From assembly GCF_013141825.1 (NCBI RefSeq), contig NZ_RZNH01000001.1:1-64000 (forward strand): 64,000 bases of DNA, in the 5' to 3' direction. The notes under the pieces are model-generated. The model ran no database searches and had not been told where the DNA came from. It saw only the letters and a program-made list of their open reading frames with translations. Both the position numbers and the translations under genes were made by a program. Shown in pieces: positions 1 through 64,000 of the stretch. Position 1 is the first letter of the stretch. Each line of letters starts with the position of its first letter. This DNA comes from Marinifilum caeruleilacunae (lineage in GTDB: Bacteria; Bacteroidota; Bacteroidia; Bacteroidales; Marinifilaceae).

Positions 1-76
1 ATCTGTTTGGATCTATAATAACAAGAGACCTCATTTGAGTTTGAATTATAAAACACCTAATTTTATACATCAAAAA

Positions 77-100
77 TCCAGTGAGGCTAGCCTCACTGGA
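77..100 (-). terminator. perfect 24-bp palindrome, possible terminator
   Basis: A perfect inverted repeat with 10-bp arms (TCCAGTGAGG and its complement) around CTAG. Read on the minus strand it is followed by five T residues, as in an intrinsic terminator. On the plus strand the tail is only AT-rich. It could end a transcript arriving from either side; the gene it serves is not resolved because the plus-strand neighbour lies outside the window. Confidence 0.5.
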
Positions 101-170
101 TCATATAATTAATTTATAAATGTGTCAACCTATTTTAGGACGACTCACCCATCTTGCTCAAACATAAGTG

Positions 171-201
171 CAAAAAAAACGCCAAGTGGATGACTTAGCG
201 C
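171..201 (-). terminator. intrinsic terminator of the VTT-domain gene
   Basis: On the minus strand, CGCTAAGT pairs with ACTTGGCG (8 bp, one G-U pair) around loop CATCC and is followed by eight T residues. It lies about 35 bp downstream of the stop codon of the membrane-protein gene at 235-858. Confidence 0.75.
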
Positions 202-234
202 AGTTTCTTTATCGGATTGTATTTCAGCAATAGC

Positions 235-858
235 TTACTCCATCAATCTAAAAATTGCAAGGGCAAACAAATAGAATCTCAAGAATCGGAATAACCCATA
301 GAATAAGTACTTTCTAAAGCTAAAATGAATAATTCCAGATGCAATGCTCACAATAGAGAATGGGATTGGCAAAAGGGCTCCTACAATAATCAGAAAGCCA
401 CCCCATTTTCGGATGTTTTGGATGTGTTTTCCAATTTTCACCTCTATCCACTTTTTTAATCGTGGTATTCTCACCACTAAGCGCCCTATAAAATAGGATA
501 CACATCCTCCCAGGTAGGAAAGAATGGCCAGAATGGTAAGATAAACCAATGGCGACGGTAAGGTTTTTACCCAGGCAATGAACAATTCGGGTGGAATCAG
601 GCCTAAAAACGACTCAGAGATAAAGAACACCGTTAACAAGCCAAAGGTTGGCAAATCTTTGGTGGTTGTATAAAAAAGGTTCTCGAAATCGAGCACATAG
701 TATTCCAAAAAGAAAACCAGCCCACCTATCAGTAATAAGGGAACAATGGCCTTTTTTAGGTTGGAAACAATGAAATTATAAAATCCGGTATACGAATAAT
801 ATTGATGCAACAATAAAATTCTTGGTTTTTTGCTCTTTTTGCTTGGTTGTAACTTCAT
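235..858 (-). CDS. VTT/DedA-like (YqaA-type) inner-membrane protein
   Basis: A 207-residue polytopic membrane protein. Hydrophobic segments lie near residues 35-55, 70-90, 100-125, 155-175 and 185-203. The pattern of a re-entrant segment with small residues (SYLGGCVSYFIGR), then a basic stretch and a glycine-rich hydrophobic hairpin (GGFLIIVGALLPIPFS) is that of the SNARE-associated/VTT family, closest in layout to YqaA. Members of this superfamily act in lipid scrambling or small-molecule transport, but the substrate cannot be read from the sequence. The ATG at 858 gives a basic N-terminus, as expected for an inner-membrane protein. It is monocistronic and followed by a good terminator. Confidence 0.75.
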   Translation of the reverse strand: MKLQPSKKSKKPRILLLHQYYSYTGFYNFIVSNLKKAIVPLLLIGGLVFFLEYYVLDFENLFYTTTKDLPTFGLLTVFFISESFLGLIPPELFIAWVKTLPSPLVYLTILAILSYLGGCVSYFIGRLVVRIPRLKKWIEVKIGKHIQNIRKWGGFLIIVGALLPIPFSIVSIASGIIHFSFRKYLFYGLFRFLRFYLFALAIFRLME

Positions 859-963
859 AAATAAACTTTGAACTTGTTTTGCTAGGACAAGAAATCGGTA
901 ATAATTTGAATTAAACCCCTTGCAATAAAGGTTTAAATCAGACGAAAAAAATGAGGGTAATAA

Positions 964-1257
964 TTATGCCTGTGGAGGTGGTGTTATAAAATTGAATATG
1001 GGCTTTCCACACTCAGGCTCATGGTAGTAGAACTGATCTGAAACTAAACCTGAGTAAAGCGAATCCAGCTGCTTTCTGTAATCATAGCACTCTTCGCTGT
1101 CGGCTTCCTCTAAATCGCCCGGTAGTTCCATAGAATCGCCACAATTTTCAACCAATTGATCATTTGCAAAATCATCCTGCATGCTAGCAAGATTGAAAAC
1201 AGTGCTGCAAATCAATAGCAATGAAATAATGATAATGTGTAGCGACTTCTCGTTCAT
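964..1257 (-). CDS. small exported protein of unknown function
   Basis: A 97-residue protein with a hydrophobic segment at residues 6-26 preceded by one lysine, which could be a signal peptide or anchor. The remainder is acidic and contains four cysteines (NCGD, EECYDY, PECGKP) and a Pro-rich C-terminus (TPPPQA). No lipobox is evident. I do not recognise a family. The cysteine spacing could support disulfides or metal binding outside the cytoplasm, but this is speculative. It is divergent from the stress-protein gene at 1426. Confidence 0.5.
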   Translation of the reverse strand: MNEKSLHIIIISLLLICSTVFNLASMQDDFANDQLVENCGDSMELPGDLEEADSEECYDYRKQLDSLYSGLVSDQFYYHEPECGKPIFNFITPPPQA

Positions 1258-1340
1258 ACTTGAAAATTATATTCGGCAAATGTATTAAAAATAGATATAT
1301 CACAAAGTGATTAATAAGGAAAATTAGGAAACTTTAACAA

Positions 1341-1355
1341 GTAGGGAAATCCCCC
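1341..1355 (+). promoter_or_regulatory. GTAGGGAAATCCCC operator, copy 1
   Basis: GTAGGGAAATCCCC with pseudo-dyad GGGA-AA-TCCC. The identical 14-mer recurs at 5431-5444 upstream of nhaA. This copy is centred about 52 bp upstream of the -7 box, roughly -65 relative to the predicted start, a typical class I activator position. The natural candidate to bind it is the NarL-family regulator at 4708-5361 (inference). Confidence 0.6.
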
Positions 1356-1375
1356 ATATGATTTAGGATTCCTCC

Positions 1376-1408
1376 TGTTTTCCAATAATAGGCTCTGCGC
1401 TACTTTTG
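1376..1408 (+). promoter_or_regulatory. Bacteroidota promoter of the stress module
   Basis: The -7 box TACTTTTG (1401-1408) is a perfect match to TAnnTTTG. The -33 element is poor (TGTTTT around 1376-1381), which fits a promoter that needs an activator. It lies 17 bp before the ATG at 1426. Confidence 0.65.
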
Positions 1409-1425
1409 TAATAAAAAATAAAGGC

Positions 1426-2229
1426 ATGGAGAACAGGAACAATTACACAAACAGAATACTGATTCTTGCAGATTTCTCAGAGGGGAATCAATCAGCGATC
1501 GATTTTGCAATAAAATATCTCTATAATGATACAACAAAGGTTTTTCTTGTGCAAACCTGGCAAAAACCTTCTTATGGAGCTTCTATGGTGAGAGATTTAG
1601 CTCCAATTTTACAGGATATCTCTAAAAGAGAATTAAAAGCACTCAAGGCAGATCTTCTTACAAAATATGACCTTCAGGAACAAGAAGTAGAAATGTTGTC
1701 ATTCGAGGGTGAATTGAGCAGGTTTTTTCAATCGGAATGGTATCAAAATCACAATTGGCAAGTAGTGCTGGGTCTGAACGAGACGAATAGTGATTTGCAA
1801 TACAATCCGCGTTTTAAAGAAATTGTACAAAATGTAAATCAGCCATTGTATGTGTTGAACAATTGTAAAGCCAATCAAAGCATTGATAATATATATGTCA
1901 GGAATTCAAATTCCAGTTTGTCATTGCCTATTCTAAGTTCATTGCAGAAAGTATGTGCAAAACAAAAATGTAATGTTCATGTCGGTCTTAATATCAATCA
2001 CATTACAATTAGCGAAAAAGCAGAAATCGTGAAGACTTATGCAAACGCTTGCATTGGATCAAATGTGCGATTCGAGAAATTATCTGAAAGTGTTCAGAAA
2101 CCGCTGAATGTAGATTCATTACTAACGATTTATCATAGCGATAAGTTGCCAGATAAGGAACGTGATTTACTATCCTACTTCGACAAGTGGTTTGTCAAAA
2201 GTAAAGGAATTACCGTTAGAAACTTTTAA
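1426..2229 (+). CDS. universal stress protein family, divergent
   Basis: A 267-residue cytoplasmic protein. The first 140 residues have the USP fold signature: beta-1 NRILILADFSEGNQSAIDFAIKYL, then VFLVQTW, then a long helix and a strand ending VVLGLNE. The second half (from about residue 145) looks like a degraded second USP domain with no clear ATP-binding G-x2-G-x9-G(S/T) motif. It is therefore probably a non-ATP-binding or dimer-only member. It is the first gene of a cluster with a second USP, a sensor kinase, a response regulator and NhaA, and it has the shared GGGAAATCCC site upstream. A stress role is inferred from family and context. Confidence 0.7.
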   Translation: MENRNNYTNRILILADFSEGNQSAIDFAIKYLYNDTTKVFLVQTWQKPSYGASMVRDLAPILQDISKRELKALKADLLTKYDLQEQEVEMLSFEGELSRFFQSEWYQNHNWQVVLGLNETNSDLQYNPRFKEIVQNVNQPLYVLNNCKANQSIDNIYVRNSNSSLSLPILSSLQKVCAKQKCNVHVGLNINHITISEKAEIVKTYANACIGSNVRFEKLSESVQKPLNVDSLLTIYHSDKLPDKERDLLSYFDKWFVKSKGITVRNF

Positions 2230-2240
2230 AGCTTTTTAAG

Positions 2241-3179
2241 ATGAAAACGTACAGATTTAAGAGGATATTGGTGCCAGTAAGTCTGGCAGTTGAGAGTACT
2301 ACAGCATTTAAACAAGCGCTCTATTTCAGAAAAAAGTTTGGGGCAGAGATCGTTTTATTGCATGTGGTTCAGAAAATAGGAGGCATTTCGAACGTTTTTC
2401 AACCTAAACTTAAAGATAGTCTTCAAGGAAGAGGTATGGTTCGACTGATAAGGTTCACGAAAATGCATTTTAGGGGGCGAATTCCTGATGATGTAAAGTT
2501 AAGAGTCGAAGTGGGGAATTATTTGAATATCATCAATTCGATTAGCAGTTCTGAAAATTTCGATTTGGTAATTCTTAACCGAAGCAATAGGATAGAAGGC
2601 TTAAGTGAGAGGTTTAAAACAAATAGCATCGATCAGATTATTCGTGAGTCGAGATGTCCGGTAATTAGTGTAAACGATAGATGGACGGGCAGTGGAATTC
2701 GAAATATTTTGGTGCCGGTGGATATTTCCAGACAATCGCGAGATTTATTAAACTGGTCTATAATACTAGGGAAGGCATTTAATGCAAAAATTAAACTTTT
2801 GGCAGCACTAACTGTAAATATAGAGCTGAAACGAAGTTTAGCATACAAAAAATCTCAGATCATGAAACATTATATTGAGCGGGAAGGAATAGACTGTACG
2901 GTAAGCATTGTAGAAAAAGAGAATTTTGGAAAAAACGATGCTTTGGTAGAAGGCGCTAAGAAAACGCCAGCCGATATTCTCCTGATTCAAGGTTTCCAGG
3001 ATTTGATGTTCAGTCATTCGCAAAGCGAGCGCTTACTGGTAGAATTTTTACAGAATTCGAGTAGACCCATTTTTAGTCTGGGAGTGAAAGATGAAGGATT
3101 TGTAGCCAATTTACTGACGATGAGTAAAAAACAAGTGAATATTAGTGACAGAATTTCAAGCAAAGCATTAAGATGGTAG
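2241..3179 (+). CDS. tandem-domain universal stress protein
   Basis: A 312-residue protein with two USP domains. Domain 1 starts FKRILVPVSLAVESTTAFKQALYF with LLHVV at strand 2. Domain 2 starts at about residue 153 (IRNILVPVDISRQSRDLLNWSIILGKAF). The C-terminal strand of domain 2 reads PADILLIQGFQDLMFSHSQSERLLVEFLQNSSRPIFSLG. This has the shape but not the glycines of the nucleotide-binding loop, so ATP binding is doubtful. It starts 12 bp after the previous stop and is surely co-transcribed with it. It probably works as a stress-tolerance partner of the adjacent USP (inference). Confidence 0.8.
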   Translation: MKTYRFKRILVPVSLAVESTTAFKQALYFRKKFGAEIVLLHVVQKIGGISNVFQPKLKDSLQGRGMVRLIRFTKMHFRGRIPDDVKLRVEVGNYLNIINSISSSENFDLVILNRSNRIEGLSERFKTNSIDQIIRESRCPVISVNDRWTGSGIRNILVPVDISRQSRDLLNWSIILGKAFNAKIKLLAALTVNIELKRSLAYKKSQIMKHYIEREGIDCTVSIVEKENFGKNDALVEGAKKTPADILLIQGFQDLMFSHSQSERLLVEFLQNSSRPIFSLGVKDEGFVANLLTMSKKQVNISDRISSKALRW

Positions 3180-3453
3180 TTAATCCGTAAACAACAAACC
3201 AACCATTGATGATCAGAAAAGAAAATCATACAATTTAATTGATTATTTAGGGGATAAACGATTGATTTTCTTCGGAAAGCTTCCAATAGAATATTGAGAT
3301 AGTGAAACCATAGTTAGTTTTTGGGAGCTTTCCACTCTGATCAAATCAGATCAAACCGAGGCGGAATTTTACATCAAACTCACGTTAAATAATAACATAA
3401 CACTAGAAAATTATTAGTAGATTTGATATAAATAATTCAGGACATACATAGCA

Positions 3454-4707
3454 ATGAATAGAAGATTTTTCGTAAAGCAGAAAATTGCTCTTATCCTTAT
3501 CGGCTTTAGTTTAATAGCGATTGCTGCTATTTTCTATACACTAAATCGAAGTATCGAATTGGATAGAGAGCACATTCAATTGGTCGAAAATTCCGAGAAA
3601 ATAGAAATTAAAATCTTCGATGCCCGAATTAAATATGGCAATTATCGTTCTGAGCCAAAGCCAGCTCTGATAGAGTCAATCGATTCACTTTTTGTAAGAG
3701 CTTTTCTGAATATTGAAATCATTGCTGAGATTGCATCCAGAGAATTCAGCTTTAAATCACAGGAGAACAAAGAATTTACCAAAGACTTAATGCTGCTTAG
3801 GGAATCTATATCCGAAATTGAGCCCATTCTGAAAAATTCGATACCTGATATCAGTACGAGTGAACTCGATAAGGCATTTAGGTCATTCGATGATACATTT
3901 ACACAATATGAGAAAGCACTGCATTTATACATCAATCAAACCAATCAGAAATTCAAAAGAAACATCTTTTTTCTGCTTGCTTCTTTGCTTCTTTTGCTAA
4001 TTGTGAGCTTGGTAATCGTAATCAGATTAATGAATTCTCTAACACAAGCGCATGTGCAACTGGTTAGAAATACCATGACGGTAGAACAGCGAGAGAGAAA
4101 GAGAATTGCCAGGGAATTACACGACGGATTGGGTGCGCTTCTTTCAAGCATTGGTCTTTATGGTAAAATGTTGGGCAAGGAGTTGCAAACACAAGAAAAA
4201 TCACTTGAGAAAGTGAAGCAAATTAATCAACTCTCCAAACAAGCATTAGATACAGTTTCTGAGGTAATTAACAATTTGAACCCATCGGTTCTGAATCGTT
4301 ATACTTTAAAAGAATCCTTAGAGCGTTTAGCCATTAAAATTAACAAACTCGATCATGTAAATGTACAAGTCGATCTCGATAACTTTCAGGGTCAGCCTCA
4401 ACAAAGTACGCAGGTTATCATATATCGAATTTGTAGTGAACTGATTAATAACACACTAAAGCATGCAGGGGCTTCAAATATCACGATCAAATTATCTGGT
4501 GTAAATGTTTTGATTTTGCATTATTCCGATAATGGTATCGGGTTCGATTTTGATGTGAACAAAACCAAAGCAGGAAGTGGTATGGGCTTGCAGAACATCA
4601 TCGAGAGGGTTGAATCTATAAATGGGTCCTATCATGTTCAAACAGCAGAGAACAAGGGATTTCAAATAAAAATTCAGTTTGCACTCAGCAAAATAAATAG
4701 GAATTAA
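3454..4707 (+). CDS. NarX/LiaS-type sensor histidine kinase
   Basis: A 417-residue membrane kinase. TM1 is at residues 11-30, a helical periplasmic sensor of about 140 residues follows, and TM2 is at 171-191. A short linker leads to the HisKA_3 box RKRIARELHDGLGALLSS with phospho-acceptor H223. The HATPase domain shows the N box (SELINNTLKHAG), G1 (SDNGIGFD) and G2 (GSGMGLQNIIERV). The stop codon directly abuts the ATG of the response regulator, so the two are translationally coupled. A TAGATTTG box at 3418-3425 may give it its own promoter, though no clear -33 is seen. The ligand is unknown; neighbours suggest envelope, salt or pH stress. Confidence 0.9.
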   Translation: MNRRFFVKQKIALILIGFSLIAIAAIFYTLNRSIELDREHIQLVENSEKIEIKIFDARIKYGNYRSEPKPALIESIDSLFVRAFLNIEIIAEIASREFSFKSQENKEFTKDLMLLRESISEIEPILKNSIPDISTSELDKAFRSFDDTFTQYEKALHLYINQTNQKFKRNIFFLLASLLLLLIVSLVIVIRLMNSLTQAHVQLVRNTMTVEQRERKRIARELHDGLGALLSSIGLYGKMLGKELQTQEKSLEKVKQINQLSKQALDTVSEVINNLNPSVLNRYTLKESLERLAIKINKLDHVNVQVDLDNFQGQPQQSTQVIIYRICSELINNTLKHAGASNITIKLSGVNVLILHYSDNGIGFDFDVNKTKAGSGMGLQNIIERVESINGSYHVQTAENKGFQIKIQFALSKINRN

Positions 4708-5361
4708 ATGGATAAGATTAAGGTAATATTGGTAGACGATCATAAGATTTTCAGAGATGGATTTCGTTTGCTTCTTCAAACTTTTTCATTTGTTGAAATT
4801 ATTGCAGAAGCTTCTAATGGCAAAGAGTTTTTGGACTTAATTCCCAACCACCAGGCCGATATCATTTTCATGGATATTAATATGCCACAGGTAGATGGAG
4901 TAGAAGCGAGCCAGAAAGCCTTGGAATTAAACCCCGATCTAAAAATTATTGCCTTAACCACTTTCCTTGATGATGATTACCTGGAGCAAATGCTAATGGC
5001 TGGAGTAGAAGGATATATGCTGAAAAGCGCAGAAATTGAGGAATTCGAGAAGGCCATTTTAAAAGTATACGAAGGTGGCAATTACTTTTCCGATGAAATA
5101 GTAAGTTTATTATCAGATAAACTTAATATGCTTCGCAAAAAGAGAAAGCGCAAGGATGAGTTACCCGAATTTACCGATAGAGAAAAGGAAGTGCTCGAAT
5201 ACATCTGCAAAGGTTTTGGAAACAAACAGATTGCAGAAGCAACATTTTTGAGTATTAAGACCGTAGAGAAGCATAAAAGTAGCCTGTTTCAGAAAACAGG
5301 AACTTTTAATACTGTGAACCTGGTTATTTATGCCTTTAAACACCAAATTATTAAATATTAG
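4708..5361 (+). CDS. NarL/LuxR-family response regulator
   Basis: A 217-residue regulator. The receiver domain spans residues 1-125 with acidic pocket D10-D11, phospho-acceptor D56 (IIFMDINMP) and LTTF/LKSA switch residues. The C-terminal LuxR helix-turn-helix spans about 152-215 (FTDREKEVLEYICKGFGNKQIAEATFLSIKTVEKH). It is the obvious partner of the kinase immediately upstream. I infer that it binds the GTAGGGAAATCCCC sites at 1341 and 5431, which flank the module on both sides. Confidence 0.92.
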   Translation: MDKIKVILVDDHKIFRDGFRLLLQTFSFVEIIAEASNGKEFLDLIPNHQADIIFMDINMPQVDGVEASQKALELNPDLKIIALTTFLDDDYLEQMLMAGVEGYMLKSAEIEEFEKAILKVYEGGNYFSDEIVSLLSDKLNMLRKKRKRKDELPEFTDREKEVLEYICKGFGNKQIAEATFLSIKTVEKHKSSLFQKTGTFNTVNLVIYAFKHQIIKY

Positions 5362-5430
5362 TAAAACACCTATCGATCATATCGAACAATTATGATGCTG
5401 TAATTGTTATTTCGCTGATTGCTGACCGAA

Positions 5431-5444
5431 GTAGGGAAATCCCC
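5431..5444 (+). promoter_or_regulatory. GTAGGGAAATCCCC operator, copy 2
   Basis: An exact repeat of the 14-mer at 1341-1354. Its centre is about 30 bp upstream of the -7 box at 5469, i.e. near -43, abutting the -33 element like a class II activator site. The offset from copy 1 is 22 bp, close to two helical turns, so both copies would present the activator on the same DNA face. Confidence 0.65.
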
Positions 5445-5445
5445 A

Positions 5446-5476
5446 TTGTACATACTATCGCAGCATTGTATTTTCG
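5446..5476 (+). promoter_or_regulatory. nhaA promoter
   Basis: -33 TTG (5446-5448), 20-bp spacer, -7 TATTTTCG (5469-5476, one mismatch to TAnnTTTG). The predicted start is near 5482, leaving a leader of about 44 nt before nhaA. Confidence 0.6.
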
Positions 5477-5525
5477 CAGTAAGATTAAAAACAATAACAA
5501 AATAGTTATACAGAAATTTTAGGTG

Positions 5526-6857
5526 ATGATTCAATTTATTAAAAAGCAAAAGTTGTTCCACAGGATTAAGGATCCGTTGGTAGAATTCGTTCGATTAGAG
5601 GCGTTTAGTGGTATTGTTTTGATGTTTTTTACCCTTTTGGCACTCGCCATCTCAAATTCGATACTAGGAGAAAACTTTATTGCATATTGGACCAATTATT
5701 TTGGATTTCAGTTTGGTGACTGGACTTTAAAAAAGTCACTATTGCATTGGATCAACGATGGTTTAATGGCCATCTTCTTTTTTGTAGTTGGATTGGAAAT
5801 TAAACGAGAATTGCTTACCGGCGGACTTTCTTCGGTTAAAAAGGCAAGTTTGCCAATTTTTGGTGCTATAGGTGGTATGCTCGTTCCTGCCTTAGTTTAT
5901 GTCAGTTTAAATACTCAGGGTGAAGGAACACACGGTTGGGGAATTCCAATGGCTACAGATATTGCTTTTGCACTTGGTATTTTGATATTGCTGGGAAAGA
6001 GAATACCAACCTCTCTTAAACTATTGCTAACATCAATTGCAATTGTTGATGATATTGGAGCTGTAATGGTGATTGCATTGTATTACACCAGTGAGATCGA
6101 TTGGATTTATTTATTGTATGGTGGTGGAATTTATGCTTTGCTGTGGTTATTCAATTTCTTAAAAATCCGAAACATATCAGTTTACCTTATATTTGGGTTA
6201 TTCCTTTGGTACGTGGTGCTAAAATCGGGTGTTCATGCAACACTGGCAGGTGTGTTATTGGCTTTAACCATTCCGGCACGTGCAAGTCGAAATATCTTTG
6301 AATTCATTGGTTCAAATCAGGAATTACTCAAAAATCTTGAAGATAAAACTCCTGATTTACAATTAAAACCAAATGAGAAATTCATTCAGGCATCGGTAAG
6401 TTCCATCGAAAGCAACTGTTTAAAAGTACTGTCGCCATTACAACGATTAGAACATGATTTTCATCCATGGGTAGCATACATGATTGTGCCACTATTTGCT
6501 TTTGCTAATGCTGGTGTAATTATCGATACAGATTTAACCAGCAGGGTATTCGAGCCTGTTTCAATCGGAATTATTTTAGGTTTATTTGTCGGAAAACCAT
6601 TGGGAATCTTCTTTTTCTCCTGGATTGGCGTTAAGCTTAAAATTGCTCAGAAACCAAGTGAAATTTGTTGGTCACAAATCCTTGGTATTGGTTTCCTTGG
6701 AGGAATTGGATTTACCATGTCATTCTTTGTTTCACAACTGGCTTTTGCAGATCCGGAAGTGTTAAGCCTGGCCAAATTTGCAGTTTTAATTGCATCATTA
6801 ATGTCTGGAGTAATAGGATTCCTAATTTTAAAACTGTTTTGTATTAAGGAACAATAA
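5526..6857 (+). CDS. nhaA: Na+/H+ antiporter NhaA
   Basis: A 443-residue polytopic inner-membrane protein of usual NhaA length. It exchanges cytoplasmic Na+ (or Li+) for external H+. Key motifs are present: ATDIAFALG, containing the transport aspartate equivalent to E. coli D133; and IAIVDDIGAV, with the paired aspartates equivalent to D163/D164. I start at the ATG at 5526; a GTG lies one codon upstream and would add one residue. It shares an operator sequence with the USP promoter, so it is probably an output of the adjacent two-component system. An intrinsic terminator follows. Confidence 0.96.
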   Translation: MIQFIKKQKLFHRIKDPLVEFVRLEAFSGIVLMFFTLLALAISNSILGENFIAYWTNYFGFQFGDWTLKKSLLHWINDGLMAIFFFVVGLEIKRELLTGGLSSVKKASLPIFGAIGGMLVPALVYVSLNTQGEGTHGWGIPMATDIAFALGILILLGKRIPTSLKLLLTSIAIVDDIGAVMVIALYYTSEIDWIYLLYGGGIYALLWLFNFLKIRNISVYLIFGLFLWYVVLKSGVHATLAGVLLALTIPARASRNIFEFIGSNQELLKNLEDKTPDLQLKPNEKFIQASVSSIESNCLKVLSPLQRLEHDFHPWVAYMIVPLFAFANAGVIIDTDLTSRVFEPVSIGIILGLFVGKPLGIFFFSWIGVKLKIAQKPSEICWSQILGIGFLGGIGFTMSFFVSQLAFADPEVLSLAKFAVLIASLMSGVIGFLILKLFCIKEQ

Positions 6858-6889
6858 TTTCTTCATAATTTTCATAGTTTAATTAACAA

Positions 6890-6918
6890 GCCGGAGTGAA
6901 AGCTTCGGCATTTTTTTT
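6890..6918 (+). terminator. nhaA intrinsic terminator
   Basis: GCCGGAGT pairs with GCTTCGGC (8 bp including G-U pairs) around a GAAA loop and is followed by A and eight T residues. Confidence 0.85.
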
Positions 6919-7015
6919 CAAAAAAAAGAATGAAGTTAATGAACTTGTTTATCAGATAGTTTTGTTGCGAATTGCCCTAAAATAGGCTTGTGCAGAAGAA
7001 TTTTTTTATCAGAAT

Positions 7016-7048
7016 ATTTTGGTAGTAAAAAAAAATCCACCATATTTG
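7016..7048 (+). promoter_or_regulatory. tRNA-Leu promoter
   Basis: TTTTG at 7016-7020, about 20 bp, then CATATTTG (7041-7048, one mismatch to TAnnTTTG). The tRNA starts about 18 bp further on. Confidence 0.5.
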
Positions 7049-7066
7049 CATCGCAATCAACGCAAC

Positions 7067-7148
7067 GCGGATGTGGCGTAATTGGTAGCCGCGCTAGACT
7101 TAGGATCTAGTGCCTTCGGGCGTGGGGGTTCGAGTCCCTTCATCCGCA
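7067..7148 (+). tRNA. tRNA-Leu (anticodon UAG)
   Basis: A cloverleaf can be drawn: acceptor GCGGATG/CATCCGC, anticodon stem CTAGA/TCTAG with loop CTTAGGA giving anticodon TAG, a long variable arm (TGCCTTCGGGCGT) as expected for type II leucine tRNAs, and T-loop GTTCGAGTC. The discriminator base is A. The 3' CCA is not encoded. It reads CUA codons. Confidence 0.95.
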
Positions 7149-7149
7149 C

Positions 7150-7178
7150 AAAGGATCAACTAATGTTGATCCTTTTTT
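7150..7178 (+). terminator. tRNA-Leu terminator
   Basis: AAGGATCAAC and its exact complement around loop TAAT, followed by a run of T residues, starting directly after the tRNA. Confidence 0.9.
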
Positions 7179-7306
7179 TGTTTAAAATAAATTGCAATTC
7201 ATATCATGTAGTTTGTACCTTAAAAACACCCATCTGTACATAAAATTTGCAAAAGCACTTAAATCTGCTCAATTTAGTTGGATATATACCAATTAACTGA
7301 AACGAT

Positions 7307-8197
7307 ATGAGATTATTACTGCTTTTACTGTTGAGTTTTTCTTTAAGCGCATATGCCCAACTTCCAGATGTAGCTAGTGGCACGATCAAAAGGTTCGAAA
7401 ATTTTGAATCAAAATATATAGTTCCACGAAATGTTGATGTTTGGTTGCCCGATGGATATTCTAAAGAGAAAGAATACTCCGTATTGTATATGCATGATGG
7501 ACAAATGTTGTACGATGCCAACAAATCCTGGAATAAACAGGAATGGATGGTTGATGAAGTGGTGAGTAAATTGATCAATGAAAAGACAATTGATGAATGT
7601 ATAGTGGTAGGGGTATGGAATGGAGGTGCATATCGCCACAGCGACTATTTTCCCGAAAAGGCAGCCAATTATTTGCCGAAATCACTGCAAAGTCAATTAA
7701 GAGACAGTTTAATGGGTGATTTAAGAGCCGATGAATATCTAAAATTCCTTACCAAAGAATTGAAGCCTTTTATCGACAAAACATTTTCTGTTAAAACCGA
7801 TAAGGAACATACATTTATAGCAGGTTCTAGCATGGGCGGATTGATCTCTATGTATGCAATATGTGAGTATCCTAATGTTTTTGAAGGTGCTGCATGCATT
7901 TCAACCCATTGGCCAGGAGATACCAGAATTGTTAATAATCTAATTCCAGAAGCTTTTTATTCTTATCTAAAAGACAACCTGCCTTCGCCTAAGAATCACA
8001 AAATATATTTCGATTATGGAACAGAAACTTTAGATAGTTTGTACAAACCATTACAGTTGAAAGTGGACGAAATTATGCGACAAAAAGGATTTACCAGCGA
8101 GAATTGGGTAACAAAGGAGTTTGTTGGAGAAAATCACTCCGAAGATTCCTGGTGCAAAAGATTGCACATTCCTCTTACATTTATCATGAAAAAATAA
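7307..8197 (+). CDS. exported alpha/beta-hydrolase esterase (esterase D/enterochelin-esterase type)
   Basis: A 296-residue protein with a signal peptide (residues 1-18, LLLLLLLSFSLSAYAQ), so it is periplasmic or secreted. The hydrolase core shows YSVLYMHDGQ near residue 60, the nucleophile elbow GSSMGG near residue 168 and a C-terminal histidine in GENHSEDSW. This is the layout of the putative-esterase family (PF00756), which includes Fes, esterase D and feruloyl esterases. The substrate cannot be assigned. It stands alone between the tRNA and a terminator. Confidence 0.85.
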   Translation: MRLLLLLLLSFSLSAYAQLPDVASGTIKRFENFESKYIVPRNVDVWLPDGYSKEKEYSVLYMHDGQMLYDANKSWNKQEWMVDEVVSKLINEKTIDECIVVGVWNGGAYRHSDYFPEKAANYLPKSLQSQLRDSLMGDLRADEYLKFLTKELKPFIDKTFSVKTDKEHTFIAGSSMGGLISMYAICEYPNVFEGAACISTHWPGDTRIVNNLIPEAFYSYLKDNLPSPKNHKIYFDYGTETLDSLYKPLQLKVDEIMRQKGFTSENWVTKEFVGENHSEDSWCKRLHIPLTFIMKK

Positions 8198-8201
8198 AAA
8201 C

Positions 8202-8228
8202 AAAAAGCTTCCAAACGGGAGCTTTTTT
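8202..8228 (+). terminator. esterase terminator
   Basis: AAAAAGCTTCC pairs with GGGAGCTTTTT (one G-U pair) around AAAC, ending in T residues, directly after the esterase stop codon. Confidence 0.8.
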
Positions 8229-8266
8229 AATTTTACAATCTTAAGGTTAATTTATATCTTGATGAT

Positions 8267-9214
8267 ATGGCAATAAAAACCTTATCGCAAATTCTGAATA
8301 TTGAACATCCCATTTTACTGGCACCAATGTTTTTGGTCTCTAATACTGAAATGATTCTGTCCGCATTGGAAATGGGCTGTACAGGAGCAATTCCTGCACA
8401 CAATTATCGCACCGAAGAAGACTTGCGAAAGGCCATACAATGCATTAAAGAGGCAAGCAATAAACCTTTTGGAATTAATTTAATTGTGAATCGCTCTAAT
8501 CCGAAATACCGCAAACAACTTCAGGTATTACTCGATATGCAAGTCGATTATATCATTACATCATTAGGAAACCCAAAAGAGGTAATTAAAGAGTGTAAAC
8601 CACTCGGAATTAAAGTGTTTTGTGATGTTGTAGATGTCAAATACGCAAGAATTGTGGAAGATTTGGGAGCGGATGCCGTGATTGCAGTAAATTCGCAAGC
8701 TGGAGGACATTGTGGAGGATTTGGTTCCAAACAATTATTGGAGAATTTACAGAAGGAAATCAACATTCCTATAATTTCAGCTGGAGGGGTTACAAATTCG
8801 AAAGATATTGAAATGGCAATGAATCTTGGTGCCGCAGGAGTATCTGTAGGAACCATATTTATCGCAAGTATAGAATCCCCTGTTAGTGAGGAATACAAAG
8901 CAGCATTAATACGTTATGGGGCCAAGGATATCGTAAAAACTACAAAGCTAACAGGATCACCATTAACCGTTATCAATACACCATACGTTCAGAAAATTGG
9001 GACCAGGTCGAATATTTTGGAATGGTTAATTAATCATAGTCCACAACTAAAGAAATATGCAAAAATGCTATTGGCATGGAGAGGTATGGCTAAGGTTAAA
9101 AAATCAGCATTTAAAGCAGCTTATGACAATGTTTGGTGTGCTGGTCCGGCGATTGATTCAATTCGGGAAATCAGGCCGGTAAAAGAGATTATAAAAGGGC
9201 TGATTAATTCTTAA
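8267..9214 (+). CDS. nitronate monooxygenase / FabK-like flavoprotein
   Basis: A 315-residue TIM-barrel flavoprotein of the 2-nitropropane dioxygenase family. FMN-contact motifs are visible: HPILLAPMF at the N-terminus, FGINLIV near residue 73, NSQAGGHCGG near residue 145, IISAGGV near residue 170 and GAAGVSVGTIFIASIESPVS near residue 190. The family oxidises alkyl nitronates or, in FabK, reduces enoyl-ACP. The AGGHCG loop favours the nitronate monooxygenase branch, but the true substrate is open. The last 4 bp overlap the stop region of the convergent DUF6155 gene. Confidence 0.85.
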   Translation: MAIKTLSQILNIEHPILLAPMFLVSNTEMILSALEMGCTGAIPAHNYRTEEDLRKAIQCIKEASNKPFGINLIVNRSNPKYRKQLQVLLDMQVDYIITSLGNPKEVIKECKPLGIKVFCDVVDVKYARIVEDLGADAVIAVNSQAGGHCGGFGSKQLLENLQKEINIPIISAGGVTNSKDIEMAMNLGAAGVSVGTIFIASIESPVSEEYKAALIRYGAKDIVKTTKLTGSPLTVINTPYVQKIGTRSNILEWLINHSPQLKKYAKMLLAWRGMAKVKKSAFKAAYDNVWCAGPAIDSIREIRPVKEIIKGLINS

Positions 9215-9714
9215 TGATAGCTCTTTTGAAAACCTTCTCTGTTCATCCATCTTTGATCAATGGATTCATCAACAATACGATTTAATCTTGCTTTGAACTC
9301 TGCCTCAATTCCATTCTCTCGGATGTATTTTACCGCTTCCTGAAAAGATTTTAACATGCTTTTGTAAAAAGATTCTTGCTTAATGTATAACTCAGTTGTA
9401 TAGGTTTGAGCTACTTCAATATTATATAGCATGATATCGGCGATTAAGGAAGACTCTACACCCAACCTTTTAAAATGCCTGATGTATCCCTGGGCAACCG
9501 AGCGTCTCATTTTTGCTTTTCGGCCATTTACAGGAAAATACTCTTTCGAAATTTTAAACTTACACTCTTCCATTAGTTTATTTTCTTTCGGATTGAACGC
9601 GAAATCGTAAAACTCTTTTACTTCTTTAAATCGGGTGTATAAATCAAGAATTTGATCTTCCAAATGTTCCTTCGAAAGGTGATGAATGTATTCTTTTAAA
9701 TCTTTTTTACTCAT
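9211..9714 (-). CDS. DUF6155 family protein
   Basis: A 167-residue, highly charged, probably all-helical cytoplasmic protein. The pattern LKEYIHHLSKEHLEDQILDLYTRFKEVKEFYDF followed by KFKISKEYFPVNGRKAKMRRSVAQGYI matches what I recall of the Bacteroidota DUF6155 family. The function is unknown. A perfect TATCTTTG -7 box on the minus strand (9735-9742) gives a start near 9728 and a leader of about 13 nt. The gene converges on, and overlaps by 4 bp, the flavoprotein gene. Confidence 0.75.
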   Translation of the reverse strand: MSKKDLKEYIHHLSKEHLEDQILDLYTRFKEVKEFYDFAFNPKENKLMEECKFKISKEYFPVNGRKAKMRRSVAQGYIRHFKRLGVESSLIADIMLYNIEVAQTYTTELYIKQESFYKSMLKSFQEAVKYIRENGIEAEFKARLNRIVDESIDQRWMNREGFQKSYH

Positions 9715-9742
9715 GTTGTTCGATTCAGTTACTGCAAAGATA

Positions 9743-10115
9743 TAATAAGATTGAAATTTAACAGGGATAAAACATTATTTAAGTAGATTTTTAAAGGGTT
9801 TTAGCAATATTCTATTGTTTATATTGTTAATATAAAATATTTAAACCTAGCGTTCAAAACTTGTATGTACAAAATTACTTGTTTAAGATTGCTTAACAAT
9901 TTAAACTGTTTCGAACACGTTAATCTATTTAATGAAATCATTTGTCATTTAAATGAGTCATTTCATGTAATACACATAAGTATTGATAGAATAGTTCACT
10001 AGCTTTATTTGTGTAAAAAAAATTACAAGTCTTATTGATTTATGTTATTAGTTGAAATAAGGATGTAGTTTTACGTACAACAAGCTTAAAACCTAGTGTT
10101 TGTGTATTGATAAAT
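9743..10115. other. AT-rich intergenic region upstream of the curlin gene
   Basis: No gene, RNA or strong promoter is seen. The sequence is AT-rich with many ACTTGT and TTAAAC words. The nearest promoter-like strings (TTTATTTG near 10003 and TAGTTTTA near 10066) each miss one position of TAnnTTTG. A large regulatory region would suit a biofilm-amyloid gene, but no operator can be named. Confidence 0.5.
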
Positions 10116-10388
10116 ATGCTAATAAAACCACAAAAAGTGACAGAACGAAATTACTCTAATCTACATGATTTAATGTGTTCCATGATGACCAATTCAATGG
10201 AGCAGTCTTTGTCACCAAATATACACAATAAGGTTTGTAGTTCTTCTAATTATTGCCAAATCGAATCTATTACAATACTCTCTTTTTTGAAAATGTATTT
10301 ATCGCAACTGTTTTGTCAACCAATTGGCGATAGAGATATTTTACTGCTTAAAATATTTAAACAAATAAAGTTTAATAGTAAAAGATAA
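10116..10388 (+). CDS. possible 90-residue protein upstream of the curlin gene
   Basis: An open frame from ATG 10116 to 10388, 78 bp before the curlin start and in the same direction. It is basic at the C-terminus (IKFNSKR), has one mildly hydrophobic stretch (ITILSFLKMYLSQLFCQ) and several methionines. I do not recognise it and it has no signal peptide. It could be a small regulator or a chance ORF in AT-rich DNA; a conserved homologue in front of other curlin genes would decide. Confidence 0.3.
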   Translation: MLIKPQKVTERNYSNLHDLMCSMMTNSMEQSLSPNIHNKVCSSSNYCQIESITILSFLKMYLSQLFCQPIGDRDILLLKIFKQIKFNSKR

Positions 10389-10466
10389 AGAAAAGGATAA
10401 AAACCAAACAACCACATACCAATGTTTTCTTTATCTCAGTATTCACTTTTACCTAAAAATTCGACG

Positions 10467-12101
10467 ATGAAAAAATTCATGTTTACATTGATGGCTGTAG
10501 TATTATCTGCAGGTATTTCATTCGCACAGGAAAACTGGTCAAATATTGATCAAAGTGGAATGGACAACGAAGCTACAGTATTACAAACTGGCTTATGGAA
10601 TATGAGCGACGTGCTTCAGATTGGAGATTATAACGTAGCAGACGTTACTCAGGATGGTTTCTTGAACTATTCTTCAATTGTACAAGTAGGTTGGGATAAC
10701 CTTGCAATGGTAGACCAACTAGGTACAAACACATCTATTATTTCTCAGTTCTTTACTGAAAGTAATAAAGCGTATGTTATGCAAAGAGGAGCTAATTTAT
10801 CTGTTATCGATCAGTTCTGGGGAGTAGATAATATCGCTTCTGTATATCAGAATGGAATGAATACATCTTTCATTTACCAGTGGTTCAGTACTTGGGTTGA
10901 AGCTTACGTTGATCAGATTGGTTACTTTAACTATTCTATGATTGATCAAATGAGTGTTTGGGATATTGCTTATGTATTCCAGTATGGTGATTTCAATACA
11001 TCATATATTACTCAGTATGACAACTTCTATTCAATTGCTGACGTTTTCCAATTGGGTTATGACAACTTCTCTATGATTGACCAAATGATGGGATATCGTG
11101 ATTTAGCTATGGTAACACAATTTGGCGATTACAATTCTTCATATATTACTCAGGATTACAACGAAAGAGCAAGAGCTACTGTTGTGCAGGATGGATCTTG
11201 GAACTTAGCTGATGTTTATCAATTTGGTGGTTTGTACAATAGCACAAATATTAACCAAATGGGTTATGACAACTGGGCATTTGCAACTCAGGTTTATGGT
11301 ATTCTAAACCATATCGAAATTGAGCAATATTATGACATCAACACAGCTTATGCTACTCAATTTGATGGATTCTTCAATACTGCTTACATCGGACAATTAG
11401 GCGCTTGGAACTTAGCTGAAACTTACCAGGAGTTTGGTATGTTCAACTATGCAGGTATCGCTCAAATGGGTGATTTCAACCGTGCAGAAGCAACTCAATT
11501 AGGCGGTTATGGCAACTGGGCTGGTTTAGTTCAATATGGTTACTTCAACAAAGCTGAAGCTCTTCAGATTGGTGGAGAAGACAACACAATTTATGCTGAG
11601 CAAGATGGTGATCACAACTACGCAGGAATGTATCAAGAAGATGGTATGTACAATCTTTCTAACGTTCTTCAGTTAGGTCATGGTAATATGGCTTACACAG
11701 AGCAAATTGGTGGCGAAGCAAACGAAATTTATGTAGTACAAGAAGGTATGCATAACATGTCTGAAACTTACCAATTTGGTGGAGCAGGTACAGTTGCTTT
11801 AGTTGATCAGTTTGGAGATTATAACTACTCGGGTATTCTTCAAAGTAACGTTACCAACTCTGTTGCTGACGTAGCTCAGGAAGGTATGTTTAATGAGTCA
11901 ATCATTTACCAATACAACGGTGATAACAATGTTGCAGAAGTTACTCAAACTGGTGATTTCAACTTCTCTGGAATTCTACAGGTAGGTTCTGATAACACTG
12001 CTACAGTTGAACAAGATGGTTTTGGTCACTTTAGTACAGTTACTCAATTTGGAAACGGTAATACTGCTACTGTTACTCAGTTGAATACTCCTACACCTTA
12101 A
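10467..12101 (+). CDS. giant curlin-repeat (curli-like amyloid) protein
   Basis: A 544-residue secreted protein. The start is set at ATG 10467, which begins a clean signal peptide (MKKFMFTLMAVVLSAGISFAQ); an upstream in-frame ATG at 10422 would bury it. The rest is an uninterrupted array of roughly 45 units of 11-12 residues of the form x-V-x-Q-x-G-x-x-N-x-A/S (for example SSIVQVGWDNLAMVDQLG), the curlin-associated repeat of CsgA/CsgB. CsgA has only about five 22-residue repeats, so this is several times larger. The array is rich in Trp, Tyr and Phe. It should form a beta-solenoid or amyloid fibre on the cell surface. No csgE, csgF or csgG homologue is nearby, so export must rely on genes elsewhere. 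Confidence 0.88.
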   Translation: MKKFMFTLMAVVLSAGISFAQENWSNIDQSGMDNEATVLQTGLWNMSDVLQIGDYNVADVTQDGFLNYSSIVQVGWDNLAMVDQLGTNTSIISQFFTESNKAYVMQRGANLSVIDQFWGVDNIASVYQNGMNTSFIYQWFSTWVEAYVDQIGYFNYSMIDQMSVWDIAYVFQYGDFNTSYITQYDNFYSIADVFQLGYDNFSMIDQMMGYRDLAMVTQFGDYNSSYITQDYNERARATVVQDGSWNLADVYQFGGLYNSTNINQMGYDNWAFATQVYGILNHIEIEQYYDINTAYATQFDGFFNTAYIGQLGAWNLAETYQEFGMFNYAGIAQMGDFNRAEATQLGGYGNWAGLVQYGYFNKAEALQIGGEDNTIYAEQDGDHNYAGMYQEDGMYNLSNVLQLGHGNMAYTEQIGGEANEIYVVQEGMHNMSETYQFGGAGTVALVDQFGDYNYSGILQSNVTNSVADVAQEGMFNESIIYQYNGDNNVAEVTQTGDFNFSGILQVGSDNTATVEQDGFGHFSTVTQFGNGNTATVTQLNTPTP

Positions 12102-12204
12102 TCGCATTTAATTACAACGAATTAATAAGTGCAAATTTTAATGGATTTCGATATTTGTAGTGGTTGTGAATATCGGAAGTGAATTTAGGTTTTAATTAAA
12201 ATAG

Positions 12205-12236
12205 GGAGCGTTAACTTGGTTAACGCTCCTTTCCTT
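12205..12236 (+). terminator. curlin gene terminator
   Basis: An 11-bp perfect stem (GGAGCGTTAAC) around loop TTG, followed by TTTCCTTT, about 100 bp after the curlin stop codon. Confidence 0.8.
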
Positions 12237-12243
12237 TGCATTA

Positions 12244-12280
12244 AAAAGAACCGATAGCTATTAAAATATCCATCGGTTCT
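12244..12280 (-). terminator. gltD terminator
   Basis: On the minus strand, AGAACCGAT pairs with ATCGGTTCT and is followed by TTTTTAA. It lies about 30 bp after the gltD stop codon. Confidence 0.7.
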
Positions 12281-12310
12281 CCCACTTAACTGCCTATGTT
12301 TAGTGTAATA

Positions 12311-13732
12311 TTATTTCATTAATTGTTTATGTATGGAACTTGCCGTTTTTCGACCGCTATCAATGGCGCGTACTACTAAACTAGCACCACTTGTAGCATC
12401 TCCACAACAAAATACTTTAGGGTTAGAGGTTTGTCCCTGTTTATTGGTTTTAATATTGCCACGGGGATCCAATTCCAATCCTAACTCTGTAACAAGCCCT
12501 TCATGAATTGGGTGTACAAAGCCCATTGCCAGCAATACCAAATCGGCTTCAATTTTCTCCTCGCTTCCAGGTACTTCCTTCATTTTGAATTCAGCTTGAC
12601 TGTCCCTTTTCCATTCAACCTGTACAATTTCTAGTTCTGAAACATTGCCATCTACACCATTAAACTGCTTCGAACTTAAAGACCAACGTCTTTTACAGCC
12701 TTCCAAATGAGAACTGGAAGTTCTTAAGGTATCGGGCCAATAAGGCCATGGATTGTTTTCTTCACGTTCTTCCGGTGGCTTTGGCAACAATTCAATTTGT
12801 AGTACCGATTTTGCCTTCTGACGCACCGATGTACCAACACAATCGGAACCAGTATCTCCACCTCCAATTACAACAACATTTTTTCCTTTGGCAGAGATTC
12901 TTTCTTCTTTGCTGAACTCATCGCCCCGAACAACTTTGTTTTGTTGTTTCAAAAAATCCATTGCAAAGTAAATGCCGTTTAAATCTCTTCCTTCTATAGG
13001 TAAATCGCGTGGTTTCATGGCACCAATGGCTAAACAAATTGCATCATACTCTTTCTCAAGATCAGAAAAAGAAACATTGACACCCACGTCCTGTTTGGTT
13101 CTAAACTCAATTCCTTCTTCAACGAATAATTCCAATCTGCGGTCAATAACATGCTTGTCCAGTTTAAAATCAGGTATACCATAACGAAGCAATCCACCAA
13201 TTGCATCATCTCGTTCAAACACCGTTACTTTATGCCCCGCCTGGTTCAGAAGGTCTGCTACCGATAATCCAGCGGGGCCAGATCCAATGACAGCAACTTT
13301 TTTTCCTGTTCTATTACTCACAGGTCTTGCCTTGATGTACCCGTAATCAAAAGATTTTTCGATTACTGATGCCTCATTTTCACGAATTGTTACCGGTGAA
13401 TTGTGCAGTGACAAAACACACGATTTCTCACAAGGAGCCGGACATACCCTTCCTGTAAATTCAGGAAAGCTATTGGTGGATTGAAGAATTTGAGCTGCTT
13501 CTTCCCAGTTCTCCCTGTAAATGGCGTCTTGCCATTCGGGAATTTTACTGGCAGTCGGACAGGCCCAGTGACAGAAAGGAATACCGCAATCCATACATCT
13601 GGCTGCCTGATCAATTCTATCTTCTAAATTTAATGTTTGTTCAACCTCTCCAAAATCTCCAATTCTATCTCTAACCGGGCGATAACCGGCTTCTTTTCTC
13701 TTTATTTCTAAAAAACCTTTCGGATTTCCCAT
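12311..13732 (-). CDS. gltD: glutamate synthase small subunit
   Basis: A 473-residue NAD(P)H-oxidising subunit of glutamate synthase. It feeds electrons to GltB for conversion of glutamine plus 2-oxoglutarate to two glutamates. The N-terminal ferredoxin-like domain has the cysteine motifs RCMDCGIPFCHWACP and CPAPCEKSC for two 4Fe-4S clusters. FAD-binding VAVIGSGPAGLS lies near residue 147 and NAD(P)-binding VVVIGGGDTGSDC near residue 287. The length is normal. It is 57 bp downstream of gltB in the same operon and ends at a terminator. Confidence 0.96.
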   Translation of the reverse strand: MGNPKGFLEIKRKEAGYRPVRDRIGDFGEVEQTLNLEDRIDQAARCMDCGIPFCHWACPTASKIPEWQDAIYRENWEEAAQILQSTNSFPEFTGRVCPAPCEKSCVLSLHNSPVTIRENEASVIEKSFDYGYIKARPVSNRTGKKVAVIGSGPAGLSVADLLNQAGHKVTVFERDDAIGGLLRYGIPDFKLDKHVIDRRLELFVEEGIEFRTKQDVGVNVSFSDLEKEYDAICLAIGAMKPRDLPIEGRDLNGIYFAMDFLKQQNKVVRGDEFSKEERISAKGKNVVVIGGGDTGSDCVGTSVRQKAKSVLQIELLPKPPEEREENNPWPYWPDTLRTSSSHLEGCKRRWSLSSKQFNGVDGNVSELEIVQVEWKRDSQAEFKMKEVPGSEEKIEADLVLLAMGFVHPIHEGLVTELGLELDPRGNIKTNKQGQTSNPKVFCCGDATSGASLVVRAIDSGRKTASSIHKQLMK

Positions 13733-13789
13733 AATCTTTCATTTTACAGTGATCAATCAACACTTACCAATTGATAATTGCCAATTGTT

Positions 13790-16700
13790 TTACTCGTGTA
13801 CCTCAGTCTGCGATTGCGCCTGCTTTAGTTTGCGGCGTATCTTTTTAAGTTTCTTCTCTTCCAATACTTTTTTGTATTCATATGGAATCACTTTTACAAA
13901 GTGTGGGAGATATTCATCCCAATGAGTTAATACTTTAGAGGCTACACTACTTTGTGTCAGTAACAAGTGCTGGTGGATCATGCCTTGCAATTCGTGAATA
14001 TCCTGAAGGTTTTCAACAGGCTCTAGTGAAACAAGACTCTGATTACAGAAGTAATCCAACTGGCCTTCCATATTCAAAACATAGGCGATACCACCACTCA
14101 TACCTGCGGCGAAATTCCTACCTGTTGGACCAAGTATAACAACACGTCCTCCAGTCATGTATTCACATCCATGATCACCAACACCTTCAACAACAGCTCT
14201 GGCACCTGAATTCCTCACGCAAAAACGTTCACCAGCCATACCCCTTATGTATGCTTCTCCGTTGGTAGCACCATACATTGCCGTATTACCAATAATAATT
14301 TGCTTTTCGGGTTTAAAAGTTGTTTTATTTGGAGGCTGAACAACAATTTTACCACCAGATAAACCTTTTCCGAAATAGTCATTAGAATCACCTTCCAGTT
14401 TAAATGTGATGCCTTTTTCCAGGAACGCTCCAAAACTTTGCCCTGCAGACCCTCTAAATCTGCAATAGATGGTATCTTCAGCCAACTGGCGTTTTGGTTT
14501 TAAAGCCGCAACTTTGCCAGATAACATGGCACCCGTTGTACGATCTGTATTCTTTATTTTTGAATCAATCCATACTTTTTCTCCATCGTGAAGGGCTTTT
14601 TCTGCTTGCGCAATCAAATCATGATCCAAAACTTCACCGATAGATTTTATACTTGCATTCATGCCACAAAGTTCGTGACCATTGGTTTCAGGCAAGTGTA
14701 ATAGGTTTTGAATGTCAATTGTATCAGCTTTCCATTTTCTGATGTCTTTACGCTTTACCAATAAATCCGATCTTCCAACAAGATCATCAAATTTGCGAAT
14801 TCCTAGCTCTGCCATTAATTCACGACATTCTTCTGCCATAAATGTGAAATAGTTCACCAACCATTCCGATCGACCAAGAAATTTTTCACGCAACTCTTTG
14901 TTTTGTGTAGCAATACCTACCGGGCATGTATTCAAATGACATTTACGCATCATAACACATCCTAAAACAACCAAAGCACTGGTTGCAAAGCCGAATTCTT
15001 CAGCTCCCAGCAGGGCCATCGAAATAATATCTCTCCCGGTTTTTAGCTGCCCGTCGGTTTGTAGCTTTATTCTACCTCTCAAATCATTCAGAACAAGAGT
15101 TTGTTGTGCTTCGGCCAAACCCAATTCCACTGGCAAACCTGCATTTTTTATAGAGCTTAAAGGGCTTGCACCAGTTCCACCTTCTGCACCACTAATCACA
15201 ATTAAATCGGCATTTGCTTTGGCAACACCAGCGGCAACTGTACCAACCCCGTTTTCCGATACCAATTTCACACTTACACATGCAGTAGGATTTACATTTT
15301 TTAAGTCGTAAATCAATTGGGCCAAATCCTCTATCGAGTAAATATCATGATGTGGAGGAGGAGAGATTAAGGTAATTCCTGGAGTGGAATTTCTTAATTT
15401 TGCAATAATTTTATCCACCTTAAATCCAGGTAACTGTCCACCTTCTCCAGGTTTTGCTCCTTGTGCAACTTTTATTTGCAACTCATCTGCGTTTACCAGG
15501 TACTCGGTATTTACACCAAATCGCCCCGATGCAATTTGCTTAATAGAACTTCTGGCACTTGAGAAAAATCTTTTCGAATTCTCACCACCTTCACCTGTAT
15601 TGCTTCTGCCACCGATCTTATTCATCGCAATTGCCAAAGCTTCGTGAGCTTCTTTGGAAATAGATCCATAAGACATTGCTCCCGTACAGAAACGTTTCAT
15701 GATATTCTCAACAGGCTCAACCTCTGAAATATCGATAGGGTTTGATTTGAAATCGAAATATCCACGTAAAAAATTTGGATTTCGTGTTTCAGAATCAACC
15801 AAGGAAGAATATTCCTTGTATTTTTTATAGTTGCCAGTTCTTGTCGACCATTGTAACAATCCAATTGATTCAGGATTCCAACTGTGTTTTTCACCATTTT
15901 TTCGATAGTGAATACTTCCATTGGTATTCAATAGATCTTGGTTTTCAAATGGATCTTTCTCTGTAAAGGCCTTATTGTGATGACACAGAATTTCTTCCGA
16001 AATCTCTTTTAAACCAACACCTCCAATTCTGGATGTTGTGCCTGTAAAGTATTTATTAATAACCTCCTCGCTAATCCCTAGAGCTTCATATATCTGGGCG
16101 CCCAGGTAACTTCCTATGGTTGAAATTCCCATCTTTGACATCACTTTCAACAGGCCTTTATCAACCGATTTTATATAGTTTTTACGCGCTGTTTTATATT
16201 CAAGACTGATCCGTCCTTCCTTTACCAATTTATCGATTACCGCGTAACTCATATAAGGATTGATAACGCTGGCTCCATAGGCAATTAAAAGGGCAAAGTG
16301 ATTTACTTCACGGGCTTCACCGGTTTCAACCACCAAACCAATTTGCATTCTCTTCCTTTTCTTGATAAGGTGATGATGAACAGCTGCTACAGCCAACAAA
16401 ACAGGAATAGGAGCCATGGTTTTACTCACATTTCTATCTGTAAGAATGATATAATTCTTTTGGTTATCTACAGCCTGCTCAGCTAATGTGCAAAGCGAGT
16501 CCAATGCTTCCTCCAAACCTTTCCCATTATCGGCTGCCTTAAACAACATATCAAGGGTAGCATGTCTAAATTCCTCATGTCGTAATTTTTTAATTTTGCC
16601 AAGATCTGTATTGGTAATTAATGGACTTTTAAATCTTATCAATTTACAGTGCTGCGGTGTTTCATCAAGAAGATTTTTCTGAACTGCTCCAATATAATTG

Positions 16701-18316
16701 GTCAAATCCATCACCAAATTTTCACGAATCGAATCGATAGGTGGATTGGTAACCTGTGCAAATAACTGTCTGAAGTAATTAAACAACAAATGTGGCTTTT
16801 CCGATAAAGCTGGAATAGGGGAGTCATTACCCATCGATCCTACTGGTTCCTGACCACCGGTTGCCATAGGTAAAATAATACGCTCAAAATCCTCTTTAGA
16901 ATAACCAAATACATCCTTACAAACTTCAAAGTGTTCTCCAATATCTGAAGGCACTCTTCTTTCTACAGGAATTGCTTTAAGATCCAAACGATTCTCTTTT
17001 AGCCAGTTCTGATATGGGTTCCTGTAAGTCAGTTGAGATTTTACTTCCTGATCGGGTATGATGATTCCTAACTGAGTATCGACCAACAAAAGTTTACCAG
17101 GACGTAGCCTACCTTTCTCCTTAATTTCCTCGGCTTTAAAATTTTGAATTCCAACTTCTGATCCCATAACGATCATATCATCCTGGGTTATTACGTAACG
17201 AGATGGACGCAATCCGTTTCTATCGAGTGTTCCACCAATATATCTTCCATCAGAAAATACCAGAGAAGCCGGGCCATCCCATGGCTCCATAAAGGTAGAA
17301 TGGTACTCGTAAAAAGCTTTTAAACTGTCTGGAATAGGGTTCTTTTCGTTCCAGGATTCAGGCACCATCATACTTAAAGCGTGTGGTAAACTTCTACCGG
17401 TTAAGAAAAGGAACTCCAGAACATTATCGAAGGAGGCTGAATCACTTTTGTTAGGTTCTACTACAGGGAATAATTTTTTAATATCCTCTCCATACATCTC
17501 CGATTTAAGCAGTGACTCTCGAGCTTGCATCCATAAACGGTTCCCTTTAATGGTATTGATCTCACCATTATGGGCAACGATACGAAATGGTTGGGCCAAA
17601 TCCCAGGAAGGAAATGTGTTGGTGCTAAATCGTGAATGGACCATAGCAATGGCTGATTCCATACGAGCGTCTTGCAGATCGCCAAAATATCTGCCAAGCT
17701 GATCGCTTGCAAACATGCCTTTATAAACCAATACTTTTGATGAAAGACTTGGAATGTAGAACATTTCCTTTTCTTTCATTTTTGTTGCTCTTACATAACT
17801 TTCAGCTTGTTTTCTGGCCAGGTATAGCCTTCGTTCAAGTTCATCCTGTTCGTAGTTTCCTCCAACAAAAATTTGTTTGATAACTGGTTCGGATTGTCTT
17901 GCAATTTCCCCAATTGCATTGGTGTCCGTCGGGACATCACGCAAGTGAAGAAATTCCAATCCTTCTTCTTCCAGAATTTGTATTAAAACTTCGATACAGA
18001 ATTTCTCTTCAGATTCATCTTGAGGAAGGAATACCAATCCTGTTCCATACTTTTTGGGAAGTGGAAGTTTAATGCCGATTTTTTTGTAAAAACCATGAGG
18101 CACTTGCATTAAGATACCGGCACCATCACCACTCACATTATCAGCACCACGAGCACCCCTGTGTTCCATATTGCATAGAACTTCCAGACCGCGCGTAATA
18201 ATTTCGTACGATTTCTTTCCTTTAATATTGGCTACAAAGCCAATTCCACAATTGTCATGTTCATTCATTGGGTCGTAAAGACCCTGTTGGCTTGGTCTTA
18301 GGTTTCGCATAGGCAT
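13790..18316 (-). CDS. gltB: glutamate synthase large subunit
   Basis: A 1508-residue protein of the usual GltB size. The class II glutaminase domain begins at Cys23 (DNCGIGFVAN); the first 22 residues are the propeptide removed to expose the nucleophile. The central and FMN-binding TIM-barrel domains carry GEGGEN, LISPPPHHDIYSIEDL and AEGGTGASP. The 3Fe-4S motif is CVMMRKCHLNTCP. The C-terminal GXGXG beta-helix domain has repeated G-G runs (MTGGRVVILGPTGRNFAAGMSGG). A second in-frame ATG two codons in is an equally possible start. It heads the gltB-gltD operon of ammonia assimilation, with a promoter and two palindromes upstream. Confidence 0.97.
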   Translation of the reverse strand: MPMRNLRPSQQGLYDPMNEHDNCGIGFVANIKGKKSYEIITRGLEVLCNMEHRGARGADNVSGDGAGILMQVPHGFYKKIGIKLPLPKKYGTGLVFLPQDESEEKFCIEVLIQILEEEGLEFLHLRDVPTDTNAIGEIARQSEPVIKQIFVGGNYEQDELERRLYLARKQAESYVRATKMKEKEMFYIPSLSSKVLVYKGMFASDQLGRYFGDLQDARMESAIAMVHSRFSTNTFPSWDLAQPFRIVAHNGEINTIKGNRLWMQARESLLKSEMYGEDIKKLFPVVEPNKSDSASFDNVLEFLFLTGRSLPHALSMMVPESWNEKNPIPDSLKAFYEYHSTFMEPWDGPASLVFSDGRYIGGTLDRNGLRPSRYVITQDDMIVMGSEVGIQNFKAEEIKEKGRLRPGKLLLVDTQLGIIIPDQEVKSQLTYRNPYQNWLKENRLDLKAIPVERRVPSDIGEHFEVCKDVFGYSKEDFERIILPMATGGQEPVGSMGNDSPIPALSEKPHLLFNYFRQLFAQVTNPPIDSIRENLVMDLTNYIGAVQKNLLDETPQHCKLIRFKSPLITNTDLGKIKKLRHEEFRHATLDMLFKAADNGKGLEEALDSLCTLAEQAVDNQKNYIILTDRNVSKTMAPIPVLLAVAAVHHHLIKKRKRMQIGLVVETGEAREVNHFALLIAYGASVINPYMSYAVIDKLVKEGRISLEYKTARKNYIKSVDKGLLKVMSKMGISTIGSYLGAQIYEALGISEEVINKYFTGTTSRIGGVGLKEISEEILCHHNKAFTEKDPFENQDLLNTNGSIHYRKNGEKHSWNPESIGLLQWSTRTGNYKKYKEYSSLVDSETRNPNFLRGYFDFKSNPIDISEVEPVENIMKRFCTGAMSYGSISKEAHEALAIAMNKIGGRSNTGEGGENSKRFFSSARSSIKQIASGRFGVNTEYLVNADELQIKVAQGAKPGEGGQLPGFKVDKIIAKLRNSTPGITLISPPPHHDIYSIEDLAQLIYDLKNVNPTACVSVKLVSENGVGTVAAGVAKANADLIVISGAEGGTGASPLSSIKNAGLPVELGLAEAQQTLVLNDLRGRIKLQTDGQLKTGRDIISMALLGAEEFGFATSALVVLGCVMMRKCHLNTCPVGIATQNKELREKFLGRSEWLVNYFTFMAEECRELMAELGIRKFDDLVGRSDLLVKRKDIRKWKADTIDIQNLLHLPETNGHELCGMNASIKSIGEVLDHDLIAQAEKALHDGEKVWIDSKIKNTDRTTGAMLSGKVAALKPKRQLAEDTIYCRFRGSAGQSFGAFLEKGITFKLEGDSNDYFGKGLSGGKIVVQPPNKTTFKPEKQIIIGNTAMYGATNGEAYIRGMAGERFCVRNSGARAVVEGVGDHGCEYMTGGRVVILGPTGRNFAAGMSGGIAYVLNMEGQLDYFCNQSLVSLEPVENLQDIHELQGMIHQHLLLTQSSVASKVLTHWDEYLPHFVKVIPYEYKKVLEEKKLKKIRRKLKQAQSQTEVHE

Positions 18317-18496
18317 AAAATTAAGTGCGAAGCCAGGCCATGATTTTCTTTTTAATGAAGACGTCGAAATTCAGAATAAGTCCCCAACTTTTTCTGTAAT
18401 TCAGAAGCGACACTATGAATCCGATTGTCGCTGTCCTTTAAGAAAACATTCTAAAAATGTAGAGATAAATATTTTAGCTTGTCTAATCCGTTGCAA

Positions 18497-18528
18497 CAAA
18501 TATAGAATAAAAAAATGCTTTAAAACAA
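18497..18528 (-). promoter_or_regulatory. gltB promoter
   Basis: On the minus strand: -33 TTG (complement of 18526-18528), 21-bp spacer, -7 TATATTTG (complement of 18497-18504), a perfect TAnnTTTG. The predicted leader is about 175 nt and contains a 7-bp hairpin (arms 18406-18412 and 18426-18432). No leader peptide with meaningful codon runs is seen in it. Confidence 0.7.
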
Positions 18529-18533
18529 GCATT
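18514..18533. promoter_or_regulatory. AATGCTT-N6-AAGCATT operator over the gltB -33 box
   Basis: A perfect 7-bp inverted repeat with a 6-bp spacer that covers the -33 element of the gltB promoter, the place a repressor would bind. No terminator-like T tract follows on either strand. The binder is unknown. Confidence 0.5.
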
Positions 18534-18587
18534 ATTGTTCAGTAGAATTTCGAAAACGTTTTAAAACCTGAAAAAAGTCATATTTTT

Positions 18588-18609
18588 TTCACGAAAAGGT
18601 TTTCGTGAA
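18588..18609. promoter_or_regulatory. 22-bp inverted repeat upstream of the gltB promoter
   Basis: Ten-bp arms TTCACGAAAA and its exact complement around GG, about 105 bp upstream of the predicted gltB start. On the minus strand it is followed by A residues, not T, so it is not a terminator. A second short palindrome AAAACGTTTT lies at 18553-18562 between it and the promoter. It looks like a distal activator or repressor site for gltBD. Confidence 0.5.
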
Positions 18610-18702
18610 TATCAGTGGTTTACGATTTTTACCGATTGAAATCACTCTCTAGTGAGGGTGCTGAGTTAATTTGGATTAATGTTAAATATTTTGACAAGAG
18701 AC

Positions 18703-18729
18703 CAAAAAAAATATCCTAAAAAGGATATT
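18703..18729 (-). terminator. terminator of the small membrane-protein gene
   Basis: On the minus strand, AATATCCT and its complement around TTTT, followed by eight T residues, 5 bp after the stop codon at 18734. Confidence 0.85.
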
Positions 18730-18733
18730 GTAT

Positions 18734-19009
18734 TTATTTTGTTGTTTCAACAACTGGTTGAACTCTTAGAATTTTCAGAAGTTTCTTCTCAACCCATCTT
18801 GGAAGGTATTTTCCAATCTTTGTAATGAACTGCTGACCTAAAATATATAAGGAAGAATAAAAGAAAACCTTATTTAGGACATAAACTGATGCAGTTAAGA
18901 AAACAACTTTTTTAGTTCCGGCAAGAATAAAAGGAAAGGAGAAAGTAAGAATAAAAGTAACAACAGCTAAACCAAACAACACAAACCCAACAATTTTTTT
19001 CCACTCCAT
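18734..19009 (-). CDS. small two-TM membrane protein
   Basis: A 91-residue protein with two hydrophobic segments (about residues 6-30 and 34-60) and a basic, amphipathic tail (KIGKYLPRWVEKKLLKILRV). It resembles what databases call transporter-suffix-domain proteins, but I hold that lightly. It has its own strong terminator and is monocistronic. Its role is unknown. Confidence 0.6.
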   Translation of the reverse strand: MEWKKIVGFVLFGLAVVTFILTFSFPFILAGTKKVVFLTASVYVLNKVFFYSSLYILGQQFITKIGKYLPRWVEKKLLKILRVQPVVETTK

Positions 19010-19340
19010 AATGATTTCAACTATTTAAATTTTGACATTTAAACCAATTCTACGACGCAATTTATAAATGGTTATCTAAAAATCAACATTTTAAGTGTTA
19101 AAAATCATTAATTTAGAAGTAGTTGCGAACATAAAAAAGACAATTGTATCTTATTTAAACAAGAATAAATTTGTTGCTCATACAAAGGTGAAAATTATAA
19201 ATGCCTGTTTTTATCTTGCTAACATGATATAAGTAGCGGTTTTCTTCTAAAAAAATTACAAAATTGCCACGCAAAGGTTTGAAATGATAGGGATTGTAAA
19301 AAAAATACTTTTTCGTTAGGAATTTAATTTTTTTTGCCCT
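19010..19340. other. AT-rich divergent intergenic region
   Basis: The region between the small membrane-protein gene (minus) and the arginine-operon promoter (plus). It holds no gene I can support. CAAAGGTG near 19183 is one mismatch from a minus-strand -7 box. I looked for an ArgR-like palindrome just upstream of the arg promoter and saw none by eye. Confidence 0.5.
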
Positions 19341-19348
19341 TATCTTTG
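19341..19348 (+). promoter_or_regulatory. arginine operon promoter (-7 box)
   Basis: TATCTTTG, a perfect TAnnTTTG box, 23 bp before the first leader ORF. A T-rich segment around 19308 may serve as the -33. No other TAnnTTTG box occurs between here and the GNAT gene at 20005, so all four attenuators appear to sit in series on one transcript. Confidence 0.7.
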
Positions 19349-19370
19349 TAAGCAACAAATCAAAAAAAGT

Positions 19371-19421
19371 ATGGAAAAAGTAATAATCATTCGACGATGC
19401 ATGTTCAGATCTTTATTGTAA
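19371..19421 (+). CDS. arginine leader peptide 1
   Basis: A 16-codon ORF, MEKVIIIRRCMFRSLL, with adjacent CGA-CGA codons (19392-19397) and an AGA codon (19407-19409). It is followed 34 bp later by terminator hairpin 1. It is the first of four short ORFs that share arginine-codon clusters and a downstream hairpin ahead of the arginine genes. The role as a ribosome-stalling sensor of charged tRNA-Arg is inferred from position, codon content and the repeated layout. Confidence 0.7.
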   Translation: MEKVIIIRRCMFRSLL

Positions 19422-19454
19422 CGATAAGGACAAGTATTGGTATGATTTATTTCC

Positions 19455-19483
19455 AAGCTTTCCCATTCGGAAAGTTTTTTTTT
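19455..19483 (+). terminator. arg attenuator terminator 1
   Basis: AAGCTTTCC pairs with GGAAAGTTT (9 bp with one G-U pair) around CATTC, followed by T residues (nine-T run from 19475, its first bases pairing in the stem). A matching antiterminator is less obvious here than for stages 2 and 3. Confidence 0.75.
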
Positions 19484-19509
19484 GAAGTTTAATTTATAAA
19501 AAGAACCAA

Positions 19510-19596
19510 ATGATTCAATTGTTTTACATACGACGACGACGAATGAGCGCACCCCTGGGGAAAGCGGATTTAGTCTTATTGTCTTGTAATCAATGA
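19510..19596 (+). CDS. arginine leader peptide 2 (four consecutive Arg codons)
   Basis: A 28-codon ORF starting MIQLFYIRRRRMSAPLG. Codons 8-11 are CGA-CGA-CGA-CGA (19531-19542). After them the sequence CGGATTTAGTCTT (19565-19577) can pair with the 5' arm of terminator 2. A ribosome stalled on the CGA run would therefore leave that segment free and favour the antiterminator. The stop codon lies 17 bp before the terminator stem. Confidence 0.8.
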   Translation: MIQLFYIRRRRMSAPLGKADLVLLSCNQ

Positions 19597-19613
19597 TTAA
19601 GAACAATATTTAG

Positions 19614-19647
19614 AAGGCTTACCGTTTTCCCGGTAAGCCTTTTTTTT
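19614..19647 (+). terminator. arg attenuator terminator 2
   Basis: A perfect 11-bp stem AAGGCTTACCG/CGGTAAGCCTT around TTTTCC, followed by six further T residues. The 5' arm can instead pair upstream: AGTCTT (19572-19577) with AAGGCT, and CGG (19565-19567) with CCG. Confidence 0.9.
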
Positions 19648-19684
19648 GAAACATTGAAAAAACATTGAATTAAGAATACAAAAA

Positions 19685-19798
19685 ATGAAAAGTATAATCT
19701 TTACAGAAAGCCGCCGCCATTTGCGAAGTAACTGTTACCCTGGAGGGACGGATGAGCTTGCTGTATCTGATTGTCAGATATATTATAAATTGTATTAA
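19685..19798 (+). CDS. arginine leader peptide 3
   Basis: A 37-codon ORF. Codons 10-11 are CGC-CGC and codon 14 is CGA (SRRHLR; 19712-19726). The CCGCC around the Arg codons can pair with GGACGG at 19746-19751, giving a pause or protector hairpin. The alternative pairing of ACGG (19748-19751) and AGCTT (19755-19759) with the terminator arm gives the antiterminator. The stop codon TAA sits at the very foot of terminator 3. Confidence 0.75.
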   Translation: MKSIIFTESRRHLRSNCYPGGTDELAVSDCQIYYKLY

Positions 19799-19827
19799 GC
19801 TTACCGTTCCTACGGTAGGCTTTTTTT
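19797..19827 (+). terminator. arg attenuator terminator 3
   Basis: AAGCTTACCGT pairs with ACGGTAGGCTT (11 bp, one G-U pair) around TCCT, followed by a T tract. Its 5' arm can pair with ACGG and AGCTT upstream across a small internal loop containing TA, the same geometry as stage 2. Confidence 0.88.
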
Positions 19828-19853
19828 GTGTGAAATAGTTAAAACAAAATAAG

Positions 19854-19994
19854 ATGAAAACAAACAACTCCTTAAAATTCCGACGACGATGGTTTCGGAT
19901 TTTAAACAACAACAATTTAAAAGAAACATTCTTTATCGATATCAATAACAAATGGTTATGCCTAACTGGCGTAGCATTATTTTGGGAAACCTAG
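19854..19994 (+). CDS. arginine leader peptide 4
   Basis: A 46-codon ORF with codons 10-12 CGA-CGA-CGA and codon 15 CGG (FRRRWFR; 19881-19898). Unlike the others, its C-terminal part reads through hairpin 4 and stops only 10 bp before the GNAT start codon at 20005. Translation of leader 4 would thus both disrupt hairpin 4 and deliver ribosomes next to the first structural gene. Confidence 0.7.
   Translation: MKTNNSLKFRRRWFRILNNNNLKETFFIDINNKWLCLTGVALFWET
19955..19983 (+). terminator. arg attenuator hairpin 4 (weak terminator)
   Basis: GTTATGCC preceded by G pairs with GGCGTAGC (8 bp with two G-U pairs) around TAACT, followed by ATTATTTT. It is weaker than hairpins 1-3 and lies inside the reading frame of leader 4. 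Confidence 0.45.
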
Positions 19995-20004
19995 AGACTA
20001 AAAA

Positions 20005-20634
20005 ATGATAGATACATTCATGGAAGTTGAGCAAAAAATAAGTGTCATTGTAGCAGATTTGAGACATATTGATTATGCCTCGGAGATTTGTGAAATGATT
20101 GAAAGTGCTGCGAAAATACGCGGTACTGGAATTGCAAAAAGAAATCCTTTGTACATCGTACAAAAGATACAGGAAGGAAAAGCTGTCATTGCTTTTGATG
20201 ATTTAAAGGTTATCGGATTCTGTTATGTAGAAACCTGGGAACATGGCAAATATGTAGCCAATTCGGGTTTAATTGTTGATCCGGAATACAGAGCTGTGGG
20301 ATTAGCAAAACTAATTAAAGCAGAAGCATTTAAATTATCGAGAAAGCGTTATCCTCAGGCGAAAATCTTCGGTTTAACAACCAGTCTTCCTGTGATGAAA
20401 ATCAATTCGGATCTCGGATACCGACCGGTAACATTCTCGGAATTAACAACAGATGAGTCTTTTTGGAAAGGATGTAGTAGTTGTATTAACTATGATATCC
20501 TGCAAAGAACTGACCGAAAAATGTGCCTGTGCACTGGCATGTTATTCGATCCAAACAAGAATGGTACAAACAATCTGAGTGAAACAATCAAGCAATTCAA
20601 TCAATCAAAAGAAAAAAACGATGACAAGCAATAA
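20005..20634 (+). CDS. GNAT N-acyltransferase heading the arginine operon (ArgA-like)
   Basis: A 209-residue GNAT protein. The acyl-CoA-binding region is GLIVDPEYRAVGLAKLIKAEAF (about residues 90-113), and the N-terminal motif EICEMIESAAKIRGTGIAKRNP is seen in the Bacteroidota arg-cluster acetyltransferases. As first gene of an operon with argB, argC, argD and argE it probably makes the N-acyl-glutamate that starts the pathway, replacing a classical ArgA or ArgJ (inference; the acyl group could be acetyl or succinyl). A cluster of cysteines in the C-terminal third (CSSC, CLC) is unusual. ATG 20020 is an alternative start. The end overlaps argG by 14 bp. Confidence 0.8.
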   Translation: MIDTFMEVEQKISVIVADLRHIDYASEICEMIESAAKIRGTGIAKRNPLYIVQKIQEGKAVIAFDDLKVIGFCYVETWEHGKYVANSGLIVDPEYRAVGLAKLIKAEAFKLSRKRYPQAKIFGLTTSLPVMKINSDLGYRPVTFSELTTDESFWKGCSSCINYDILQRTDRKMCLCTGMLFDPNKNGTNNLSETIKQFNQSKEKNDDKQ

Positions 20635-21820
20635 GAAAAAAGTAGTATTAGCATATAGCGGAGGTTTAGATACAACATATTGTGCACTTTATCTTTCTAA
20701 GGAGTTGGGGATGGAAGTGTATACAGCATTAGGAAATACAGGCGGTTTTAGCAATGAAGAACTGTGTGAAATCGAAGAGAGAACCAAGCAATTGGGAGTA
20801 ATAGAACACGTATCGCTTGATATTACAAAGGAGTACTACGAAAAATGTATCAAATATATGATCATGGGTAATGTTCTGAAAAACAACACCTATCCATTGT
20901 CAGTTAGTTCGGAAAGAGCATTCCAGGCCATGGCCATTGCTCAATATGCTCACTCCATTAATGCAGATTATATTGCACACGGTAGTACAGGCGCTGGTAA
21001 TGATCAGATTAGATTTGATCTGATTTTTAAAATCATGGCACCTAATGCCGAAATTATAACCCCTACAAGAGATCTTGAATTAAGTAGAGAAAGCGAAATT
21101 CAGTATTTAAAGGATCATGGTATTGATGCCAACTTCGAAAAGATGAAGTATTCGATTAATGCTGGAATTTGGGGAACCAGTATAGGTGGTAAGGAAACCT
21201 TAACTTCGAGTCAGCCATTGCCAGAAGATGCATATCCAAAGCAAGTTGTGAAGAGCAATTCGGAAAAGTTAAGTATTGAATTTAAGGAAGGAGAATTGAT
21301 TGCCGTTAATGGTGAAAAAGTAAGTCACCCATTAGAGGCCATTCAAAAAATTGAACAGGCCGGAGCTGCCTTTGGAATAGGTAGAGATATGCACGTGGGT
21401 GATACCATTATTGGAACCAAAGGGAGAGTTGCTTTTGAGGCCGCTGCTCCTCTGATGATTATAAAAGCTCACGAAACACTGGAAAAGCATACGCTAACCA
21501 AATGGCAAATGTATTGGAAAGAACAGATATCCAATTTTTATGGGATGTTACTTCACGAAGCTCAATACCTGGAGCCAGTGATGAGAAATATGGAAACTTT
21601 TCTTGTTGATTCTCAAAAGAATGTGAATGGCAAAGTATTTATTAAAATGAGTCCGGAGCAGTTTTTGGTGGAAGGGATTGAATCTCCAAACGACTTAATG
21701 TCCGATTTATTTGGACAATACGGTGAAAGTAATGAGGGTTGGACCGCTGACGATGTAAAAGGCTTTACAAATATACTGGCCAATTCACTTAAAATTTATC
21801 ATACAGTAAATAAGCAGTAA
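20621..21820 (+). CDS. argG: argininosuccinate synthase
   Basis: A 399-residue enzyme that condenses citrulline and aspartate using ATP. The N-terminal PP-loop VVLAYSGGLDTTYC is at residues 8-21, HGSTGAGNDQIRF near residue 124 and the IWGTSIGGKE segment near residue 184. I start at ATG 20621, which gives the standard N-terminus just before the PP-loop; an upstream in-frame ATG at 20579 would extend into the GNAT gene. Translation is coupled to the GNAT gene through the 14-bp overlap. Confidence 0.95.
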   Translation: MTSNKKKVVLAYSGGLDTTYCALYLSKELGMEVYTALGNTGGFSNEELCEIEERTKQLGVIEHVSLDITKEYYEKCIKYMIMGNVLKNNTYPLSVSSERAFQAMAIAQYAHSINADYIAHGSTGAGNDQIRFDLIFKIMAPNAEIITPTRDLELSRESEIQYLKDHGIDANFEKMKYSINAGIWGTSIGGKETLTSSQPLPEDAYPKQVVKSNSEKLSIEFKEGELIAVNGEKVSHPLEAIQKIEQAGAAFGIGRDMHVGDTIIGTKGRVAFEAAAPLMIIKAHETLEKHTLTKWQMYWKEQISNFYGMLLHEAQYLEPVMRNMETFLVDSQKNVNGKVFIKMSPEQFLVEGIESPNDLMSDLFGQYGESNEGWTADDVKGFTNILANSLKIYHTVNKQ

Positions 21821-21822
21821 AG

Positions 21823-22788
21823 ATGATAAATGTTGGAATTATAGGTGGTGCAGGATATACTGCAGGTGAATTGTTGCGGATTCTTATCTGGCATCCAGAG
21901 GTAAAGATTGCATTTGTACAAAGTACAAGTCATGCAGGACAGCCAATCGCAAATGTACACAAGGATTTGCTTGGGGATACTGATTTAATATTTGCTAAAG
22001 CTGATTATACACTTGTTGATTTGATATTCATATGCTCAGGTCATGGCAAAACCAAAGCATTTTTAGAGCAAAACGAATTGCCAGAGAATCTTAAAATTAT
22101 TGATTTAAGCACAGATTACAGACCCAAAAATAATGATAAGGGATTTATTTATGGTTTGCCCGAATTGAATAAGGTATCAATCGCTAAAGCAGATAAAATT
22201 GCCAATCCGGGTTGTTTTGCAAGCTGTATTGAGTTGGGAATTCTTCCCTTGGCAGCAAGTGAAAAATTGCAAGAAGAAATCCATGTAAATGCCATTACTG
22301 GGTCTACAGGAGCTGGACAAAATCCCACTACAACTTCTCATTTTAGTTGGAAAAATAATAATGTGGCGGTGTATAAAGCTTTTACACATCAGCATCTGGC
22401 TGAAATCACTGAATCAATCCTTCAGTTGCAGCCCGAATACGAAAAAGCAATCAACTTTATACCGGTAAGAGGAAATTTTAGCAGGGGGATTATGGCTACA
22501 ATCTACACGGAATGTAATATGACTCTGGAAGAAGCAAAAGAGCTGTATCAGAACTATTATTCAGAGCATTCTTTTGTTTCTATATCGGATTCAATTCCCG
22601 ATGTAAAACAAGTAGTTAACACAAATAAATGTGTGTTGTATCTCGAAAAGCATGGAAATAAACTGATGATTATTTCGGTGATTGATAATTTGTTAAAAGG
22701 AGCATCGGGGCAAGCGGTTCAGAACATGAATGTCATGTTTGGATTGAATGAAAAAGAGGGATTAGGCCTGAAACCTATTGGTTTTTAA
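21823..22788 (+). CDS. argC: N-acetyl-gamma-glutamyl-phosphate reductase
   Basis: A 321-residue NADPH-dependent reductase, third step of arginine synthesis. The Rossmann motif GIIGGAGYTAGELLRIL is at the N-terminus, the catalytic cysteine is C131 in ANPGCFASC, and the C-terminal conserved NLLKGASGQAVQNMN is present. It begins 2 bp after the argG stop. The length is slightly short but typical for Bacteroidota ArgC. Confidence 0.95.
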   Translation: MINVGIIGGAGYTAGELLRILIWHPEVKIAFVQSTSHAGQPIANVHKDLLGDTDLIFAKADYTLVDLIFICSGHGKTKAFLEQNELPENLKIIDLSTDYRPKNNDKGFIYGLPELNKVSIAKADKIANPGCFASCIELGILPLAASEKLQEEIHVNAITGSTGAGQNPTTTSHFSWKNNNVAVYKAFTHQHLAEITESILQLQPEYEKAINFIPVRGNFSRGIMATIYTECNMTLEEAKELYQNYYSEHSFVSISDSIPDVKQVVNTNKCVLYLEKHGNKLMIISVIDNLLKGASGQAVQNMNVMFGLNEKEGLGLKPIGF

Positions 22789-22800
22789 AAAGAAAGAAAA

Positions 22801-23937
22801 ATGAAATTATTCGACGTATATAATTGTTACGATATCAATCTGGTTAACGGAAAGGGAATGAAACTTTCCGATGATAAGGGAAATCAGTATTTGGATTTTT
22901 ATGGTGGTCATGGTGTGATCTCGATTGGTCATTCACACCCCAATTACATGTTCAGAATTGAAAACCAATTGCATTGCCTGGGATTTTATTCCAATGCAGT
23001 AAGAAACGAATTGCAGGAAAAACTGGCTTGTAAGCTGGGAAAAATAAGTGGATATGATGATTACAATCTGTTCTTGTGCAATTCGGGAGCAGAGGCAAAC
23101 GAGAATGCCTTGAAAATTGCCTCTTTTCACAACAAAAAAGAAAAAGTAATATCGGTAAAAGGTGCATTCCATGGTAGAACTGGAGGTGCACTATCCATCA
23201 CAGACAACCCAAATTTGTCTTCATCTTTTAATGCTGAACACAATGTGGTATTTGTGGAAATGAATGACACTAAGCATGTGATAGAAGAACTTAGCAAAGG
23301 AGATGTTTCTGCAGTTATTGTAGAAGGCATTCAAGGGGTGAATGGTGTAATTGAGCCAACAATTGAGTTTCTAGAATCTATCAAATTGGCTTGTGAGCAG
23401 AATGAAGCTTTATTGATACTTGATGAGATTCAATCGGGCTATGGAAGAAGCGGTAAGTTCTTTGCACATCAGTACACAGGAATTCAACCGGATATTATTA
23501 CAAGCGCCAAAGGCATGGGAAATGGTTTTCCGATAGCTGCTGTATTAATATCGCCTGACATAAAAGCATGGAAAGGAATGCTGGGAACAACTTTCGGTGG
23601 CAATCATTTGGCTTGTGCTGCCGCAATGGCCGTTTTAGAAACCATTGAAGAGGAACAACTAATGAAAAACGCTTTGGAAATTGGAAGTTACCTACTGGAT
23701 AAATTAAAAGAGAATAAGAAGATAAAAGCAATAAGGGGGAAAGGATTAATGATTGGTCTTGACATGGAAAACATGTCAGAAATCAGAACGAAATTACTTA
23801 AGGAGCATGGAATATTTACCGGTTCCTCGGGAAAGGATACACTTCGCTTGTTACCGCCACTTTCGATAACAAAAGAAGAGGCAGACCAGTTTATTGAATC
23901 ATTAGAATGTGTTTTGGCTGGCACATGTGTGGCCTGA
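22801..23937 (+). CDS. argD: acetylornithine (or succinylornithine) aminotransferase
   Basis: A 378-residue class III PLP aminotransferase that makes N-acylornithine from the semialdehyde and glutamate. Motifs are NSGAEANENALKIA near residue 98, LILDEIQSGYGRSGKF near residue 204, and the PLP lysine in TSAKGMGNGFPIA near residue 238. It lies 12 bp after argC. Whether the natural acyl group is acetyl or succinyl cannot be told from sequence alone. Confidence 0.93.
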   Translation: MKLFDVYNCYDINLVNGKGMKLSDDKGNQYLDFYGGHGVISIGHSHPNYMFRIENQLHCLGFYSNAVRNELQEKLACKLGKISGYDDYNLFLCNSGAEANENALKIASFHNKKEKVISVKGAFHGRTGGALSITDNPNLSSSFNAEHNVVFVEMNDTKHVIEELSKGDVSAVIVEGIQGVNGVIEPTIEFLESIKLACEQNEALLILDEIQSGYGRSGKFFAHQYTGIQPDIITSAKGMGNGFPIAAVLISPDIKAWKGMLGTTFGGNHLACAAAMAVLETIEEEQLMKNALEIGSYLLDKLKENKKIKAIRGKGLMIGLDMENMSEIRTKLLKEHGIFTGSSGKDTLRLLPPLSITKEEADQFIESLECVLAGTCVA

Positions 23938-23970
23938 TACGAAATCGTAAAACCCAAATTGTAAACAGAA

Positions 23971-24747
23971 ATGAGCGAACTAACAGTAGTCAAAATTGGA
24001 GGAAATGTAATAGATGACCCAGAGAAGTTGAGTGATTTTTTGGAAGCATTTTCGAAACTGAGCGGCAAAGTTGTTTTGGTACACGGAGGAGGAAAACTAG
24101 CTTCGGATCTTTCAGGAGAACTAGGCATTCAAACAAAAATGGTAAATGGCAGAAGAATAACCGATGCCGAAAACCTAAAGTTAGTCACCATGGTATATGC
24201 CGGCTTGGTGAACAAGAATATTGTGGCTTCATTACAAGCCAGAGGTGTGAATGCCATGGGAATGTGCGGCGCTGATCAGGATTTAATCCTGGCCGAAAAG
24301 CGAAATCATCCGAGTATCGATTTTGGGTATGTGGGCGATATCACGAAAGTGAACACATTGGCCTTATGCAAGCAAATTGAGTGTAATTCTGTATTGGTTA
24401 TTGCCCCAATAACACACGATGGGAAAGGGCAATTGCTCAATACAAATGCTGACACAATAGCAACCGAGGTAGCTGCTGCTTTAAGCCGTTTCTATAAGGT
24501 AAAACTTGTGTATAGCTTCGAAAAGTTAGGTGTATTAATGGACTCAGAAGATGATAGCAGTGTAATGCCTGTATTAGATTCGAAAAAATGTGCCAAAATG
24601 ATAAAAGATGGCACGATTAACACAGGGATGATGCCGAAGACTGAAAATGCTTTTTATGCATTGAAACAAGGAGTTGAAGAGGTAATCATTGGCAACTTCG
24701 TCTCTATGGAGAACAATCATTCATCTGGAACGCAAATTATTCAATAG
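23971..24747 (+). CDS. argB: acetylglutamate kinase
   Basis: A 258-residue amino-acid kinase, the second step of the pathway. The phosphate-binding VVKIGGNVID is at residues 5-14, the substrate-binding VLVHGGGKLASDL near residue 34, and the C-terminal NTGMMPKTENAFYALKQGVEEVIIGN fits the family. No N-terminal extension of the arginine-inhibited hexameric type is present, so feedback inhibition by arginine may be absent or different. This would make the leader attenuation more important (inference). Confidence 0.93.
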   Translation: MSELTVVKIGGNVIDDPEKLSDFLEAFSKLSGKVVLVHGGGKLASDLSGELGIQTKMVNGRRITDAENLKLVTMVYAGLVNKNIVASLQARGVNAMGMCGADQDLILAEKRNHPSIDFGYVGDITKVNTLALCKQIECNSVLVIAPITHDGKGQLLNTNADTIATEVAAALSRFYKVKLVYSFEKLGVLMDSEDDSSVMPVLDSKKCAKMIKDGTINTGMMPKTENAFYALKQGVEEVIIGNFVSMENNHSSGTQIIQ

Positions 24748-24754
24748 AAAAGAA

Positions 24755-25819
24755 ATGAGTCTAACTAAATACAAAGATATCGCCCTAAGCATACTAAAAG
24801 AACTGATTTCAATTCAGTCCTTCAGCAAAGAAGAAAATCATGTAGCTGATTTGATGGAAAAGAAATTGGATGAATTTGGATACCAGGTTAACAGGGTAGG
24901 AAATAATGTATGGGTGTTCAATAAGGATTTTAAGGAAGGGCGACCAGTATTATTAATGAACTCTCACCTTGATACAGTTAAGCCGAATGAGAAATGGAGC
25001 AAAGATCCATTCACCCCAGAGGAAATTGAAGGCAAACTTTTTGGTTTGGGAAGCAACGATGCTGGTGGATGCCTGGTATCCTTAATGGCAACTTTTCTGG
25101 CTTTGGAGGAAACACAACAGGATTACAACAGGGTGTTTTGTGCCTCTGCAGAGGAGGAAATATCTGGTAAAAACGGATTTGAGCTGGTACAGGATAAAAT
25201 CGGGAGAATTGATGTGGGAATTGTTGGTGAACCTACCTTAATGGAAATGGCCATTGCTGAAAAAGGATTGATGGTATTAGATTGTGAAGCCAAAGGAGTT
25301 CCTGGACATGCGGCCAGAAATGAGGGTGTGAATGCAATTGGTGTAGCAATGAATGACATTGAATGGTTTCATACCTTCCAGTTTGAAAATGAATCGGAAA
25401 TGCTTGGTCCGGTTAAAATGACTGTAACACAAATTAATGCAGGGAAACAGCACAATGTAATTCCAGCATCATGCACCTATGTTGTTGATGTAAGAACCAA
25501 TGAGTTTTACAGCAACGAAAAAGCTTTTGAAATCATTGAGGAACATGTTGAGAGCACGGTAAGAGCAAGGTCATTCAGAATGAATTCATCTGGGATTTCG
25601 TTGGAACATCCTTTAATAAAGAAAGGACTTAAGCAGGGCATGAAGTATTACGGATCTCCAACGACATCCGACCAGGCAATTATGAAAGGGTTTCCAACAT
25701 TAAAATTAGGACCCGGAGATTCAGCAAGATCACATACTGCAGATGAGTTTATCTATATCAAAGAAATTGGGAAAGGCATCGAAAAATATTATAACTTGTT
25801 GAACGGATTAGAAATCTGA
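24755..25819 (+). CDS. argE: M20 family deacylase, acetylornithine deacetylase-like
   Basis: A 354-residue zinc peptidase-fold enzyme. Metal ligands are visible in NSHLDTVKP and GLGSNDAGGCL, the catalytic glutamate pair in ASAEEEISGKNG, and the C-terminal histidine in ARSHTADEF. It should remove the acyl group from acylornithine or acylcitrulline. The start at ATG 24755 is 7 bp after the argB stop; an in-frame ATG at 24689 would overlap argB by 59 bp and add no conserved sequence. Position in the arg operon supports the ArgE role over other M20 functions. Confidence 0.88.
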   Translation: MSLTKYKDIALSILKELISIQSFSKEENHVADLMEKKLDEFGYQVNRVGNNVWVFNKDFKEGRPVLLMNSHLDTVKPNEKWSKDPFTPEEIEGKLFGLGSNDAGGCLVSLMATFLALEETQQDYNRVFCASAEEEISGKNGFELVQDKIGRIDVGIVGEPTLMEMAIAEKGLMVLDCEAKGVPGHAARNEGVNAIGVAMNDIEWFHTFQFENESEMLGPVKMTVTQINAGKQHNVIPASCTYVVDVRTNEFYSNEKAFEIIEEHVESTVRARSFRMNSSGISLEHPLIKKGLKQGMKYYGSPTTSDQAIMKGFPTLKLGPGDSARSHTADEFIYIKEIGKGIEKYYNLLNGLEI

Positions 25820-25924
25820 TGGTAATTGATGGCTCGTACCTGATGGATTAATGAAGAAATAGCCAGATGTTATCACTTAAAACAAAAGCTTAAAAGAAAT
25901 AATAAACACCTAATATAATCGAAT

Positions 25925-27262
25925 ATGAAACTTTGGGACAAAGGCGTACAAGTTGACAAGAAAATTGAACAGTTTACGGTAGGTATGGACCGTGAATTAG
26001 ACCTTGAATTGGCAGCTTTTGATGTACTTGGATCACTTGCACACATCGAAATGCTACAATCTATTGGTCTGTTGGAAAAGAAAGAATTGAAATTAATTCA
26101 GGAAGAACTACGAAAAATCTATTCATCTATAAAAAACGATGCCTTTGTAATCGAAGATGGAATTGAAGATGTTCACTCCCAGATTGAATATTTACTGACC
26201 AATGCCTTGGGCGATATTGGAAAGAAAATCCATAGTGGGAGATCGAGAAATGACCAGGTTCTTCTTGATCTTAAGCTATTCACAAGGAATAAACTAGAGG
26301 AAATTGTTCGAGAGGCAAGATTGCTGTTCGATGAGTTGATCGAAAAAAGTAATACCTATAAAAATGTTCTGATTCCCGGATATACACACTTACAGGTGGC
26401 GATGCCTTCATCTTTTGGTTTGTGGTTTGGATCCTATGCCGAAAGTTTAACCGATGACCTTTTGGTGCTTCAGTCGGCCTATAAAGTGGTCAATCAGAAC
26501 CCATTAGGATCGGGAGCAGGTTATGGCTCTTCATTCCCATTAAACAGGCAAATGACAACTGAATTGTTGGGTTTTGATAACTTAAGCTATAATGTTGTGT
26601 ATGCTCAAATGGGTCGTGGAAAAATGGAATTTACCGTGCTATCTGCTTTAGCAAATATGGCAATGACCATTGCAAAATTGGCCATGGATGCCTGTTTATA
26701 CAACTCCCAAAACTTTAACTTCCTGAGTTTCCCTGATGAGCTAACCACAGGAAGCAGTATTATGCCTCACAAGAAAAATCCTGATGTTTTTGAGGTGATT
26801 AGAGCACATGCCAATGCATTACAAATGTTACCGGCACAAATTCAGGCAGTAACATCAAATCTTCCTTCCGGATATCACAGAGATTATCAATTGACCAAGG
26901 AATTCTTTATGCCTTCGTTTGACAAGATGCTCTCTTGTCTTGAAATGACCAGGATTATGCTATCGGAAGTTAAAATAAACGAAGAAGTACTGAATGATGA
27001 GCGATACAAATACCTGTTTACTGTTGAAGAAGTAAACAAGATGGTGGTAGACGGAGTACCATTTCGTGATGCATATAAAAAAGTAGGGCAACTTGTCGAA
27101 GCAGGTGAGTTTAATCATGAAGGCGAAATTGAGCATGTTCATGAAGGAAGTCTTGGGAATTTATGTAATGATAGAATTGTTTGTAAAATGAACGAAACAT
27201 TCGTTGCCTTTAACTTCCACAAAACCAAAGAAGCATATATGAATTTACTAAATAGAATTTAA
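25925..27262 (+). CDS. argH: argininosuccinate lyase
   Basis: A 445-residue fumarase-superfamily enzyme that splits argininosuccinate into arginine and fumarate, the last step. Motifs include DVHSQIEYLLTNALGDIGKKIHSGRSRNDQ near residue 85, PGYTHLQVAMPSSFG near residue 150 and the signature GSSIMPHKKNPD near residue 277. It follows argE after a 105-bp gap with no clear promoter or terminator, so I treat it as the last arg gene of the same unit. Confidence 0.95.
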   Translation: MKLWDKGVQVDKKIEQFTVGMDRELDLELAAFDVLGSLAHIEMLQSIGLLEKKELKLIQEELRKIYSSIKNDAFVIEDGIEDVHSQIEYLLTNALGDIGKKIHSGRSRNDQVLLDLKLFTRNKLEEIVREARLLFDELIEKSNTYKNVLIPGYTHLQVAMPSSFGLWFGSYAESLTDDLLVLQSAYKVVNQNPLGSGAGYGSSFPLNRQMTTELLGFDNLSYNVVYAQMGRGKMEFTVLSALANMAMTIAKLAMDACLYNSQNFNFLSFPDELTTGSSIMPHKKNPDVFEVIRAHANALQMLPAQIQAVTSNLPSGYHRDYQLTKEFFMPSFDKMLSCLEMTRIMLSEVKINEEVLNDERYKYLFTVEEVNKMVVDGVPFRDAYKKVGQLVEAGEFNHEGEIEHVHEGSLGNLCNDRIVCKMNETFVAFNFHKTKEAYMNLLNRI

Positions 27263-27279
27263 GTGTCGTAGAGCGACAC
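27263..27279 (+). other. hairpin between argH and carA
   Basis: GTGTCG pairs with CGACAC around TAGAG directly after the argH stop codon. There is no T tract, so it is not an intrinsic terminator. It may stabilise the upstream mRNA 3' end or reduce read-through into carA. Confidence 0.4.
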
Positions 27280-27324
27280 AGGTAACTATTAATCGAATTT
27301 TAATAACCATTTTATAGAACTTTT

Positions 27325-28410
27325 ATGTCACAACAGACAAAAGCAAAGCTAATTTTACAAGATGGATCAGAATACGTCGGTACATCTTTTGGGTATGAGG
27401 GCTCCGTGGCAGGAGAGATGGTGTTTAACACTGCAATGACCGGTTATCCGGAAAGTTTGACTGACCCTTCTTACAAAGGGCAGATTTTGGTGAGTACTTT
27501 CCCATTAATTGGGAATTATGGTGTTCCGGGAACTTTGCAAGAAGACGAATTGTTCCGATTTTATGAATCAGAGAAGATACAGGTATCTGCCTTTATTGTA
27601 TCTGATTACACGGAAGAATTCAGTCATTGGAATGCAAGTTTAAGCCTGGCAGATTGGATGAAAGATCACAAAATTCCAGGGATTTATGGGGTTGATACCC
27701 GTGCACTTACCAAAAAACTAAGAGAACAGGGGAGTATGCTTGCAAAAATTGTTTTTGAAGGCAAGGAACCAGAATGGAAAGATCCAAACCTTGAAAATTT
27801 GGTTGCGCAGGTAAGCACACCAGAGAAGAAGGTATATGGTGAAGGAAAGCACAAGGTTCTTTTATTGGATTGTGGTGTGAAAAACAACATCATCAGATGT
27901 CTTTTAAAGCGAGATACAACCGTTATTCGCGTTCCACATGACTACGACTTCAGCCAGGAAGATTATGATGGCTTATTCATTTCAAATGGCCCTGGAGATC
28001 CAAAGCAAAATACAGCTGCCATAGCGAATTTAAAGAAAGCTTTCCAACAGAAAACTCCAATTATGGGAATCTGTCTGGGTACACAATTAATGGCTTTGGC
28101 CGCAGGAGCCGATACCTACAAATTAAAGTACGGACATAGAAGTCACAATCAACCAGTAGTTCTCCAGGGAACCAAACGTTGTTTCATTACCTCTCAGAAT
28201 CATGGGTATGCCATTAATAATGAAACTTTACCACAAGAGTGGGAACCATTATTTATTAATGCTAACGACAATACCTGTGAAGGAATTAAGCATGTGAGCA
28301 AGCCATTTTTCGCCTCTCAGTTTCATCCTGAAGCATCAAGTGGTCCGACCGATACAGAATTCCTTTTTGATGATTTCATTGAAATGATGGAAAAACATCA
28401 AGACAACTAA
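27325..28410 (+). CDS. carA: carbamoyl-phosphate synthase small subunit
   Basis: A 361-residue glutamine amidotransferase subunit that supplies ammonia to CarB. The N-terminal CPSase domain has FNTAMTGYPESLTDPSYKGQ. The class I glutaminase domain has SNGPGDP, the nucleophile in MGICLGTQLMA and the His-Glu pair in SQFHPEASSGP. It sits after argH and before carB. Carbamoyl phosphate feeds both citrulline and pyrimidine synthesis; linkage to the arg block suggests the arginine branch is dominant for its expression. Confidence 0.96.
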   Translation: MSQQTKAKLILQDGSEYVGTSFGYEGSVAGEMVFNTAMTGYPESLTDPSYKGQILVSTFPLIGNYGVPGTLQEDELFRFYESEKIQVSAFIVSDYTEEFSHWNASLSLADWMKDHKIPGIYGVDTRALTKKLREQGSMLAKIVFEGKEPEWKDPNLENLVAQVSTPEKKVYGEGKHKVLLLDCGVKNNIIRCLLKRDTTVIRVPHDYDFSQEDYDGLFISNGPGDPKQNTAAIANLKKAFQQKTPIMGICLGTQLMALAAGADTYKLKYGHRSHNQPVVLQGTKRCFITSQNHGYAINNETLPQEWEPLFINANDNTCEGIKHVSKPFFASQFHPEASSGPTDTEFLFDDFIEMMEKHQDN

Positions 28411-28458
28411 CAATTCGTAATTTAAAATTATCAATTAACAGTATAGAGCGTAAAAGAA

Positions 28459-31400
28459 ATGATTAAAGACAAGATAAAGAAGGTACTCGTATTGGGTTCA
28501 GGAGCCCTTAAAATTGGTGAAGCTGGCGAATTTGACTATTCCGGATCGCAGGCATTAAAAGCCATGAAAGAGGAAGGTATTCATACCGTATTGATCAATC
28601 CGAATATTGCAACCGTTCAAACTTCCAAGGGAGTTGCCGATCAGATTTACTTTTTGCCGGTTACTCCCTTTTTTGTGGAGCAAGTAATTTTAAAAGAAAA
28701 ACCTGATGGAATTCTGTTGGCGTTTGGTGGACAAACTGCGCTAAATTGCGGGGTTCAATTGTTCGAATCGGGTATTCTGGAAAAGTACAAGCTAAAGGTT
28801 CTGGGTACGCCTATCGAAGCAATTATCAAGACTGAGGACAGAGAAATATTTGCAAACGAGCTGCGTAAAATCGATGTAAAAACACCACAATCTTATGCAG
28901 TATCAACCGTTCAGGGAGCATTAGATGCAGCAGAGAAAGTAGGTTTTCCAATTATTGTTCGTGCGGCCTTTACTCTAGGTGGACAAGGGTCTGGCTTCTG
29001 TTCCAATACGGAAGAGCTGAAAAAACTAGCTGAGAACGCTTTATCCTATTCGAACCAGATTTTGGTTGAAGAGTCACTAAAAGGATGGAAAGAAGTAGAG
29101 TACGAGGTGGTTCGTGATGCTTATGACAATTGTATTACGGTATGTAATATGGAAAACTTCGATCCACTTGGTATCCATACGGGAGAAAGTATTGTAATTG
29201 CTCCATCACAAACATTAACCAATTCGGAGTATCATAAGCTAAGAGCCCTGGCCATTAAAATCATCCGTCATATGGGTGTTGTTGGTGAATGTAACGTTCA
29301 GTATGCGCTCGATCCAAATTCAGAAGATTATCGTGTGATTGAGGTAAATGCACGTCTGTCGAGATCGTCGGCATTGGCTTCGAAAGCCACCGGTTATCCA
29401 TTGGCCTTTGTAGCCGCCAAACTGGGTTTGGGATACGCGCTTCATGAGCTTAAAAATACAGTAACTCAAACCACTACAGCATGTTTTGAGCCTGCGCTCG
29501 ACTATGTGGTTTGTAAGATTCCACGTTGGGATTTGAACAAATTCGAAGGGGTAACCAAAGAGATTGGTTCAAGCATGAAATCGGTAGGTGAGGTTATGGC
29601 AATTGGTCGTAATTTCGAGGAAGCGATTCAAAAAGGCCTTCGAATGATCGGACAGGGAATGCATGGATTTGTTGGCAATGTCCATTCCAAATTTGAGGAT
29701 GTTGATAAGGAACTTACTCATCCAACCGATATGCGTATTTTCTCCATTGCACAAGCTTTTGAAGAAGGTTACAGCATCGATCAGGTACACGACTTAACTA
29801 AGATCGATAAATGGTTCCTAAGCAAATTGGAGCATATTACGAAAATAAAGTGGGATCTTCAAAAGCATAATAACTTACAGCATCTACCTAATGAATTGCT
29901 TAAAGCGGCTAAAGTATATGGATTTTCTGATTTCCAGTTGGCAAGATTCATACTGAAGCCTGAAAATACCAATATGGAATCGGAATTGTTGGCGGTAAGA
30001 AAGCATCGTAAACAAAAGGGAATTGTTCCTGTTGTGAAGCAAATTGATACCCTTGCAGCAGAGTATCCTGCACAAACCAATTACATTTATCTTACTTATA
30101 GTGGAGATGAAAATGACATCGACTATGTAGCCGATAACAAATCAGTTATTGTTTTGGGATCTGGCGCTTATCGAATTGGTTCATCGGTTGAGTTTGACTG
30201 GTGTAGTGTGAATGCACTAAATGCAGTAAATAAAGAAGGTTTACGATCGGTAATGATCAACTATAATCCGGAAACGGTAAGTACCGATTACGATGTTTGC
30301 GACAGATTGTATTTCGATGAGTTGTCCTTCGAAAGAGTATTGGATATTATCGATTTGGAATCGCCAAGAGGTGTAATTGTATCGGTAGGAGGACAGATAC
30401 CAAATAACCTGGCTATGCGCTTGCACAATGCAGATGTAAAGGTGTTGGGTACTTCTCCAGAATCGATTGATAGGGCAGAGAACAGACAAACTTTCTCTGC
30501 CATGTTAGATGAGTTGGGTGTAGATCAGCCAAGATGGAGTGAGCTTACTAGTATAGACGCTATTCACGAATTTATTGATGAAGTGGGATTTCCGGTCTTG
30601 ATTCGTCCGAGCTATGTTCTTTCTGGTGCTGCCATGAACGTGGTTTCGAACCGCGAGGAGTTAGGACACTTCCTGAATCTTGCAGCACAAGTATCAAAAC
30701 AATACCCGGTAGTTGTAAGTGAATTTATACAGGAAGCCAAAGAGATTGAGTTCGATGGAGTAGCCAAGAATGGCGAAATTGTAATTGATGCCATTTCGGA
30801 GCATGTTGAGTTTGCCGGTGTACACTCCGGAGATGCAACCTTGGTATTCCCACCACAGAAATTGTACTTCGAAACCATTCGCAGAATCAGGAAAATTGCT
30901 CGTAAAATTGCAAAATCGCTTGATATTACCGGACCTTTTAATATGCAGCTTCTGGCAAAAGATAACGACATTAAGGTAATTGAGTGTAACCTTCGCGCCA
31001 GTCGTAGTTTTCCGTTTGTTTCGAAAGTTATGGACTTTAATTTTGTGGAAACAGCAACCCAGGCCATGTTGGATGTTCAGATTCCGAACAATCTTCCTTC
31101 CATGTTTGAGTTGGAGCATATCGGAGTAAAAGCATCCCAATTCTCCTTCTCGAGATTGTCGAAAGCCGATCCAGTTTTGGGTGTAGACATGTCTTCGACA
31201 GGCGAAGTTGGATGTTTGGGTTCAGATTATTACGATGCGATATTAAAATCAATGATATCAGTTGGTTATAGAGTGCCGAAGAAAGCTGTATTAATTAGTA
31301 GTGGTCCTATTCGCTCAAAGATTGAACTTTTAAAGAGTTCAAAAATGCTGGAAGAGCGTGGATACAAGCTTTACGGAACGCGAGGTACTGCAAAATTCCT

Positions 31401-31701
31401 TCAGGAAAATGGAGTGAGTGTGGAAGCGGTGGCATGGCCAGATGAAAATGAAAAGAAAACGGCAGTGAGTTTGATTCGCGATCACGAGGTTGATTTGGTA
31501 ATTAACATCCCAAAGAACCTAAGCAAAGATGAATTGAACAATGATTATCAGATCAGACGTTCTGCCATCGACTTAAATGTTCCCTTGGTTACCAATGCCC
31601 GTTTGGCATCAGCATTCATCTATTCCATTTGCAAAAAGTCGGAAACCGATCTTAAAATAGAGAGTTTTAGCGATTACGTAGAGCAAAAACAAGATTGGTA
31701 A
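28459..31701 (+). CDS. carB: carbamoyl-phosphate synthase large subunit
   Basis: A 1080-residue subunit of normal length. It has two ATP-grasp halves: the first starts KVLVLGSGALKIGEAGEFDYSG, the second near residue 560 with SVIVLGSGAYRIGSSVEFDWCSV, which is the internal duplication typical of CarB. The C-terminal MGS-like allosteric domain lies at about 945-1060 (KAVLISSGPIRSKIELLK, LYGTRGTAKFL). It is 48 bp after carA and followed by a very strong terminator that closes the block. Confidence 0.97.
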   Translation: MIKDKIKKVLVLGSGALKIGEAGEFDYSGSQALKAMKEEGIHTVLINPNIATVQTSKGVADQIYFLPVTPFFVEQVILKEKPDGILLAFGGQTALNCGVQLFESGILEKYKLKVLGTPIEAIIKTEDREIFANELRKIDVKTPQSYAVSTVQGALDAAEKVGFPIIVRAAFTLGGQGSGFCSNTEELKKLAENALSYSNQILVEESLKGWKEVEYEVVRDAYDNCITVCNMENFDPLGIHTGESIVIAPSQTLTNSEYHKLRALAIKIIRHMGVVGECNVQYALDPNSEDYRVIEVNARLSRSSALASKATGYPLAFVAAKLGLGYALHELKNTVTQTTTACFEPALDYVVCKIPRWDLNKFEGVTKEIGSSMKSVGEVMAIGRNFEEAIQKGLRMIGQGMHGFVGNVHSKFEDVDKELTHPTDMRIFSIAQAFEEGYSIDQVHDLTKIDKWFLSKLEHITKIKWDLQKHNNLQHLPNELLKAAKVYGFSDFQLARFILKPENTNMESELLAVRKHRKQKGIVPVVKQIDTLAAEYPAQTNYIYLTYSGDENDIDYVADNKSVIVLGSGAYRIGSSVEFDWCSVNALNAVNKEGLRSVMINYNPETVSTDYDVCDRLYFDELSFERVLDIIDLESPRGVIVSVGGQIPNNLAMRLHNADVKVLGTSPESIDRAENRQTFSAMLDELGVDQPRWSELTSIDAIHEFIDEVGFPVLIRPSYVLSGAAMNVVSNREELGHFLNLAAQVSKQYPVVVSEFIQEAKEIEFDGVAKNGEIVIDAISEHVEFAGVHSGDATLVFPPQKLYFETIRRIRKIARKIAKSLDITGPFNMQLLAKDNDIKVIECNLRASRSFPFVSKVMDFNFVETATQAMLDVQIPNNLPSMFELEHIGVKASQFSFSRLSKADPVLGVDMSSTGEVGCLGSDYYDAILKSMISVGYRVPKKAVLISSGPIRSKIELLKSSKMLEERGYKLYGTRGTAKFLQENGVSVEAVAWPDENEKKTAVSLIRDHEVDLVINIPKNLSKDELNNDYQIRRSAIDLNVPLVTNARLASAFIYSICKKSETDLKIESFSDYVEQKQDW

Positions 31702-31728
31702 AAAAGTAATAAAGAGTAATTAAATGCT

Positions 31729-31764
31729 AAACCTGACAGGCAATAAAGCTTGTCAGGTTTTTTC
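31729..31764 (+). terminator. terminator closing the arg-car block
   Basis: A 13-bp stem (AAACCTGACAGGC with its complement, one G-U pair) around AATAAA, ending in a T tract. Confidence 0.92.
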
Positions 31765-31810
31765 TTACCATAATTTATTCTAGTTTTAAGATCTTAAAAA
31801 GCAAAACAAA

Positions 31811-32215
31811 ATGAGCAAATACATCTATACATTGCCACTAAAGGTGCGCGATTACGAATGTGATATACAGGGAGTTGTAAATAATTCGGTTTATCAGAAC
31901 TACTTAGAACATGCACGTCACGAGTTTTTAGAATCTATTGGAAGTAATTTTAAAAAATTACACGAGGAAGGAATTGATGCCATGGTAGCACGAATTGAGA
32001 TCGATTACAAAACCTCTTTAACCAGTGGAGATGAATTTGAAGTACGCCTTAATATTGAACGTGAAGGTTTAAAATTGGTATTTAATGAGGATATATACCG
32101 AAAATCAGATAATAAATTGTGTGCCAAAGGCAAGGTATTTGTGATTTGTCTTGTAAATGGCCGTTTGAGTAAAGGAGAGGTTTTTGACGAATTGTTTAGA
32201 GAGTACCTGTTATAA
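31811..32215 (+). CDS. acyl-CoA thioesterase, hotdog fold (YbgC-like)
   Basis: A 134-residue single hotdog-domain protein. The 4HBT motif YECDIQGVVNNSVYQNYLEHARHEFL (residues 15-40) carries the catalytic-type aspartate (ECD). The family hydrolyses acyl-CoA thioesters; the natural substrate is not known. It converges with the methyltransferase gene with 3 bp between the stops. Confidence 0.85.
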   Translation: MSKYIYTLPLKVRDYECDIQGVVNNSVYQNYLEHARHEFLESIGSNFKKLHEEGIDAMVARIEIDYKTSLTSGDEFEVRLNIEREGLKLVFNEDIYRKSDNKLCAKGKVFVICLVNGRLSKGEVFDELFREYLL

Positions 32216-32218
32216 AAA

Positions 32219-32842
32219 TTACATTTTCTGCATCAGGCAGAAAATTGCCTGGTGTGGACTTGGATTTCCTTCCAATTCAATCTCTTTTATTTCTATTACT
32301 TCAAAGTATTTACTCATGAGCTTTTGTAGTTCTTCTTTTGATGAGAAATACAACTTGGTACCTATTGATGTATCTCGAAATTTACCCTCGCCACCAAAGT
32401 TTATATCTTCTTCACTAAAACAAATCGATAGGTAATAAGATTTAGCTTTTAGCAAATCACTAACATTTCTAAGATAAGTATCGCGGTTGGAAGGAAAGAT
32501 GTGATGAAGCACTTCAATGTCATAAGCCAAATCATATGAATGCTTTGGCAAAGCCAACAATTTGCACAAATCTAATTCAAAGAAATTTCCTTTTAAGTTC
32601 CGCTCTTTAAACAGTTTATTGGTATAATTTATGGCCGTTTCAGAAATGTCAATTCCCGATATTTCAAATCCCCTGGCTGAAAAATATGCTGCATTATGCC
32701 CTAAACCACAGCCTAAATCAAGCAAATGCGCTGGTGAGGATATTAATTGTTCAATTGTATCCACAAGTATTTTATGAGGAGTTTCACGTTTCCATGGTAC
32801 CTCTTCAATAGGAATTCCTTTATAGATATCAATTTCAATCAT
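32219..32842 (-). CDS. class I SAM-dependent methyltransferase
   Basis: A 207-residue enzyme when started at ATG 32842 (MIEIDIYKGIPIEEVPW); an upstream in-frame ATG at 32878 adds 12 weakly conserved residues. Motif I is LLDLGCGLGHNAAYFSARG, the acidic end of strand 2 is ISGIDIS, and motif II-like YDLAYDIEVLHHIF follows. This is the small-molecule methyltransferase type 11/25 layout. The substrate is unknown. Two probable small RNA genes lie upstream in the same orientation. Confidence 0.82.
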   Translation of the reverse strand: MIEIDIYKGIPIEEVPWKRETPHKILVDTIEQLISSPAHLLDLGCGLGHNAAYFSARGFEISGIDISETAINYTNKLFKERNLKGNFFELDLCKLLALPKHSYDLAYDIEVLHHIFPSNRDTYLRNVSDLLKAKSYYLSICFSEEDINFGGEGKFRDTSIGTKLYFSSKEELQKLMSKYFEVIEIKEIELEGNPSPHQAIFCLMQKM

Positions 32843-32888
32843 ATTATCTAAGGAATGAAATTCCAGATTAAATAGCAACTTTATTAAC

Positions 32889-32989
32889 GCAAAAAAGGAT
32901 CGAACTCCTCCGATCCTTTTCTAACACTAAATGTTAACCTTAATCTCAATCTATGATAAAACTACTCTATTCTTTTTCTTCATTGAATA
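32889..32989 (-). ncRNA. candidate small RNA A
   Basis: On the minus strand a perfect -7 box TACCTTTG (complement of 32995-33002) with a TTTG about 23 bp further upstream predicts a start near 32988. An intrinsic terminator with 10-bp arms AAAAGGATCG (32893-32920) and six T residues ends the transcript near 32889, about 100 nt in all. It shares blocks with candidate B: TCAATGAAGA, and TCATA(G/A)ATTGAG. It could alternatively be a leader of the downstream methyltransferase. Confidence 0.5.
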
Positions 32990-33059
32990 CATTTCAAAGG
33001 TAAGGCAATACGCGGTTAAGAGCTGCAAAGGAAAGTTAAAAAAGATTAAATGTATTAAA

Positions 33060-33209
33060 CTAAAAAATGGCTGAAGAACTCAGCCATTTTCATCTAACCA
33101 TTAACCAACTAACTAAAAACTCAATTTATGAAAATCCCCCAATCTTCATTGATTTTATCTAACTGATATATAGGATATAACAGCAGATAAAATAGATATG
33201 AGTTTTAAT
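33060..33209 (-). ncRNA. candidate small RNA B, paralogue of A
   Basis: On the minus strand, -33 TTTG (complement of 33243-33246), 19-bp spacer and -7 TACTTTTG (complement of 33216-33223) form a near-ideal Bacteroidota promoter. The transcript would start near 33209 and end at a strong terminator (11-bp stem AAAATGGCTGA at 33064-33090, then T6), about 150 nt. It shares TCAATGAAGA and TCATAAATTGAG with candidate A in the same order. No ORF of note is read on this strand. Confidence 0.55.
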
Positions 33210-33246
33210 CGGGCGCAAAAGTAGAAAGTATTTGTGAAAATGCAAA

Positions 33247-33460
33247 TGCAATTGTTGAAAAATGTAAAGAATTAAACATTATTTAAGATTTACAAGTGCC
33301 ATCTTTTTTCATTTTTCAATTGACATATCAAACTAGTTTATCTATATTGCATATAGAAAGCCTTCCAATTATCTTATTACCACCATAATATCAGGATACC
33401 ACATGTATTATCGTTGACAATCAAATCAGCGGATGTTGTGTAATTCTAATTCATTAATTC
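33247..33460. other. intergenic region upstream of the permease pair
   Basis: AT-rich, no gene seen. A small palindrome CTATAT-TGC-ATATAG lies near 33343. No perfect TAnnTTTG box points to the permease gene; TATATTGC near 33345 is the closest string. Confidence 0.4.
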
Positions 33461-34687
33461 ATGTTTGATCTTGATAAATGGCAAGAGATATTTGAAACCA
33501 TTCGAAAAAATAAACTTCGTACAATTCTTACTGGTTTTAGTGTATCATGGGGTATTTTCATGCTAATTATTCTTTTGGGTTCAGGAAATGGACTTCAGAA
33601 TGGGGTTTTGGACCAATTTAAGCGAGATGCTGTTAATAGTCTGTGGATATATAGCGGCAGAACCAGTATGGCTTTTGATGGCATGCAACCTGGCAGACGA
33701 ATTCAATTCACAAATGAAGATTATACGCGTACAAAAGACTCAGGTCTGGATGTAGATAAAATTAGTTCGCGCTATTCAATTTTTAGAAACAATATCATTT
33801 CCTACAAAACAGAATATGTTTCTTATGAAATTATAGCAGTTCATCCCGATACAGAAATTCTGGAGAATACCAGTTCAACCAAAGGAAGATTCTTAAATGA
33901 TATTGATGTTGAAAATTACAGAAAAGTAGTGGCTATCAGCACAATTTTGGAAGAAGCTCTCTTTAAAAGAGAAGAACCTGTGGGAAAGTATATTAAAATT
34001 AATGGCATTCCTTTCCAGGTAATCGGTGTGTTTACAGATCATTCCGAAAGAGATTTACAAAGGGTTTATGTTCCCGTATCGACTGCTCAGCGTGTATTTA
34101 ACGGAGCTAATCGCATTTCCAACATGTCATTTACCACAAATACACCCGACATTGAAGCCTTACAGCAAATGGAAAAGCATTTGAGAAAGAGTTTTGCGGC
34201 ACGTCACAAATTCGATCCGGAAGATAAGCGAGCCATGTGGATCAATAACAATATGGAAGGCTATCAGAGAACAATGGCTTTGTTTGCCGGCATTCGCATA
34301 TTTGTGTGGATTATTGGTGCTTTTACCATAATTGCTGGAATTGTAGGAGTTAGCAATATCATGATTATTGTAGTTAGAGAACGCACAAGGGAAATAGGTA
34401 TTAGAAAAGCTCTTGGCGCAAGTCCAAAATCAATTATTGCCCTCATATTGCTTGAATCTGTATTGATCACCTCGGTGGCTGGTTATATGGGTTTGGTTGG
34501 GGGTGTTGTATTACTTGAAATTCTGGCTCCTCATACGCAAATTGAATTCTTTATGAACCCTTCGGTTGATTTGAGTGTGGGCATACAAGCTACTGCTGTT
34601 CTAGTATTTGCAGGACTATTGGCCGGATTTTTCCCTGCCTGGAAAGCTGCAAATGTTAAGCCAATCGAAGCACTGGCCGATGAGTAA
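33461..34687 (+). CDS. MacB/FtsX-type ABC transporter permease
   Basis: A 408-residue permease. TM1 is at about residues 20-42 (GFSVSWGIFMLIILLGSGNGLQNG), a MacB_PCD periplasmic domain spans about 45-260, and three C-terminal TMs near 275-300, 325-355 and 370-395 surround the FtsX motif REIGIRKALGASPKSI. No ATPase or periplasmic adaptor gene is in the window, so it must pair with components elsewhere. Followed after 57 bp by a paralogue, suggesting a heterodimeric permease. Such systems act in lipoprotein, peptide or antibiotic export. Confidence 0.85.
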   Translation: MFDLDKWQEIFETIRKNKLRTILTGFSVSWGIFMLIILLGSGNGLQNGVLDQFKRDAVNSLWIYSGRTSMAFDGMQPGRRIQFTNEDYTRTKDSGLDVDKISSRYSIFRNNIISYKTEYVSYEIIAVHPDTEILENTSSTKGRFLNDIDVENYRKVVAISTILEEALFKREEPVGKYIKINGIPFQVIGVFTDHSERDLQRVYVPVSTAQRVFNGANRISNMSFTTNTPDIEALQQMEKHLRKSFAARHKFDPEDKRAMWINNNMEGYQRTMALFAGIRIFVWIIGAFTIIAGIVGVSNIMIIVVRERTREIGIRKALGASPKSIIALILLESVLITSVAGYMGLVGGVVLLEILAPHTQIEFFMNPSVDLSVGIQATAVLVFAGLLAGFFPAWKAANVKPIEALADE

Positions 34688-34744
34688 GAAGATAAATTTT
34701 TACGATAAAACGAATTACATTAATCTATACTTAAAATCACAATC

Positions 34745-36013
34745 ATGTTTGACAGAGATCGATGGACCGAAATATATATGGCATTGAAAAGTAATAAACT
34801 AAGAACCTTTCTTACTGCCTTTGGCGTTTTTTGGGGAATATTCATGTTAATTATCATGCTAGGATCAGGTCGTGGATTAGAAAATGGTGTATATCATGGA
34901 ATGGGAGATTTTGCAACCAACTCGGTGTTTATTTGGGCACAACCTACCAGTAAGCCGTACAAAGGTTATAAGCAGGGACGTAGATACAATTTTACCAATC
35001 AGGATACAAAAGCTATTTTGGATAACATTCCTGAAATTGAAATTCTTGCTCCAAGAATTCAAGCCTGGGGTGGTGGCGATGGTGAAAATAATGTAATAAG
35101 AGGTTTGAAAACGGGTGCTTTTAGCATCCTTGGCGATGTTCCGGAAGTCAATAAGATTGATCCTGTCACTATTTTAGATGGACGATTCATTAATGAAGTA
35201 GACATTAAAGAGAAAAGAAAAACTGCCGTAATTGGTAAAAGAGTAATTGAGGTCCTGTTTGAAGAAGGAGAAGAACCATTGGGGGAATATATCAAGATTA
35301 ATGGAGTTTATTTTCAGATTGTAGGCACTTTTAAATCGATGCACAATCAAGGATGGGGCGATTGGCAAAATCAATGCGTTATCATTCCCTTTACCACATT
35401 ACAAAAAACTTACAATTATGGAAATCGGGTTGGTCATTATTCAATTACATCAAAAAAGGAATACTCTGCAACCTATGTAGAAGAGAAGGTGAAGAGTCTT
35501 CTTCGCAGGCGACATACGATTCATCCGGAAGATCAACGTGCTTTTGGAAGTAATAATGTTGAAAAAGAGTTTATCCAGATTAATAATCTTTTTATCGGAA
35601 TTGCAGGCTTGATATGGATTGTAGGAACAGGAACCTTGCTCGCAGGTATTATTGGTGTGAGTAATATCATGCTATTTATCGTGAAAAAGCGAACAAAAGA
35701 AATTGGCATACAACGTGCTCTGGGCGCATCTCCATCGGTGATTATCAGTTCTATTTTAACGGAATCTGTTGTTCTTACCGCCATTGCCGGTTGGATCGGG
35801 TTGGTTTTTGGTGTATTTCTCCTGGAAGTCATAACAAAAGCGATTCAGAATGGTGGCGGAGATGAAAGTATGTTCTCAAACCCAGAGGTAGACTTTAATA
35901 TCGCAATTATTGCTTTGGTGATATTAATCATATCAGGATTAGTTGCCGGTATTATACCTGCCAAAAAAGCAATGGCTGTTAAGCCTATTGAAGCCATAAG
36001 GGATGAAGGATAA
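34745..36013 (+). CDS. MacB/FtsX-type ABC transporter permease, second subunit
   Basis: A 422-residue paralogue of the preceding permease. It starts with the same motif set (LRTFLTAFGVFWGIFMLIIMLGSGRGLENG), has a periplasmic domain and the FtsX block KEIGIQRALGASPSVIISS. Both proteins end with a conserved (A)VKPIEA(L/I) tail motif. The two probably form the membrane heterodimer of one exporter. Confidence 0.85.
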   Translation: MFDRDRWTEIYMALKSNKLRTFLTAFGVFWGIFMLIIMLGSGRGLENGVYHGMGDFATNSVFIWAQPTSKPYKGYKQGRRYNFTNQDTKAILDNIPEIEILAPRIQAWGGGDGENNVIRGLKTGAFSILGDVPEVNKIDPVTILDGRFINEVDIKEKRKTAVIGKRVIEVLFEEGEEPLGEYIKINGVYFQIVGTFKSMHNQGWGDWQNQCVIIPFTTLQKTYNYGNRVGHYSITSKKEYSATYVEEKVKSLLRRRHTIHPEDQRAFGSNNVEKEFIQINNLFIGIAGLIWIVGTGTLLAGIIGVSNIMLFIVKKRTKEIGIQRALGASPSVIISSILTESVVLTAIAGWIGLVFGVFLLEVITKAIQNGGGDESMFSNPEVDFNIAIIALVILIISGLVAGIIPAKKAMAVKPIEAIRDEG

Positions 36014-36130
36014 TGGTGTTAATAGGTTGTTTTTATGATCTTTAATTGAATTCCAGGGGGGCTTTTGGCTTGATTTTTGTTTTGTGATAGAATAATTCTT
36101 ATATTCATTAATCATTAAACAAAATTTATT

Positions 36131-36829
36131 ATGAAAACTACCGCAAAACTTTTAACCTTAACTTTTTTTGTACTATTTTCTTTTCAGTGTTTTGCACAAA
36201 AAATCGAACTAAAAGGTAAGGTTGTTACCTATGATTCTATTGCTGTAAATAAGGCAAAAATCCATATCAGTTCATCTCAAAAAGAAGTTTTCACCAATGC
36301 ACAGGGAGAATTTACTTTGATATGTAAATCCAAAGATAAACTAGCTATCATCGCAGATGGATTTCAAAAGCATAAGTTAAAAATCAATGCTAAAGTGAAA
36401 AGTCCTTTGACAATTAACTTAGAAGTTGGAATAAAAAAACACTCTACAAAACTTGCCATTAAATCAGGTCATGTTCTTGATACTGATAACTTTTTAAAGT
36501 CATACTCTAAATCGATCAGAAATACCAAGTATGGTAGATTTGAAACGGTTTTTGATTTATTGCTTGATGAGACCAAAACTGCCAGAGGTAACAGAAGAAT
36601 TTTTTATGAAGGAGGAGAATTAAGATTAAGTGGGTATAGTGCAGAGAATCAATTAAATGATGTTGCAATAGAAGTTGATGGAAAACTTGAAGATGATAAT
36701 ATTATTGAAACATTAGATCCAAATACAATAACTCACATAGACATTTATAAGGGGAGAAGGTTAGGTAAATATAGTGCAATGAAAGTGGCCATTGTTGTAG
36801 TAATTCTAACGACAAAATATAATGGTTAA
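36131..36829 (+). CDS. exported CarboxypepD_reg + degenerate TonB-plug protein, paralogue 1
   Basis: A 232-residue protein with a signal peptide (cleavage after CFAQ), then a beta-sandwich like the CarboxypepD_reg domain of SusC receptors (IELKGKVVTYDSIAVNKAKIHI) to about residue 95. The C-terminal part is related to a TonB plug: AIEVDGKLED and LDPNTITHIDIYKG. The final plug motif, normally YGxxGxNGVI, has decayed to LGKYSAMKVAIVVVILTTK. This is the most divergent of four tandem paralogues. No beta-barrel follows. Confidence 0.65.
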   Translation: MKTTAKLLTLTFFVLFSFQCFAQKIELKGKVVTYDSIAVNKAKIHISSSQKEVFTNAQGEFTLICKSKDKLAIIADGFQKHKLKINAKVKSPLTINLEVGIKKHSTKLAIKSGHVLDTDNFLKSYSKSIRNTKYGRFETVFDLLLDETKTARGNRRIFYEGGELRLSGYSAENQLNDVAIEVDGKLEDDNIIETLDPNTITHIDIYKGRRLGKYSAMKVAIVVVILTTKYNG

Positions 36830-36891
36830 TGTAAGTGCGAAATATTTTACTTAAATTGAAAACCATACTTTAACTCATTAAAACACCCATC

Positions 36892-37557
36892 ATGAAAAAC
36901 ACAATTTCTTTATTCGTTTTAATTCTCTTTTCTTGTTTTACAATGAGTGCCCAGGAAATTGAGATTAAAGGGAAAATTACTACTTACGGACAAATACCAG
37001 TGGTAAATGCTGATGTAATTATTCAAAGCAGTTCCCAAGCAGTTAAAACTGATGAAAAAGGAGAATTTACCTGTACTTGCCAGGCAAAAGACAAGTTGAC
37101 ATTTATTGCTAATGGCTTTATTAAACAAACTTATAAAATTAGGAAGAAGCACGATGGTATCGTAAATGTGGATTTAAAACTATCTTCAAAAGCAGGATCT
37201 GAAGAAAAAGCAATTAAAGCAGCTCATATATTGGAATTAGACAAGTTCAGAGAACTAGTAAAATTGGGGCCTAATTACAAAGATTATTCAAAATACAGCA
37301 CTTTGATTGAAGCACTTAAAAACGAATTTCCGTCATTAAAAATAACACCAAATGAAATTATTATTAGAGGTCCTAACTCAATTTCACTTTCAAGTAGTGC
37401 AGGTATCGAAGTTGATGGTATATTGGTTGGCTTAGGGATGTTACGTTCGTTAAATCCAGACAACATTGCCAGTATTGAGGTAATTAAAGGCAGTCAAACT
37501 GCACGTTATGGAACTCGTGGTGCTAATGGTATGGTGGTTATTAAAACCAAAAATTAA
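36892..37557 (+). CDS. exported CarboxypepD_reg + TonB-plug protein without barrel, paralogue 2
   Basis: A 221-residue protein: signal peptide 1-20, CarboxypepD_reg-like sandwich about 22-95, linker, and a complete plug from about 136 (EIIIRGPNS, GIEVDGILVG, LNPDNIASIEVIKGSQTARYGTRGANGMVVIKTK). In SusC-type receptors the 600-700-residue beta-barrel follows this point; here the protein stops. The frame is intact and the array is repeated four times, so it is not a simple truncation. The function is unknown; it may occupy or gate a barrel made elsewhere, or act as a periplasmic binding or signalling partner of TonB. Confidence 0.7.
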   Translation: MKNTISLFVLILFSCFTMSAQEIEIKGKITTYGQIPVVNADVIIQSSSQAVKTDEKGEFTCTCQAKDKLTFIANGFIKQTYKIRKKHDGIVNVDLKLSSKAGSEEKAIKAAHILELDKFRELVKLGPNYKDYSKYSTLIEALKNEFPSLKITPNEIIIRGPNSISLSSSAGIEVDGILVGLGMLRSLNPDNIASIEVIKGSQTARYGTRGANGMVVIKTKN

Positions 37558-37588
37558 TCATCAATTCTAACCCATTTATAATTCAACT

Positions 37589-38254
37589 ATGGTCTCACTG
37601 AAAAAAAGCATTGCAGTTTTCACTGTTATGATAATTTCCTTTGTTGGACTTGGTCAGATTCAATTCGAAGGGAAAGTGATAGTAGATGATTTGATACCAG
37701 TGGTGAACGCCAAGGTCACAAACTTAAAATCGGGTGAATTCACATACACGAATACGCTTGGTAAATATAAACTAACATGCAATTTGAAAGATAAACTTCT
37801 AATTGAAGCAAAAGGTTTTTCTTCAAAAAAAATAAAGGTAAAATCAAAAGGAAGCAGAACTCATTTGGTACTGTTGAAGAAAGCAGGTTCTGATAAAATT
37901 GCAATTCAAAATGGACATATCCTTAACACAAAAGAGTTGAATGAATACCTGGAAAGTAAAGCCAATTCAAAACCAAAGGATTATTCCAGGTATGGCAACG
38001 CAATTCAAATCATAAAGGATCATCACCCTAATGTAAAAGCAGATGAAAAGGGATTGGTAATTCGTGGAGGAAGTTCATTAATGGGTAATAATTATGCAGC
38101 AATTGAAATAGATGGTGTTCTGGTAGATTTTGATGCATTGAAAAGTATTCCTACTGCAAGCATTAAAAAAATCACTATCCTTACAACATCACAATCTGCT
38201 TTGTATGGATCTAACGGCGGGAATGGAGTTGTGAAGGTAACTACATTCAAATAA
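37589..38254 (+). CDS. exported CarboxypepD_reg + TonB-plug protein without barrel, paralogue 3
   Basis: A 221-residue protein with the same order of parts: signal peptide ending GLGQ, sandwich domain IQFEGKVIVDDLIPVVNAKV, conserved linker (AIQNGHILNTKELNEYL, PKDYSRYGNAIQIIKDHHPNV) and plug (GLVIRGGSS, IEIDGVLVDF, SIKKITILTTSQSALYGSNGGNGVVKVTT). It lies 31 bp after paralogue 2 and is in operon with it. The plug motif is well kept, which argues for selection on the stand-alone form. Confidence 0.68.
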   Translation: MVSLKKSIAVFTVMIISFVGLGQIQFEGKVIVDDLIPVVNAKVTNLKSGEFTYTNTLGKYKLTCNLKDKLLIEAKGFSSKKIKVKSKGSRTHLVLLKKAGSDKIAIQNGHILNTKELNEYLESKANSKPKDYSRYGNAIQIIKDHHPNVKADEKGLVIRGGSSLMGNNYAAIEIDGVLVDFDALKSIPTASIKKITILTTSQSALYGSNGGNGVVKVTTFK

Positions 38255-38292
38255 TGAATATTAACTGCCATTTGGCAACTTTTAAATAAAAT

Positions 38293-38973
38293 ATGAAACT
38301 GAAAAAATTAATCCTCTCATTGGTATTTATACTAATTACTGGTCTTTTTGCAAATGCACAAAATGTTCAGCTTAGCGGAAGAGTTCTTGTATTCGACTCC
38401 ATTCCGGTGAATCAAGCAAATATTCATGTGCTAAGTAGTAAGCTTGATGTTAAAACTGATTATCAGGGTGTATTTAATATTGTCTGCGAAAGCAAAGATA
38501 AAATTATCATTACTGCCGATGGTTTCAGCAAAAAAGCACTGAAAGTAAAGAAAGGCAAAAAAATTGATGAAATGATCAATTTAAAAATAGCAAAAATTCC
38601 AAATGCTCAAGAAATTGCAATTGATAAAGGTCATATATTACAAGTAGATGCCTTTAAGAGTTTAGCAAAGAAAAATTCTCGAGCTAAGGATTATTCCAAA
38701 TACACAACTGTAATGGAGATTCTTCGCAATGAGTTTCCTTCTTTGCAGATAGTAAATGGTGAAATTATTATTCGAGGTCCATCGTCTTTTGTTGGCTCAA
38801 GTGCTGCTCAAATTGAGATAGATGGTGTTATGACCACTTATTCGGCATTAGATAACCTCTCGCCAAATAATGTTGCAAGTATTCAGGTAATTAAAGGAAG
38901 CGATGCAGCCATTTATGGCTTAAGGGGAGGAAATGGCGTTATTTCTATTAAAACAAAACGATCATCCGAATAA
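38293..38973 (+). CDS. exported CarboxypepD_reg + TonB-plug protein without barrel, paralogue 4
   Basis: A 226-residue protein, closest to paralogue 2: both share KDYSKY(S/T)T, the NEFPSL motif, EIIIRGP and the plug end (NNVASIQVIKGSDAAIYGLRGGNGVISIKTK). Signal peptide ends FANAQ. It is the last gene of the four-gene array and is followed by a strong bidirectional terminator. Confidence 0.7.
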   Translation: MKLKKLILSLVFILITGLFANAQNVQLSGRVLVFDSIPVNQANIHVLSSKLDVKTDYQGVFNIVCESKDKIIITADGFSKKALKVKKGKKIDEMINLKIAKIPNAQEIAIDKGHILQVDAFKSLAKKNSRAKDYSKYTTVMEILRNEFPSLQIVNGEIIIRGPSSFVGSSAAQIEIDGVMTTYSALDNLSPNNVASIQVIKGSDAAIYGLRGGNGVISIKTKRSSE

Positions 38974-38984
38974 ATCATAAAATG

Positions 38985-39016
38985 AAAGGCCGATTCAGTA
39001 AAGAATCGGCCTTTTT
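38985..39016. terminator. bidirectional terminator between the plug array and cysK
   Basis: A perfect 12-bp stem AAAGGCCGATTC around AGTAAA with a long T tract on the plus strand. On the minus strand the tail is TTTCATTTT, weaker but usable for cysK. Confidence 0.88.
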
Positions 39017-39018
39017 TT

Positions 39019-39927
39019 TTAAAATAACTCTTCAATTGAAAGGTATCTTTCTCCAGTATCATAGTTAAATGTTAATACCGTAGCTCCTGAATCTATCGAT
39101 TTGAGTTGTTTACTGACAGCCGCTAAAGAAGCTCCTGTTGAAATTCCAGCAAGTACACCTTCTTTTATAGCCAATTCCTTAACCTTCGAAAATGCTTCAT
39201 CTTTACTAACCTGAATGGCACCATCAAGTAGGTCTGTATTCAGATTTTTTGGAATAAAACCAGCTCCAATTCCTTGAAGTGGGTGCGGTCCAGGTTCACC
39301 ACCACTAATCACTGGCGAAGCCTCAGGTTCAACAGCTAGCACTTTAAGTTTTGGAAACTTCTGCTTTAAAATTTCGGCAACACCAGTAATGTGTCCGCCT
39401 GTTCCTACACCGGTAATCAAATAATCAATTCCATCTGGAAAATCCGCTATTATTTCTTCTGCAGTAGTTTTTCTATGTATTTCTACATTTGCTTCATTGT
39501 CAAACTGTGATGGCATCCATGAATTTTCATTTTTGGAGATAAGCTCTTCTGCCTTTTCGATTGCACCTTTCATCCCTAATTCTCTTGGGGTAAGTACAAA
39601 TTCAGCACCATAAGCAGCCATTAAACTTCTTCTTTCTACCGACATGGATTCAGGCATAACCAGAATTAACTTATAGCCTTTTACGGCAGCTACCATTGCC
39701 AATCCAACACCTGTATTTCCAGAAGTTGGTTCAATAATAATCGATCCTTCCTTTAACAGTCCATCTTTTTCAGCAGTTTCAACCATCGATAATGCAATAC
39801 GGTCCTTAATACTGCCTGCCGGATTTGCTCTTTCAAGTTTCATCCATACATCTGCACCGTTAAATACCTTATTCAATTTTAATACTGGAGTATTACCAAC
39901 TCCTTCCAAAATATTGTTCAGTCTCAT
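39019..39927 (-). CDS. cysK: cysteine synthase (O-acetylserine sulfhydrylase)
   Basis: A 302-residue PLP enzyme that makes cysteine from O-acetylserine and sulfide. The PLP lysine is in [15 protein letters not shown] near residue 43, the substrate loop is [12 protein letters not shown] near residue 66 and the phosphate-binding loop is [11 protein letters not shown] near residue 175. It is 6 bp downstream of cysE in the same operon. The length and motifs fit CysK; the CysM isoform is a less likely alternative. Confidence 0.93.
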
Positions 39928-39933
39928 CTTTAT

Positions 39934-40773
39934 TTAAATTTGAAAATTAATAATCTTGCTTTCGTCAAGGTTAGTTCTAACCTTGGTTTCGTGTTTGTGA
40001 TATACCACACTGTTTGAGTCCACACTTGATGTGAGCCATACGTTTCCTCCTATAATACTATTTCTTCCAATTACAGTATCTCCACCAAGAATTGTGGCAC
40101 TGGAGTATATAATAACATTGTCTTCTACAGTTGGATGGCGTTTCTTTTTAGCAAGGCTTTTTTTCACTTGCAAAGCACCCAATGTAACTCCCTGATATAT
40201 TTTTACATTATTTTTAATAATGGCAGTTTCTCCAATTACTACACCTGTTCCGTGATCGATAAAGAACGATTCGCCAATGGTAGCACCCGGATGAATATCA
40301 ATACCGGTTTTTGTATGCGCATACTCACTCATTAATCGTGGAACAGTTGGCACTCCAAGTTTGTATAATACATTGCTTAATCGATACACCATAATGGCAA
40401 AGAAACCCGGATATGCAATGATTACTTCTCCAATGGTATCTGCTGCCGGATCGAACTTTTGAATCGCTTCAGCATCTTTTAATAAAGCGCGATAAACCGA
40501 AGGCAATTGCACCATAAATTCCTGTGTAATATTTTCAATGGTATCGTTCAACTTAAAATTAACCGGGAGAAGCAACAATTTCAATGTAGATTCCATCTGA
40601 TACAGCAAAGATTCTTCAGCACAGCAACTTTTAGTTCTCCTTGCACTAATCGGGAACAAGGTATTCATTGCTTCTTCCACAAATCTTTGCGACAAGTCTC
40701 GAGATGGCATGTCAATTTCATTGTTTTTTCTGGCGGATTGTAAGTCATCCATAACCTTACTTAAGTAACTCAT
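39934..40773 (-). CDS. cysE: serine O-acetyltransferase
   Basis: A 279-residue acetyl-CoA-dependent enzyme that makes O-acetylserine. The helical N-terminal domain leads into a left-handed beta-helix of hexapeptide repeats (HPGATIGESFFIDHGTGVVIGETAIIKNNVKIYQGVTLG). The catalytic His is in FIDHGTG. The C-terminus (about residues 240-279) ends in NFQI; a terminal isoleucine is typical of enzymes that bind CysK. It follows a poly-cysteine leader ORF by 95 bp, suggesting regulation by charged tRNA-Cys. Confidence 0.94.
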   Translation of the reverse strand: MSYLSKVMDDLQSARKNNEIDMPSRDLSQRFVEEAMNTLFPISARRTKSCCAEESLLYQMESTLKLLLLPVNFKLNDTIENITQEFMVQLPSVYRALLKDAEAIQKFDPAADTIGEVIIAYPGFFAIMVYRLSNVLYKLGVPTVPRLMSEYAHTKTGIDIHPGATIGESFFIDHGTGVVIGETAIIKNNVKIYQGVTLGALQVKKSLAKKKRHPTVEDNVIIYSSATILGGDTVIGRNSIIGGNVWLTSSVDSNSVVYHKHETKVRTNLDESKIINFQI

Positions 40774-40868
40774 TGTTTTTTTGATTTTATTATGTATAGA
40801 TATACAGTTATTTAAGGAAAACTCTAAAGTAAACCTAAAAGGGATTTGTCAGTGATTTGTTTAATCTA

Positions 40869-41027
40869 CTAACAACAACAGCAACAACAACAATATTTTG
40901 AATTGTTGTTAGTTGTAAATGCTTGGGAATAAGTTAAAAAGGATTTTAAAGTAGTACACATGCTGCTTTCAACCGAAGAGTTTCGGTTGGTATTTTTAGC
41001 CTCGCTATGTGTGTAATTCCTTTTCAT
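40869..41027 (-). CDS. poly-cysteine leader peptide of cysE-cysK
   Basis: A 52-codon ORF on the minus strand starting MKRNYTHSEAKN and ending KYCCCCCCC-stop. The seven last sense codons are TGT-TGT-TGT-TGC-TGT-TGT-TGT, directly upstream of the cysteine biosynthesis genes. It begins about 13 nt after a predicted transcription start (-7 box TAAGTTTG, complement of 41046-41053). The ACTAACAACAA segment before the Cys run (complement of 40903-40913) can pair with TTGTTGTTAGT at its end (complement of 40868-40878), so ribosome position over the Cys codons would control this hairpin. No intrinsic terminator lies between it and cysE. Confidence 0.82.
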   Translation of the reverse strand: MKRNYTHSEAKNTNRNSSVESSMCTTLKSFLTYSQAFTTNNNSKYCCCCCCC

Positions 41028-41045
41028 TTTTGAAGTTTCTAAAAG

Positions 41046-41053
41046 CAAACTTA
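41046..41053 (-). promoter_or_regulatory. cys leader promoter (-7 box)
   Basis: TAAGTTTG on the minus strand, a perfect TAnnTTTG. A TTG about 16 bp further upstream (complement of 41070-41072) may be the -33. The start would be near 41040. Confidence 0.55.
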
Positions 41054-41190
41054 GGAAAAATTAATTAAACAAGACTCCTGTGTCTTAATTTTTCTGTTAA
41101 AAAAATGTTATTTATTTAGCAAATCTTAAATTCGAGATCATTATCTTTTTTATTACTTTTAATATAGAGGTAAAATAAACGAATATAAAA

Positions 41191-41400
41191 ATGGATACAT
41201 CAAAGTATGTTTGCCCTAAATGTGGGTATGGAAATTTTGAAACCGATGAATTTAGAGCTACAGGAGGTCGATTTGCTAAAATTTTCGATGTTCAGAATAA
41301 AAAGTTTACAACAATTACATGCAGCAGGTGTTCTTATACCGAATTGTATAAAGGAACAACCAGTCAATTAGGCAACATCTTTGATTTTTTAACGAACTAA
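41191..41400 (+). CDS. small zinc-ribbon protein (DUF2082/YpzJ type)
   Basis: A 69-residue protein with two CxxC knuckles, VCPKCGY (residues 8-14) and TCSRCSY, about 35 residues apart, forming a zinc ribbon. It ends TSQLGNIFDFLTN, a tail I recall from the predicted nucleic-acid-binding DUF2082 family. Its function is unknown. It is 10 bp before the phosphatase gene and likely co-transcribed. Confidence 0.8.
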   Translation: MDTSKYVCPKCGYGNFETDEFRATGGRFAKIFDVQNKKFTTITCSRCSYTELYKGTTSQLGNIFDFLTN

Positions 41401-41410
41401 AATCAATTAA

Positions 41411-41884
41411 ATGAAAAAGAAATTACTCTTTGTTTGTTTAGGAAATATATGTCGTTCGCCAAGTGCAGAGGCTGTTATGAATGGCTATTTAAAACTAAAT
41501 ATGCTTGACGACGATTATACATGTGATTCGGCAGGTACAGGAGGGTGGCATGCAGGAGAAAGAGCGGATAGCAGAATGAGAACACATGCTGCCAAAAGAG
41601 ATTACGATTTAACTAGTATAGCACGTCAGTTTAATCCAAAAACCGATTTTGATGAGTTTGATTTAATCATTGGTATGGATCCACAAAATGTAGCAGATCT
41701 GGAAGGAATGGCAAGAAATCAAGAAGATTTAAATAAAATTTCGTCGATGACAGACTACTGCATTAGATATACTCATTACAATTCTGTTCCTGATCCGTAT
41801 TATGGAGGTTCTGATGGATTTGAATTGGTTTTAGACATTCTGGAAGATGCATGTGAAGGTTTATTAAAGCAAATTGATAGATGA
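41411..41884 (+). CDS. low-molecular-weight protein-tyrosine phosphatase
   Basis: A 157-residue enzyme with the P-loop C9-L-G-N-I-C-R15-S at the N-terminus and the general-acid aspartate in VPDPYYGG. It is full length. LMW-PTPs dephosphorylate tyrosines on kinases, or occasionally phospho-sugars. It overlaps the next gene by 4 bp (ATGA), a tight coupling with a fructosamine-kinase-like protein that is common in Bacteroidota. Confidence 0.93.
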   Translation: MKKKLLFVCLGNICRSPSAEAVMNGYLKLNMLDDDYTCDSAGTGGWHAGERADSRMRTHAAKRDYDLTSIARQFNPKTDFDEFDLIIGMDPQNVADLEGMARNQEDLNKISSMTDYCIRYTHYNSVPDPYYGGSDGFELVLDILEDACEGLLKQIDR

Positions 41885-42750
41885 TAGAATTTCAAATTAT
41901 TGAGAAAATACAAGATTGGGCCAAATGCAACATTTCTAAACAGAAATCGGTTGGAGGTGGCTCAATTGCTCAAACTAATTTGATCAGATTAGAGGATGGA
42001 AGAACCTGTTTCCTTAAGACAGGTTCAATTCGTCCTGATGCCTTTGCCAAAGAAGCAAATGGTTTAAACGAGATACGTAAAACCAATTGCATAAGAGTAC
42101 CCGAAGTGCTATTAGTCGATGACACATTTTTGCTATTGGAACACATCGAAGAAGGAAGAAAAGATCAGAATTTTTTCACGAAGTTTGGTGATCAATTGGC
42201 CGATTTGCACAGCCGTACTTCATTTAAATTTGGCTTTAAAGAAGACAACTACATCGGATCGACACCACAGCACAACATTCCTTCAAAAACTGAAGAAGAA
42301 AGCTGGTTGGATTTCTATTACAATAAAAGATTACTCTTTCAATATAAGCTAGCAGAGAAAAAAAAGCTTGTTGGCAATGAGTTGAAAAATGGATTCATCG
42401 TACTGGAAAATAGGATAGAGGAAATTCTGGAAGGTAGCGAGGAAAAGCCTTGTCTCTTACACGGAGATTTATGGGGAGGCAATTACTTGTGCGATATGGA
42501 ATCGAACCCAGTTTTAATTGACCCCGCCGTGTATTACGGACATAGAGAAGCTGATTTAGCCATGACCAAACTATTTGGTGGTTTCACAGAGCAGTTTTAT
42601 CATGCTTATCGCAGGAAAAAACCATTGCCTCAAGGTTACGATTACCGCGAAAACATTTATCTCTTGTATCACGTATTAAATCATCTTAACCTTTTTGGAA
42701 GTTCCTATTACGGACAAGCAGTTCGCCTGGTATGGTCCTACCTACATTAA
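41881..42750 (+). CDS. fructosamine kinase family protein
   Basis: A 289-residue kinase-fold protein of the fructosamine/ketosamine-3-kinase family. GGGSIAQTNLIRLEDGRTCFLKTG forms the nucleotide lobe, EANGLNEIRKTNCIRVPEVL the hinge region, and the catalytic loop is LLHGDLWGGNYLCD with metal-binding DPAVYYGHREADLAM. It phosphorylates glycated lysines to promote deglycation. Coupling with a phosphatase suggests a protein-repair pair, a common inference for this gene order. Confidence 0.9.
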   Translation: MIEFQIIEKIQDWAKCNISKQKSVGGGSIAQTNLIRLEDGRTCFLKTGSIRPDAFAKEANGLNEIRKTNCIRVPEVLLVDDTFLLLEHIEEGRKDQNFFTKFGDQLADLHSRTSFKFGFKEDNYIGSTPQHNIPSKTEEESWLDFYYNKRLLFQYKLAEKKKLVGNELKNGFIVLENRIEEILEGSEEKPCLLHGDLWGGNYLCDMESNPVLIDPAVYYGHREADLAMTKLFGGFTEQFYHAYRRKKPLPQGYDYRENIYLLYHVLNHLNLFGSSYYGQAVRLVWSYLH

Positions 42751-42767
42751 TTGAGAAGTATTGCTTA

Positions 42768-43475
42768 TTAAGGAATAAAGAAATCTTCAGCGATGCTTTC
42801 TATCTGTTTGTAAGTTTGCAATTTACCCTTTCTATGATATTCTTCCATCCTAATTAATCCAACATTAATGGCGTACCATTCAATTAACCTGGTTTTATTC
42901 CTGGAAATTCCCGAATAGGATATTTTATCCGAAGATATTTTATAGCACTTAAATTTCCCTGCTGGAGTTTCTATGGTCTCTATTGCATCAACCTTTCGGT
43001 TCACAAGTAATACTGTCATCGACATCAGCACAGAACCAGTACCTCGCAAAATATCTGCCTGACAAGTGGCTTCCGGAAGTATTTTGCCTTTGATTGGTTT
43101 TAGTGGCAATACAACGCTGTCCGCATCTATTTTAACCACCATTTTTTGATAGGAGTCTAATTTAATAGGATCCAGATACCTTTCCGCTCCAATGTAAAAA
43201 TTAGAATCTTTCGAGGTAAAATGAAAATATTGATAGAAAGTGTTTTGTTTCACCGTAGTAATCTCAGATTCGATATTATAACGAATTTTTCCACTGTCAT
43301 CTTTGGTTTTTCCAGCCAATTGCCACACCTCGGTATAGGTTTTCCGATTTTTATGATCGTAATTCACATATTTTACTTTAAAATTCCTTTTGGAAGGCAT
43401 ATAGGAGTAATCTCTTTGTCCAAAACAAAGAATTGGTATTGCTAATAGTAATAGAGTAGAGTAAAAATGCTTCAT
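42768..43475 (-). CDS. exported protein, DUF3108/TapB-like
   Basis: A 235-residue protein with a signal peptide (MKHFYSTLLLLAIPILCFGQ). The rest is beta-rich and contains METPAGKF-like IETPAGKFKCYKISS near residue 170, the hallmark of DUF3108-type proteins, and WYAINVGLIRMEEY near residue 205. The function is unknown; these are thought to be periplasmic or outer-membrane-linked. A perfect -7 box TAAATTTG (complement of 43510-43517) gives a start near 43503. Confidence 0.7.
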   Translation of the reverse strand: MKHFYSTLLLLAIPILCFGQRDYSYMPSKRNFKVKYVNYDHKNRKTYTEVWQLAGKTKDDSGKIRYNIESEITTVKQNTFYQYFHFTSKDSNFYIGAERYLDPIKLDSYQKMVVKIDADSVVLPLKPIKGKILPEATCQADILRGTGSVLMSMTVLLVNRKVDAIETIETPAGKFKCYKISSDKISYSGISRNKTRLIEWYAINVGLIRMEEYHRKGKLQTYKQIESIAEDFFIP

Positions 43476-43596
43476 TAAATATGCTTTAAAATAGTAGTCG
43501 TAATTAGACCAAATTTACATAAATTTTGATTCAGCAAAAAACTTTGAAGCCTAATATTCATAGGAAGTTCATCGAATTCTAAATAAGAAGCAAAGT

Positions 43597-43627
43597 GTTT
43601 AAGTTTTATTAAAAACCATTATATTTG
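43597..43627 (+). promoter_or_regulatory. promoter of the CAP-domain lipoprotein
   Basis: GTTT at 43597-43600, 19-bp spacer, then a perfect TATATTTG box at 43620-43627. Confidence 0.5.
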
Positions 43628-43681
43628 AGCTACCAACCTTACAATATCAACCTACATTATTAATTGATAAACATTTCGAGA

Positions 43682-44188
43682 ATGAGAAATTTATTATGTG
43701 TAGGTTTTGCTGCAATTTTATTAGGATTAAGTGCGTGTAGTAGCGATGAAACTGAAATTATTGAAGAAGAAGTAATATCCCAACCGATTCAAATTGATGC
43801 ACAATTATTACTGGATCTGGTGAACGATGTCAGAGCTTCAGGAACTACTTGTGGCGACACTTACTATCCACCGGTTGATGCCGTATCCTGGAACAATAAA
43901 CTTGAGCAAGCAGCCACTAATCATAGTACAGATATGTATGAGAATGATTTTTTTGCGCATGAATCCCCAAATGGAAGTACCTTAACAACTCGTTTGCAAG
44001 AGGTGGAGTACAATTATTCTACGGCCGGTGAAAACATTGCTTATGGTTATACCAGCGAACAGCAGGTAATAGAAGCCTGGTTAAACAGTCAGGGGCATTG
44101 TGCCAATATCATGAATGGCAATTATAAGGAAATGGGTGTTGGAAGAGTTGGGAATTACTGGACCCAAAATTTTGGATCACAACGCTAG
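43682..44188 (+). CDS. CAP/SCP-domain lipoprotein
   Basis: A 168-residue lipoprotein from ATG 43682; an in-frame TTG at 43664 is less likely. The lipobox is LGLSAC, with lipidation at the cysteine. The CAP domain follows: LVNDVRASG, LEQAATNHSTDMYENDFFAHESPNG, GENIAYGY and AWLNSQGHCANIMNGNYKEMGVG. These contain the two histidines and two glutamates of the CAP cavity. Bacterial members are of uncertain function (proposed sterol, lipid or protease roles). It is exposed on the outer or periplasmic face. Confidence 0.9.
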   Translation: MRNLLCVGFAAILLGLSACSSDETEIIEEEVISQPIQIDAQLLLDLVNDVRASGTTCGDTYYPPVDAVSWNNKLEQAATNHSTDMYENDFFAHESPNGSTLTTRLQEVEYNYSTAGENIAYGYTSEQQVIEAWLNSQGHCANIMNGNYKEMGVGRVGNYWTQNFGSQR

Positions 44189-44201
44189 AATTAAGAGCAT
44201 G

Positions 44202-44232
44202 AAAAAACCACACCGAGCGTTAATCGGTGTGG
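44202..44232 (-). terminator. terminator of the rpsF-rpsR-rplI operon
   Basis: CCACACCGA (44208-44216) and its complement (44224-44232) around GCGTTAA. On the minus strand it is followed by six T residues, so it mainly serves rplI. On the plus strand the tail CTTATAT is weaker but may end the CAP-protein transcript. Confidence 0.8.
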
Positions 44233-44304
44233 CTTATATCTGTTTGTTTGAAAAGCTTTAAGTCTGTCTGTTAAAAACTTAAATTAATTGTGTTGTGAAG
44301 CGAA

Positions 44305-44748
44305 TTATTCCGACACTACTTCAAATTCGATCTCAACCTTAACTTCTTTGTGAAGTTTGATTGAAGCGGTATATTTACCGATCTCTTTTACAGCGTCTTT
44401 GATAGAAATCACTTTTCTGTCAATTTCAAATCCTTTTTCCACTAATGCTTCAGCGATTTGGATGTTGTTAACAGAACCGAAGATCTTACCAGTAGTACTA
44501 GTTTTAGCACCTAAACTTAAAGTAACACCTTCTAATTTCTTAGCAACTTCTAGTGCTTCGTTTTTGATTTTTTCCTCTTTATGAGCTCTTTGTCTCATGT
44601 TTTCAGCATGCATTTTTTTAGCTGACTCTGTAGCCAAAATTGCAAGACCGTTAGGAATTAAATAGTTTCTTCCGTAACCGTTCTTAACAGTTACAATATC
44701 GTTCTTATATCCTAAAGTATGGATATCTTGTTTTAAGATTACTTCCAT
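44305..44748 (-). CDS. rplI: 50S ribosomal protein bL9
   Basis: A 147-residue protein. The N-terminal signature MEVILKQDIHTLGYKNDIVTVKNGYGRNYLIP is diagnostic for L9, followed by the long connecting helix (AKKMHAENMRQRAHKEEKIKNEALEVAKKLEG) and the C-terminal rRNA-binding domain. Last gene of the conserved rpsF-rpsR-rplI operon. Confidence 0.98.
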   Translation of the reverse strand: MEVILKQDIHTLGYKNDIVTVKNGYGRNYLIPNGLAILATESAKKMHAENMRQRAHKEEKIKNEALEVAKKLEGVTLSLGAKTSTTGKIFGSVNNIQIAEALVEKGFEIDRKVISIKDAVKEIGKYTASIKLHKEVKVEIEFEVVSE

Positions 44749-44771
44749 TTCGTTTCCTCCTTCTTTAAAGA

Positions 44772-45041
44772 TTATTTCATCATGTCAGTTACGTATGGTA
44801 GTAATGCTAGGTGACGTGCACGCTTAACAGCAGTAGCTACCTTTCTTTGATATTTTAAAGAAGTACCTGTGATACGACGAGGTAAAATCTTACCCTGCTC
44901 GTTCAAGAATTTCTTCAAGAATTCAGGATCTTTGTAATCGATATACTTGATCTTGTTTTTCTTGAAACGACAGTATTTTTTCTTTTTGATCTCAACTGAA
45001 GGTGGGGTCAAATATCTGATTTCTGATTGATTCTGTGCCAT
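44772..45041 (-). CDS. rpsR: 30S ribosomal protein bS18
   Basis: An 89-residue protein with the S18 core [48 protein letters not shown]. It sits 3 bp after rpsF and 23 bp before rplI. S18 pairs with S6 on the 30S platform and, in several phyla, in autoregulation. Confidence 0.98.
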
Positions 45042-45044
45042 AGC

Positions 45045-45395
45045 TTATTTCTCCTCTTTAGTTTCTTTAAGGTTTCCTTTTCTTTTAATTGAATACTCAT
45101 AAGCGTATTTATCAAGCTTGAAAGTTAAGAAACGCATGATTCTTTCATCACGTCTGTAGTTTACTTCCAATTTCTCAATTAATTCACCTGGAGCTTCAAA
45201 TTGAAGTAGTTGGTAAAAACCAGTACTTTTCTTCTGAATTGGATAAGCAAGCTTGCGCAGTCCCCAGTTCTCTTCATTTTCAATCTTACCGCCATTTTCG
45301 GTAATAAGAGTCTTGAATTTTTCTACCGCTTCCTTTACCTGAGCCTCAGATAAAACGGGAGTTACAATGAAAACGGTTTCATAATGATTCAACAT
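45045..45395 (-). CDS. rpsF: 30S ribosomal protein bS6
   Basis: A 116-residue protein beginning [26 protein letters not shown], with the S6 motifs [11 protein letters not shown] and the charged C-terminal tail. It is first in the operon. The roughly 45-nt leader starts GCGGCTCG; S6-S18 leader motifs with a CCG element are known elsewhere, but I cannot confirm one here. Confidence 0.98.
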
Positions 45396-45446
45396 AACTT
45401 AAATAATTTAATTAATACTTAATAATTAAGTGTTTTTATCGAGCCG

Positions 45447-45477
45447 CAAAATTAACTATTCTTTTTTGATTTTTCAA
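45447..45477 (-). promoter_or_regulatory. rpsF promoter
   Basis: On the minus strand: TTG (complement of 45475-45477), 20-bp spacer, perfect -7 box TAATTTTG (complement of 45447-45454). A second perfect box TACTTTTG lies upstream (complement of 45509-45516) but has no well-placed -33. Confidence 0.7.
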
Positions 45478-45685
45478 GAATATCAATCCTTTATTCGGCT
45501 ACGAATTGCAAAAGTAAGCAATACCAAATGAATAGAAAAGAGCTTGAACTGATTTTTTCAAAATGCTAAGCAACTTAATCAGCGGCATAATCACTGTTTT
45601 TATTCAGTCTGTATTCCTTGCATTGCTTGGCAAGACACCCATTTTTTTGTAACTTATTAGTAACAGTATAACTAAACTCAGGCTT

Positions 45686-46810
45686 ATGAAGGACAGGATG
45701 ATAACATTAGCGACCTATAGTTACTCAAGAGCCCAGTTGCTTCAAACTCGTCTGGAATCAGAAGGAGTAGAGTGCTATTTGAAGAATTTAAATCTAATTC
45801 AATCTGCCATTGGTGGCGGAGTAAAGGTTAGAATTAAAGAAGAAGACCTAAATCGTGCTTTAAAAATTATTGAAGAGCTCGATTTAAGCTATGCTCAGGA
45901 AGATTTAGATGCTGCTTTTCCACATCAGAATATTGATGTGAACCGCATCTTGGTTCCTGTTGATTTCTCGGATTTTTCTCCAAAATTATGCGATTGTGCA
46001 GTTGGCATTGCCAAAAAATTTAATGCTGACATTTTACTGTTCCACACTTATTTTGCTTCGGCAATAGAAACAGTGCCATTTTCCGATAGCTATACCTACA
46101 ATTCAACGGTAGTGGAAGTACTATCAGAAGTGGAAAAGAATGCCAAAGCAAAAATTAAGGAATTGTACTATGATATTCGAAATCGACTCGAAAAGGATAA
46201 AATAGAAGGGATTGAGGTAGATTATGAATTAAGTGGAGGCACTGCGTCATCAGAAATATTGAATATCTGTAAAAAATACCAACCCGATTTAATGATTATG
46301 GGCAGTAGAGGAGAGACAGCTGGCACAACCAATTTATTGGGTAGTGTGGTTTCGAATGTAATAGAGGAAACCGATGTTCCAATGTTAATACTCTCCGACC
46401 AGGGTGATGAAGTAGATTTTGACAAGATTCACAATATCATGTATGCTACCGATTTTGATAAGGCCGATTTTAGAGCCATAGCCAACCTGAAGTACATCAC
46501 TCAGCCTTACGATATGAAAATCCATTGCGTACATTTTGATGACAAATCGACTGATGATCCGATGGAAGAGCACCGCATGCAAGTGATTCGCAAATACTTA
46601 AAAAGAGCGCTTGGCGATTCTGATGTGAGTTGCAGAATTATTCATGAAGACGAAAAAATGGAAGGGATTGAGAAGTATACTCATGATCATGATATTGGTT
46701 TAATTGCGATTCTGGCAAGAAAACACAATTTATTGCAAAGGTTATTCTTTGGTCAGATGTCAAGAAAACTATTTATTAAAACACACATGCCTATTCTGGT
46801 ATTTCATTAA
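45686..46810 (+). CDS. DUF2007 + tandem USP protein
   Basis: A 374-residue protein with three parts. Residues 1-70 are a DUF2007 (putative signal-transducing) domain, MITLATYSYSRAQLLQTRLESEGVECYLKN ... GGVKVRIKEEDLNRALKII. A first USP domain follows from about residue 86 (NRILVPVDFSDFSPKLCDCAVGIA), with the ATP-type loop LMIMGSRGETAGTTNLLGSVVSNVIE. A second, degenerate USP domain begins near residue 250 (IHNIMYATDFDKADFRAI). It has the G-x2-G-like loop absent from the two USPs at 1.4-3.2 kb, so it is more likely to bind ATP. ATG 45698 is an alternative start. Confidence 0.82.
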   Translation: MKDRMITLATYSYSRAQLLQTRLESEGVECYLKNLNLIQSAIGGGVKVRIKEEDLNRALKIIEELDLSYAQEDLDAAFPHQNIDVNRILVPVDFSDFSPKLCDCAVGIAKKFNADILLFHTYFASAIETVPFSDSYTYNSTVVEVLSEVEKNAKAKIKELYYDIRNRLEKDKIEGIEVDYELSGGTASSEILNICKKYQPDLMIMGSRGETAGTTNLLGSVVSNVIEETDVPMLILSDQGDEVDFDKIHNIMYATDFDKADFRAIANLKYITQPYDMKIHCVHFDDKSTDDPMEEHRMQVIRKYLKRALGDSDVSCRIIHEDEKMEGIEKYTHDHDIGLIAILARKHNLLQRLFFGQMSRKLFIKTHMPILVFH

Positions 46811-46828
46811 AACATAAGCATATAGACA

Positions 46829-46858
46829 AAAAAAAGACGCAGCATTGCGTCTTTTTTT
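46829..46858. terminator. bidirectional terminator between the USP gene and mtaB
   Basis: GACGC flanked by A and T runs: AAAAAAAGACGC/GCGTCTTTTTTT around AGCATT. T tracts are present on both strands. Confidence 0.9.
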
Positions 46859-48140
46859 ATATCATTTGCTCTCCGGTTAATACAGGTTCATCTTCAGCCG
46901 TCATACTCTTGATTTTAACCTTATAAAAGTGATTTTTCTTGAGCTCTTCTCCTGAAAATTCTACCGGGATATAGTGCTCTCCGTATCCTTTGGCTATTTT
47001 GCCATTTGTTTTTTCTACCAAAACAATTTGCTCTTTACCAATAAATTCTGTTCGGTATTGCTTTTTAACCTGGTCGGATATTCCTCTGAGCAATTCGCTT
47101 CGTTTTGTCTTTATTTTTTCATCTACCTGCTCTGTCATTCTTTCAGCTCTTGTTCCTTTTCTTATGGAATATTTGAAAGCATGAACATGGCCAAATTGTA
47201 ACTCTTTAATAATGTTACATGTTGCATCAAAATCCTGATCCGACTCTCCAGGAAATCCGATAATAACATCTGTTGTGATATTAAAATCGCTTCGTACCGA
47301 ACGCACTCTATCAACAATCTCCTTAAATCTTTTGATGGTGTACATTCTTCTCATTTGCAACAAAACAGGATCTGATCCACTTTGCAAACAAAGATGAAGG
47401 TGAGGAGTCATTTTTGGATGATTTAGCAGGCCTAAAAATTTATCTCCAAAACCATCAGGTTCTATGGATGATATGCGAAGGCGAAAATCTCCTTCCAATT
47501 CCAGAATTTGCTCAACAATATCATCAAATTTATAATTCTCGAATTCGTAACGACCAATATTAACTCCAGTTAAAACCACCTCTTTTGCTCCATTGGAAAT
47601 TACATCTCTTACATTATCCAAAATGTCCTGAATTGGCCTGCTTACAGCCCTTCCTCGTACCGAAGGAATGATGCAAAATGTGCAAAAATTATCGCAACCA
47701 TCTTGTATTTTAACCATGCTTCGAGTGTGAAAACCCTTCTCTGTTGAACCATAAGAAAACAAATCAGTATTTAATTTCGATGGGTGTAAAATCTCACCTT
47801 TGTAATGTGCTTCAACCAAAGAGAATACAGAGCTTTTTCTATCGTTCTCAACCACGTAATTGATTTCCTCGCGACTTTCGAGTTCGTTTTTAGCATTGTT
47901 GGCCATACAACCGGTCACAACCAAAATTGAATTTGGATTTTTTCGATTGGCCTGATTGATGAAATTTCTGGATTTATGGTCACTCTGATGAGTTACTGTA
48001 CATGAGTTGATAACATATACATCAGCCTCTTTGTCAAATGGAACCAATTGAAAATCATTATCCTGAAACTGGGATGCAATGGCATCTGTTTCATACTGAT
48101 TTAATCTACAGCCCAATGTTTTAAAAGCTACTTTTTTCAT
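46857..48140 (-). CDS. mtaB: tRNA methylthiotransferase MtaB (ms2t6A37)
   Basis: A 427-residue radical-SAM methylthiotransferase. The N-terminal UPF0004 domain has cluster cysteines in TLGCRLNQYETD, INSCTVTHQSD and VTGCMAN. The radical-SAM CxxxCxxC is in GCDNFCTFCIIPSVRGRAVSRP, and a C-terminal TRAM domain ends the protein. GCRLNQ and NSCTVT are the MtaB type and differ from MiaB's GCQMN. It thiomethylates t6A37 in tRNAs that read ANN codons. It overlaps the following miaB-like gene by 4 bp. Confidence 0.92.
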   Translation of the reverse strand: MKKVAFKTLGCRLNQYETDAIASQFQDNDFQLVPFDKEADVYVINSCTVTHQSDHKSRNFINQANRKNPNSILVVTGCMANNAKNELESREEINYVVENDRKSSVFSLVEAHYKGEILHPSKLNTDLFSYGSTEKGFHTRSMVKIQDGCDNFCTFCIIPSVRGRAVSRPIQDILDNVRDVISNGAKEVVLTGVNIGRYEFENYKFDDIVEQILELEGDFRLRISSIEPDGFGDKFLGLLNHPKMTPHLHLCLQSGSDPVLLQMRRMYTIKRFKEIVDRVRSVRSDFNITTDVIIGFPGESDQDFDATCNIIKELQFGHVHAFKYSIRKGTRAERMTEQVDEKIKTKRSELLRGISDQVKKQYRTEFIGKEQIVLVEKTNGKIAKGYGEHYIPVEFSGEELKKNHFYKVKIKSMTAEDEPVLTGEQMI

Positions 48141-49480
48141 GCTACTTTTTCATTAACAACAACCAATTCGCCTTCTACAGAAAAATCAGCAGCCGATGTA
48201 ATTTTAATATCTACAAATTCTCCAATTAAGGCCTTATCATCCGATAAGAAACGAACATTGATTTTCCCTTCGGTTAATGCAGCAAGGTAACCATCATGAC
48301 GCGCATTTCCTTTCACCAAAACTCTATAAGTTTTACCTAACATGCTCTCATTATAGGCCTTCGAATGTACTTTTAAGTCCTCGGTTAACTGGTGATGGCG
48401 TTGCTTTTTAACATCCAGGCTCACGTCGTCGAACCAACGATGACTTAAGGCTCCGGGTCGAGGAGAGTACATGGCAATATATGCCATATTATACTTAAAC
48501 TCTGCCATGGCTTTTCGGGTGTTTTCAAACTGCTCATCGTTTTCCCCGGTAAAACCAACAATAATATCTGTAAACAGGGTAGCCTGCGGAATTAATCTTC
48601 TAATGGTGTTTACAATTTGACGATATTTTTCCAATCCATGTTTTCTGTTCATATGAATCAAAACCTTATCATCACCCGATTGAATAGGCAGGTGGATCTG
48701 TTTGGCTAAACAATCATACTCTGCAATTACTTCAATCACTTCATCAGTCATATCACGTGGGTGAGGGGAAGTAAAGTAAACCCAAAATTCCTTTTGCAAT
48801 TCATTACCCAATTTTCCAATTTGCCTTAGAAGTTCAGGAAAATCAACCTCTTCACCCTTTTTGTCAAGTCCATAAGAATTCACATTTTGTCCTAATAGGG
48901 TAATCGATTTAAAGCCTCTTTCCACCAAACTTTTCACTTCTCCAACAATCTCAGCCGAAGGGCGGGACACTTCACGACCACGTGTGTAAGGAACAGCACA
49001 GAATGAACAAAATTTATCGCATCCATTTTGAATGGGCACAAATGCCTCGAATTCTGAAGTGTAGTGCGGTTTCACGTTCCAAAATTCAGAAATGTTTTCA
49101 TTCTGCGAATCAAAGCCATTTTGCAAACCAACCGGTGTAGAGATTCCATACTGCTGAATCATTTCAGGCAATTTTGGAAGATCCTTCATCTGAAAAATAA
49201 TATCAAACAGTTTTAGAAATTTCTCTAAATCAGAAGGTAAAATACAACCAGAAACAAAAGTCACCAGGTTTCGTTTGTTCTTCCAAAGATTCCATTTGTG
49301 TATTTTTGAATATACTTTATCAATTGCTTTTTGGCGTACCGAACAGGCCAGTATTCCAATTAGGTTTGCCTCTTCCTCACGATCAGTCCACTGATATCCC
49401 ATCTTTTCAATAACCGAACGAACACGTTCGCCATCGGAAGCATTCATTTGGCAGCCTAATGATACTAAGTGATATTTCAT
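48137..49480 (-). CDS. MiaB-family tRNA methylthiotransferase
   Basis: A 447-residue radical-SAM methylthiotransferase with all cluster ligands: SLGCQMNASDGERV, ACSVRQKAIDK, SGCILPSD and GCDKFCSFCAVPYTRGREVSRP, plus a TRAM domain (YRVLVKGNARHDGYLAALTEGKINVRF). GCQMN points to MiaB (ms2i6A37), but the NTCAVRE-type second motif reads ILACSVRQ, so it is a divergent member and I give no symbol. It is upstream of and overlaps mtaB by 4 bp, giving an operon of two position-37 thiolation enzymes. Confidence 0.85.
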   Translation of the reverse strand: MKYHLVSLGCQMNASDGERVRSVIEKMGYQWTDREEEANLIGILACSVRQKAIDKVYSKIHKWNLWKNKRNLVTFVSGCILPSDLEKFLKLFDIIFQMKDLPKLPEMIQQYGISTPVGLQNGFDSQNENISEFWNVKPHYTSEFEAFVPIQNGCDKFCSFCAVPYTRGREVSRPSAEIVGEVKSLVERGFKSITLLGQNVNSYGLDKKGEEVDFPELLRQIGKLGNELQKEFWVYFTSPHPRDMTDEVIEVIAEYDCLAKQIHLPIQSGDDKVLIHMNRKHGLEKYRQIVNTIRRLIPQATLFTDIIVGFTGENDEQFENTRKAMAEFKYNMAYIAMYSPRPGALSHRWFDDVSLDVKKQRHHQLTEDLKVHSKAYNESMLGKTYRVLVKGNARHDGYLAALTEGKINVRFLSDDKALIGEFVDIKITSAADFSVEGELVVVNEKVA

Positions 49481-49560
49481 TATTCAATAATTATCAATTA
49501 CTAGTGATAAGACTTGAGTTGCCTACAGGCCTAACGCTTATCAACCTAAATTTGTTAAGT

Positions 49561-50205
49561 TTAAAAATATACTTCGGTATGAATAGGGCCTAGCTGAACC
49601 CCCTGTTTTTCAAGGATATCATAAGCTTCATAAATCATATGGCAGTTCCCACACAGGTAGCAAACTGTATCCGAAGAAACAGGGTTCTGCTTTAAATATT
49701 CCGTTACGCGACCATGAAAATCTCCAGTTTTTTCTCTTGATGTACACAAAATATAATTGCCATTTTCGTAAGAATCTCTTTCATATGCTTCTTCTTCTTT
49801 ACGAACGCCGTGCAACAAGCGGTAGTCCATTTCCGGATGTGTAGCAATAAAACTATGAATAGGAGAGATTCCGGTTCCGGTTGCAATGAATAAAAATTTC
49901 TTCTTATTAATTTCATCATTTTGCAAGGAGAAATGCCCAAAAGGTCCGTCAATATCAAGCTTATCGCCAGGTTTGCAACGCTTTAATTTCTTTGATACCA
50001 ATCCATTTTCAACTTCTTTAATCAGAACTTCCAAATGTTCATCATTTTCCGAACTATAAATAGAATATTCTCTTCTATCGATACTTCCAGAAAATCCCAA
50101 AGTGATGTACTGACCAGTTTTAAATGTAAAGTCATTTTTCTCCATTCGAATGATATAGGTCGATGGAGTAAGATTTCTTATTTCGATAACTTTATGTGAT
50201 CTCAT
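49561..50205 (-). CDS. ferredoxin-NADP reductase-type oxidoreductase
   Basis: A 214-residue flavoprotein from ATG 50205 (MRSHKVIEIRNLTPSTYIIRM); the longer in-frame version starts with TTG at 50295 and adds unconserved sequence. The FAD-binding barrel has REYSIYSSE near residue 50, and the NAD(P)-binding domain has FIATGTGISPIHSFI and CGNCHMIYEAYDIL near the C-terminus ending in an aromatic EVYF. It is short relative to classical Fpr. A partner ferredoxin or flavodoxin is not nearby, so the pathway is open. Confidence 0.85.
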   Translation of the reverse strand: MRSHKVIEIRNLTPSTYIIRMEKNDFTFKTGQYITLGFSGSIDRREYSIYSSENDEHLEVLIKEVENGLVSKKLKRCKPGDKLDIDGPFGHFSLQNDEINKKKFLFIATGTGISPIHSFIATHPEMDYRLLHGVRKEEEAYERDSYENGNYILCTSREKTGDFHGRVTEYLKQNPVSSDTVCYLCGNCHMIYEAYDILEKQGVQLGPIHTEVYF

Positions 50206-50602
50206 TTCAATTATTGTATTTTTTAATTTTGCCCAAATTTTCTTCAAATTCGCTATGTGGAATCTTTTTAAATAAGGGATTACAAAAAAATACAAAATTA
50301 CTTGAACTTACAAGCATTATAAGACCTTTTTGTCTCTTTATGGTGTCAAAATTGTCAAAGCGCTCCCAAAACGGCAAAAATTAGTTGATTTTGCACAGAA
50401 TGTGAGCTGGTTCGATCGGCTTATTTTTGCTATATATCTCTGATTATCTTGACATTTCGTGCAATATAGCCCAAGCTTAACTTCCTGAGAATTTCGTGTT
50501 TGGATTGTTTCTTAGTGAATGGCTGTAATACTTTGTGAATTTTGCTTTAAATTTTCAGTCGAATCATGTGAGCGATGTCACTTTGTGTTTTTTTAAGATC
50601 GC
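50206..50602. other. intergenic region between bioD and the reductase gene
   Basis: A TAATTTTG box on the minus strand (complement of 50293-50300) may start the reductase transcript, about 80 nt before the ATG. At 50565-50605 a loose hairpin (AGCGAT arms) may lie at the end of the biotin operon, but its T tract is in the loop, so I do not call it a terminator. Nothing else is seen. Confidence 0.4.
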
Positions 50603-51280
50603 TTAGAAAAATTTTGAAAAATCCACCCTTGCACTTTCAAAATTTTCAATTACCGGAATTTCAACGATTGGACAATCAAAATTCATTTTATTCAAATAGT
50701 GTTCAAATACCTTGACCGAATCTTTTAGAATAAATTCGGAATCTGCAGGAAAATGATTGTAAATTAATCCATGCAAAGGAATATTTCTTTTTTGCAAAAT
50801 TTCCAGGCTAAGCAATGTATGATTAATGCTGCCTAATTTTGATGAGCTCACCAAAATGGTTGGGTACCTCTTTTCTTCCAGGTAATCGAGTAAAGAATAG
50901 TCTAAAGTGATCGGGACATTTAAACCTCCAACTCCTTCTAATAAAACAAGTTCAAACTTATCGTTTAATGTTTTAGTTGAATGTTCAATTTTTTCCAAAT
51001 CAATGGTTTTATTTTGCATTTCTGCTGCCAAATGAGGAGAGGCAGGATAATCAAACACAAAAGGACAGGTTGTTCCATCACGATCCACATCCATTAAATC
51101 AATCCCCATCAAATTTCGATGAGTTTGAATATCTTCTGATATGCCTTTACAGCCAGTTTGCGCAAATTTTTGGGTAACTACATCAACTCCCTTGCTGTGT
51201 AAATACTTGGCCATTAGGCCAGTTGCAAAGGATTTTCCAGCATCGGTATCAATACCGGCAACAAAATATATCGACATCAA
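50603..51280 (-). CDS. bioD: dethiobiotin synthetase
   Basis: A 225-residue ATP-dependent carboxylase that closes the ureido ring of dethiobiotin. The P-loop variant VAGIDTDAGKSFATG is at residues 7-21, EGVGGLNVP near residue 116 and the SSKLGSINHTLLS loop near residue 148. It is the last gene of bioA-F-G-C-D, 2 bp after bioC. ATG one codon downstream (51277) is an alternative start. Confidence 0.93.
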   Translation of the reverse strand: MMSIYFVAGIDTDAGKSFATGLMAKYLHSKGVDVVTQKFAQTGCKGISEDIQTHRNLMGIDLMDVDRDGTTCPFVFDYPASPHLAAEMQNKTIDLEKIEHSTKTLNDKFELVLLEGVGGLNVPITLDYSLLDYLEEKRYPTILVSSSKLGSINHTLLSLEILQKRNIPLHGLIYNHFPADSEFILKDSVKVFEHYLNKMNFDCPIVEIPVIENFESARVDFSKFF

Positions 51281-51282
51281 TT

Positions 51283-52044
51283 CTATTTTTTAGGTTTCGC
51301 AATAAAGTAAATTGGTTGATAGGTAAGAGGCACTCCCAATTCTGTTCCAAACAAATCGGCATAATCTTCTTCGAATCTTTTTAAATCGCTCTTAGTCCAT
51401 GCTTTACCAGGTATGCCGTTCACACCAGTTTGTTTCATATGCTTTAAAACGCCAAGCGGATTTGAAAAATACCTGGTGATAGTTTCCCTATCGCTCCATA
51501 TAATTTCAAACTTATCAGAAAGTAAGCGTTCGTGTTTACCAAAGGATAAATAATTTAAGCCTTTACCTTCAACATCCCTGATTTCACGGTAATTGTCAGG
51601 CCCAAAAGAGCTAAAAACCAACAGCGATTCCGACGACAACACATCATAAACCTTGGAAAGAAAGGCTTCTAAGTCGCTAAACCATTGAAATGTAGAACTG
51701 GAAATCACCAAATCCAAATTGCTTGGAAGTTCCATATTTTCAATATCCCCACCAAAAAAATGAATACTGGAATCAATTCTTTGCAGCACTTCCTGATATT
51801 CCAAAACAATATCATTAGCATGATATTTATCTGCCTGAAAATGATTGAAAAACTTCTCGGTTAAAACTGCCGGTCCACAACCAATTTCCAGAACATTCTG
51901 AAAATGACCACTTTTAATTCGTAAAAGTTCATTGATTAACCTGGAGGCAATTGCTTCCTGAACAATGGCGTGCTTACGATAAGTTTCTATGCTTTTTACA
52001 AAGCTTTTTTGTACACTATCTTTATTTATCTTCTGATTTTCCAC
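51283..52044 (-). CDS. bioC: malonyl-ACP O-methyltransferase
   Basis: A 253-residue SAM methyltransferase that starts pimelate synthesis by methylating malonyl-ACP. The N-terminus VQKSFVKSIETYRKHAIVQ is typical of BioC, motif I is VLEIGCGPAVLTEKF near residue 54, and LDLVISSSTFQWFSD near residue 110 is the BioC version of motif II. The start overlaps bioG by 23 bp. Confidence 0.93.
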   Translation of the reverse strand: MENQKINKDSVQKSFVKSIETYRKHAIVQEAIASRLINELLRIKSGHFQNVLEIGCGPAVLTEKFFNHFQADKYHANDIVLEYQEVLQRIDSSIHFFGGDIENMELPSNLDLVISSSTFQWFSDLEAFLSKVYDVLSSESLLVFSSFGPDNYREIRDVEGKGLNYLSFGKHERLLSDKFEIIWSDRETITRYFSNPLGVLKHMKQTGVNGIPGKAWTKSDLKRFEEDYADLFGTELGVPLTYQPIYFIAKPKK

Positions 52045-52714
52045 AACTTAAATCCTCAATAATCTCATCCCACGTATTCCAATTATCAAAGCAATAATGA
52101 GGGTAATCTCTTTCTATCGAAACAGTATCCTTGCTCCATGCATTTCTTTGATTATCAGCGGAAAATATAAAATCTTTATTTCCAATTAATGCTTTATTAT
52201 AAATCGACCAATCGGTAAAGTGATTTTGAATTATCGACTGTAATTCAAGTAATTCCTTCAATTGATCATCTAAATCTCTTTTCGGTAAATTTGCGTGAAA
52301 GTGCTGATATGCCGATTTGCCACCACACATTCTCATCCAAAATTTTTCAAGGTTTTTCTCGTTTAAACCTGATATTGTTCCCTGGAAAACAGCGGGTGGA
52401 ATGCCCTTTAAATTATCGATTGGATGGACAGTCCCATTTATTGCAATTGCATCTGTGAATAAATTTTTACGATCCTTCATTAATAGATTCGCAACATAAA
52501 CTCCTAACGACCACGCAAGCAAATAGATCCCTTCATAGTTCTCAAAAAGTCGCTTGATTTCTTTCGTCTGTAGAATATCTCTGTAGTCATAGCACATCAG
52601 GACATCATACTCCTTGCTAAGTAGTTGAGAAAACGGCGTTTCATCACAACTCCATCCATTAAAAAAAAGGATGCATTTCTCTTTTGAGTTCTTGTGTAAC
52701 CATTTAGTTTTCAT
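52022..52714 (-). CDS. bioG: pimeloyl-ACP methyl ester esterase, BioG/DUF452 type
   Basis: A 230-residue alpha/beta hydrolase. The N-terminal LFFNGWSCDETPF and the nucleophile elbow LAWSLGVYVAN near residue 69 are the hallmarks of BioG (DUF452), which replaces BioH in many bacteria. It removes the methyl group that BioC adds. Its position between bioF and bioC with overlaps at both ends (11 bp with bioF, 23 bp with bioC) confirms the role. Confidence 0.9.
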   Translation of the reverse strand: MKTKWLHKNSKEKCILFFNGWSCDETPFSQLLSKEYDVLMCYDYRDILQTKEIKRLFENYEGIYLLAWSLGVYVANLLMKDRKNLFTDAIAINGTVHPIDNLKGIPPAVFQGTISGLNEKNLEKFWMRMCGGKSAYQHFHANLPKRDLDDQLKELLELQSIIQNHFTDWSIYNKALIGNKDFIFSADNQRNAWSKDTVSIERDYPHYCFDNWNTWDEIIEDLSCGKSEDK

Positions 52715-53825
52715 GGCAAAAGTCTTTTATAAGCATTGGTAAATCCTGAATATCTTCCCAATCCATATCTGCGCATAAGGATAAGCGTAACCTGGAAGTA
52801 CCAGCAGGAACTGCAGGTGGTCTGATTGGAAACACCAAAAAGCCTTTTTTCTGCAGATGGTCTGCTAAATTTACACATTTTTGGCTATCACCAATAATAA
52901 CAGGAACAATATTAGAGCTACCATCAGTCTTTAAACCCAATTCTATCAGTTTATTCCTGAGCTTATCTGCCAGAAAGGTCAGATGTTCCCGTTCCATACG
53001 CATTTTTACTATGGTGCGTAACATGATGTAGTTCCAACTAATTACGATAGGCGGTAAGGCAGTCGTAAAAATTAATGATCTCATCTTGTTAATCAAGTAT
53101 TTTTTAATAATTGGATCACAGATGACAAAAGCACCAATAGAGTTCATCGCTTTGCCAAAAGTACCTACCAGTAAATCAATGTCTTGAATGAAGTTTTGTT
53201 CCTCGGCTAGTCCGAGTCCTTTTGTACCCCTAACTCCAAGAGAATGTGCTTCGTCCAGGTATAGAAAACAATTGTATTTCTTCTTTAATTCAACCAGTTT
53301 GCTTAAATCCGCTTCATCTCCGTCCATGCTGAAAACCGATTCACTTACAATAAAAACACGATCGTATTGATCACGTTTATTTATAAGAATATCCTCCAGG
53401 TGCCTGTAGTCCAAATGTTTAAAACGTATATATTCTGCATTCGACAAACGGATTCCATCAATAATACTGGCATGGTTTAGTTTATCGGACAATATAAGGT
53501 CCGATTTTCCACTTAACGCAGATAGAATTCCAATATTTGCATGATAACCAGAGTTGAAGAAGAGGGCAGAATTTTCATAGAGTTTCTCCAATTCCTCTTC
53601 GAGTAGGTCGTATTCAGAAAAATTTCCGGTTAAAAGCCTGGAAGAACCTGAACCAAATGAATTTCCTTTTGGCCTTGGTATATTTTTTTTGCTTACACCC
53701 AGATAATCATTCGAGGACAAATTGACTTTACAGTCAAGATCTGAGAGTTTTTTTAGTGATCGTAAATTCCCAGATCTCTCTAAATTTTCTAATTCTTCCG
53801 AATATTTTCTCAATAAAGGCTTCAT
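52704..53825 (-). CDS. bioF: 8-amino-7-oxononanoate synthase
   Basis: A 373-residue PLP enzyme of the alpha-oxoamine synthase family that joins pimeloyl-ACP and alanine. Motifs are NLSSNDYLGVS near residue 35, the LFFNSGYHANIG region near residue 90, LDEAHSLGVRGTKGLG near residue 192 and the PLP lysine in LVGTFGKAMNSIGAF near residue 225. Second gene of the operon, 7 bp after bioA. Confidence 0.93.
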   Translation of the reverse strand: MKPLLRKYSEELENLERSGNLRSLKKLSDLDCKVNLSSNDYLGVSKKNIPRPKGNSFGSGSSRLLTGNFSEYDLLEEELEKLYENSALFFNSGYHANIGILSALSGKSDLILSDKLNHASIIDGIRLSNAEYIRFKHLDYRHLEDILINKRDQYDRVFIVSESVFSMDGDEADLSKLVELKKKYNCFLYLDEAHSLGVRGTKGLGLAEEQNFIQDIDLLVGTFGKAMNSIGAFVICDPIIKKYLINKMRSLIFTTALPPIVISWNYIMLRTIVKMRMEREHLTFLADKLRNKLIELGLKTDGSSNIVPVIIGDSQKCVNLADHLQKKGFLVFPIRPPAVPAGTSRLRLSLCADMDWEDIQDLPMLIKDFCHEN

Positions 53826-53832
53826 CTTAAAA

Positions 53833-55119
53833 TTAGATAGTTTTAACGATAGAAATCAATTGTTTGCATAAGAAATTCAAATCTTCGTCACTGATGATAA
53901 ACGGAGGCATTAGGTATACATTTTTACCAAATGGACGTACCCAAATCCCTTTTTCCACAAAGCTCTTTTGCAGAGATGCCAAATCAACAGCTTCTTTCAT
54001 TTCAATAACACCAATGGCTCCTAAAATACGAACATCTGCAACTTTCTCAAAGTCAATAGCTGCTTGCAATTCCTGCTGTAGTATCCTTTCAATACGCATA
54101 ACTTTCTCTTGCCAGTTATCACTCAACAGCAGAGAAACACTGGCTATACCGACGGCGCACGCCATCGGATTTCCCATAAAGGTTGGACCATGCATAAAGT
54201 TCCCTGGTGTTCCATTTGAAATGCCTTCGCTTACCTTTAAATTGGTTAATGTGGCTGCAAAAGACATGTAACCACCAGTAATAGCCTTGCCGACGGTCAT
54301 TATATCAGGCTCGATATTGGTGTGTTCGCATGCAAACATCTTCCCAGTTCGTCCAAATCCGGTTGCAATCTCATCAAATATCAGTAAAATATCATATTTG
54401 TCGCAATAGTACCTTAATTTATTCAGGTATTCAGGATGATAAAATCTCATTCCGCCTGCACCTTGAACAATTGGTTCAACAATTATGGCAGTGAGTTCTT
54501 CATGATGCTTTTTAAGCATTTCCAACATAGGAACAAATGATTCATCTTTCCAAGCATCATGAAATTTGCAAGAAGGAGCCTCTACAAAAAAATTGATTGG
54601 CAATACACCACTAAAAATTTCGTGCATTCCAGTAACAGGATCACAAACCGACATTGCATTGAAAGTATCCCCATGATAACCTGAACGAATAGACAGAAAT
54701 TTATTCTTTTTGAAGTTTTTTGTAGCAAATCGATATTGTAAAGCCATTTTCATGGCAACTTCAACGGCCACGGAGCCCGAATCGCAATAAAAAACTTTTT
54801 CCAATGAAGGAGGTGTAATATCTACAAGTAATTTGGCAAGATCAACAGCAGGCTGATGCGTAATTCCGCCAAACATGACATGAGACATATTTTTCAGCTG
54901 ATTTTCAACAGCTCTATTTAATACAGGGTGATTGTAGCCATGCACAGCACACCACCATGATGACATACCATCGATCAACTCTTGCCCGTTCTCCAGCTTC
55001 AACTTCACACCATTTGCAGATACAACAGGGTATACGGGCAGCGGATCCTTCATTGAAGTATATGGATGCCAAATATGATTTTTATCAAAATTAAGATCAA
55101 TCTTAGCTTGTTCGCTCAT
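53833..55119 (-). CDS. bioA: adenosylmethionine-8-amino-7-oxononanoate aminotransferase
   Basis: A 428-residue class III PLP aminotransferase that makes 7,8-diaminopelargonate with SAM as amino donor. BioA-specific features are IWHPYTSM at residues 16-23, [15 protein letters not shown] near residue 51, [14 protein letters not shown] near residue 145 and the PLP lysine in [17 protein letters not shown]. First gene of the operon. bioB is absent from the window. I looked upstream for a BirA TTGTAAAC dyad and found only one partial half-site (TTTGTAAG near 55180). Confidence 0.93.
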
Positions 55120-55339
55120 ACAATTAATTTCAATTATATTCTGCGTAAAGCTATGATTTCTTAGGCTAAGAGAATAGGATTTGTAAGTATTTTTATAACA
55201 TATCAGCTTAATAAACCCTGTATCAAGCTACTAATTCTACAATTTATAGGCCCATGTGTTATTTCACTGTTAAAAACGATCAGATTAAGCAAGGCAAATG
55301 AATTATTACTTAATTTCGAACAATTATAAATCTGACATT

Positions 55340-55825
55340 ATGAAGACAATTAAATTGATTTTAGTGGCTAGCCTGATGTTATTTCTAACCAACATTGTAA
55401 TGGGACAGAAAATTTACAACCCACAGGCCGATGCCAAGAAAGACATTCTTGAAGCTGTTGCTAAAGCAAAAAAAGAGGGAAAACATGTTTTAATTCAGGT
55501 AGGAGGGAATTGGTGCCCATGGTGCATTAAAATGCACAAGTATTTACATGGCGAAGAGGAGATCACAAAGCTTCTTAACGACAACTATATTTTTCTGGAG
55601 GTAAACTATAGTAAAGAGAATAAAAACAAGGAGGTTTTAAAAGACTTGGGCTTTCCGCAACGATTTGGTTTTCCCGTAATGCTGGTCTTGGATGAACAAG
55701 GAAACAGATTGCATACACAAAGTACAGGAAATTTAGAGAAAGATAAAGGATATGATTTTGATCGAGTAAAATCATTTCTATACAATTGGCGTCCGGATGC
55801 GTTGAATCCTGCGCATTACAAATAA
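55340..55825 (+). CDS. exported thioredoxin-fold protein (CPWC)
   Basis: A 161-residue protein started at ATG 55340, which begins the signal peptide MKTIKLILVASLMLFL; an in-frame ATG at 55298 would add 14 residues. The thioredoxin_7 domain has C59-P60-W61-C62 (GNWCPWCIKM) and the cis-proline region FGFPVMLVLDEQGN near residue 116. It is likely a periplasmic thiol-disulfide or cytochrome-c-related reductase. The partner is unknown. Confidence 0.85.
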   Translation: MKTIKLILVASLMLFLTNIVMGQKIYNPQADAKKDILEAVAKAKKEGKHVLIQVGGNWCPWCIKMHKYLHGEEEITKLLNDNYIFLEVNYSKENKNKEVLKDLGFPQRFGFPVMLVLDEQGNRLHTQSTGNLEKDKGYDFDRVKSFLYNWRPDALNPAHYK

Positions 55826-55949
55826 ATACTAAAATCTGTTAATATTAGACTAAGAACTCCGATTTTATTTGAATAAAGAAATAAATGTACTTTCTTTGTA
55901 TCGGATTATTAATAAAATCTACAGAAACACAATATTAAAAAAAGATATT

Positions 55950-56477
55950 ATGACTATTGCAAAAGATAAAATGGTATCAGTAATTTACGAATTGAAAACT
56001 GATCCAGCTGGTGAAATCATTGAAAAAGCAGTTGCTGAAACTCCATTAACTTTCTTATGTGGAGCAGGTCAAATGCTAGAAAAATTCGAAGCAAACCTAA
56101 TGGGATTAAAAGTAGGTGAAACTTTTGATTTTAAATTGGAAACTGCAGAAGCATATGGAGAAGCTTCAGAACAAGCTGTTATCGATCTTCCAAAGAACAT
56201 TTTCGAAGTAAACGGTGAATTCGATGCTGAAATGATTAAAGAAGGAAACGTTGTTCCTATGCAAGACAGTTCAGGTCGTAGAATGAACGGTATCGTTTTG
56301 GAAGTTGCTGATGCAACTGTAAAAATGGACTTCAATCACCCATTAGCTGGCGACGATCTTTATTTCAAAGGTGAAGTAATCGAAGTTAGAGATGCTACAG
56401 GAGAAGAAAAGCAGGCTGCTTACGCTCCACAAGGCGGATGCGATAGCGGAAGCTGCGGAAGCGGATGTTCTTGCTAA
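55950..56477 (+). CDS. FKBP-type peptidyl-prolyl isomerase, SlyD-like
   Basis: A 175-residue protein from ATG 55950 (MTIAKDKMVSVIYELKTD); the in-frame upstream start at 55869 falls in leader sequence. FKBP core with an inserted IF-domain chaperone flap (LETAEAYGEASEQAVIDLPKNIFE ... NHPLAGDDLYFKGEVIEVRDAT) as in SlyD. The tail GGCDSGSCGSGCSC has four cysteines, a nickel/zinc-binding C-terminus like SlyD's. It assists folding and possibly metal delivery. Confidence 0.9.
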   Translation: MTIAKDKMVSVIYELKTDPAGEIIEKAVAETPLTFLCGAGQMLEKFEANLMGLKVGETFDFKLETAEAYGEASEQAVIDLPKNIFEVNGEFDAEMIKEGNVVPMQDSSGRRMNGIVLEVADATVKMDFNHPLAGDDLYFKGEVIEVRDATGEEKQAAYAPQGGCDSGSCGSGCSC

Positions 56478-56501
56478 TAGCAAAATCATATAAAACATAT
56501 C

Positions 56502-56540
56502 AAACCCGAAAGTCAATTGGCTTTCGGGTTTTGTTTTTTT
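56502..56540 (+). terminator. terminator of the SlyD-like gene
   Basis: AAACCCGAAAG and its complement around TCAATTGG, followed by a T-rich tail (TTGTTTTTTT). Confidence 0.88.
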
Positions 56541-56582
56541 AATGCATACAATTACCTTTAAAGCTCAATAAAAATTTTGAGT

Positions 56583-57887
56583 ATGTGGAAAAGATTACCT
56601 CTTTATGCAAAAATACTAATTGGTATGGCCCTTGGTATTTTCGCAGGAATGTTAGCAGTATATTTTGATTTTAACCAGTTCACAATAGATTGGATCAAAC
56701 CTTGGGGAGCAATCTTCCTGAACCTTCTGAAGCTTATTGCAGTTCCATTAATTTTTGTATCGCTTGTTAAAGGGATCTCTAGCCTTTCCAATATCTCGAA
56801 ACTCTCGCGTATTGGAATTAAAACCATTTCACTTTACGTGATTTCTACTGTAATTGCCGTTAGTTTTGGACTTTTACTGGTAAACAATTTCGAACCAGGC
56901 AACACTTTTCCCGAACACAAGAAGGCAGAGCTACAAGAAAGATTCGGCTCTGCAATAAGTCTCAAAAAAGATCAGGCTGATCACATCAAAGAAGAGTCTC
57001 CTCTCCAGTTTCTGGTAGAGGTAGTGCCTGACAACTTCTTTAAAGCAGCTACAGACAATAGCAAAATGTTGCAGATTATCTTTTTTGCGATTTTGTTTGG
57101 TATCGCTATGGTAATACTCGAAGAAAAGAAAGTGAAGGTGGTAAAAGAGTTCTTTGATGGGATAGACGCTATCATTCTCAAGATCATTGACATTATCATG
57201 CTCTTTGCTCCTTATGGCGTTTTTGCACTAATTGCTGGTCTAATTGTCGATTTTTCTGGTGATGCTGATCTTTTTGCAGCCTTGGCGTGGTATGCACTTA
57301 CTGTTGTAGCAGGCTTATTAATCATGATTTTCCTGATTTATCCATTATTTCTTCGAATTTTTACACCAATTAAATATACCGATTTTTACAAATCAATTTC
57401 TCCCGCTCAATTGCTCGCGTTTTCTACCAGTTCGAGTGCAGCTACATTACCGATCACACTAGAGTGTGTCGAAAAGAAAATGGGAGTATCCAACGAAGTG
57501 GCAAGCTTTGTTCTCCCTGTAGGAGTTACCATTAATATGGACGGAACAAGCTGTTACCAGGCAATTGCTGCAGTTTTTATTGCGCAAGTATTCGGAGTTC
57601 CATTAGATATCTACGATCAGCTTCTAATCGTTGTAACAGCTACATTAGCCTCAATAGGAACACCTGGCGTACCAGGAGGAAGCATTGTAATGCTTATTAT
57701 TGTACTTACATCGGTTGGTATTCCAATTGAAGGACTTGCATTGATATTAGGAATTGATCGTCCTTTAGATATGCTTAGAACTGTTGTAAATGTTACAGGA
57801 GATGCTACGGTTTCAACCATCGTTGCAAAAACTGAAGGAAAACTAAGCTATCCACCGCAAGTAATTGCAAGAAAAGTAAAATCTTAA
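56583..57887 (+). CDS. dicarboxylate/amino acid:cation symporter (DAACS family)
   Basis: A 434-residue inner-membrane transporter from ATG 56583; a TTG two codons upstream is less likely. Eight TMs plus hairpins are expected. Family motifs: the HP1 serine-rich tip AFSTSSSAATLPITL near residue 282, NMDGTSCYQAIAAVFIAQ near residue 318 (TM7, NMDGT Na+ site) and GTPGVPGGSIVML near residue 360 (HP2). Substrates of the family are glutamate, aspartate or C4-dicarboxylates. The exact substrate is not readable. Confidence 0.92.
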   Translation: MWKRLPLYAKILIGMALGIFAGMLAVYFDFNQFTIDWIKPWGAIFLNLLKLIAVPLIFVSLVKGISSLSNISKLSRIGIKTISLYVISTVIAVSFGLLLVNNFEPGNTFPEHKKAELQERFGSAISLKKDQADHIKEESPLQFLVEVVPDNFFKAATDNSKMLQIIFFAILFGIAMVILEEKKVKVVKEFFDGIDAIILKIIDIIMLFAPYGVFALIAGLIVDFSGDADLFAALAWYALTVVAGLLIMIFLIYPLFLRIFTPIKYTDFYKSISPAQLLAFSTSSSAATLPITLECVEKKMGVSNEVASFVLPVGVTINMDGTSCYQAIAAVFIAQVFGVPLDIYDQLLIVVTATLASIGTPGVPGGSIVMLIIVLTSVGIPIEGLALILGIDRPLDMLRTVVNVTGDATVSTIVAKTEGKLSYPPQVIARKVKS

Positions 57888-58007
57888 TTCATAGATAAAT
57901 AGGGCTGTTCAAGCTGCTTACTTATTTTTTGTTTAAACTTTTTCACTTTTTCATGAACAAAAATTAATTGCATTTGTTTCCTGATTGAACCATTAAAAAA
58001 AAATGAC

Positions 58008-59795
58008 ATGAATTTCAGGAATTACAAATTTAGTTTAGGATTATTTCTCCTAATGATCGCAGCAATAGTAAATGTTTCATGCGAAGATGATGATGATGAC
58101 ATGCCTAAGCCAATGCCGATGGAAGAAAATATCGTTGACATTGTTGTAGGCAATAGTGACTTTTCAATTTTAGCTGCCGCTTTAACAAAGGCAGATCTAG
58201 TTTCAGCTTTAAACGGTGCAGGACCATTTACAGTTTTTGGACCAACAAATGCAGCTTTCGAGCAGTTATTTACCGATTTAGGAGTTTCCGGCCTTGATGA
58301 TTTAAGTGCTGAGGCATTAACTCCAATCTTATTGTACCATGTATTGGGCATTCAGGCCAAATCAAGCGACTTGAGCGAAGGCTATGTAGAAACTCTTAGT
58401 ACATTCACTCCGGGTGATTTTGGTATCAATCTCTTAATCACCCTTGATTCGGGAGTTCAGCTTAACTCAAGTTCAAATGTAACTACAGCAGATGTAATGG
58501 CATCAAACGGTGTAATTCATATTATCGACGAGGTAATTCTCCCTCCTGATGTAGTTGACATCGCCATTGCAAACGCAAGCTTCTCACACTTGGTGGATGC
58601 CGTGATCAAAGCAGATCTGGTTGACGCACTTAAAGCTGATGGACCATTCACAATTTTCGCTCCAACCGACGAAGCTTTCGAAGCACTTTTCACAGAACTG
58701 GGTGTGAGTGGAATCGAAGATTTATCAGCGGAAGATCTTATTCCAATTTTAACTTACCACGTTGTTGCTGGTAATGTTCGTGCAGCAGATGTAAGCACAG
58801 GAAGTGTACCAACTCTTAATACTGAAGCAGATATCGAAATTGATGCTGACGGTAGTGGTGTAATTCTAAATGGATCGAGCAATGTAATTGCAACAGACGT
58901 ACAAGGTACCAACGGAGTAGTACATGTAATTGATAAGGTATTAATTCCAGGAGCCGATGAAGAGCCTCAATCGATAGCTGATATTGCTTCAGCAAATGCA
59001 GATTTTACCAGTCTTGTGGCAGCACTAGCCAAAGCCGAATTGGTTGAAACTATGGATGGAGAAGGAACATTTACCGTATTCGCTCCAACCAACCAGGCAT
59101 TCCAAGATCTGTTTGATAACCTGGGTGTTTCAGGAATCGATGAGCTATCAAAGGAAACTTTAACTCAAGTTCTTTTATATCATGTTCTTGGGACAAAGGT
59201 AATGTCGGGTGATATTAGTCCGGGATATGTGGAAACACTTGCTACCAATAGTCCTGATATGGATCCGGTTTCGTTGCAAATTGCATTGGATAACGGAGTT
59301 AAACTAAACAAGGAAACCATGGTTACCACAGCTGATATTGAAGCTTTTAACGGTGTAATACATATAATCGATAAGGTATTATTACCACCAAACGTAGTTG
59401 ATATTGCCATTGCAAATGATAGTTTTGAGCATTTGGTAGCAGCAGTTGTGAAAGCCGATCTTGCCGGCACTTTAAGCGGAGATGGACCTTTTACCATTTT
59501 TGCACCAACCGACGCAGCTTTTGAAGCACTATTCGAAGCTCTGGGTGTTAATGGAATAGATGATTTAAGTGCAGAAACCTTAACACCAATTCTACTTTAC
59601 CATGTAGTTTCGGGTAATGTAAGAGCAGATCAGGTTTCAACAGGAATGGTACCAACTCTTAATGAAAGTAATATGCTTGACATTGATACAAGCTCAGGTG
59701 TTACCATTAATGGCGATACGAATGTAACTGCTACAGATATACAAGGAACCAACGGTGTAATTCATGTAATCGATAAGGTTTTATTGCCTGAATAA
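58008..59795 (+). CDS. lipoprotein with four fasciclin (FAS1) domains
   Basis: A 595-residue lipoprotein: signal peptide with lipobox NVSC (cysteine near residue 25), an Asp-rich linker (EDDDDD), then four FAS1 domains of about 130-140 residues (starting near 40, 182, 322 and 464). Each has the H1 box (GPFT(V/I)F(G/A)PT(N/D)xAF) and H2 box (NGVIHIID(E/K)V). Domains 1 and 3 resemble each other, as do 2 and 4, so the gene arose by duplication of a two-domain unit. The role is likely surface adhesion or matrix binding. It has its own terminator. Confidence 0.93.
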   Translation: MNFRNYKFSLGLFLLMIAAIVNVSCEDDDDDMPKPMPMEENIVDIVVGNSDFSILAAALTKADLVSALNGAGPFTVFGPTNAAFEQLFTDLGVSGLDDLSAEALTPILLYHVLGIQAKSSDLSEGYVETLSTFTPGDFGINLLITLDSGVQLNSSSNVTTADVMASNGVIHIIDEVILPPDVVDIAIANASFSHLVDAVIKADLVDALKADGPFTIFAPTDEAFEALFTELGVSGIEDLSAEDLIPILTYHVVAGNVRAADVSTGSVPTLNTEADIEIDADGSGVILNGSSNVIATDVQGTNGVVHVIDKVLIPGADEEPQSIADIASANADFTSLVAALAKAELVETMDGEGTFTVFAPTNQAFQDLFDNLGVSGIDELSKETLTQVLLYHVLGTKVMSGDISPGYVETLATNSPDMDPVSLQIALDNGVKLNKETMVTTADIEAFNGVIHIIDKVLLPPNVVDIAIANDSFEHLVAAVVKADLAGTLSGDGPFTIFAPTDAAFEALFEALGVNGIDDLSAETLTPILLYHVVSGNVRADQVSTGMVPTLNESNMLDIDTSSGVTINGDTNVTATDIQGTNGVIHVIDKVLLPE

Positions 59796-59812
59796 ACCAT
59801 AAATAACTCACT

Positions 59813-59847
59813 AAAACCTGCGTAATAATGCAGGTTTTGGTTTTTTT
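59813..59847 (+). terminator. terminator of the fasciclin gene
   Basis: AAAACCTGC and its complement around GTAATAAT, followed by GG and seven T residues. Confidence 0.88.
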
Positions 59848-59898
59848 GATTAGCTTTAATAATTATTAAAAAGAGTAGACTTACAATCTTCTCACCAA

Positions 59899-60789
59899 AT
59901 GAAAAATATGAGTAAATATTCCATAAAAGACCTTGAAAAAATAACCGGAGTAAAGGCTCACACCATTAGAATATGGGAGAGAAGGTATGGCATCATTCAG
60001 CCTGAACGAAGCAAGACTAATATTCGCTCATATTCTGATAGTGATCTTCGTAAACTACTCAATATCTCTATGCTTAATTCATCAGGAATTAAGATTTCTC
60101 ACCTCGCCAAGTTAAGCAGTATCGATCTTGAAGCTAAGATTTTAGAGCTATCCAGATCCAGCAAAAGCATTGGTTTTCATATTGAAAAACTCACACTTGC
60201 AACTGTCAACTTCAACGAAGAGTTGTTTGAATCCATCCTATCAAAATGTGTATTGGAAAGTGGTATGGAATCGACCATTACAGATGTTCTTTTCCCATTT
60301 TTCGAAAGGATAGGGGTACTTTGGCAGGTTGGCTCAATTAGTCCAGCCCAGGAGCACTTTATTTCAAATTTGATAAGACAAAAATTATTTGCATCAATAG
60401 ATTCTCTTTCCGGCAAATCGCTCGAAGGCGCGTCGAAAGTATTGATCTACCTAAAAGAGGGTGAACTACACGAAGTGGGCATCTTATTCTACAATTATAT
60501 TTTAAGACGTAACGGATATAGCACACTTTACCTTGGACAAGATCTGCCTTTTAAGGATTTGAAAAACGCTGTAAATGATTACAATCCTGATTATATAATC
60601 AGCTCCTTTATCTCTCCAATCAATCCGGAAGATATTAATGCTTATCTTATCAATATGGAAAAATCATTTGAGGGCAAAACAATCATGATTACTGGTCTGC
60701 AACTAAAGCAAGACGGGGTAGTAGTGCCCAATTCTATGGATCTGATTACATCACCACAGAAATTTAAAGATTTACTGCAACTGAAATAA
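59899..60789 (+). CDS. CarH-like MerR/B12-binding photoregulator
   Basis: A 296-residue regulator. The MerR winged helix spans residues 6-75 (YSIKDLEKITGVKAHTIRIWERRYGIIQPERS). A four-helix cap domain has W142-x9-E152-H153, the motif that covers adenosylcobalamin in CarH photoreceptors. The Rossmann B12-binding domain follows from about 180, with E189-L-H191-E-V-G194 in place of the usual DxHxxG, so His ligation of cobalt is retained. It probably represses in the dark with AdoCbl bound and releases DNA in light (family knowledge). Immediately downstream lies an ECF sigma gene preceded by a matching inverted repeat. Confidence 0.85.
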   Translation: MKNMSKYSIKDLEKITGVKAHTIRIWERRYGIIQPERSKTNIRSYSDSDLRKLLNISMLNSSGIKISHLAKLSSIDLEAKILELSRSSKSIGFHIEKLTLATVNFNEELFESILSKCVLESGMESTITDVLFPFFERIGVLWQVGSISPAQEHFISNLIRQKLFASIDSLSGKSLEGASKVLIYLKEGELHEVGILFYNYILRRNGYSTLYLGQDLPFKDLKNAVNDYNPDYIISSFISPINPEDINAYLINMEKSFEGKTIMITGLQLKQDGVVVPNSMDLITSPQKFKDLLQLK

Positions 60790-60836
60790 ATAAAAGACTT
60801 CTTTGTCTTATTTAGAATAGGAGATATAAATCCATC

Positions 60837-60876
60837 AAAAGGCTTACAGTTAAACACTTGTAGGCCTTTTTTATTT
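60837..60876 (+). terminator. terminator after the CarH-like gene
   Basis: AAAAGGCTTACA pairs with TGTAGGCCTTTT (one G-U pair) around GTTAAACACT, ending in a T tract. It separates the regulator from the sigma-factor gene. Confidence 0.8.
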
Positions 60877-60899
60877 AGAATGCAAGGCAATTCTAATGG

Positions 60900-60957
60900 T
60901 TTTGTTTAATGATTGATTGTTTTTTGTCTAACGTTTTTGTATTTTTATTAGACAAAA
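60900..60957. promoter_or_regulatory. three-half-site operator upstream of the ECF sigma gene
   Basis: TTTTGTTTAA (60900-60909) and TTTTGTCTAA (60922-60931) are direct repeats 22 bp apart. TTAGACAAAA (60948-60957) is the exact inverted copy of the second with a 16-bp spacer. The sites cover the expected promoter of the sigma gene at 60975 and are the best candidate operator for the CarH-like regulator encoded just upstream. Confidence 0.6.
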
Positions 60958-60974
60958 CAGAAAAAGATACAATC

Positions 60975-61469
60975 ATGACAACAATTGAATTTAATAATAC
61001 GATCGTTAATTTAGAAGAGCAACTACGTGTTTACGCTTATCGATTAACAAACAATAGAGAAGATGCTTTGGATTTGTGTCAGGAGACCGTTTTAAAAGCT
61101 TTTTTGTACAAGGCTAAGTTTAGTCACAATAACCTTAAGGCATGGCTTTATACCATCATGAAAAACCTCTTTATTAATGCTTACAGAAAAAGGATTAAAC
61201 AAAGAGAATGGATGGCCCATGAAACCAATCAAAATCTTGGAAAGGTTAATGTGAGTTTTGACAATCCTTATTCAACCCAGAATTACAAGGATATCATGAA
61301 AGAATTAGACAAACTTGAAGAAAGTTTACGCACGCCATTTAAAATGTTCTTAGAAGGCTTTAAATACAGGGAAATAGCCGAACAAACCGATTTACCAATT
61401 GGTACCATCAAAAGTAGAATTTTCCAGGGCCGTAAGATATTATCGGAACAATTGGCAGATTATTCATAA
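60975..61469 (+). CDS. ECF RNA polymerase sigma factor
   Basis: A 164-residue sigma-70 family protein from ATG 60975; the upstream in-frame start at 60909 lies inside the operator. Region 2 is EDALDLCQETVLKAFLYKAKF ... LKAWLYTIMKNLFINAYRK and region 4 is FKMFLEGFKYREIAEQTDLPIGTIKSRIFQGRKIL. No anti-sigma gene is adjacent. Its pairing with a CarH-type MerR protein recalls light-induced carotenoid circuits of Bacteroidota and Myxococcus, though no crt gene is in the window. Confidence 0.9.
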   Translation: MTTIEFNNTIVNLEEQLRVYAYRLTNNREDALDLCQETVLKAFLYKAKFSHNNLKAWLYTIMKNLFINAYRKRIKQREWMAHETNQNLGKVNVSFDNPYSTQNYKDIMKELDKLEESLRTPFKMFLEGFKYREIAEQTDLPIGTIKSRIFQGRKILSEQLADYS

Positions 61470-61521
61470 AGCAAGATTTAAGTTTTACGCGATTTTAAAT
61501 GATAAATTAATTGGTGTTTAT

Positions 61522-61529
61522 TACCTTTG
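61522..61529 (+). promoter_or_regulatory. promoter (-7 box) of the 95-residue conserved gene
   Basis: TACCTTTG, perfect TAnnTTTG, 48 bp before ATG 61578. No good -33 is seen at the usual spacing. The leader holds GAGGGAAAATCCCG (61540-61553), which resembles but does not match the GGGAAATCCC operator. Confidence 0.5.
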
Positions 61530-61577
61530 CTACCGAACAGAGGGAAAATCCCGATTTATTCATCAAAAACAATTAAG

Positions 61578-61865
61578 ATGGCTAGTAGAAGACGCTTAAA
61601 AAAAGACATTGATTATCTTTGCTTTGAAGTTATTTCAGACTGTTATAACTACAATTACCTGCACCCGGAAAACAAGGAAGAGGTAATGGAAATCATTAAG
61701 GATACCATTGTTGCCAGAAATAATTTAATTGCAAGAGTGAACCATCCTGACGGAAAAGATAATCCTAAAATGGTTAAAGCTTACTATAAGTCTATTTTTA
61801 CAGACTTGATTAAAAATGTAGACGAATCGTTTACTCGCTTAAGCACCTTAATTAAGGAAAAGTAA
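61578..61865 (+). CDS. conserved Bacteroidota hypothetical protein
   Basis: A 95-residue helical, charged protein from ATG 61578 (MASRRRLKKDIDYLCFEVISDCYNYNYLHPENKEEVMEII). The N-terminus is highly basic. I recall very similar proteins across Bacteroidales with no known function. The in-frame upstream start at 61527 would begin in the leader. It precedes the YgjP-like gene. Confidence 0.7.
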   Translation: MASRRRLKKDIDYLCFEVISDCYNYNYLHPENKEEVMEIIKDTIVARNNLIARVNHPDGKDNPKMVKAYYKSIFTDLIKNVDESFTRLSTLIKEK

Positions 61866-61888
61866 TTTCCAGAATTAGATATTTTGAT

Positions 61889-61915
61889 AGCTTTGCATAT
61901 TGCAAAGCTTTTTTT
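61889..61915 (+). terminator. terminator abutting the YgjP start codon
   Basis: AGCTTTGCA and its exact complement around TAT, followed by seven T residues (61909-61915). The T tract touches the ATG at 61916 of the next gene, leaving no room for a separate promoter or ribosome site between. Confidence 0.8.
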
Positions 61916-62638
61916 ATGCCTACCGAAACAGTTGTTCATATTAAAGATATAGGTGAAGTGCACCTTAGGAAGGATAAGCGATTCAAACGCTTATCAATTC
62001 GAATGGCACCCACAAAAGGCATTTGGATCAACCTTCCTTATGGTATTGGCCAGGATGAAGCAATCCAATTTGCCATTGAAAATAAAAACTGGATCATCCA
62101 AGCAAAGAAAAAAAAGGAAGAAAAGGAGAATCAACAAACCAGGTTTAGCGAGGAATCAGTATTTAGAACAAAATACCACGAATTAAGAATTAAGCCTGCA
62201 GCTACAAAATCATATGATTCAAAACTAAACAATGGCTTACTTGAAGTGATTTATCCGAAAGGTATGGATGTGAACAATGAAGAATTGCAACAGTTCATAC
62301 GCAATTCCATAGTCGAAACTCTACGCCGTGAAGCCAAATATTATTTACCCAAAAGGTTAGAGTATTTAGCCAGGAAACATGGATTTACCTATACATCGGT
62401 ACAAGTTAAAAACACAAAGAGCAGGTGGGGATCATGTTCGCATGATAATAAAATCAACCTAAGCCTGCATTTAATGAGGTTGCCCGAAGAGCTTTCCGAT
62501 ATGGTCATTCTTCACGAATTGTGCCATACGAAGGTTAAAAATCATTCGAAAACCTTTTGGGAGCTTTTGGCTAGCCATTGTCCTGGGCTTACTGAGAAGA
62601 AGAATCAAATCAAGAAATACGCTATAAACATCATTTAA
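61916..62638 (+). CDS. YgjP-type M48-like metallopeptidase (DUF45)
   Basis: A 240-residue protein of the YgjP/DUF45 family. The zinc site is HELCHTKVKNHSKTFW (HExxH plus downstream His) near residue 200, preceded by the family motif TKSRWGSCSHDNKINLSLHLMRLP. It is presumed cytoplasmic; the substrate is unknown. An intrinsic-terminator hairpin lies directly before its start codon, so expression may depend on read-through from the preceding gene. The next gene starts immediately after its stop. Confidence 0.88.
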   Translation: MPTETVVHIKDIGEVHLRKDKRFKRLSIRMAPTKGIWINLPYGIGQDEAIQFAIENKNWIIQAKKKKEEKENQQTRFSEESVFRTKYHELRIKPAATKSYDSKLNNGLLEVIYPKGMDVNNEELQQFIRNSIVETLRREAKYYLPKRLEYLARKHGFTYTSVQVKNTKSRWGSCSHDNKINLSLHLMRLPEELSDMVILHELCHTKVKNHSKTFWELLASHCPGLTEKKNQIKKYAINII

Positions 62639-62986
62639 ATGAGCAAAGAAATATACATTGTTATCGGATTGTGTGTTTTTGCCTTTCTATTGGGAGGTCG
62701 CCTTAAAAAAGCTTTAAACTCTAAAGGACAGAAGCAAACCAAAAGGAAATCCAAGCCTGCCAAAAAGGAAGTTTCTCCAACTCAAATCAAGCTTCGCCGC
62801 ATATTTACCATTGCAATGCTGGTATTGGTTTTTGGAATTGTAATTTTTATGATCCCGGCATTATCCAGAGATCTATTAACTCACAATGGGAACATAAGCG
62901 AAAACCTCATACTTCGAATATTAATTGTAGCATTTGCAATATATATTCTATTTATGGGATTTATGAAGATAAGAAAGTCAAAATAG
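62639..62986 (+). CDS. small two- or three-TM membrane protein
   Basis: A 115-residue protein: TM1 at residues 3-20, a strongly basic loop (KGQKQTKRKSKPAKKEVS), TM2 at about 53-72 and TM3 at about 90-108. Its ATG directly follows the YgjP stop, so it is translationally coupled. I do not recognise a family. Confidence 0.6.
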   Translation: MSKEIYIVIGLCVFAFLLGGRLKKALNSKGQKQTKRKSKPAKKEVSPTQIKLRRIFTIAMLVLVFGIVIFMIPALSRDLLTHNGNISENLILRILIVAFAIYILFMGFMKIRKSK

Positions 62987-63991
62987 GCCTTCTTATCTTT
63001 TATTTTTCTTATCTCATTACAACAGGCTTATTTTTATCACCTCTTCATTGTCTCCTATACTGCACTCTATCTGCCATTTAGGGTGATTGCGCCTCGCTTT
63101 TAAACTCCTTAGAATTTAATAATTGTAAACACAGTGTAAAAAGTGCTTTAAAATCTTATTGATTTACATTCTACAAGTCACAAAATACAATTTCATCTAC
63201 ACTTTCGGTTTACATTAATGAATTAATCATGTAAAATCTTAATGCAACTACTATTTACCTTTGTGAACTGAATCCTCACACTTTTTATTGCACTTTGTAA
63301 CCAAAAAATAAGGAATATTGTAATCTCTCATTTCAAGTGCATATTGACAATTGTAATTAATAAATCCTGTCCTTATCGATTAATAATTCATGATTACAAC
63401 AATAACAGTCCACTAAACCTTTCGTCATAAAGTTCTAATTACCAGTTGTTTTGAATTAATTCGGTAAAGTGTTAGTTTAATATTGTAGTTTACAATGATA
63501 TATGAATAGTGAATAAGCGATTATATTTGTAACATATTGCGCATCAAATCTCTTATATTCAGTGTATTAAGTGATTTATCTTACCTATTAATTTAATAGT
63601 GATCGCGCATGACTTCTCACGAATGCCTAAAAAACAAGTAAATTTGGTAAATTACCTTTGTAAATAGATATTATGACTCTGATATACAGGCTAATTGTTC
63701 GAAACTTCAGCTTTTTCATTAGAAATTTCAATATTATTACTGATTGATTTAAATAAGATCTTATAACATGTCCATACCTCTTTTCTTAGCTAAACAATTA
63801 GGAATAATGATGTTTAGAATGCTTACGATTGTAAATTACAATGTAAATTGATACTTGTAACCTATATTGTTTATTGTTTACATTTATAAATTACAAAGGT
63901 GAAATATTTTTTCTCTATAATCTTGCCATTTGTAAATTAAATTTTACCTTTGTATCAATCGAGATAATTAACATCTGTAAAATACTAAAAC
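62987..63991. promoter_or_regulatory. 1-kb regulatory region rich in TGTAA/TTACA palindromes
   Basis: No substantial ORF. At least a dozen TGTAA or TTACA words occur. Clear palindromes are ATTGTAGTTTACAAT (63482-63496), GGTAAATTACC (63646-63656) and ATTGTAAATTACAAT near 63829-63844. Plus-strand -7 boxes TACCTTTG occur at 63256-63263, 63653-63660 and 63945-63952, and TATATTTG at 63522-63529. Three of these overlap or adjoin a TTTACC/TGTAA element. A 24-codon ORF at 63674-63748 follows the second box; it is probably not a gene. Confidence 0.5.
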
Positions 63992-64000
63992 ATGAAAGAC
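63992..64000 (+). CDS. start of a gene running out of the window
   Basis: ATG AAA GAC at the window edge. It is 40 bp downstream of a perfect TACCTTTG box (63945-63952) with TTG at 63923-63925 and a 19-bp spacer. A TTGTAAAT...TTTTACC inverted repeat lies between the two promoter elements. The product cannot be seen. Confidence 0.45.

Follow-up and report, generated by a model that had tools for sequence, protein, structure and literature searches.

What does an arginine operon gain from four arginine-coded leaders behind one promoter, and do all four act in the same way? The window analysed here (64,000 nucleotides, positions 1 to 64,000 of contig NZ_RZNH01000001.1 of Marinifilum caeruleilacunae, Marinifilaceae) contains a single TAnnTTTG box followed by four short open reading frames (ORFs) with clusters of Arg codons and then by GNAT-argG-argC-argD-argB-argE-argH-carA-carB; all features described below lie on the plus strand. 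The predicted promoter (19316..19348) consists of TTAG at 19316-19319, which we take to occupy the -33 position, where Bacteroidota promoters carry TTTG, and the -7 box TATCTTTG at 19341-19348. A preliminary description of this DNA had reported just one such box, and indeed 0 other exact TAnnTTTG matches lie in 19349-20004. The four ORFs that it listed (19371-19421, 19510-19596, 19685-19798 and 19854-19994) were likewise found with the codon clusters it gave. Such ORFs are rarely this numerous by chance: among 5000 dinucleotide shuffles of 19349-20004, 3705 contained none, 1138 one, 150 two, 6 three and 1 four. The modules of the window have only short stretches in common, which lends no support to an origin by tandem duplication. 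A gathering-threshold Rfam scan of the window found no known RNA family in the leader region, its sole match being a tRNA at 7067-7148, and thus no match to the T-box model. Searching the window for other amino-acid leaders with terminators returned three weak matches (two Phe and one Pro).

The genes downstream include those named in the preliminary description. The first is a GNAT-family acetyltransferase (20005..20634; PF00583 above cut-off), followed by argG, argC, argD, argB, argE and argH (20621..27262), all identified by Pfam matches; NCBIfam cut-offs were reached by argC, argB, argH and carA and not by GNAT, argG, argD or argE. Directly after argH come carA and carB (27325..31701; carA likewise has a Pfam match, and carB was assigned from position and translation only), which possibly belong to the same operon as argH. 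Elsewhere in the same genome, no Arg leader was found at an ornithine-carbamoyltransferase-like gene (L139). The scan did pick up two ORFs at pyrB (L140), but these, although on the gene's strand, lie behind it and were rejected as leaders.

Comparing relatives upstream of GNAT-argG, a check that the preliminary description had proposed, revealed all four Arg ORFs and terminators 1-3 in 23/23 GNAT loci of the clade, which span six genera and include the window's own locus; the spacers vary. The box stands at the promoter place in each of these 23 loci. Cultured relatives with the stack include Marinifilum fragile JCM 15579 (L154) and M. flexuosum DSM 21950 (L152). An automated leader count returned fewer than four in 4/23 loci and more than four in two because long frames are trimmed and any ORF is accepted; the locus listings show four in each. 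Modules 1-3 thus combine, in every locus, a short ORF in which end-product codons are clustered, in excess over shuffles, and a terminator-like hairpin with preserved helices between that ORF and the structural gene. Four hairpins with T-tracts had been proposed, of which the first three were recovered, at 19453-19483, 19613-19647 and 19796-19827, and the one at 19955-19983 failed the filter in the window.

We examined whether each module could also form an alternative helix, using 22 aligned sequences. In modules 1-3, a conserved helix able to capture the 5' arm of the terminator was present, with 86-97% of cells paired. Module 3 comprises leader 3 (19685..19798; MKSIIFTESRRHLRSNCYPGGTDELAVSDCQIYYKLY, with CGC CGC ... 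CGA), an antiterminator 5' strand, ACGGATGAGCTTG, in the codons of TDEL (19748..19760) and its partner, terminator 3 with its T-run (19796..19827; 96.2% of cells paired). The antiterminator helix is paired in 96.7% of cells, compared to 51% at the best slid register, and with a stalled ribosome the terminator 5' arm is captured at a predicted mean of 0.94 vs 0.52 in shuffles (p<=0.05 in 20/22 sequences). Module 3 was also the only one of the three to beat shuffles in the window itself (p 0.00). Because the stop codon of leader 3 adjoins or lies beyond terminator 3 (the frame crosses the terminator in 4/22 rows), the state with a ribosome at the stop could not be computed in 21/22 rows. These predictions argue strongly for a mutually exclusive antiterminator favoured by stalling in module 3.

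The folding evidence for such an antiterminator in modules 1 and 2 is moderate. Module 2 consists of leader 2 (19510..19596; MIQLFYIRRRRMSAPLGKADLVLLSCNQ, with CGA x4), an antiterminator 5' strand (AGCGGA and GTC; 19563..19575) that would pair with the 5' arm of terminator 2, and terminator 2 with its T-run (19613..19647; 98.8% of cells paired). Its antiterminator helix is paired in 96.1% of cells (58% at the best slid register), and predicted capture under stalling averaged 0.74 vs 0.51 in shuffles, with p<=0.05 in 5/22 sequences and p 0.10 in the window. In the 16 computable rows, a ribosome placed on the stop codon gave a capture of at most 0.02, vs 0.67-0.94 for a stalled one. Module 1 consists of leader 1 (19371..19421; MEKVIIIRRCMFRSLL, with CGA CGA ... 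AGA), a hairpin, TCTTTATTGTAACGATAAGGA (19410..19430), that spans the leader 1 stop codon, an antiterminator 5' strand, AAGTATTGG (19432..19440), whose partner is CCAAGCTT of terminator 1, and terminator 1 with its T-run (19453..19483; 94.7% of cells paired). The columns of the TCTTTATTGTAACGATAAGGA hairpin are mostly conserved, and its fold is predicted in several displayed rows, not in all. Here the antiterminator helix is paired in 85.7% of cells (71% at the best slid register), and capture averaged 0.77 vs 0.47 in shuffles (p<=0.05 in 10/22 sequences; p 0.23 in the window). In Marinifilum-type rows, the arm is not released with the ribosome at the stop (in the window, 0.52 at the stop vs 0.60, 0.60 and 0.91 stalled); capture at the stop reached 0.70 in L013, and the stop state is ambiguous in several rows.

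For fully transcribed RNA, the terminator remains dominant under stall in many rows (for module 2, at 0.93-0.96 even when stalled in rows L008-L023), and a clear opening of module 1 in the window requires a stall at the AGA codon (0.35 vs 0.90). The switch must therefore rely on the kinetic order of folding. For the terminator and antiterminator helices, all but a few measures were equalled by column shuffles and so lent no support by covariation, and the double compensatory changes looked for in these helices were almost absent. Mostly wobble changes would be expected because the 5' arm of the terminator must pair with two partners. Preservation of helices without covariation is a weaker kind of support for them.

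It is conceivable, then, that only one or two modules are functional attenuators, that the rest are inherited spacer or drift-maintained duplicates, and that leader 4 encodes a small protein unrelated to control. The antiterminator signals of modules 1 and 2 are weaker than that of module 3 and did not beat shuffles in the window, and loci with fewer leaders exist: in another family, L045 has two and L160 two or three, and where a candidate occurs at other Bacteroidia loci it is usually a single one. Drift would not readily account, however, for four Arg ORFs and three terminators kept in 23/23 loci of six genera between spacers that vary, for the preservation of terminator and antiterminator helices in all three modules or for alignment gaps that stay in frame where leaders 1 and 2 have their Arg runs. 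We thus regard this explanation as improbable. CGA makes up 57%, 75% and 41% of the Arg codons in leaders 1, 2 and 3, respectively, vs 14% in 40 genes of the window.

Leader 4 (19854..19994; MKTNNSLKFRRRWFRILNNNNLKETFFIDINNKWLCLTGVALFWET) is found in 23/23 clade loci, has 46 residues, carries CGA x3 ... CGG at 19881-19898 and ends 10 nt before GNAT; across loci, its stop lies 7-17 nt upstream of the following ATG, which is assumed to start GNAT. Its conserved C-terminus with the TAG stop (19941..19994) is constrained at the level of amino acids, the feature expected of a regulatory or arrest peptide near its stop codon. The last 17 codons have a pN/pS of 0.13 (0.61 in the N-terminal part and 0.17 in GNAT), their synonymous sites are free to vary (pS 0.63), and a homologue occurs in another family (L160). 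One could still regard leader 4 as a fourth attenuator that senses tRNA charge through a weak terminator at 19955-19983, given that 22/22 aligned sequences carry Arg codons (4-6 per ORF, not as a run in genus g2) and that a hairpin with a T-run at this place passes the filter in 8/23 loci. We consider this very unlikely: no conserved fold was found there (consensus -0.6 kcal/mol over 22 sequences), the window fails the filter that detects terminators 1-3, and the constraint falls on amino acids while synonymous sites vary. Judged from its sequence, leader 4 differs in kind from modules 1-3, in that it is without a conserved terminator, has a constrained peptide C-terminus and ends just before GNAT. 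The array is therefore better described as three likely attenuators and one different leader than as four equal units, and of the serial Arg attenuators originally proposed, the first three are supported (by their Arg codons, terminators, competing helix and the lack of an ArgR match reported below) and the fourth is not.

We thus favor a model, which we hold to be probable, in which three serial ribosome-mediated attenuators (modules 1-3) and leader 4 as a translational gate of the first gene lie behind one promoter-like box. When charged tRNA-Arg is plentiful, ribosomes would move past the Arg codons and sit over the antiterminator strand; we propose that each terminator would consequently form and remove a share of the polymerases. 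When arginine is short, ribosomes would be held at the Arg codons, mostly CGN; the antiterminator would then capture the emerging 5' arm of the terminator and let the polymerase pass. With units in series, the repression ratio would be multiplied and stalling would be needed at all three sites, so that a single promoter could respond steeply with no repressor protein involved. Leader 4 may couple or block GNAT initiation, whether by ribosomes stalling at its Arg codons or by an effect of its C-terminus in the nascent chain. A bolder version, which we put forward tentatively and think rather unlikely, is that modules 1-3 feed an arginine-sensing arrest peptide: the C-terminus of leader 4 (NNKWL-LT-VALFWE) would stall the ribosome at the stop codon and shut the start of the first gene, such that the leader would sense both charged tRNA-Arg (in transcription) and arginine (in translation) as an all-RNA replacement of ArgR.

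Consistent with control without a repressor, ArgR was found in 0/24 genomes of the genera that carry the stack (a separate search of the window's own genome also gave 0/1). The remaining genomes of the family carry ArgR in 24/33 cases, and control searches gave matches in 9/14 genomes, Bacteroides among them. Another possibility is that an arginine repressor that replaced ArgR controls the promoter and the leader merely tunes expression. Several ArgR-bearing family members (e.g., L025-L027) have a palindrome that overlaps the box before GNAT, which makes promoter control plausible in the family; inspecting the alignment of the stack promoters by eye revealed no such palindrome, and the lack of ArgR matches in the 24 genomes and the strong conservation of the leader elements also count against this idea. 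We therefore give it little credence, and serial attenuation with a translational gate remains the reading that we prefer.

In a GNAT tree of 137/138 rows (built by a quick method, with 50/130 inner branches weak), the stack rows group with L045 and the long-branch row L115, apart from the other rows of the same family. We thus set aside the view that the operon was inherited vertically in this family, and either transfer or an old paralogy seems likely. One genus of another family carries intermediate forms. Outside the order, an Arg-leader candidate precedes GNAT in 59/88 sampled loci of the class, mostly as a single candidate, and most of these candidates are without a terminator by the filter used.

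Attenuation by leader peptides is textbook knowledge, and an operon normally has a single such unit; attenuators of the E. coli trp, his and leu type, which serve other amino acids, normally have one leader per operon. The array resembles these in placing an ORF with end-product codons and then an exclusive antiterminator and terminator before biosynthetic genes, and is unlike them in having three such units in series for arginine and a different fourth leader. The Bacillus subtilis thrZ gene has a triple T-box leader; a T-box recognizes tRNA by direct binding and does without a leader ORF. The array is like thrZ in aiming several terminators that would sense tRNA charge serially at one target, and unlike it in using leader ORFs, with no T-box match. 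The fungal arginine attenuator peptide, which is eukaryotic and conserved in sequence, acts in the arginine pathway and ends upstream of the controlled gene; leader 4 shares with it sequence conservation, the pathway and a position upstream of the gene that it would control, but differs from it in sequence, and arrest by leader 4 is putative.

The part of the literature closest to the array offers three further comparisons. Alongside the trp attenuator, PMC3641672 describes two tandem leader ORFs in Salmonella mgtCBR that respond to different signals (ATP and proline), one of which senses charged tRNA-Pro, and stem-loops that do not resemble intrinsic terminators. Serial leader ORFs are thus common to both systems, and ours would serve one amino acid through terminator-like hairpins with T-runs. 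The eight-residue, Arg-codon leader rbfL of S. aureus is a single unit that represses rbf by covering its ribosome-binding site (PMC13009471). Leader 4 resembles rbfL, on which stalling under arginine shortage alters initiation, in carrying Arg codons and lying where the following gene starts; it differs in its length of 46 residues and in the conservation of its C-terminus. Leader peptides also lie upstream of amino-acid operons in Flavobacterium psychrophilum, among which the excerpted text names no arginine operon (PMC9723704); together with the mostly single candidates in the class, this points to attenuation by leader peptides within this phylum, perhaps for arginine as well. The literature searched yielded no published description of such a stack. 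What appears new is the serial stack for the same amino acid and its peptide-constrained fourth leader; leader-peptide attenuation itself was already known.

With its three likely attenuators for one amino acid and a peptide-constrained fourth leader, the conserved array lets one test whether attenuators in series raise the repression ratio or sharpen the threshold. The Arg-leader candidates before GNAT in the 59/88 class loci outside the order may represent a common, little-described layer of control. Finally, with no ArgR in the array-bearing genera searched and intermediate forms in a genus of another family, the array suggests a route by which these bacteria may have come to dispense with a repressor.

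The region upstream of the arginine operon contains one exact TAnnTTTG box (TATCTTTG, 19341-19348, forward strand), and no second exact box was found between it and GNAT (stretch 19341-20004), the acetyltransferase gene that opens the operon (20005-20634, forward strand). Four ATG-initiated ORFs follow the box on the same strand: leader 1 (19371-19421; arginine codons CGA CGA ... AGA), leader 2 (19510-19596; four CGA), leader 3 (19685-19798; CGC CGC ... CGA) and leader 4 (19854-19994; three CGA ... CGG). The preliminary description had named this box, these starts and these codons, and all were found as described. The T-run hairpins it reported are present after the first three leaders, with 3' limits at 19483, 19647 and 19827. 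Among 5000 dinucleotide-preserving shuffles of 19349-20004, 3705 contained zero such ORFs, six contained three and one contained four. The leader matched no Rfam family. Downstream, Pfam matches revealed the genes expected there, namely a GNAT-family acetyltransferase, argG, argC, argD, argB, an M20 deacylase (argE) and argH, followed by carA. Only argC, argB, argH and carA reached NCBIfam cut-offs, and carB, after carA, was assigned by position and translation.

The repeated arginine ORFs and terminators recur in relatives. A GNAT protein search found the gene in 5/6 genomes of the window's genus and 44/57 of the Marinifilaceae, and we oriented all 44 loci with tblastn and inspected their upstream regions. 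The same architecture, with a single box between about -650 and -750, four arginine leaders and three terminators, was present in 23/23 loci of six genera, the window included. The array was absent from the 21 loci of the other seven GNAT-bearing genera, where the filtered count gave a single candidate leader in one locus and where a TAnnTTTG box lies less than about 60 nt from GNAT in 19. Searching a named genome collection with the leader 3 pattern returned 18 stretches, a list that may omit the window's own record: 17 were in Marinifilaceae (six Marinifilum, seven Labilibaculum, two Ancylomarina and two without a genus) and one was in a record titled as a Proteobacteria MAG.

No match to ArgR, the usual arginine repressor, was found in the window's own genome or in any of the 24 genomes of the stack genera (including G003, a genome with no GNAT match), compared to 24/33 of the remaining family genomes. 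A control search gave matches in 9/14 control genomes, including Bacteroides. An ArgR match was found in the genomes that hold 14 of the 21 array-less loci. The other seven comprise five MAGs from a single genus, 64-84% complete, and two more genomes, 66% and 97% complete. In several array-less loci a TGCATAAATATTT...AAATATTTATGCA palindrome overlies the near-gene box. Four family members with ArgR (L025, L026, L027 and L035) carry it on a TAnnTTTG box about -50 to -60 from GNAT, where it is perhaps an ArgR operator. Within 3.5 kb around an ornithine-carbamoyltransferase-like gene on another contig of the window's genome (G000:C95, L139), no arginine leader was seen.

Aligning the 22 distinct stack sequences (L011 and L012 are identical) revealed terminator helices 1, 2 and 3 paired in 94.7, 98.8 and 96.2% of cells. 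A second helix joins a strand within or just past each leader to the 5' arm of that leader's terminator; these antiterminator helices are paired in 85.7, 96.1 and 96.7% of cells, which drops to at most 71, 58 and 51% when sliding by one to three columns. Column shuffles of the helices gave almost no added support and double compensatory changes were nearly absent, so the support comes from in-register preservation and not covariation. Next, a ribosome was placed on each arginine codon or on the stop codon, its footprint assumed to cover 13 nt from the A-site codon, and the remaining RNA was folded (module 2 of L007 was left out). When the ribosome occupied the final codon of the first arginine run and the transcript extended to the terminator apex, the mean predicted probability of 5' arm capture was 0.77, 0.74 and 0.94 for modules 1-3, compared to 0.47, 0.51 and 0.52 after shuffling of the RNA in between (60 shuffles each). 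Capture was within the top 5% of shuffles in 10/22, 5/22 and 20/22 sequences, and the window's own values gave p = 0.23, 0.10 and 0.00.

With the ribosome on the stop codon, module 2 capture was at most 0.02 in the 16 computable rows. Module 1 is least clear: its stop-state capture is 0.52 for the window, ranges over 0.44-0.49 among the close relatives L002-L007 and spans 0 to 0.7 across the other rows. In the window it opens clearly only when the stall is at the AGA codon. The module 3 stop state was computable in 1/22 rows, as the leader 3 stop abuts or passes terminator 3 elsewhere. In four of the 22 sequences (L002, L003, L005 and L006) the leader 3 frame extends through terminator 3 rather than ending before it. 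Counting against attenuation, the terminator remains dominant in many sequences when complete transcripts are folded in the stalled state; the switch would therefore need to be kinetic. Together, the kept terminators, competing helices and predicted capture suggest that modules 1-3 are likely serial ribosome-mediated attenuators, with module 3 best supported. CGA makes up 57, 75 and 41% of arginine codons in leaders 1, 2 and 3 and 14% in 40 window genes, where AGA is the commonest (41%). CGA is read slowly by inosine tRNA, and this slow reading is perhaps the source of the preference.

The preliminary description had proposed four equivalent attenuators and a fourth hairpin at 19955-19983, and this part was not confirmed. 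The consensus fold there is -0.6 kcal/mol with no conserved structure, and the terminator filter was passed at this position in 8/23 loci but not in the window, which does not support leader 4 as a fourth equal attenuator. Leader 4 is instead constrained as a peptide: the stretch that begins at INNKW and runs up to the stop has a pN/pS of 0.13 (pS 0.63), close to that of GNAT itself in these genomes (0.17; pS 0.61), compared to 0.61 for the N-terminal part of leader 4 and 0.66, 0.50 and 0.47 for leaders 1, 2 and 3. For the leader 3 segment SRRH..DEL, pN/pS is 0.23 and pS is low (0.28), which would be expected where base pairing also constrains the sequence. The leader 4 stop is TAG in 22/22 aligned sequences (A4 columns 55-57; window 19992-19994) and lies 7-17 nt before the next ATG in the 23 loci. 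The stops of leaders 1, 2 and 3 in the window are TAA, TGA and TAA, unlike that of leader 4. In genus g2 the leader 4 arginine codons are scattered and the C-terminus is retained, and in a genome from a different family within the order (L160) a leader ending ...LNNKWLSLNAVCLFWET, like leader 4, lies directly before GNAT. A protein database search returned four proteins related to leader 4 as found in the window and a single protein matching the L160 form; those that carry a name are called hypothetical proteins. We infer that leader 4 is a translational gate on GNAT. Staphylococcus aureus rbfL (PMC13009471) is a measured precedent; like leader 4, it is an arginine-codon leader at the start site of the next gene.

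Intermediate forms occur in genus g79, which belongs to a different family within the order. One of its genomes (G351, L160), 82% complete, carries the leader 4 type and at least one additional leader that has a terminator; no ArgR match was found in it. In another (G222; L045, L159), ArgR lies next to one GNAT, and a second GNAT operon (GNAT-argC-argD-argB-argE) is preceded by two leaders and shows a palindrome at its promoter. In the GNAT tree, the stack rows form a group (SH-aLRT 98) with L045, from G222, and with L115, a row on a long branch, apart from other family rows.

Across an order-wide sample, GNAT was present in 93/295 genomes and a candidate arginine leader in 11/94 inspected loci, near the 8.5% shuffle expectation; the filter (three arginines in eight codons) misses both L045 leaders, whose arginines are fewer. 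Judged by eye, the gene immediately upstream of GNAT is ArgR-like in many loci of the order. In the class sample GNAT was present in 135/395 genomes, 122 of them outside the order (two marginal matches). Reading one locus from each of 88 of these 122, most of them chosen from the high end of the score ranking, revealed candidates in 59 (52 with one, 7 with two) vs 10% expected, often about 40 residues long with C-terminal arginine codons (L165-L252; e.g., ...SRRRLFIPRV in L199). In a separate class listing of 61 loci with a candidate, the filter placed a terminator within range in 15, which does not establish these leaders as attenuators. ArgR exceeded the cut-off in 16/395 class genomes (12 from the window's order, three from a single other family and one with a marginal match), with weak matches in four more.

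The literature searched, which left most subscription journals outside its scope, contained no description of an arginine leader stack. A 2012 mgtCBR paper terms its two-signal tandem attenuators a singular example (PMC3641672), and arginine and Bacteroid- are absent from the main text of a 2010 premature-terminator survey (PMC2965389). The single-leader form may already be partly known, since a flavobacterial transcriptome study (PMC9723704) reports strong indications that leader peptides attenuate transcription ahead of amino-acid operons. Candidate arginine leaders thus seem to be widespread among ArgR-less Bacteroidia, perhaps in the form of a single leader, and the array looks like a Marinifilaceae elaboration.
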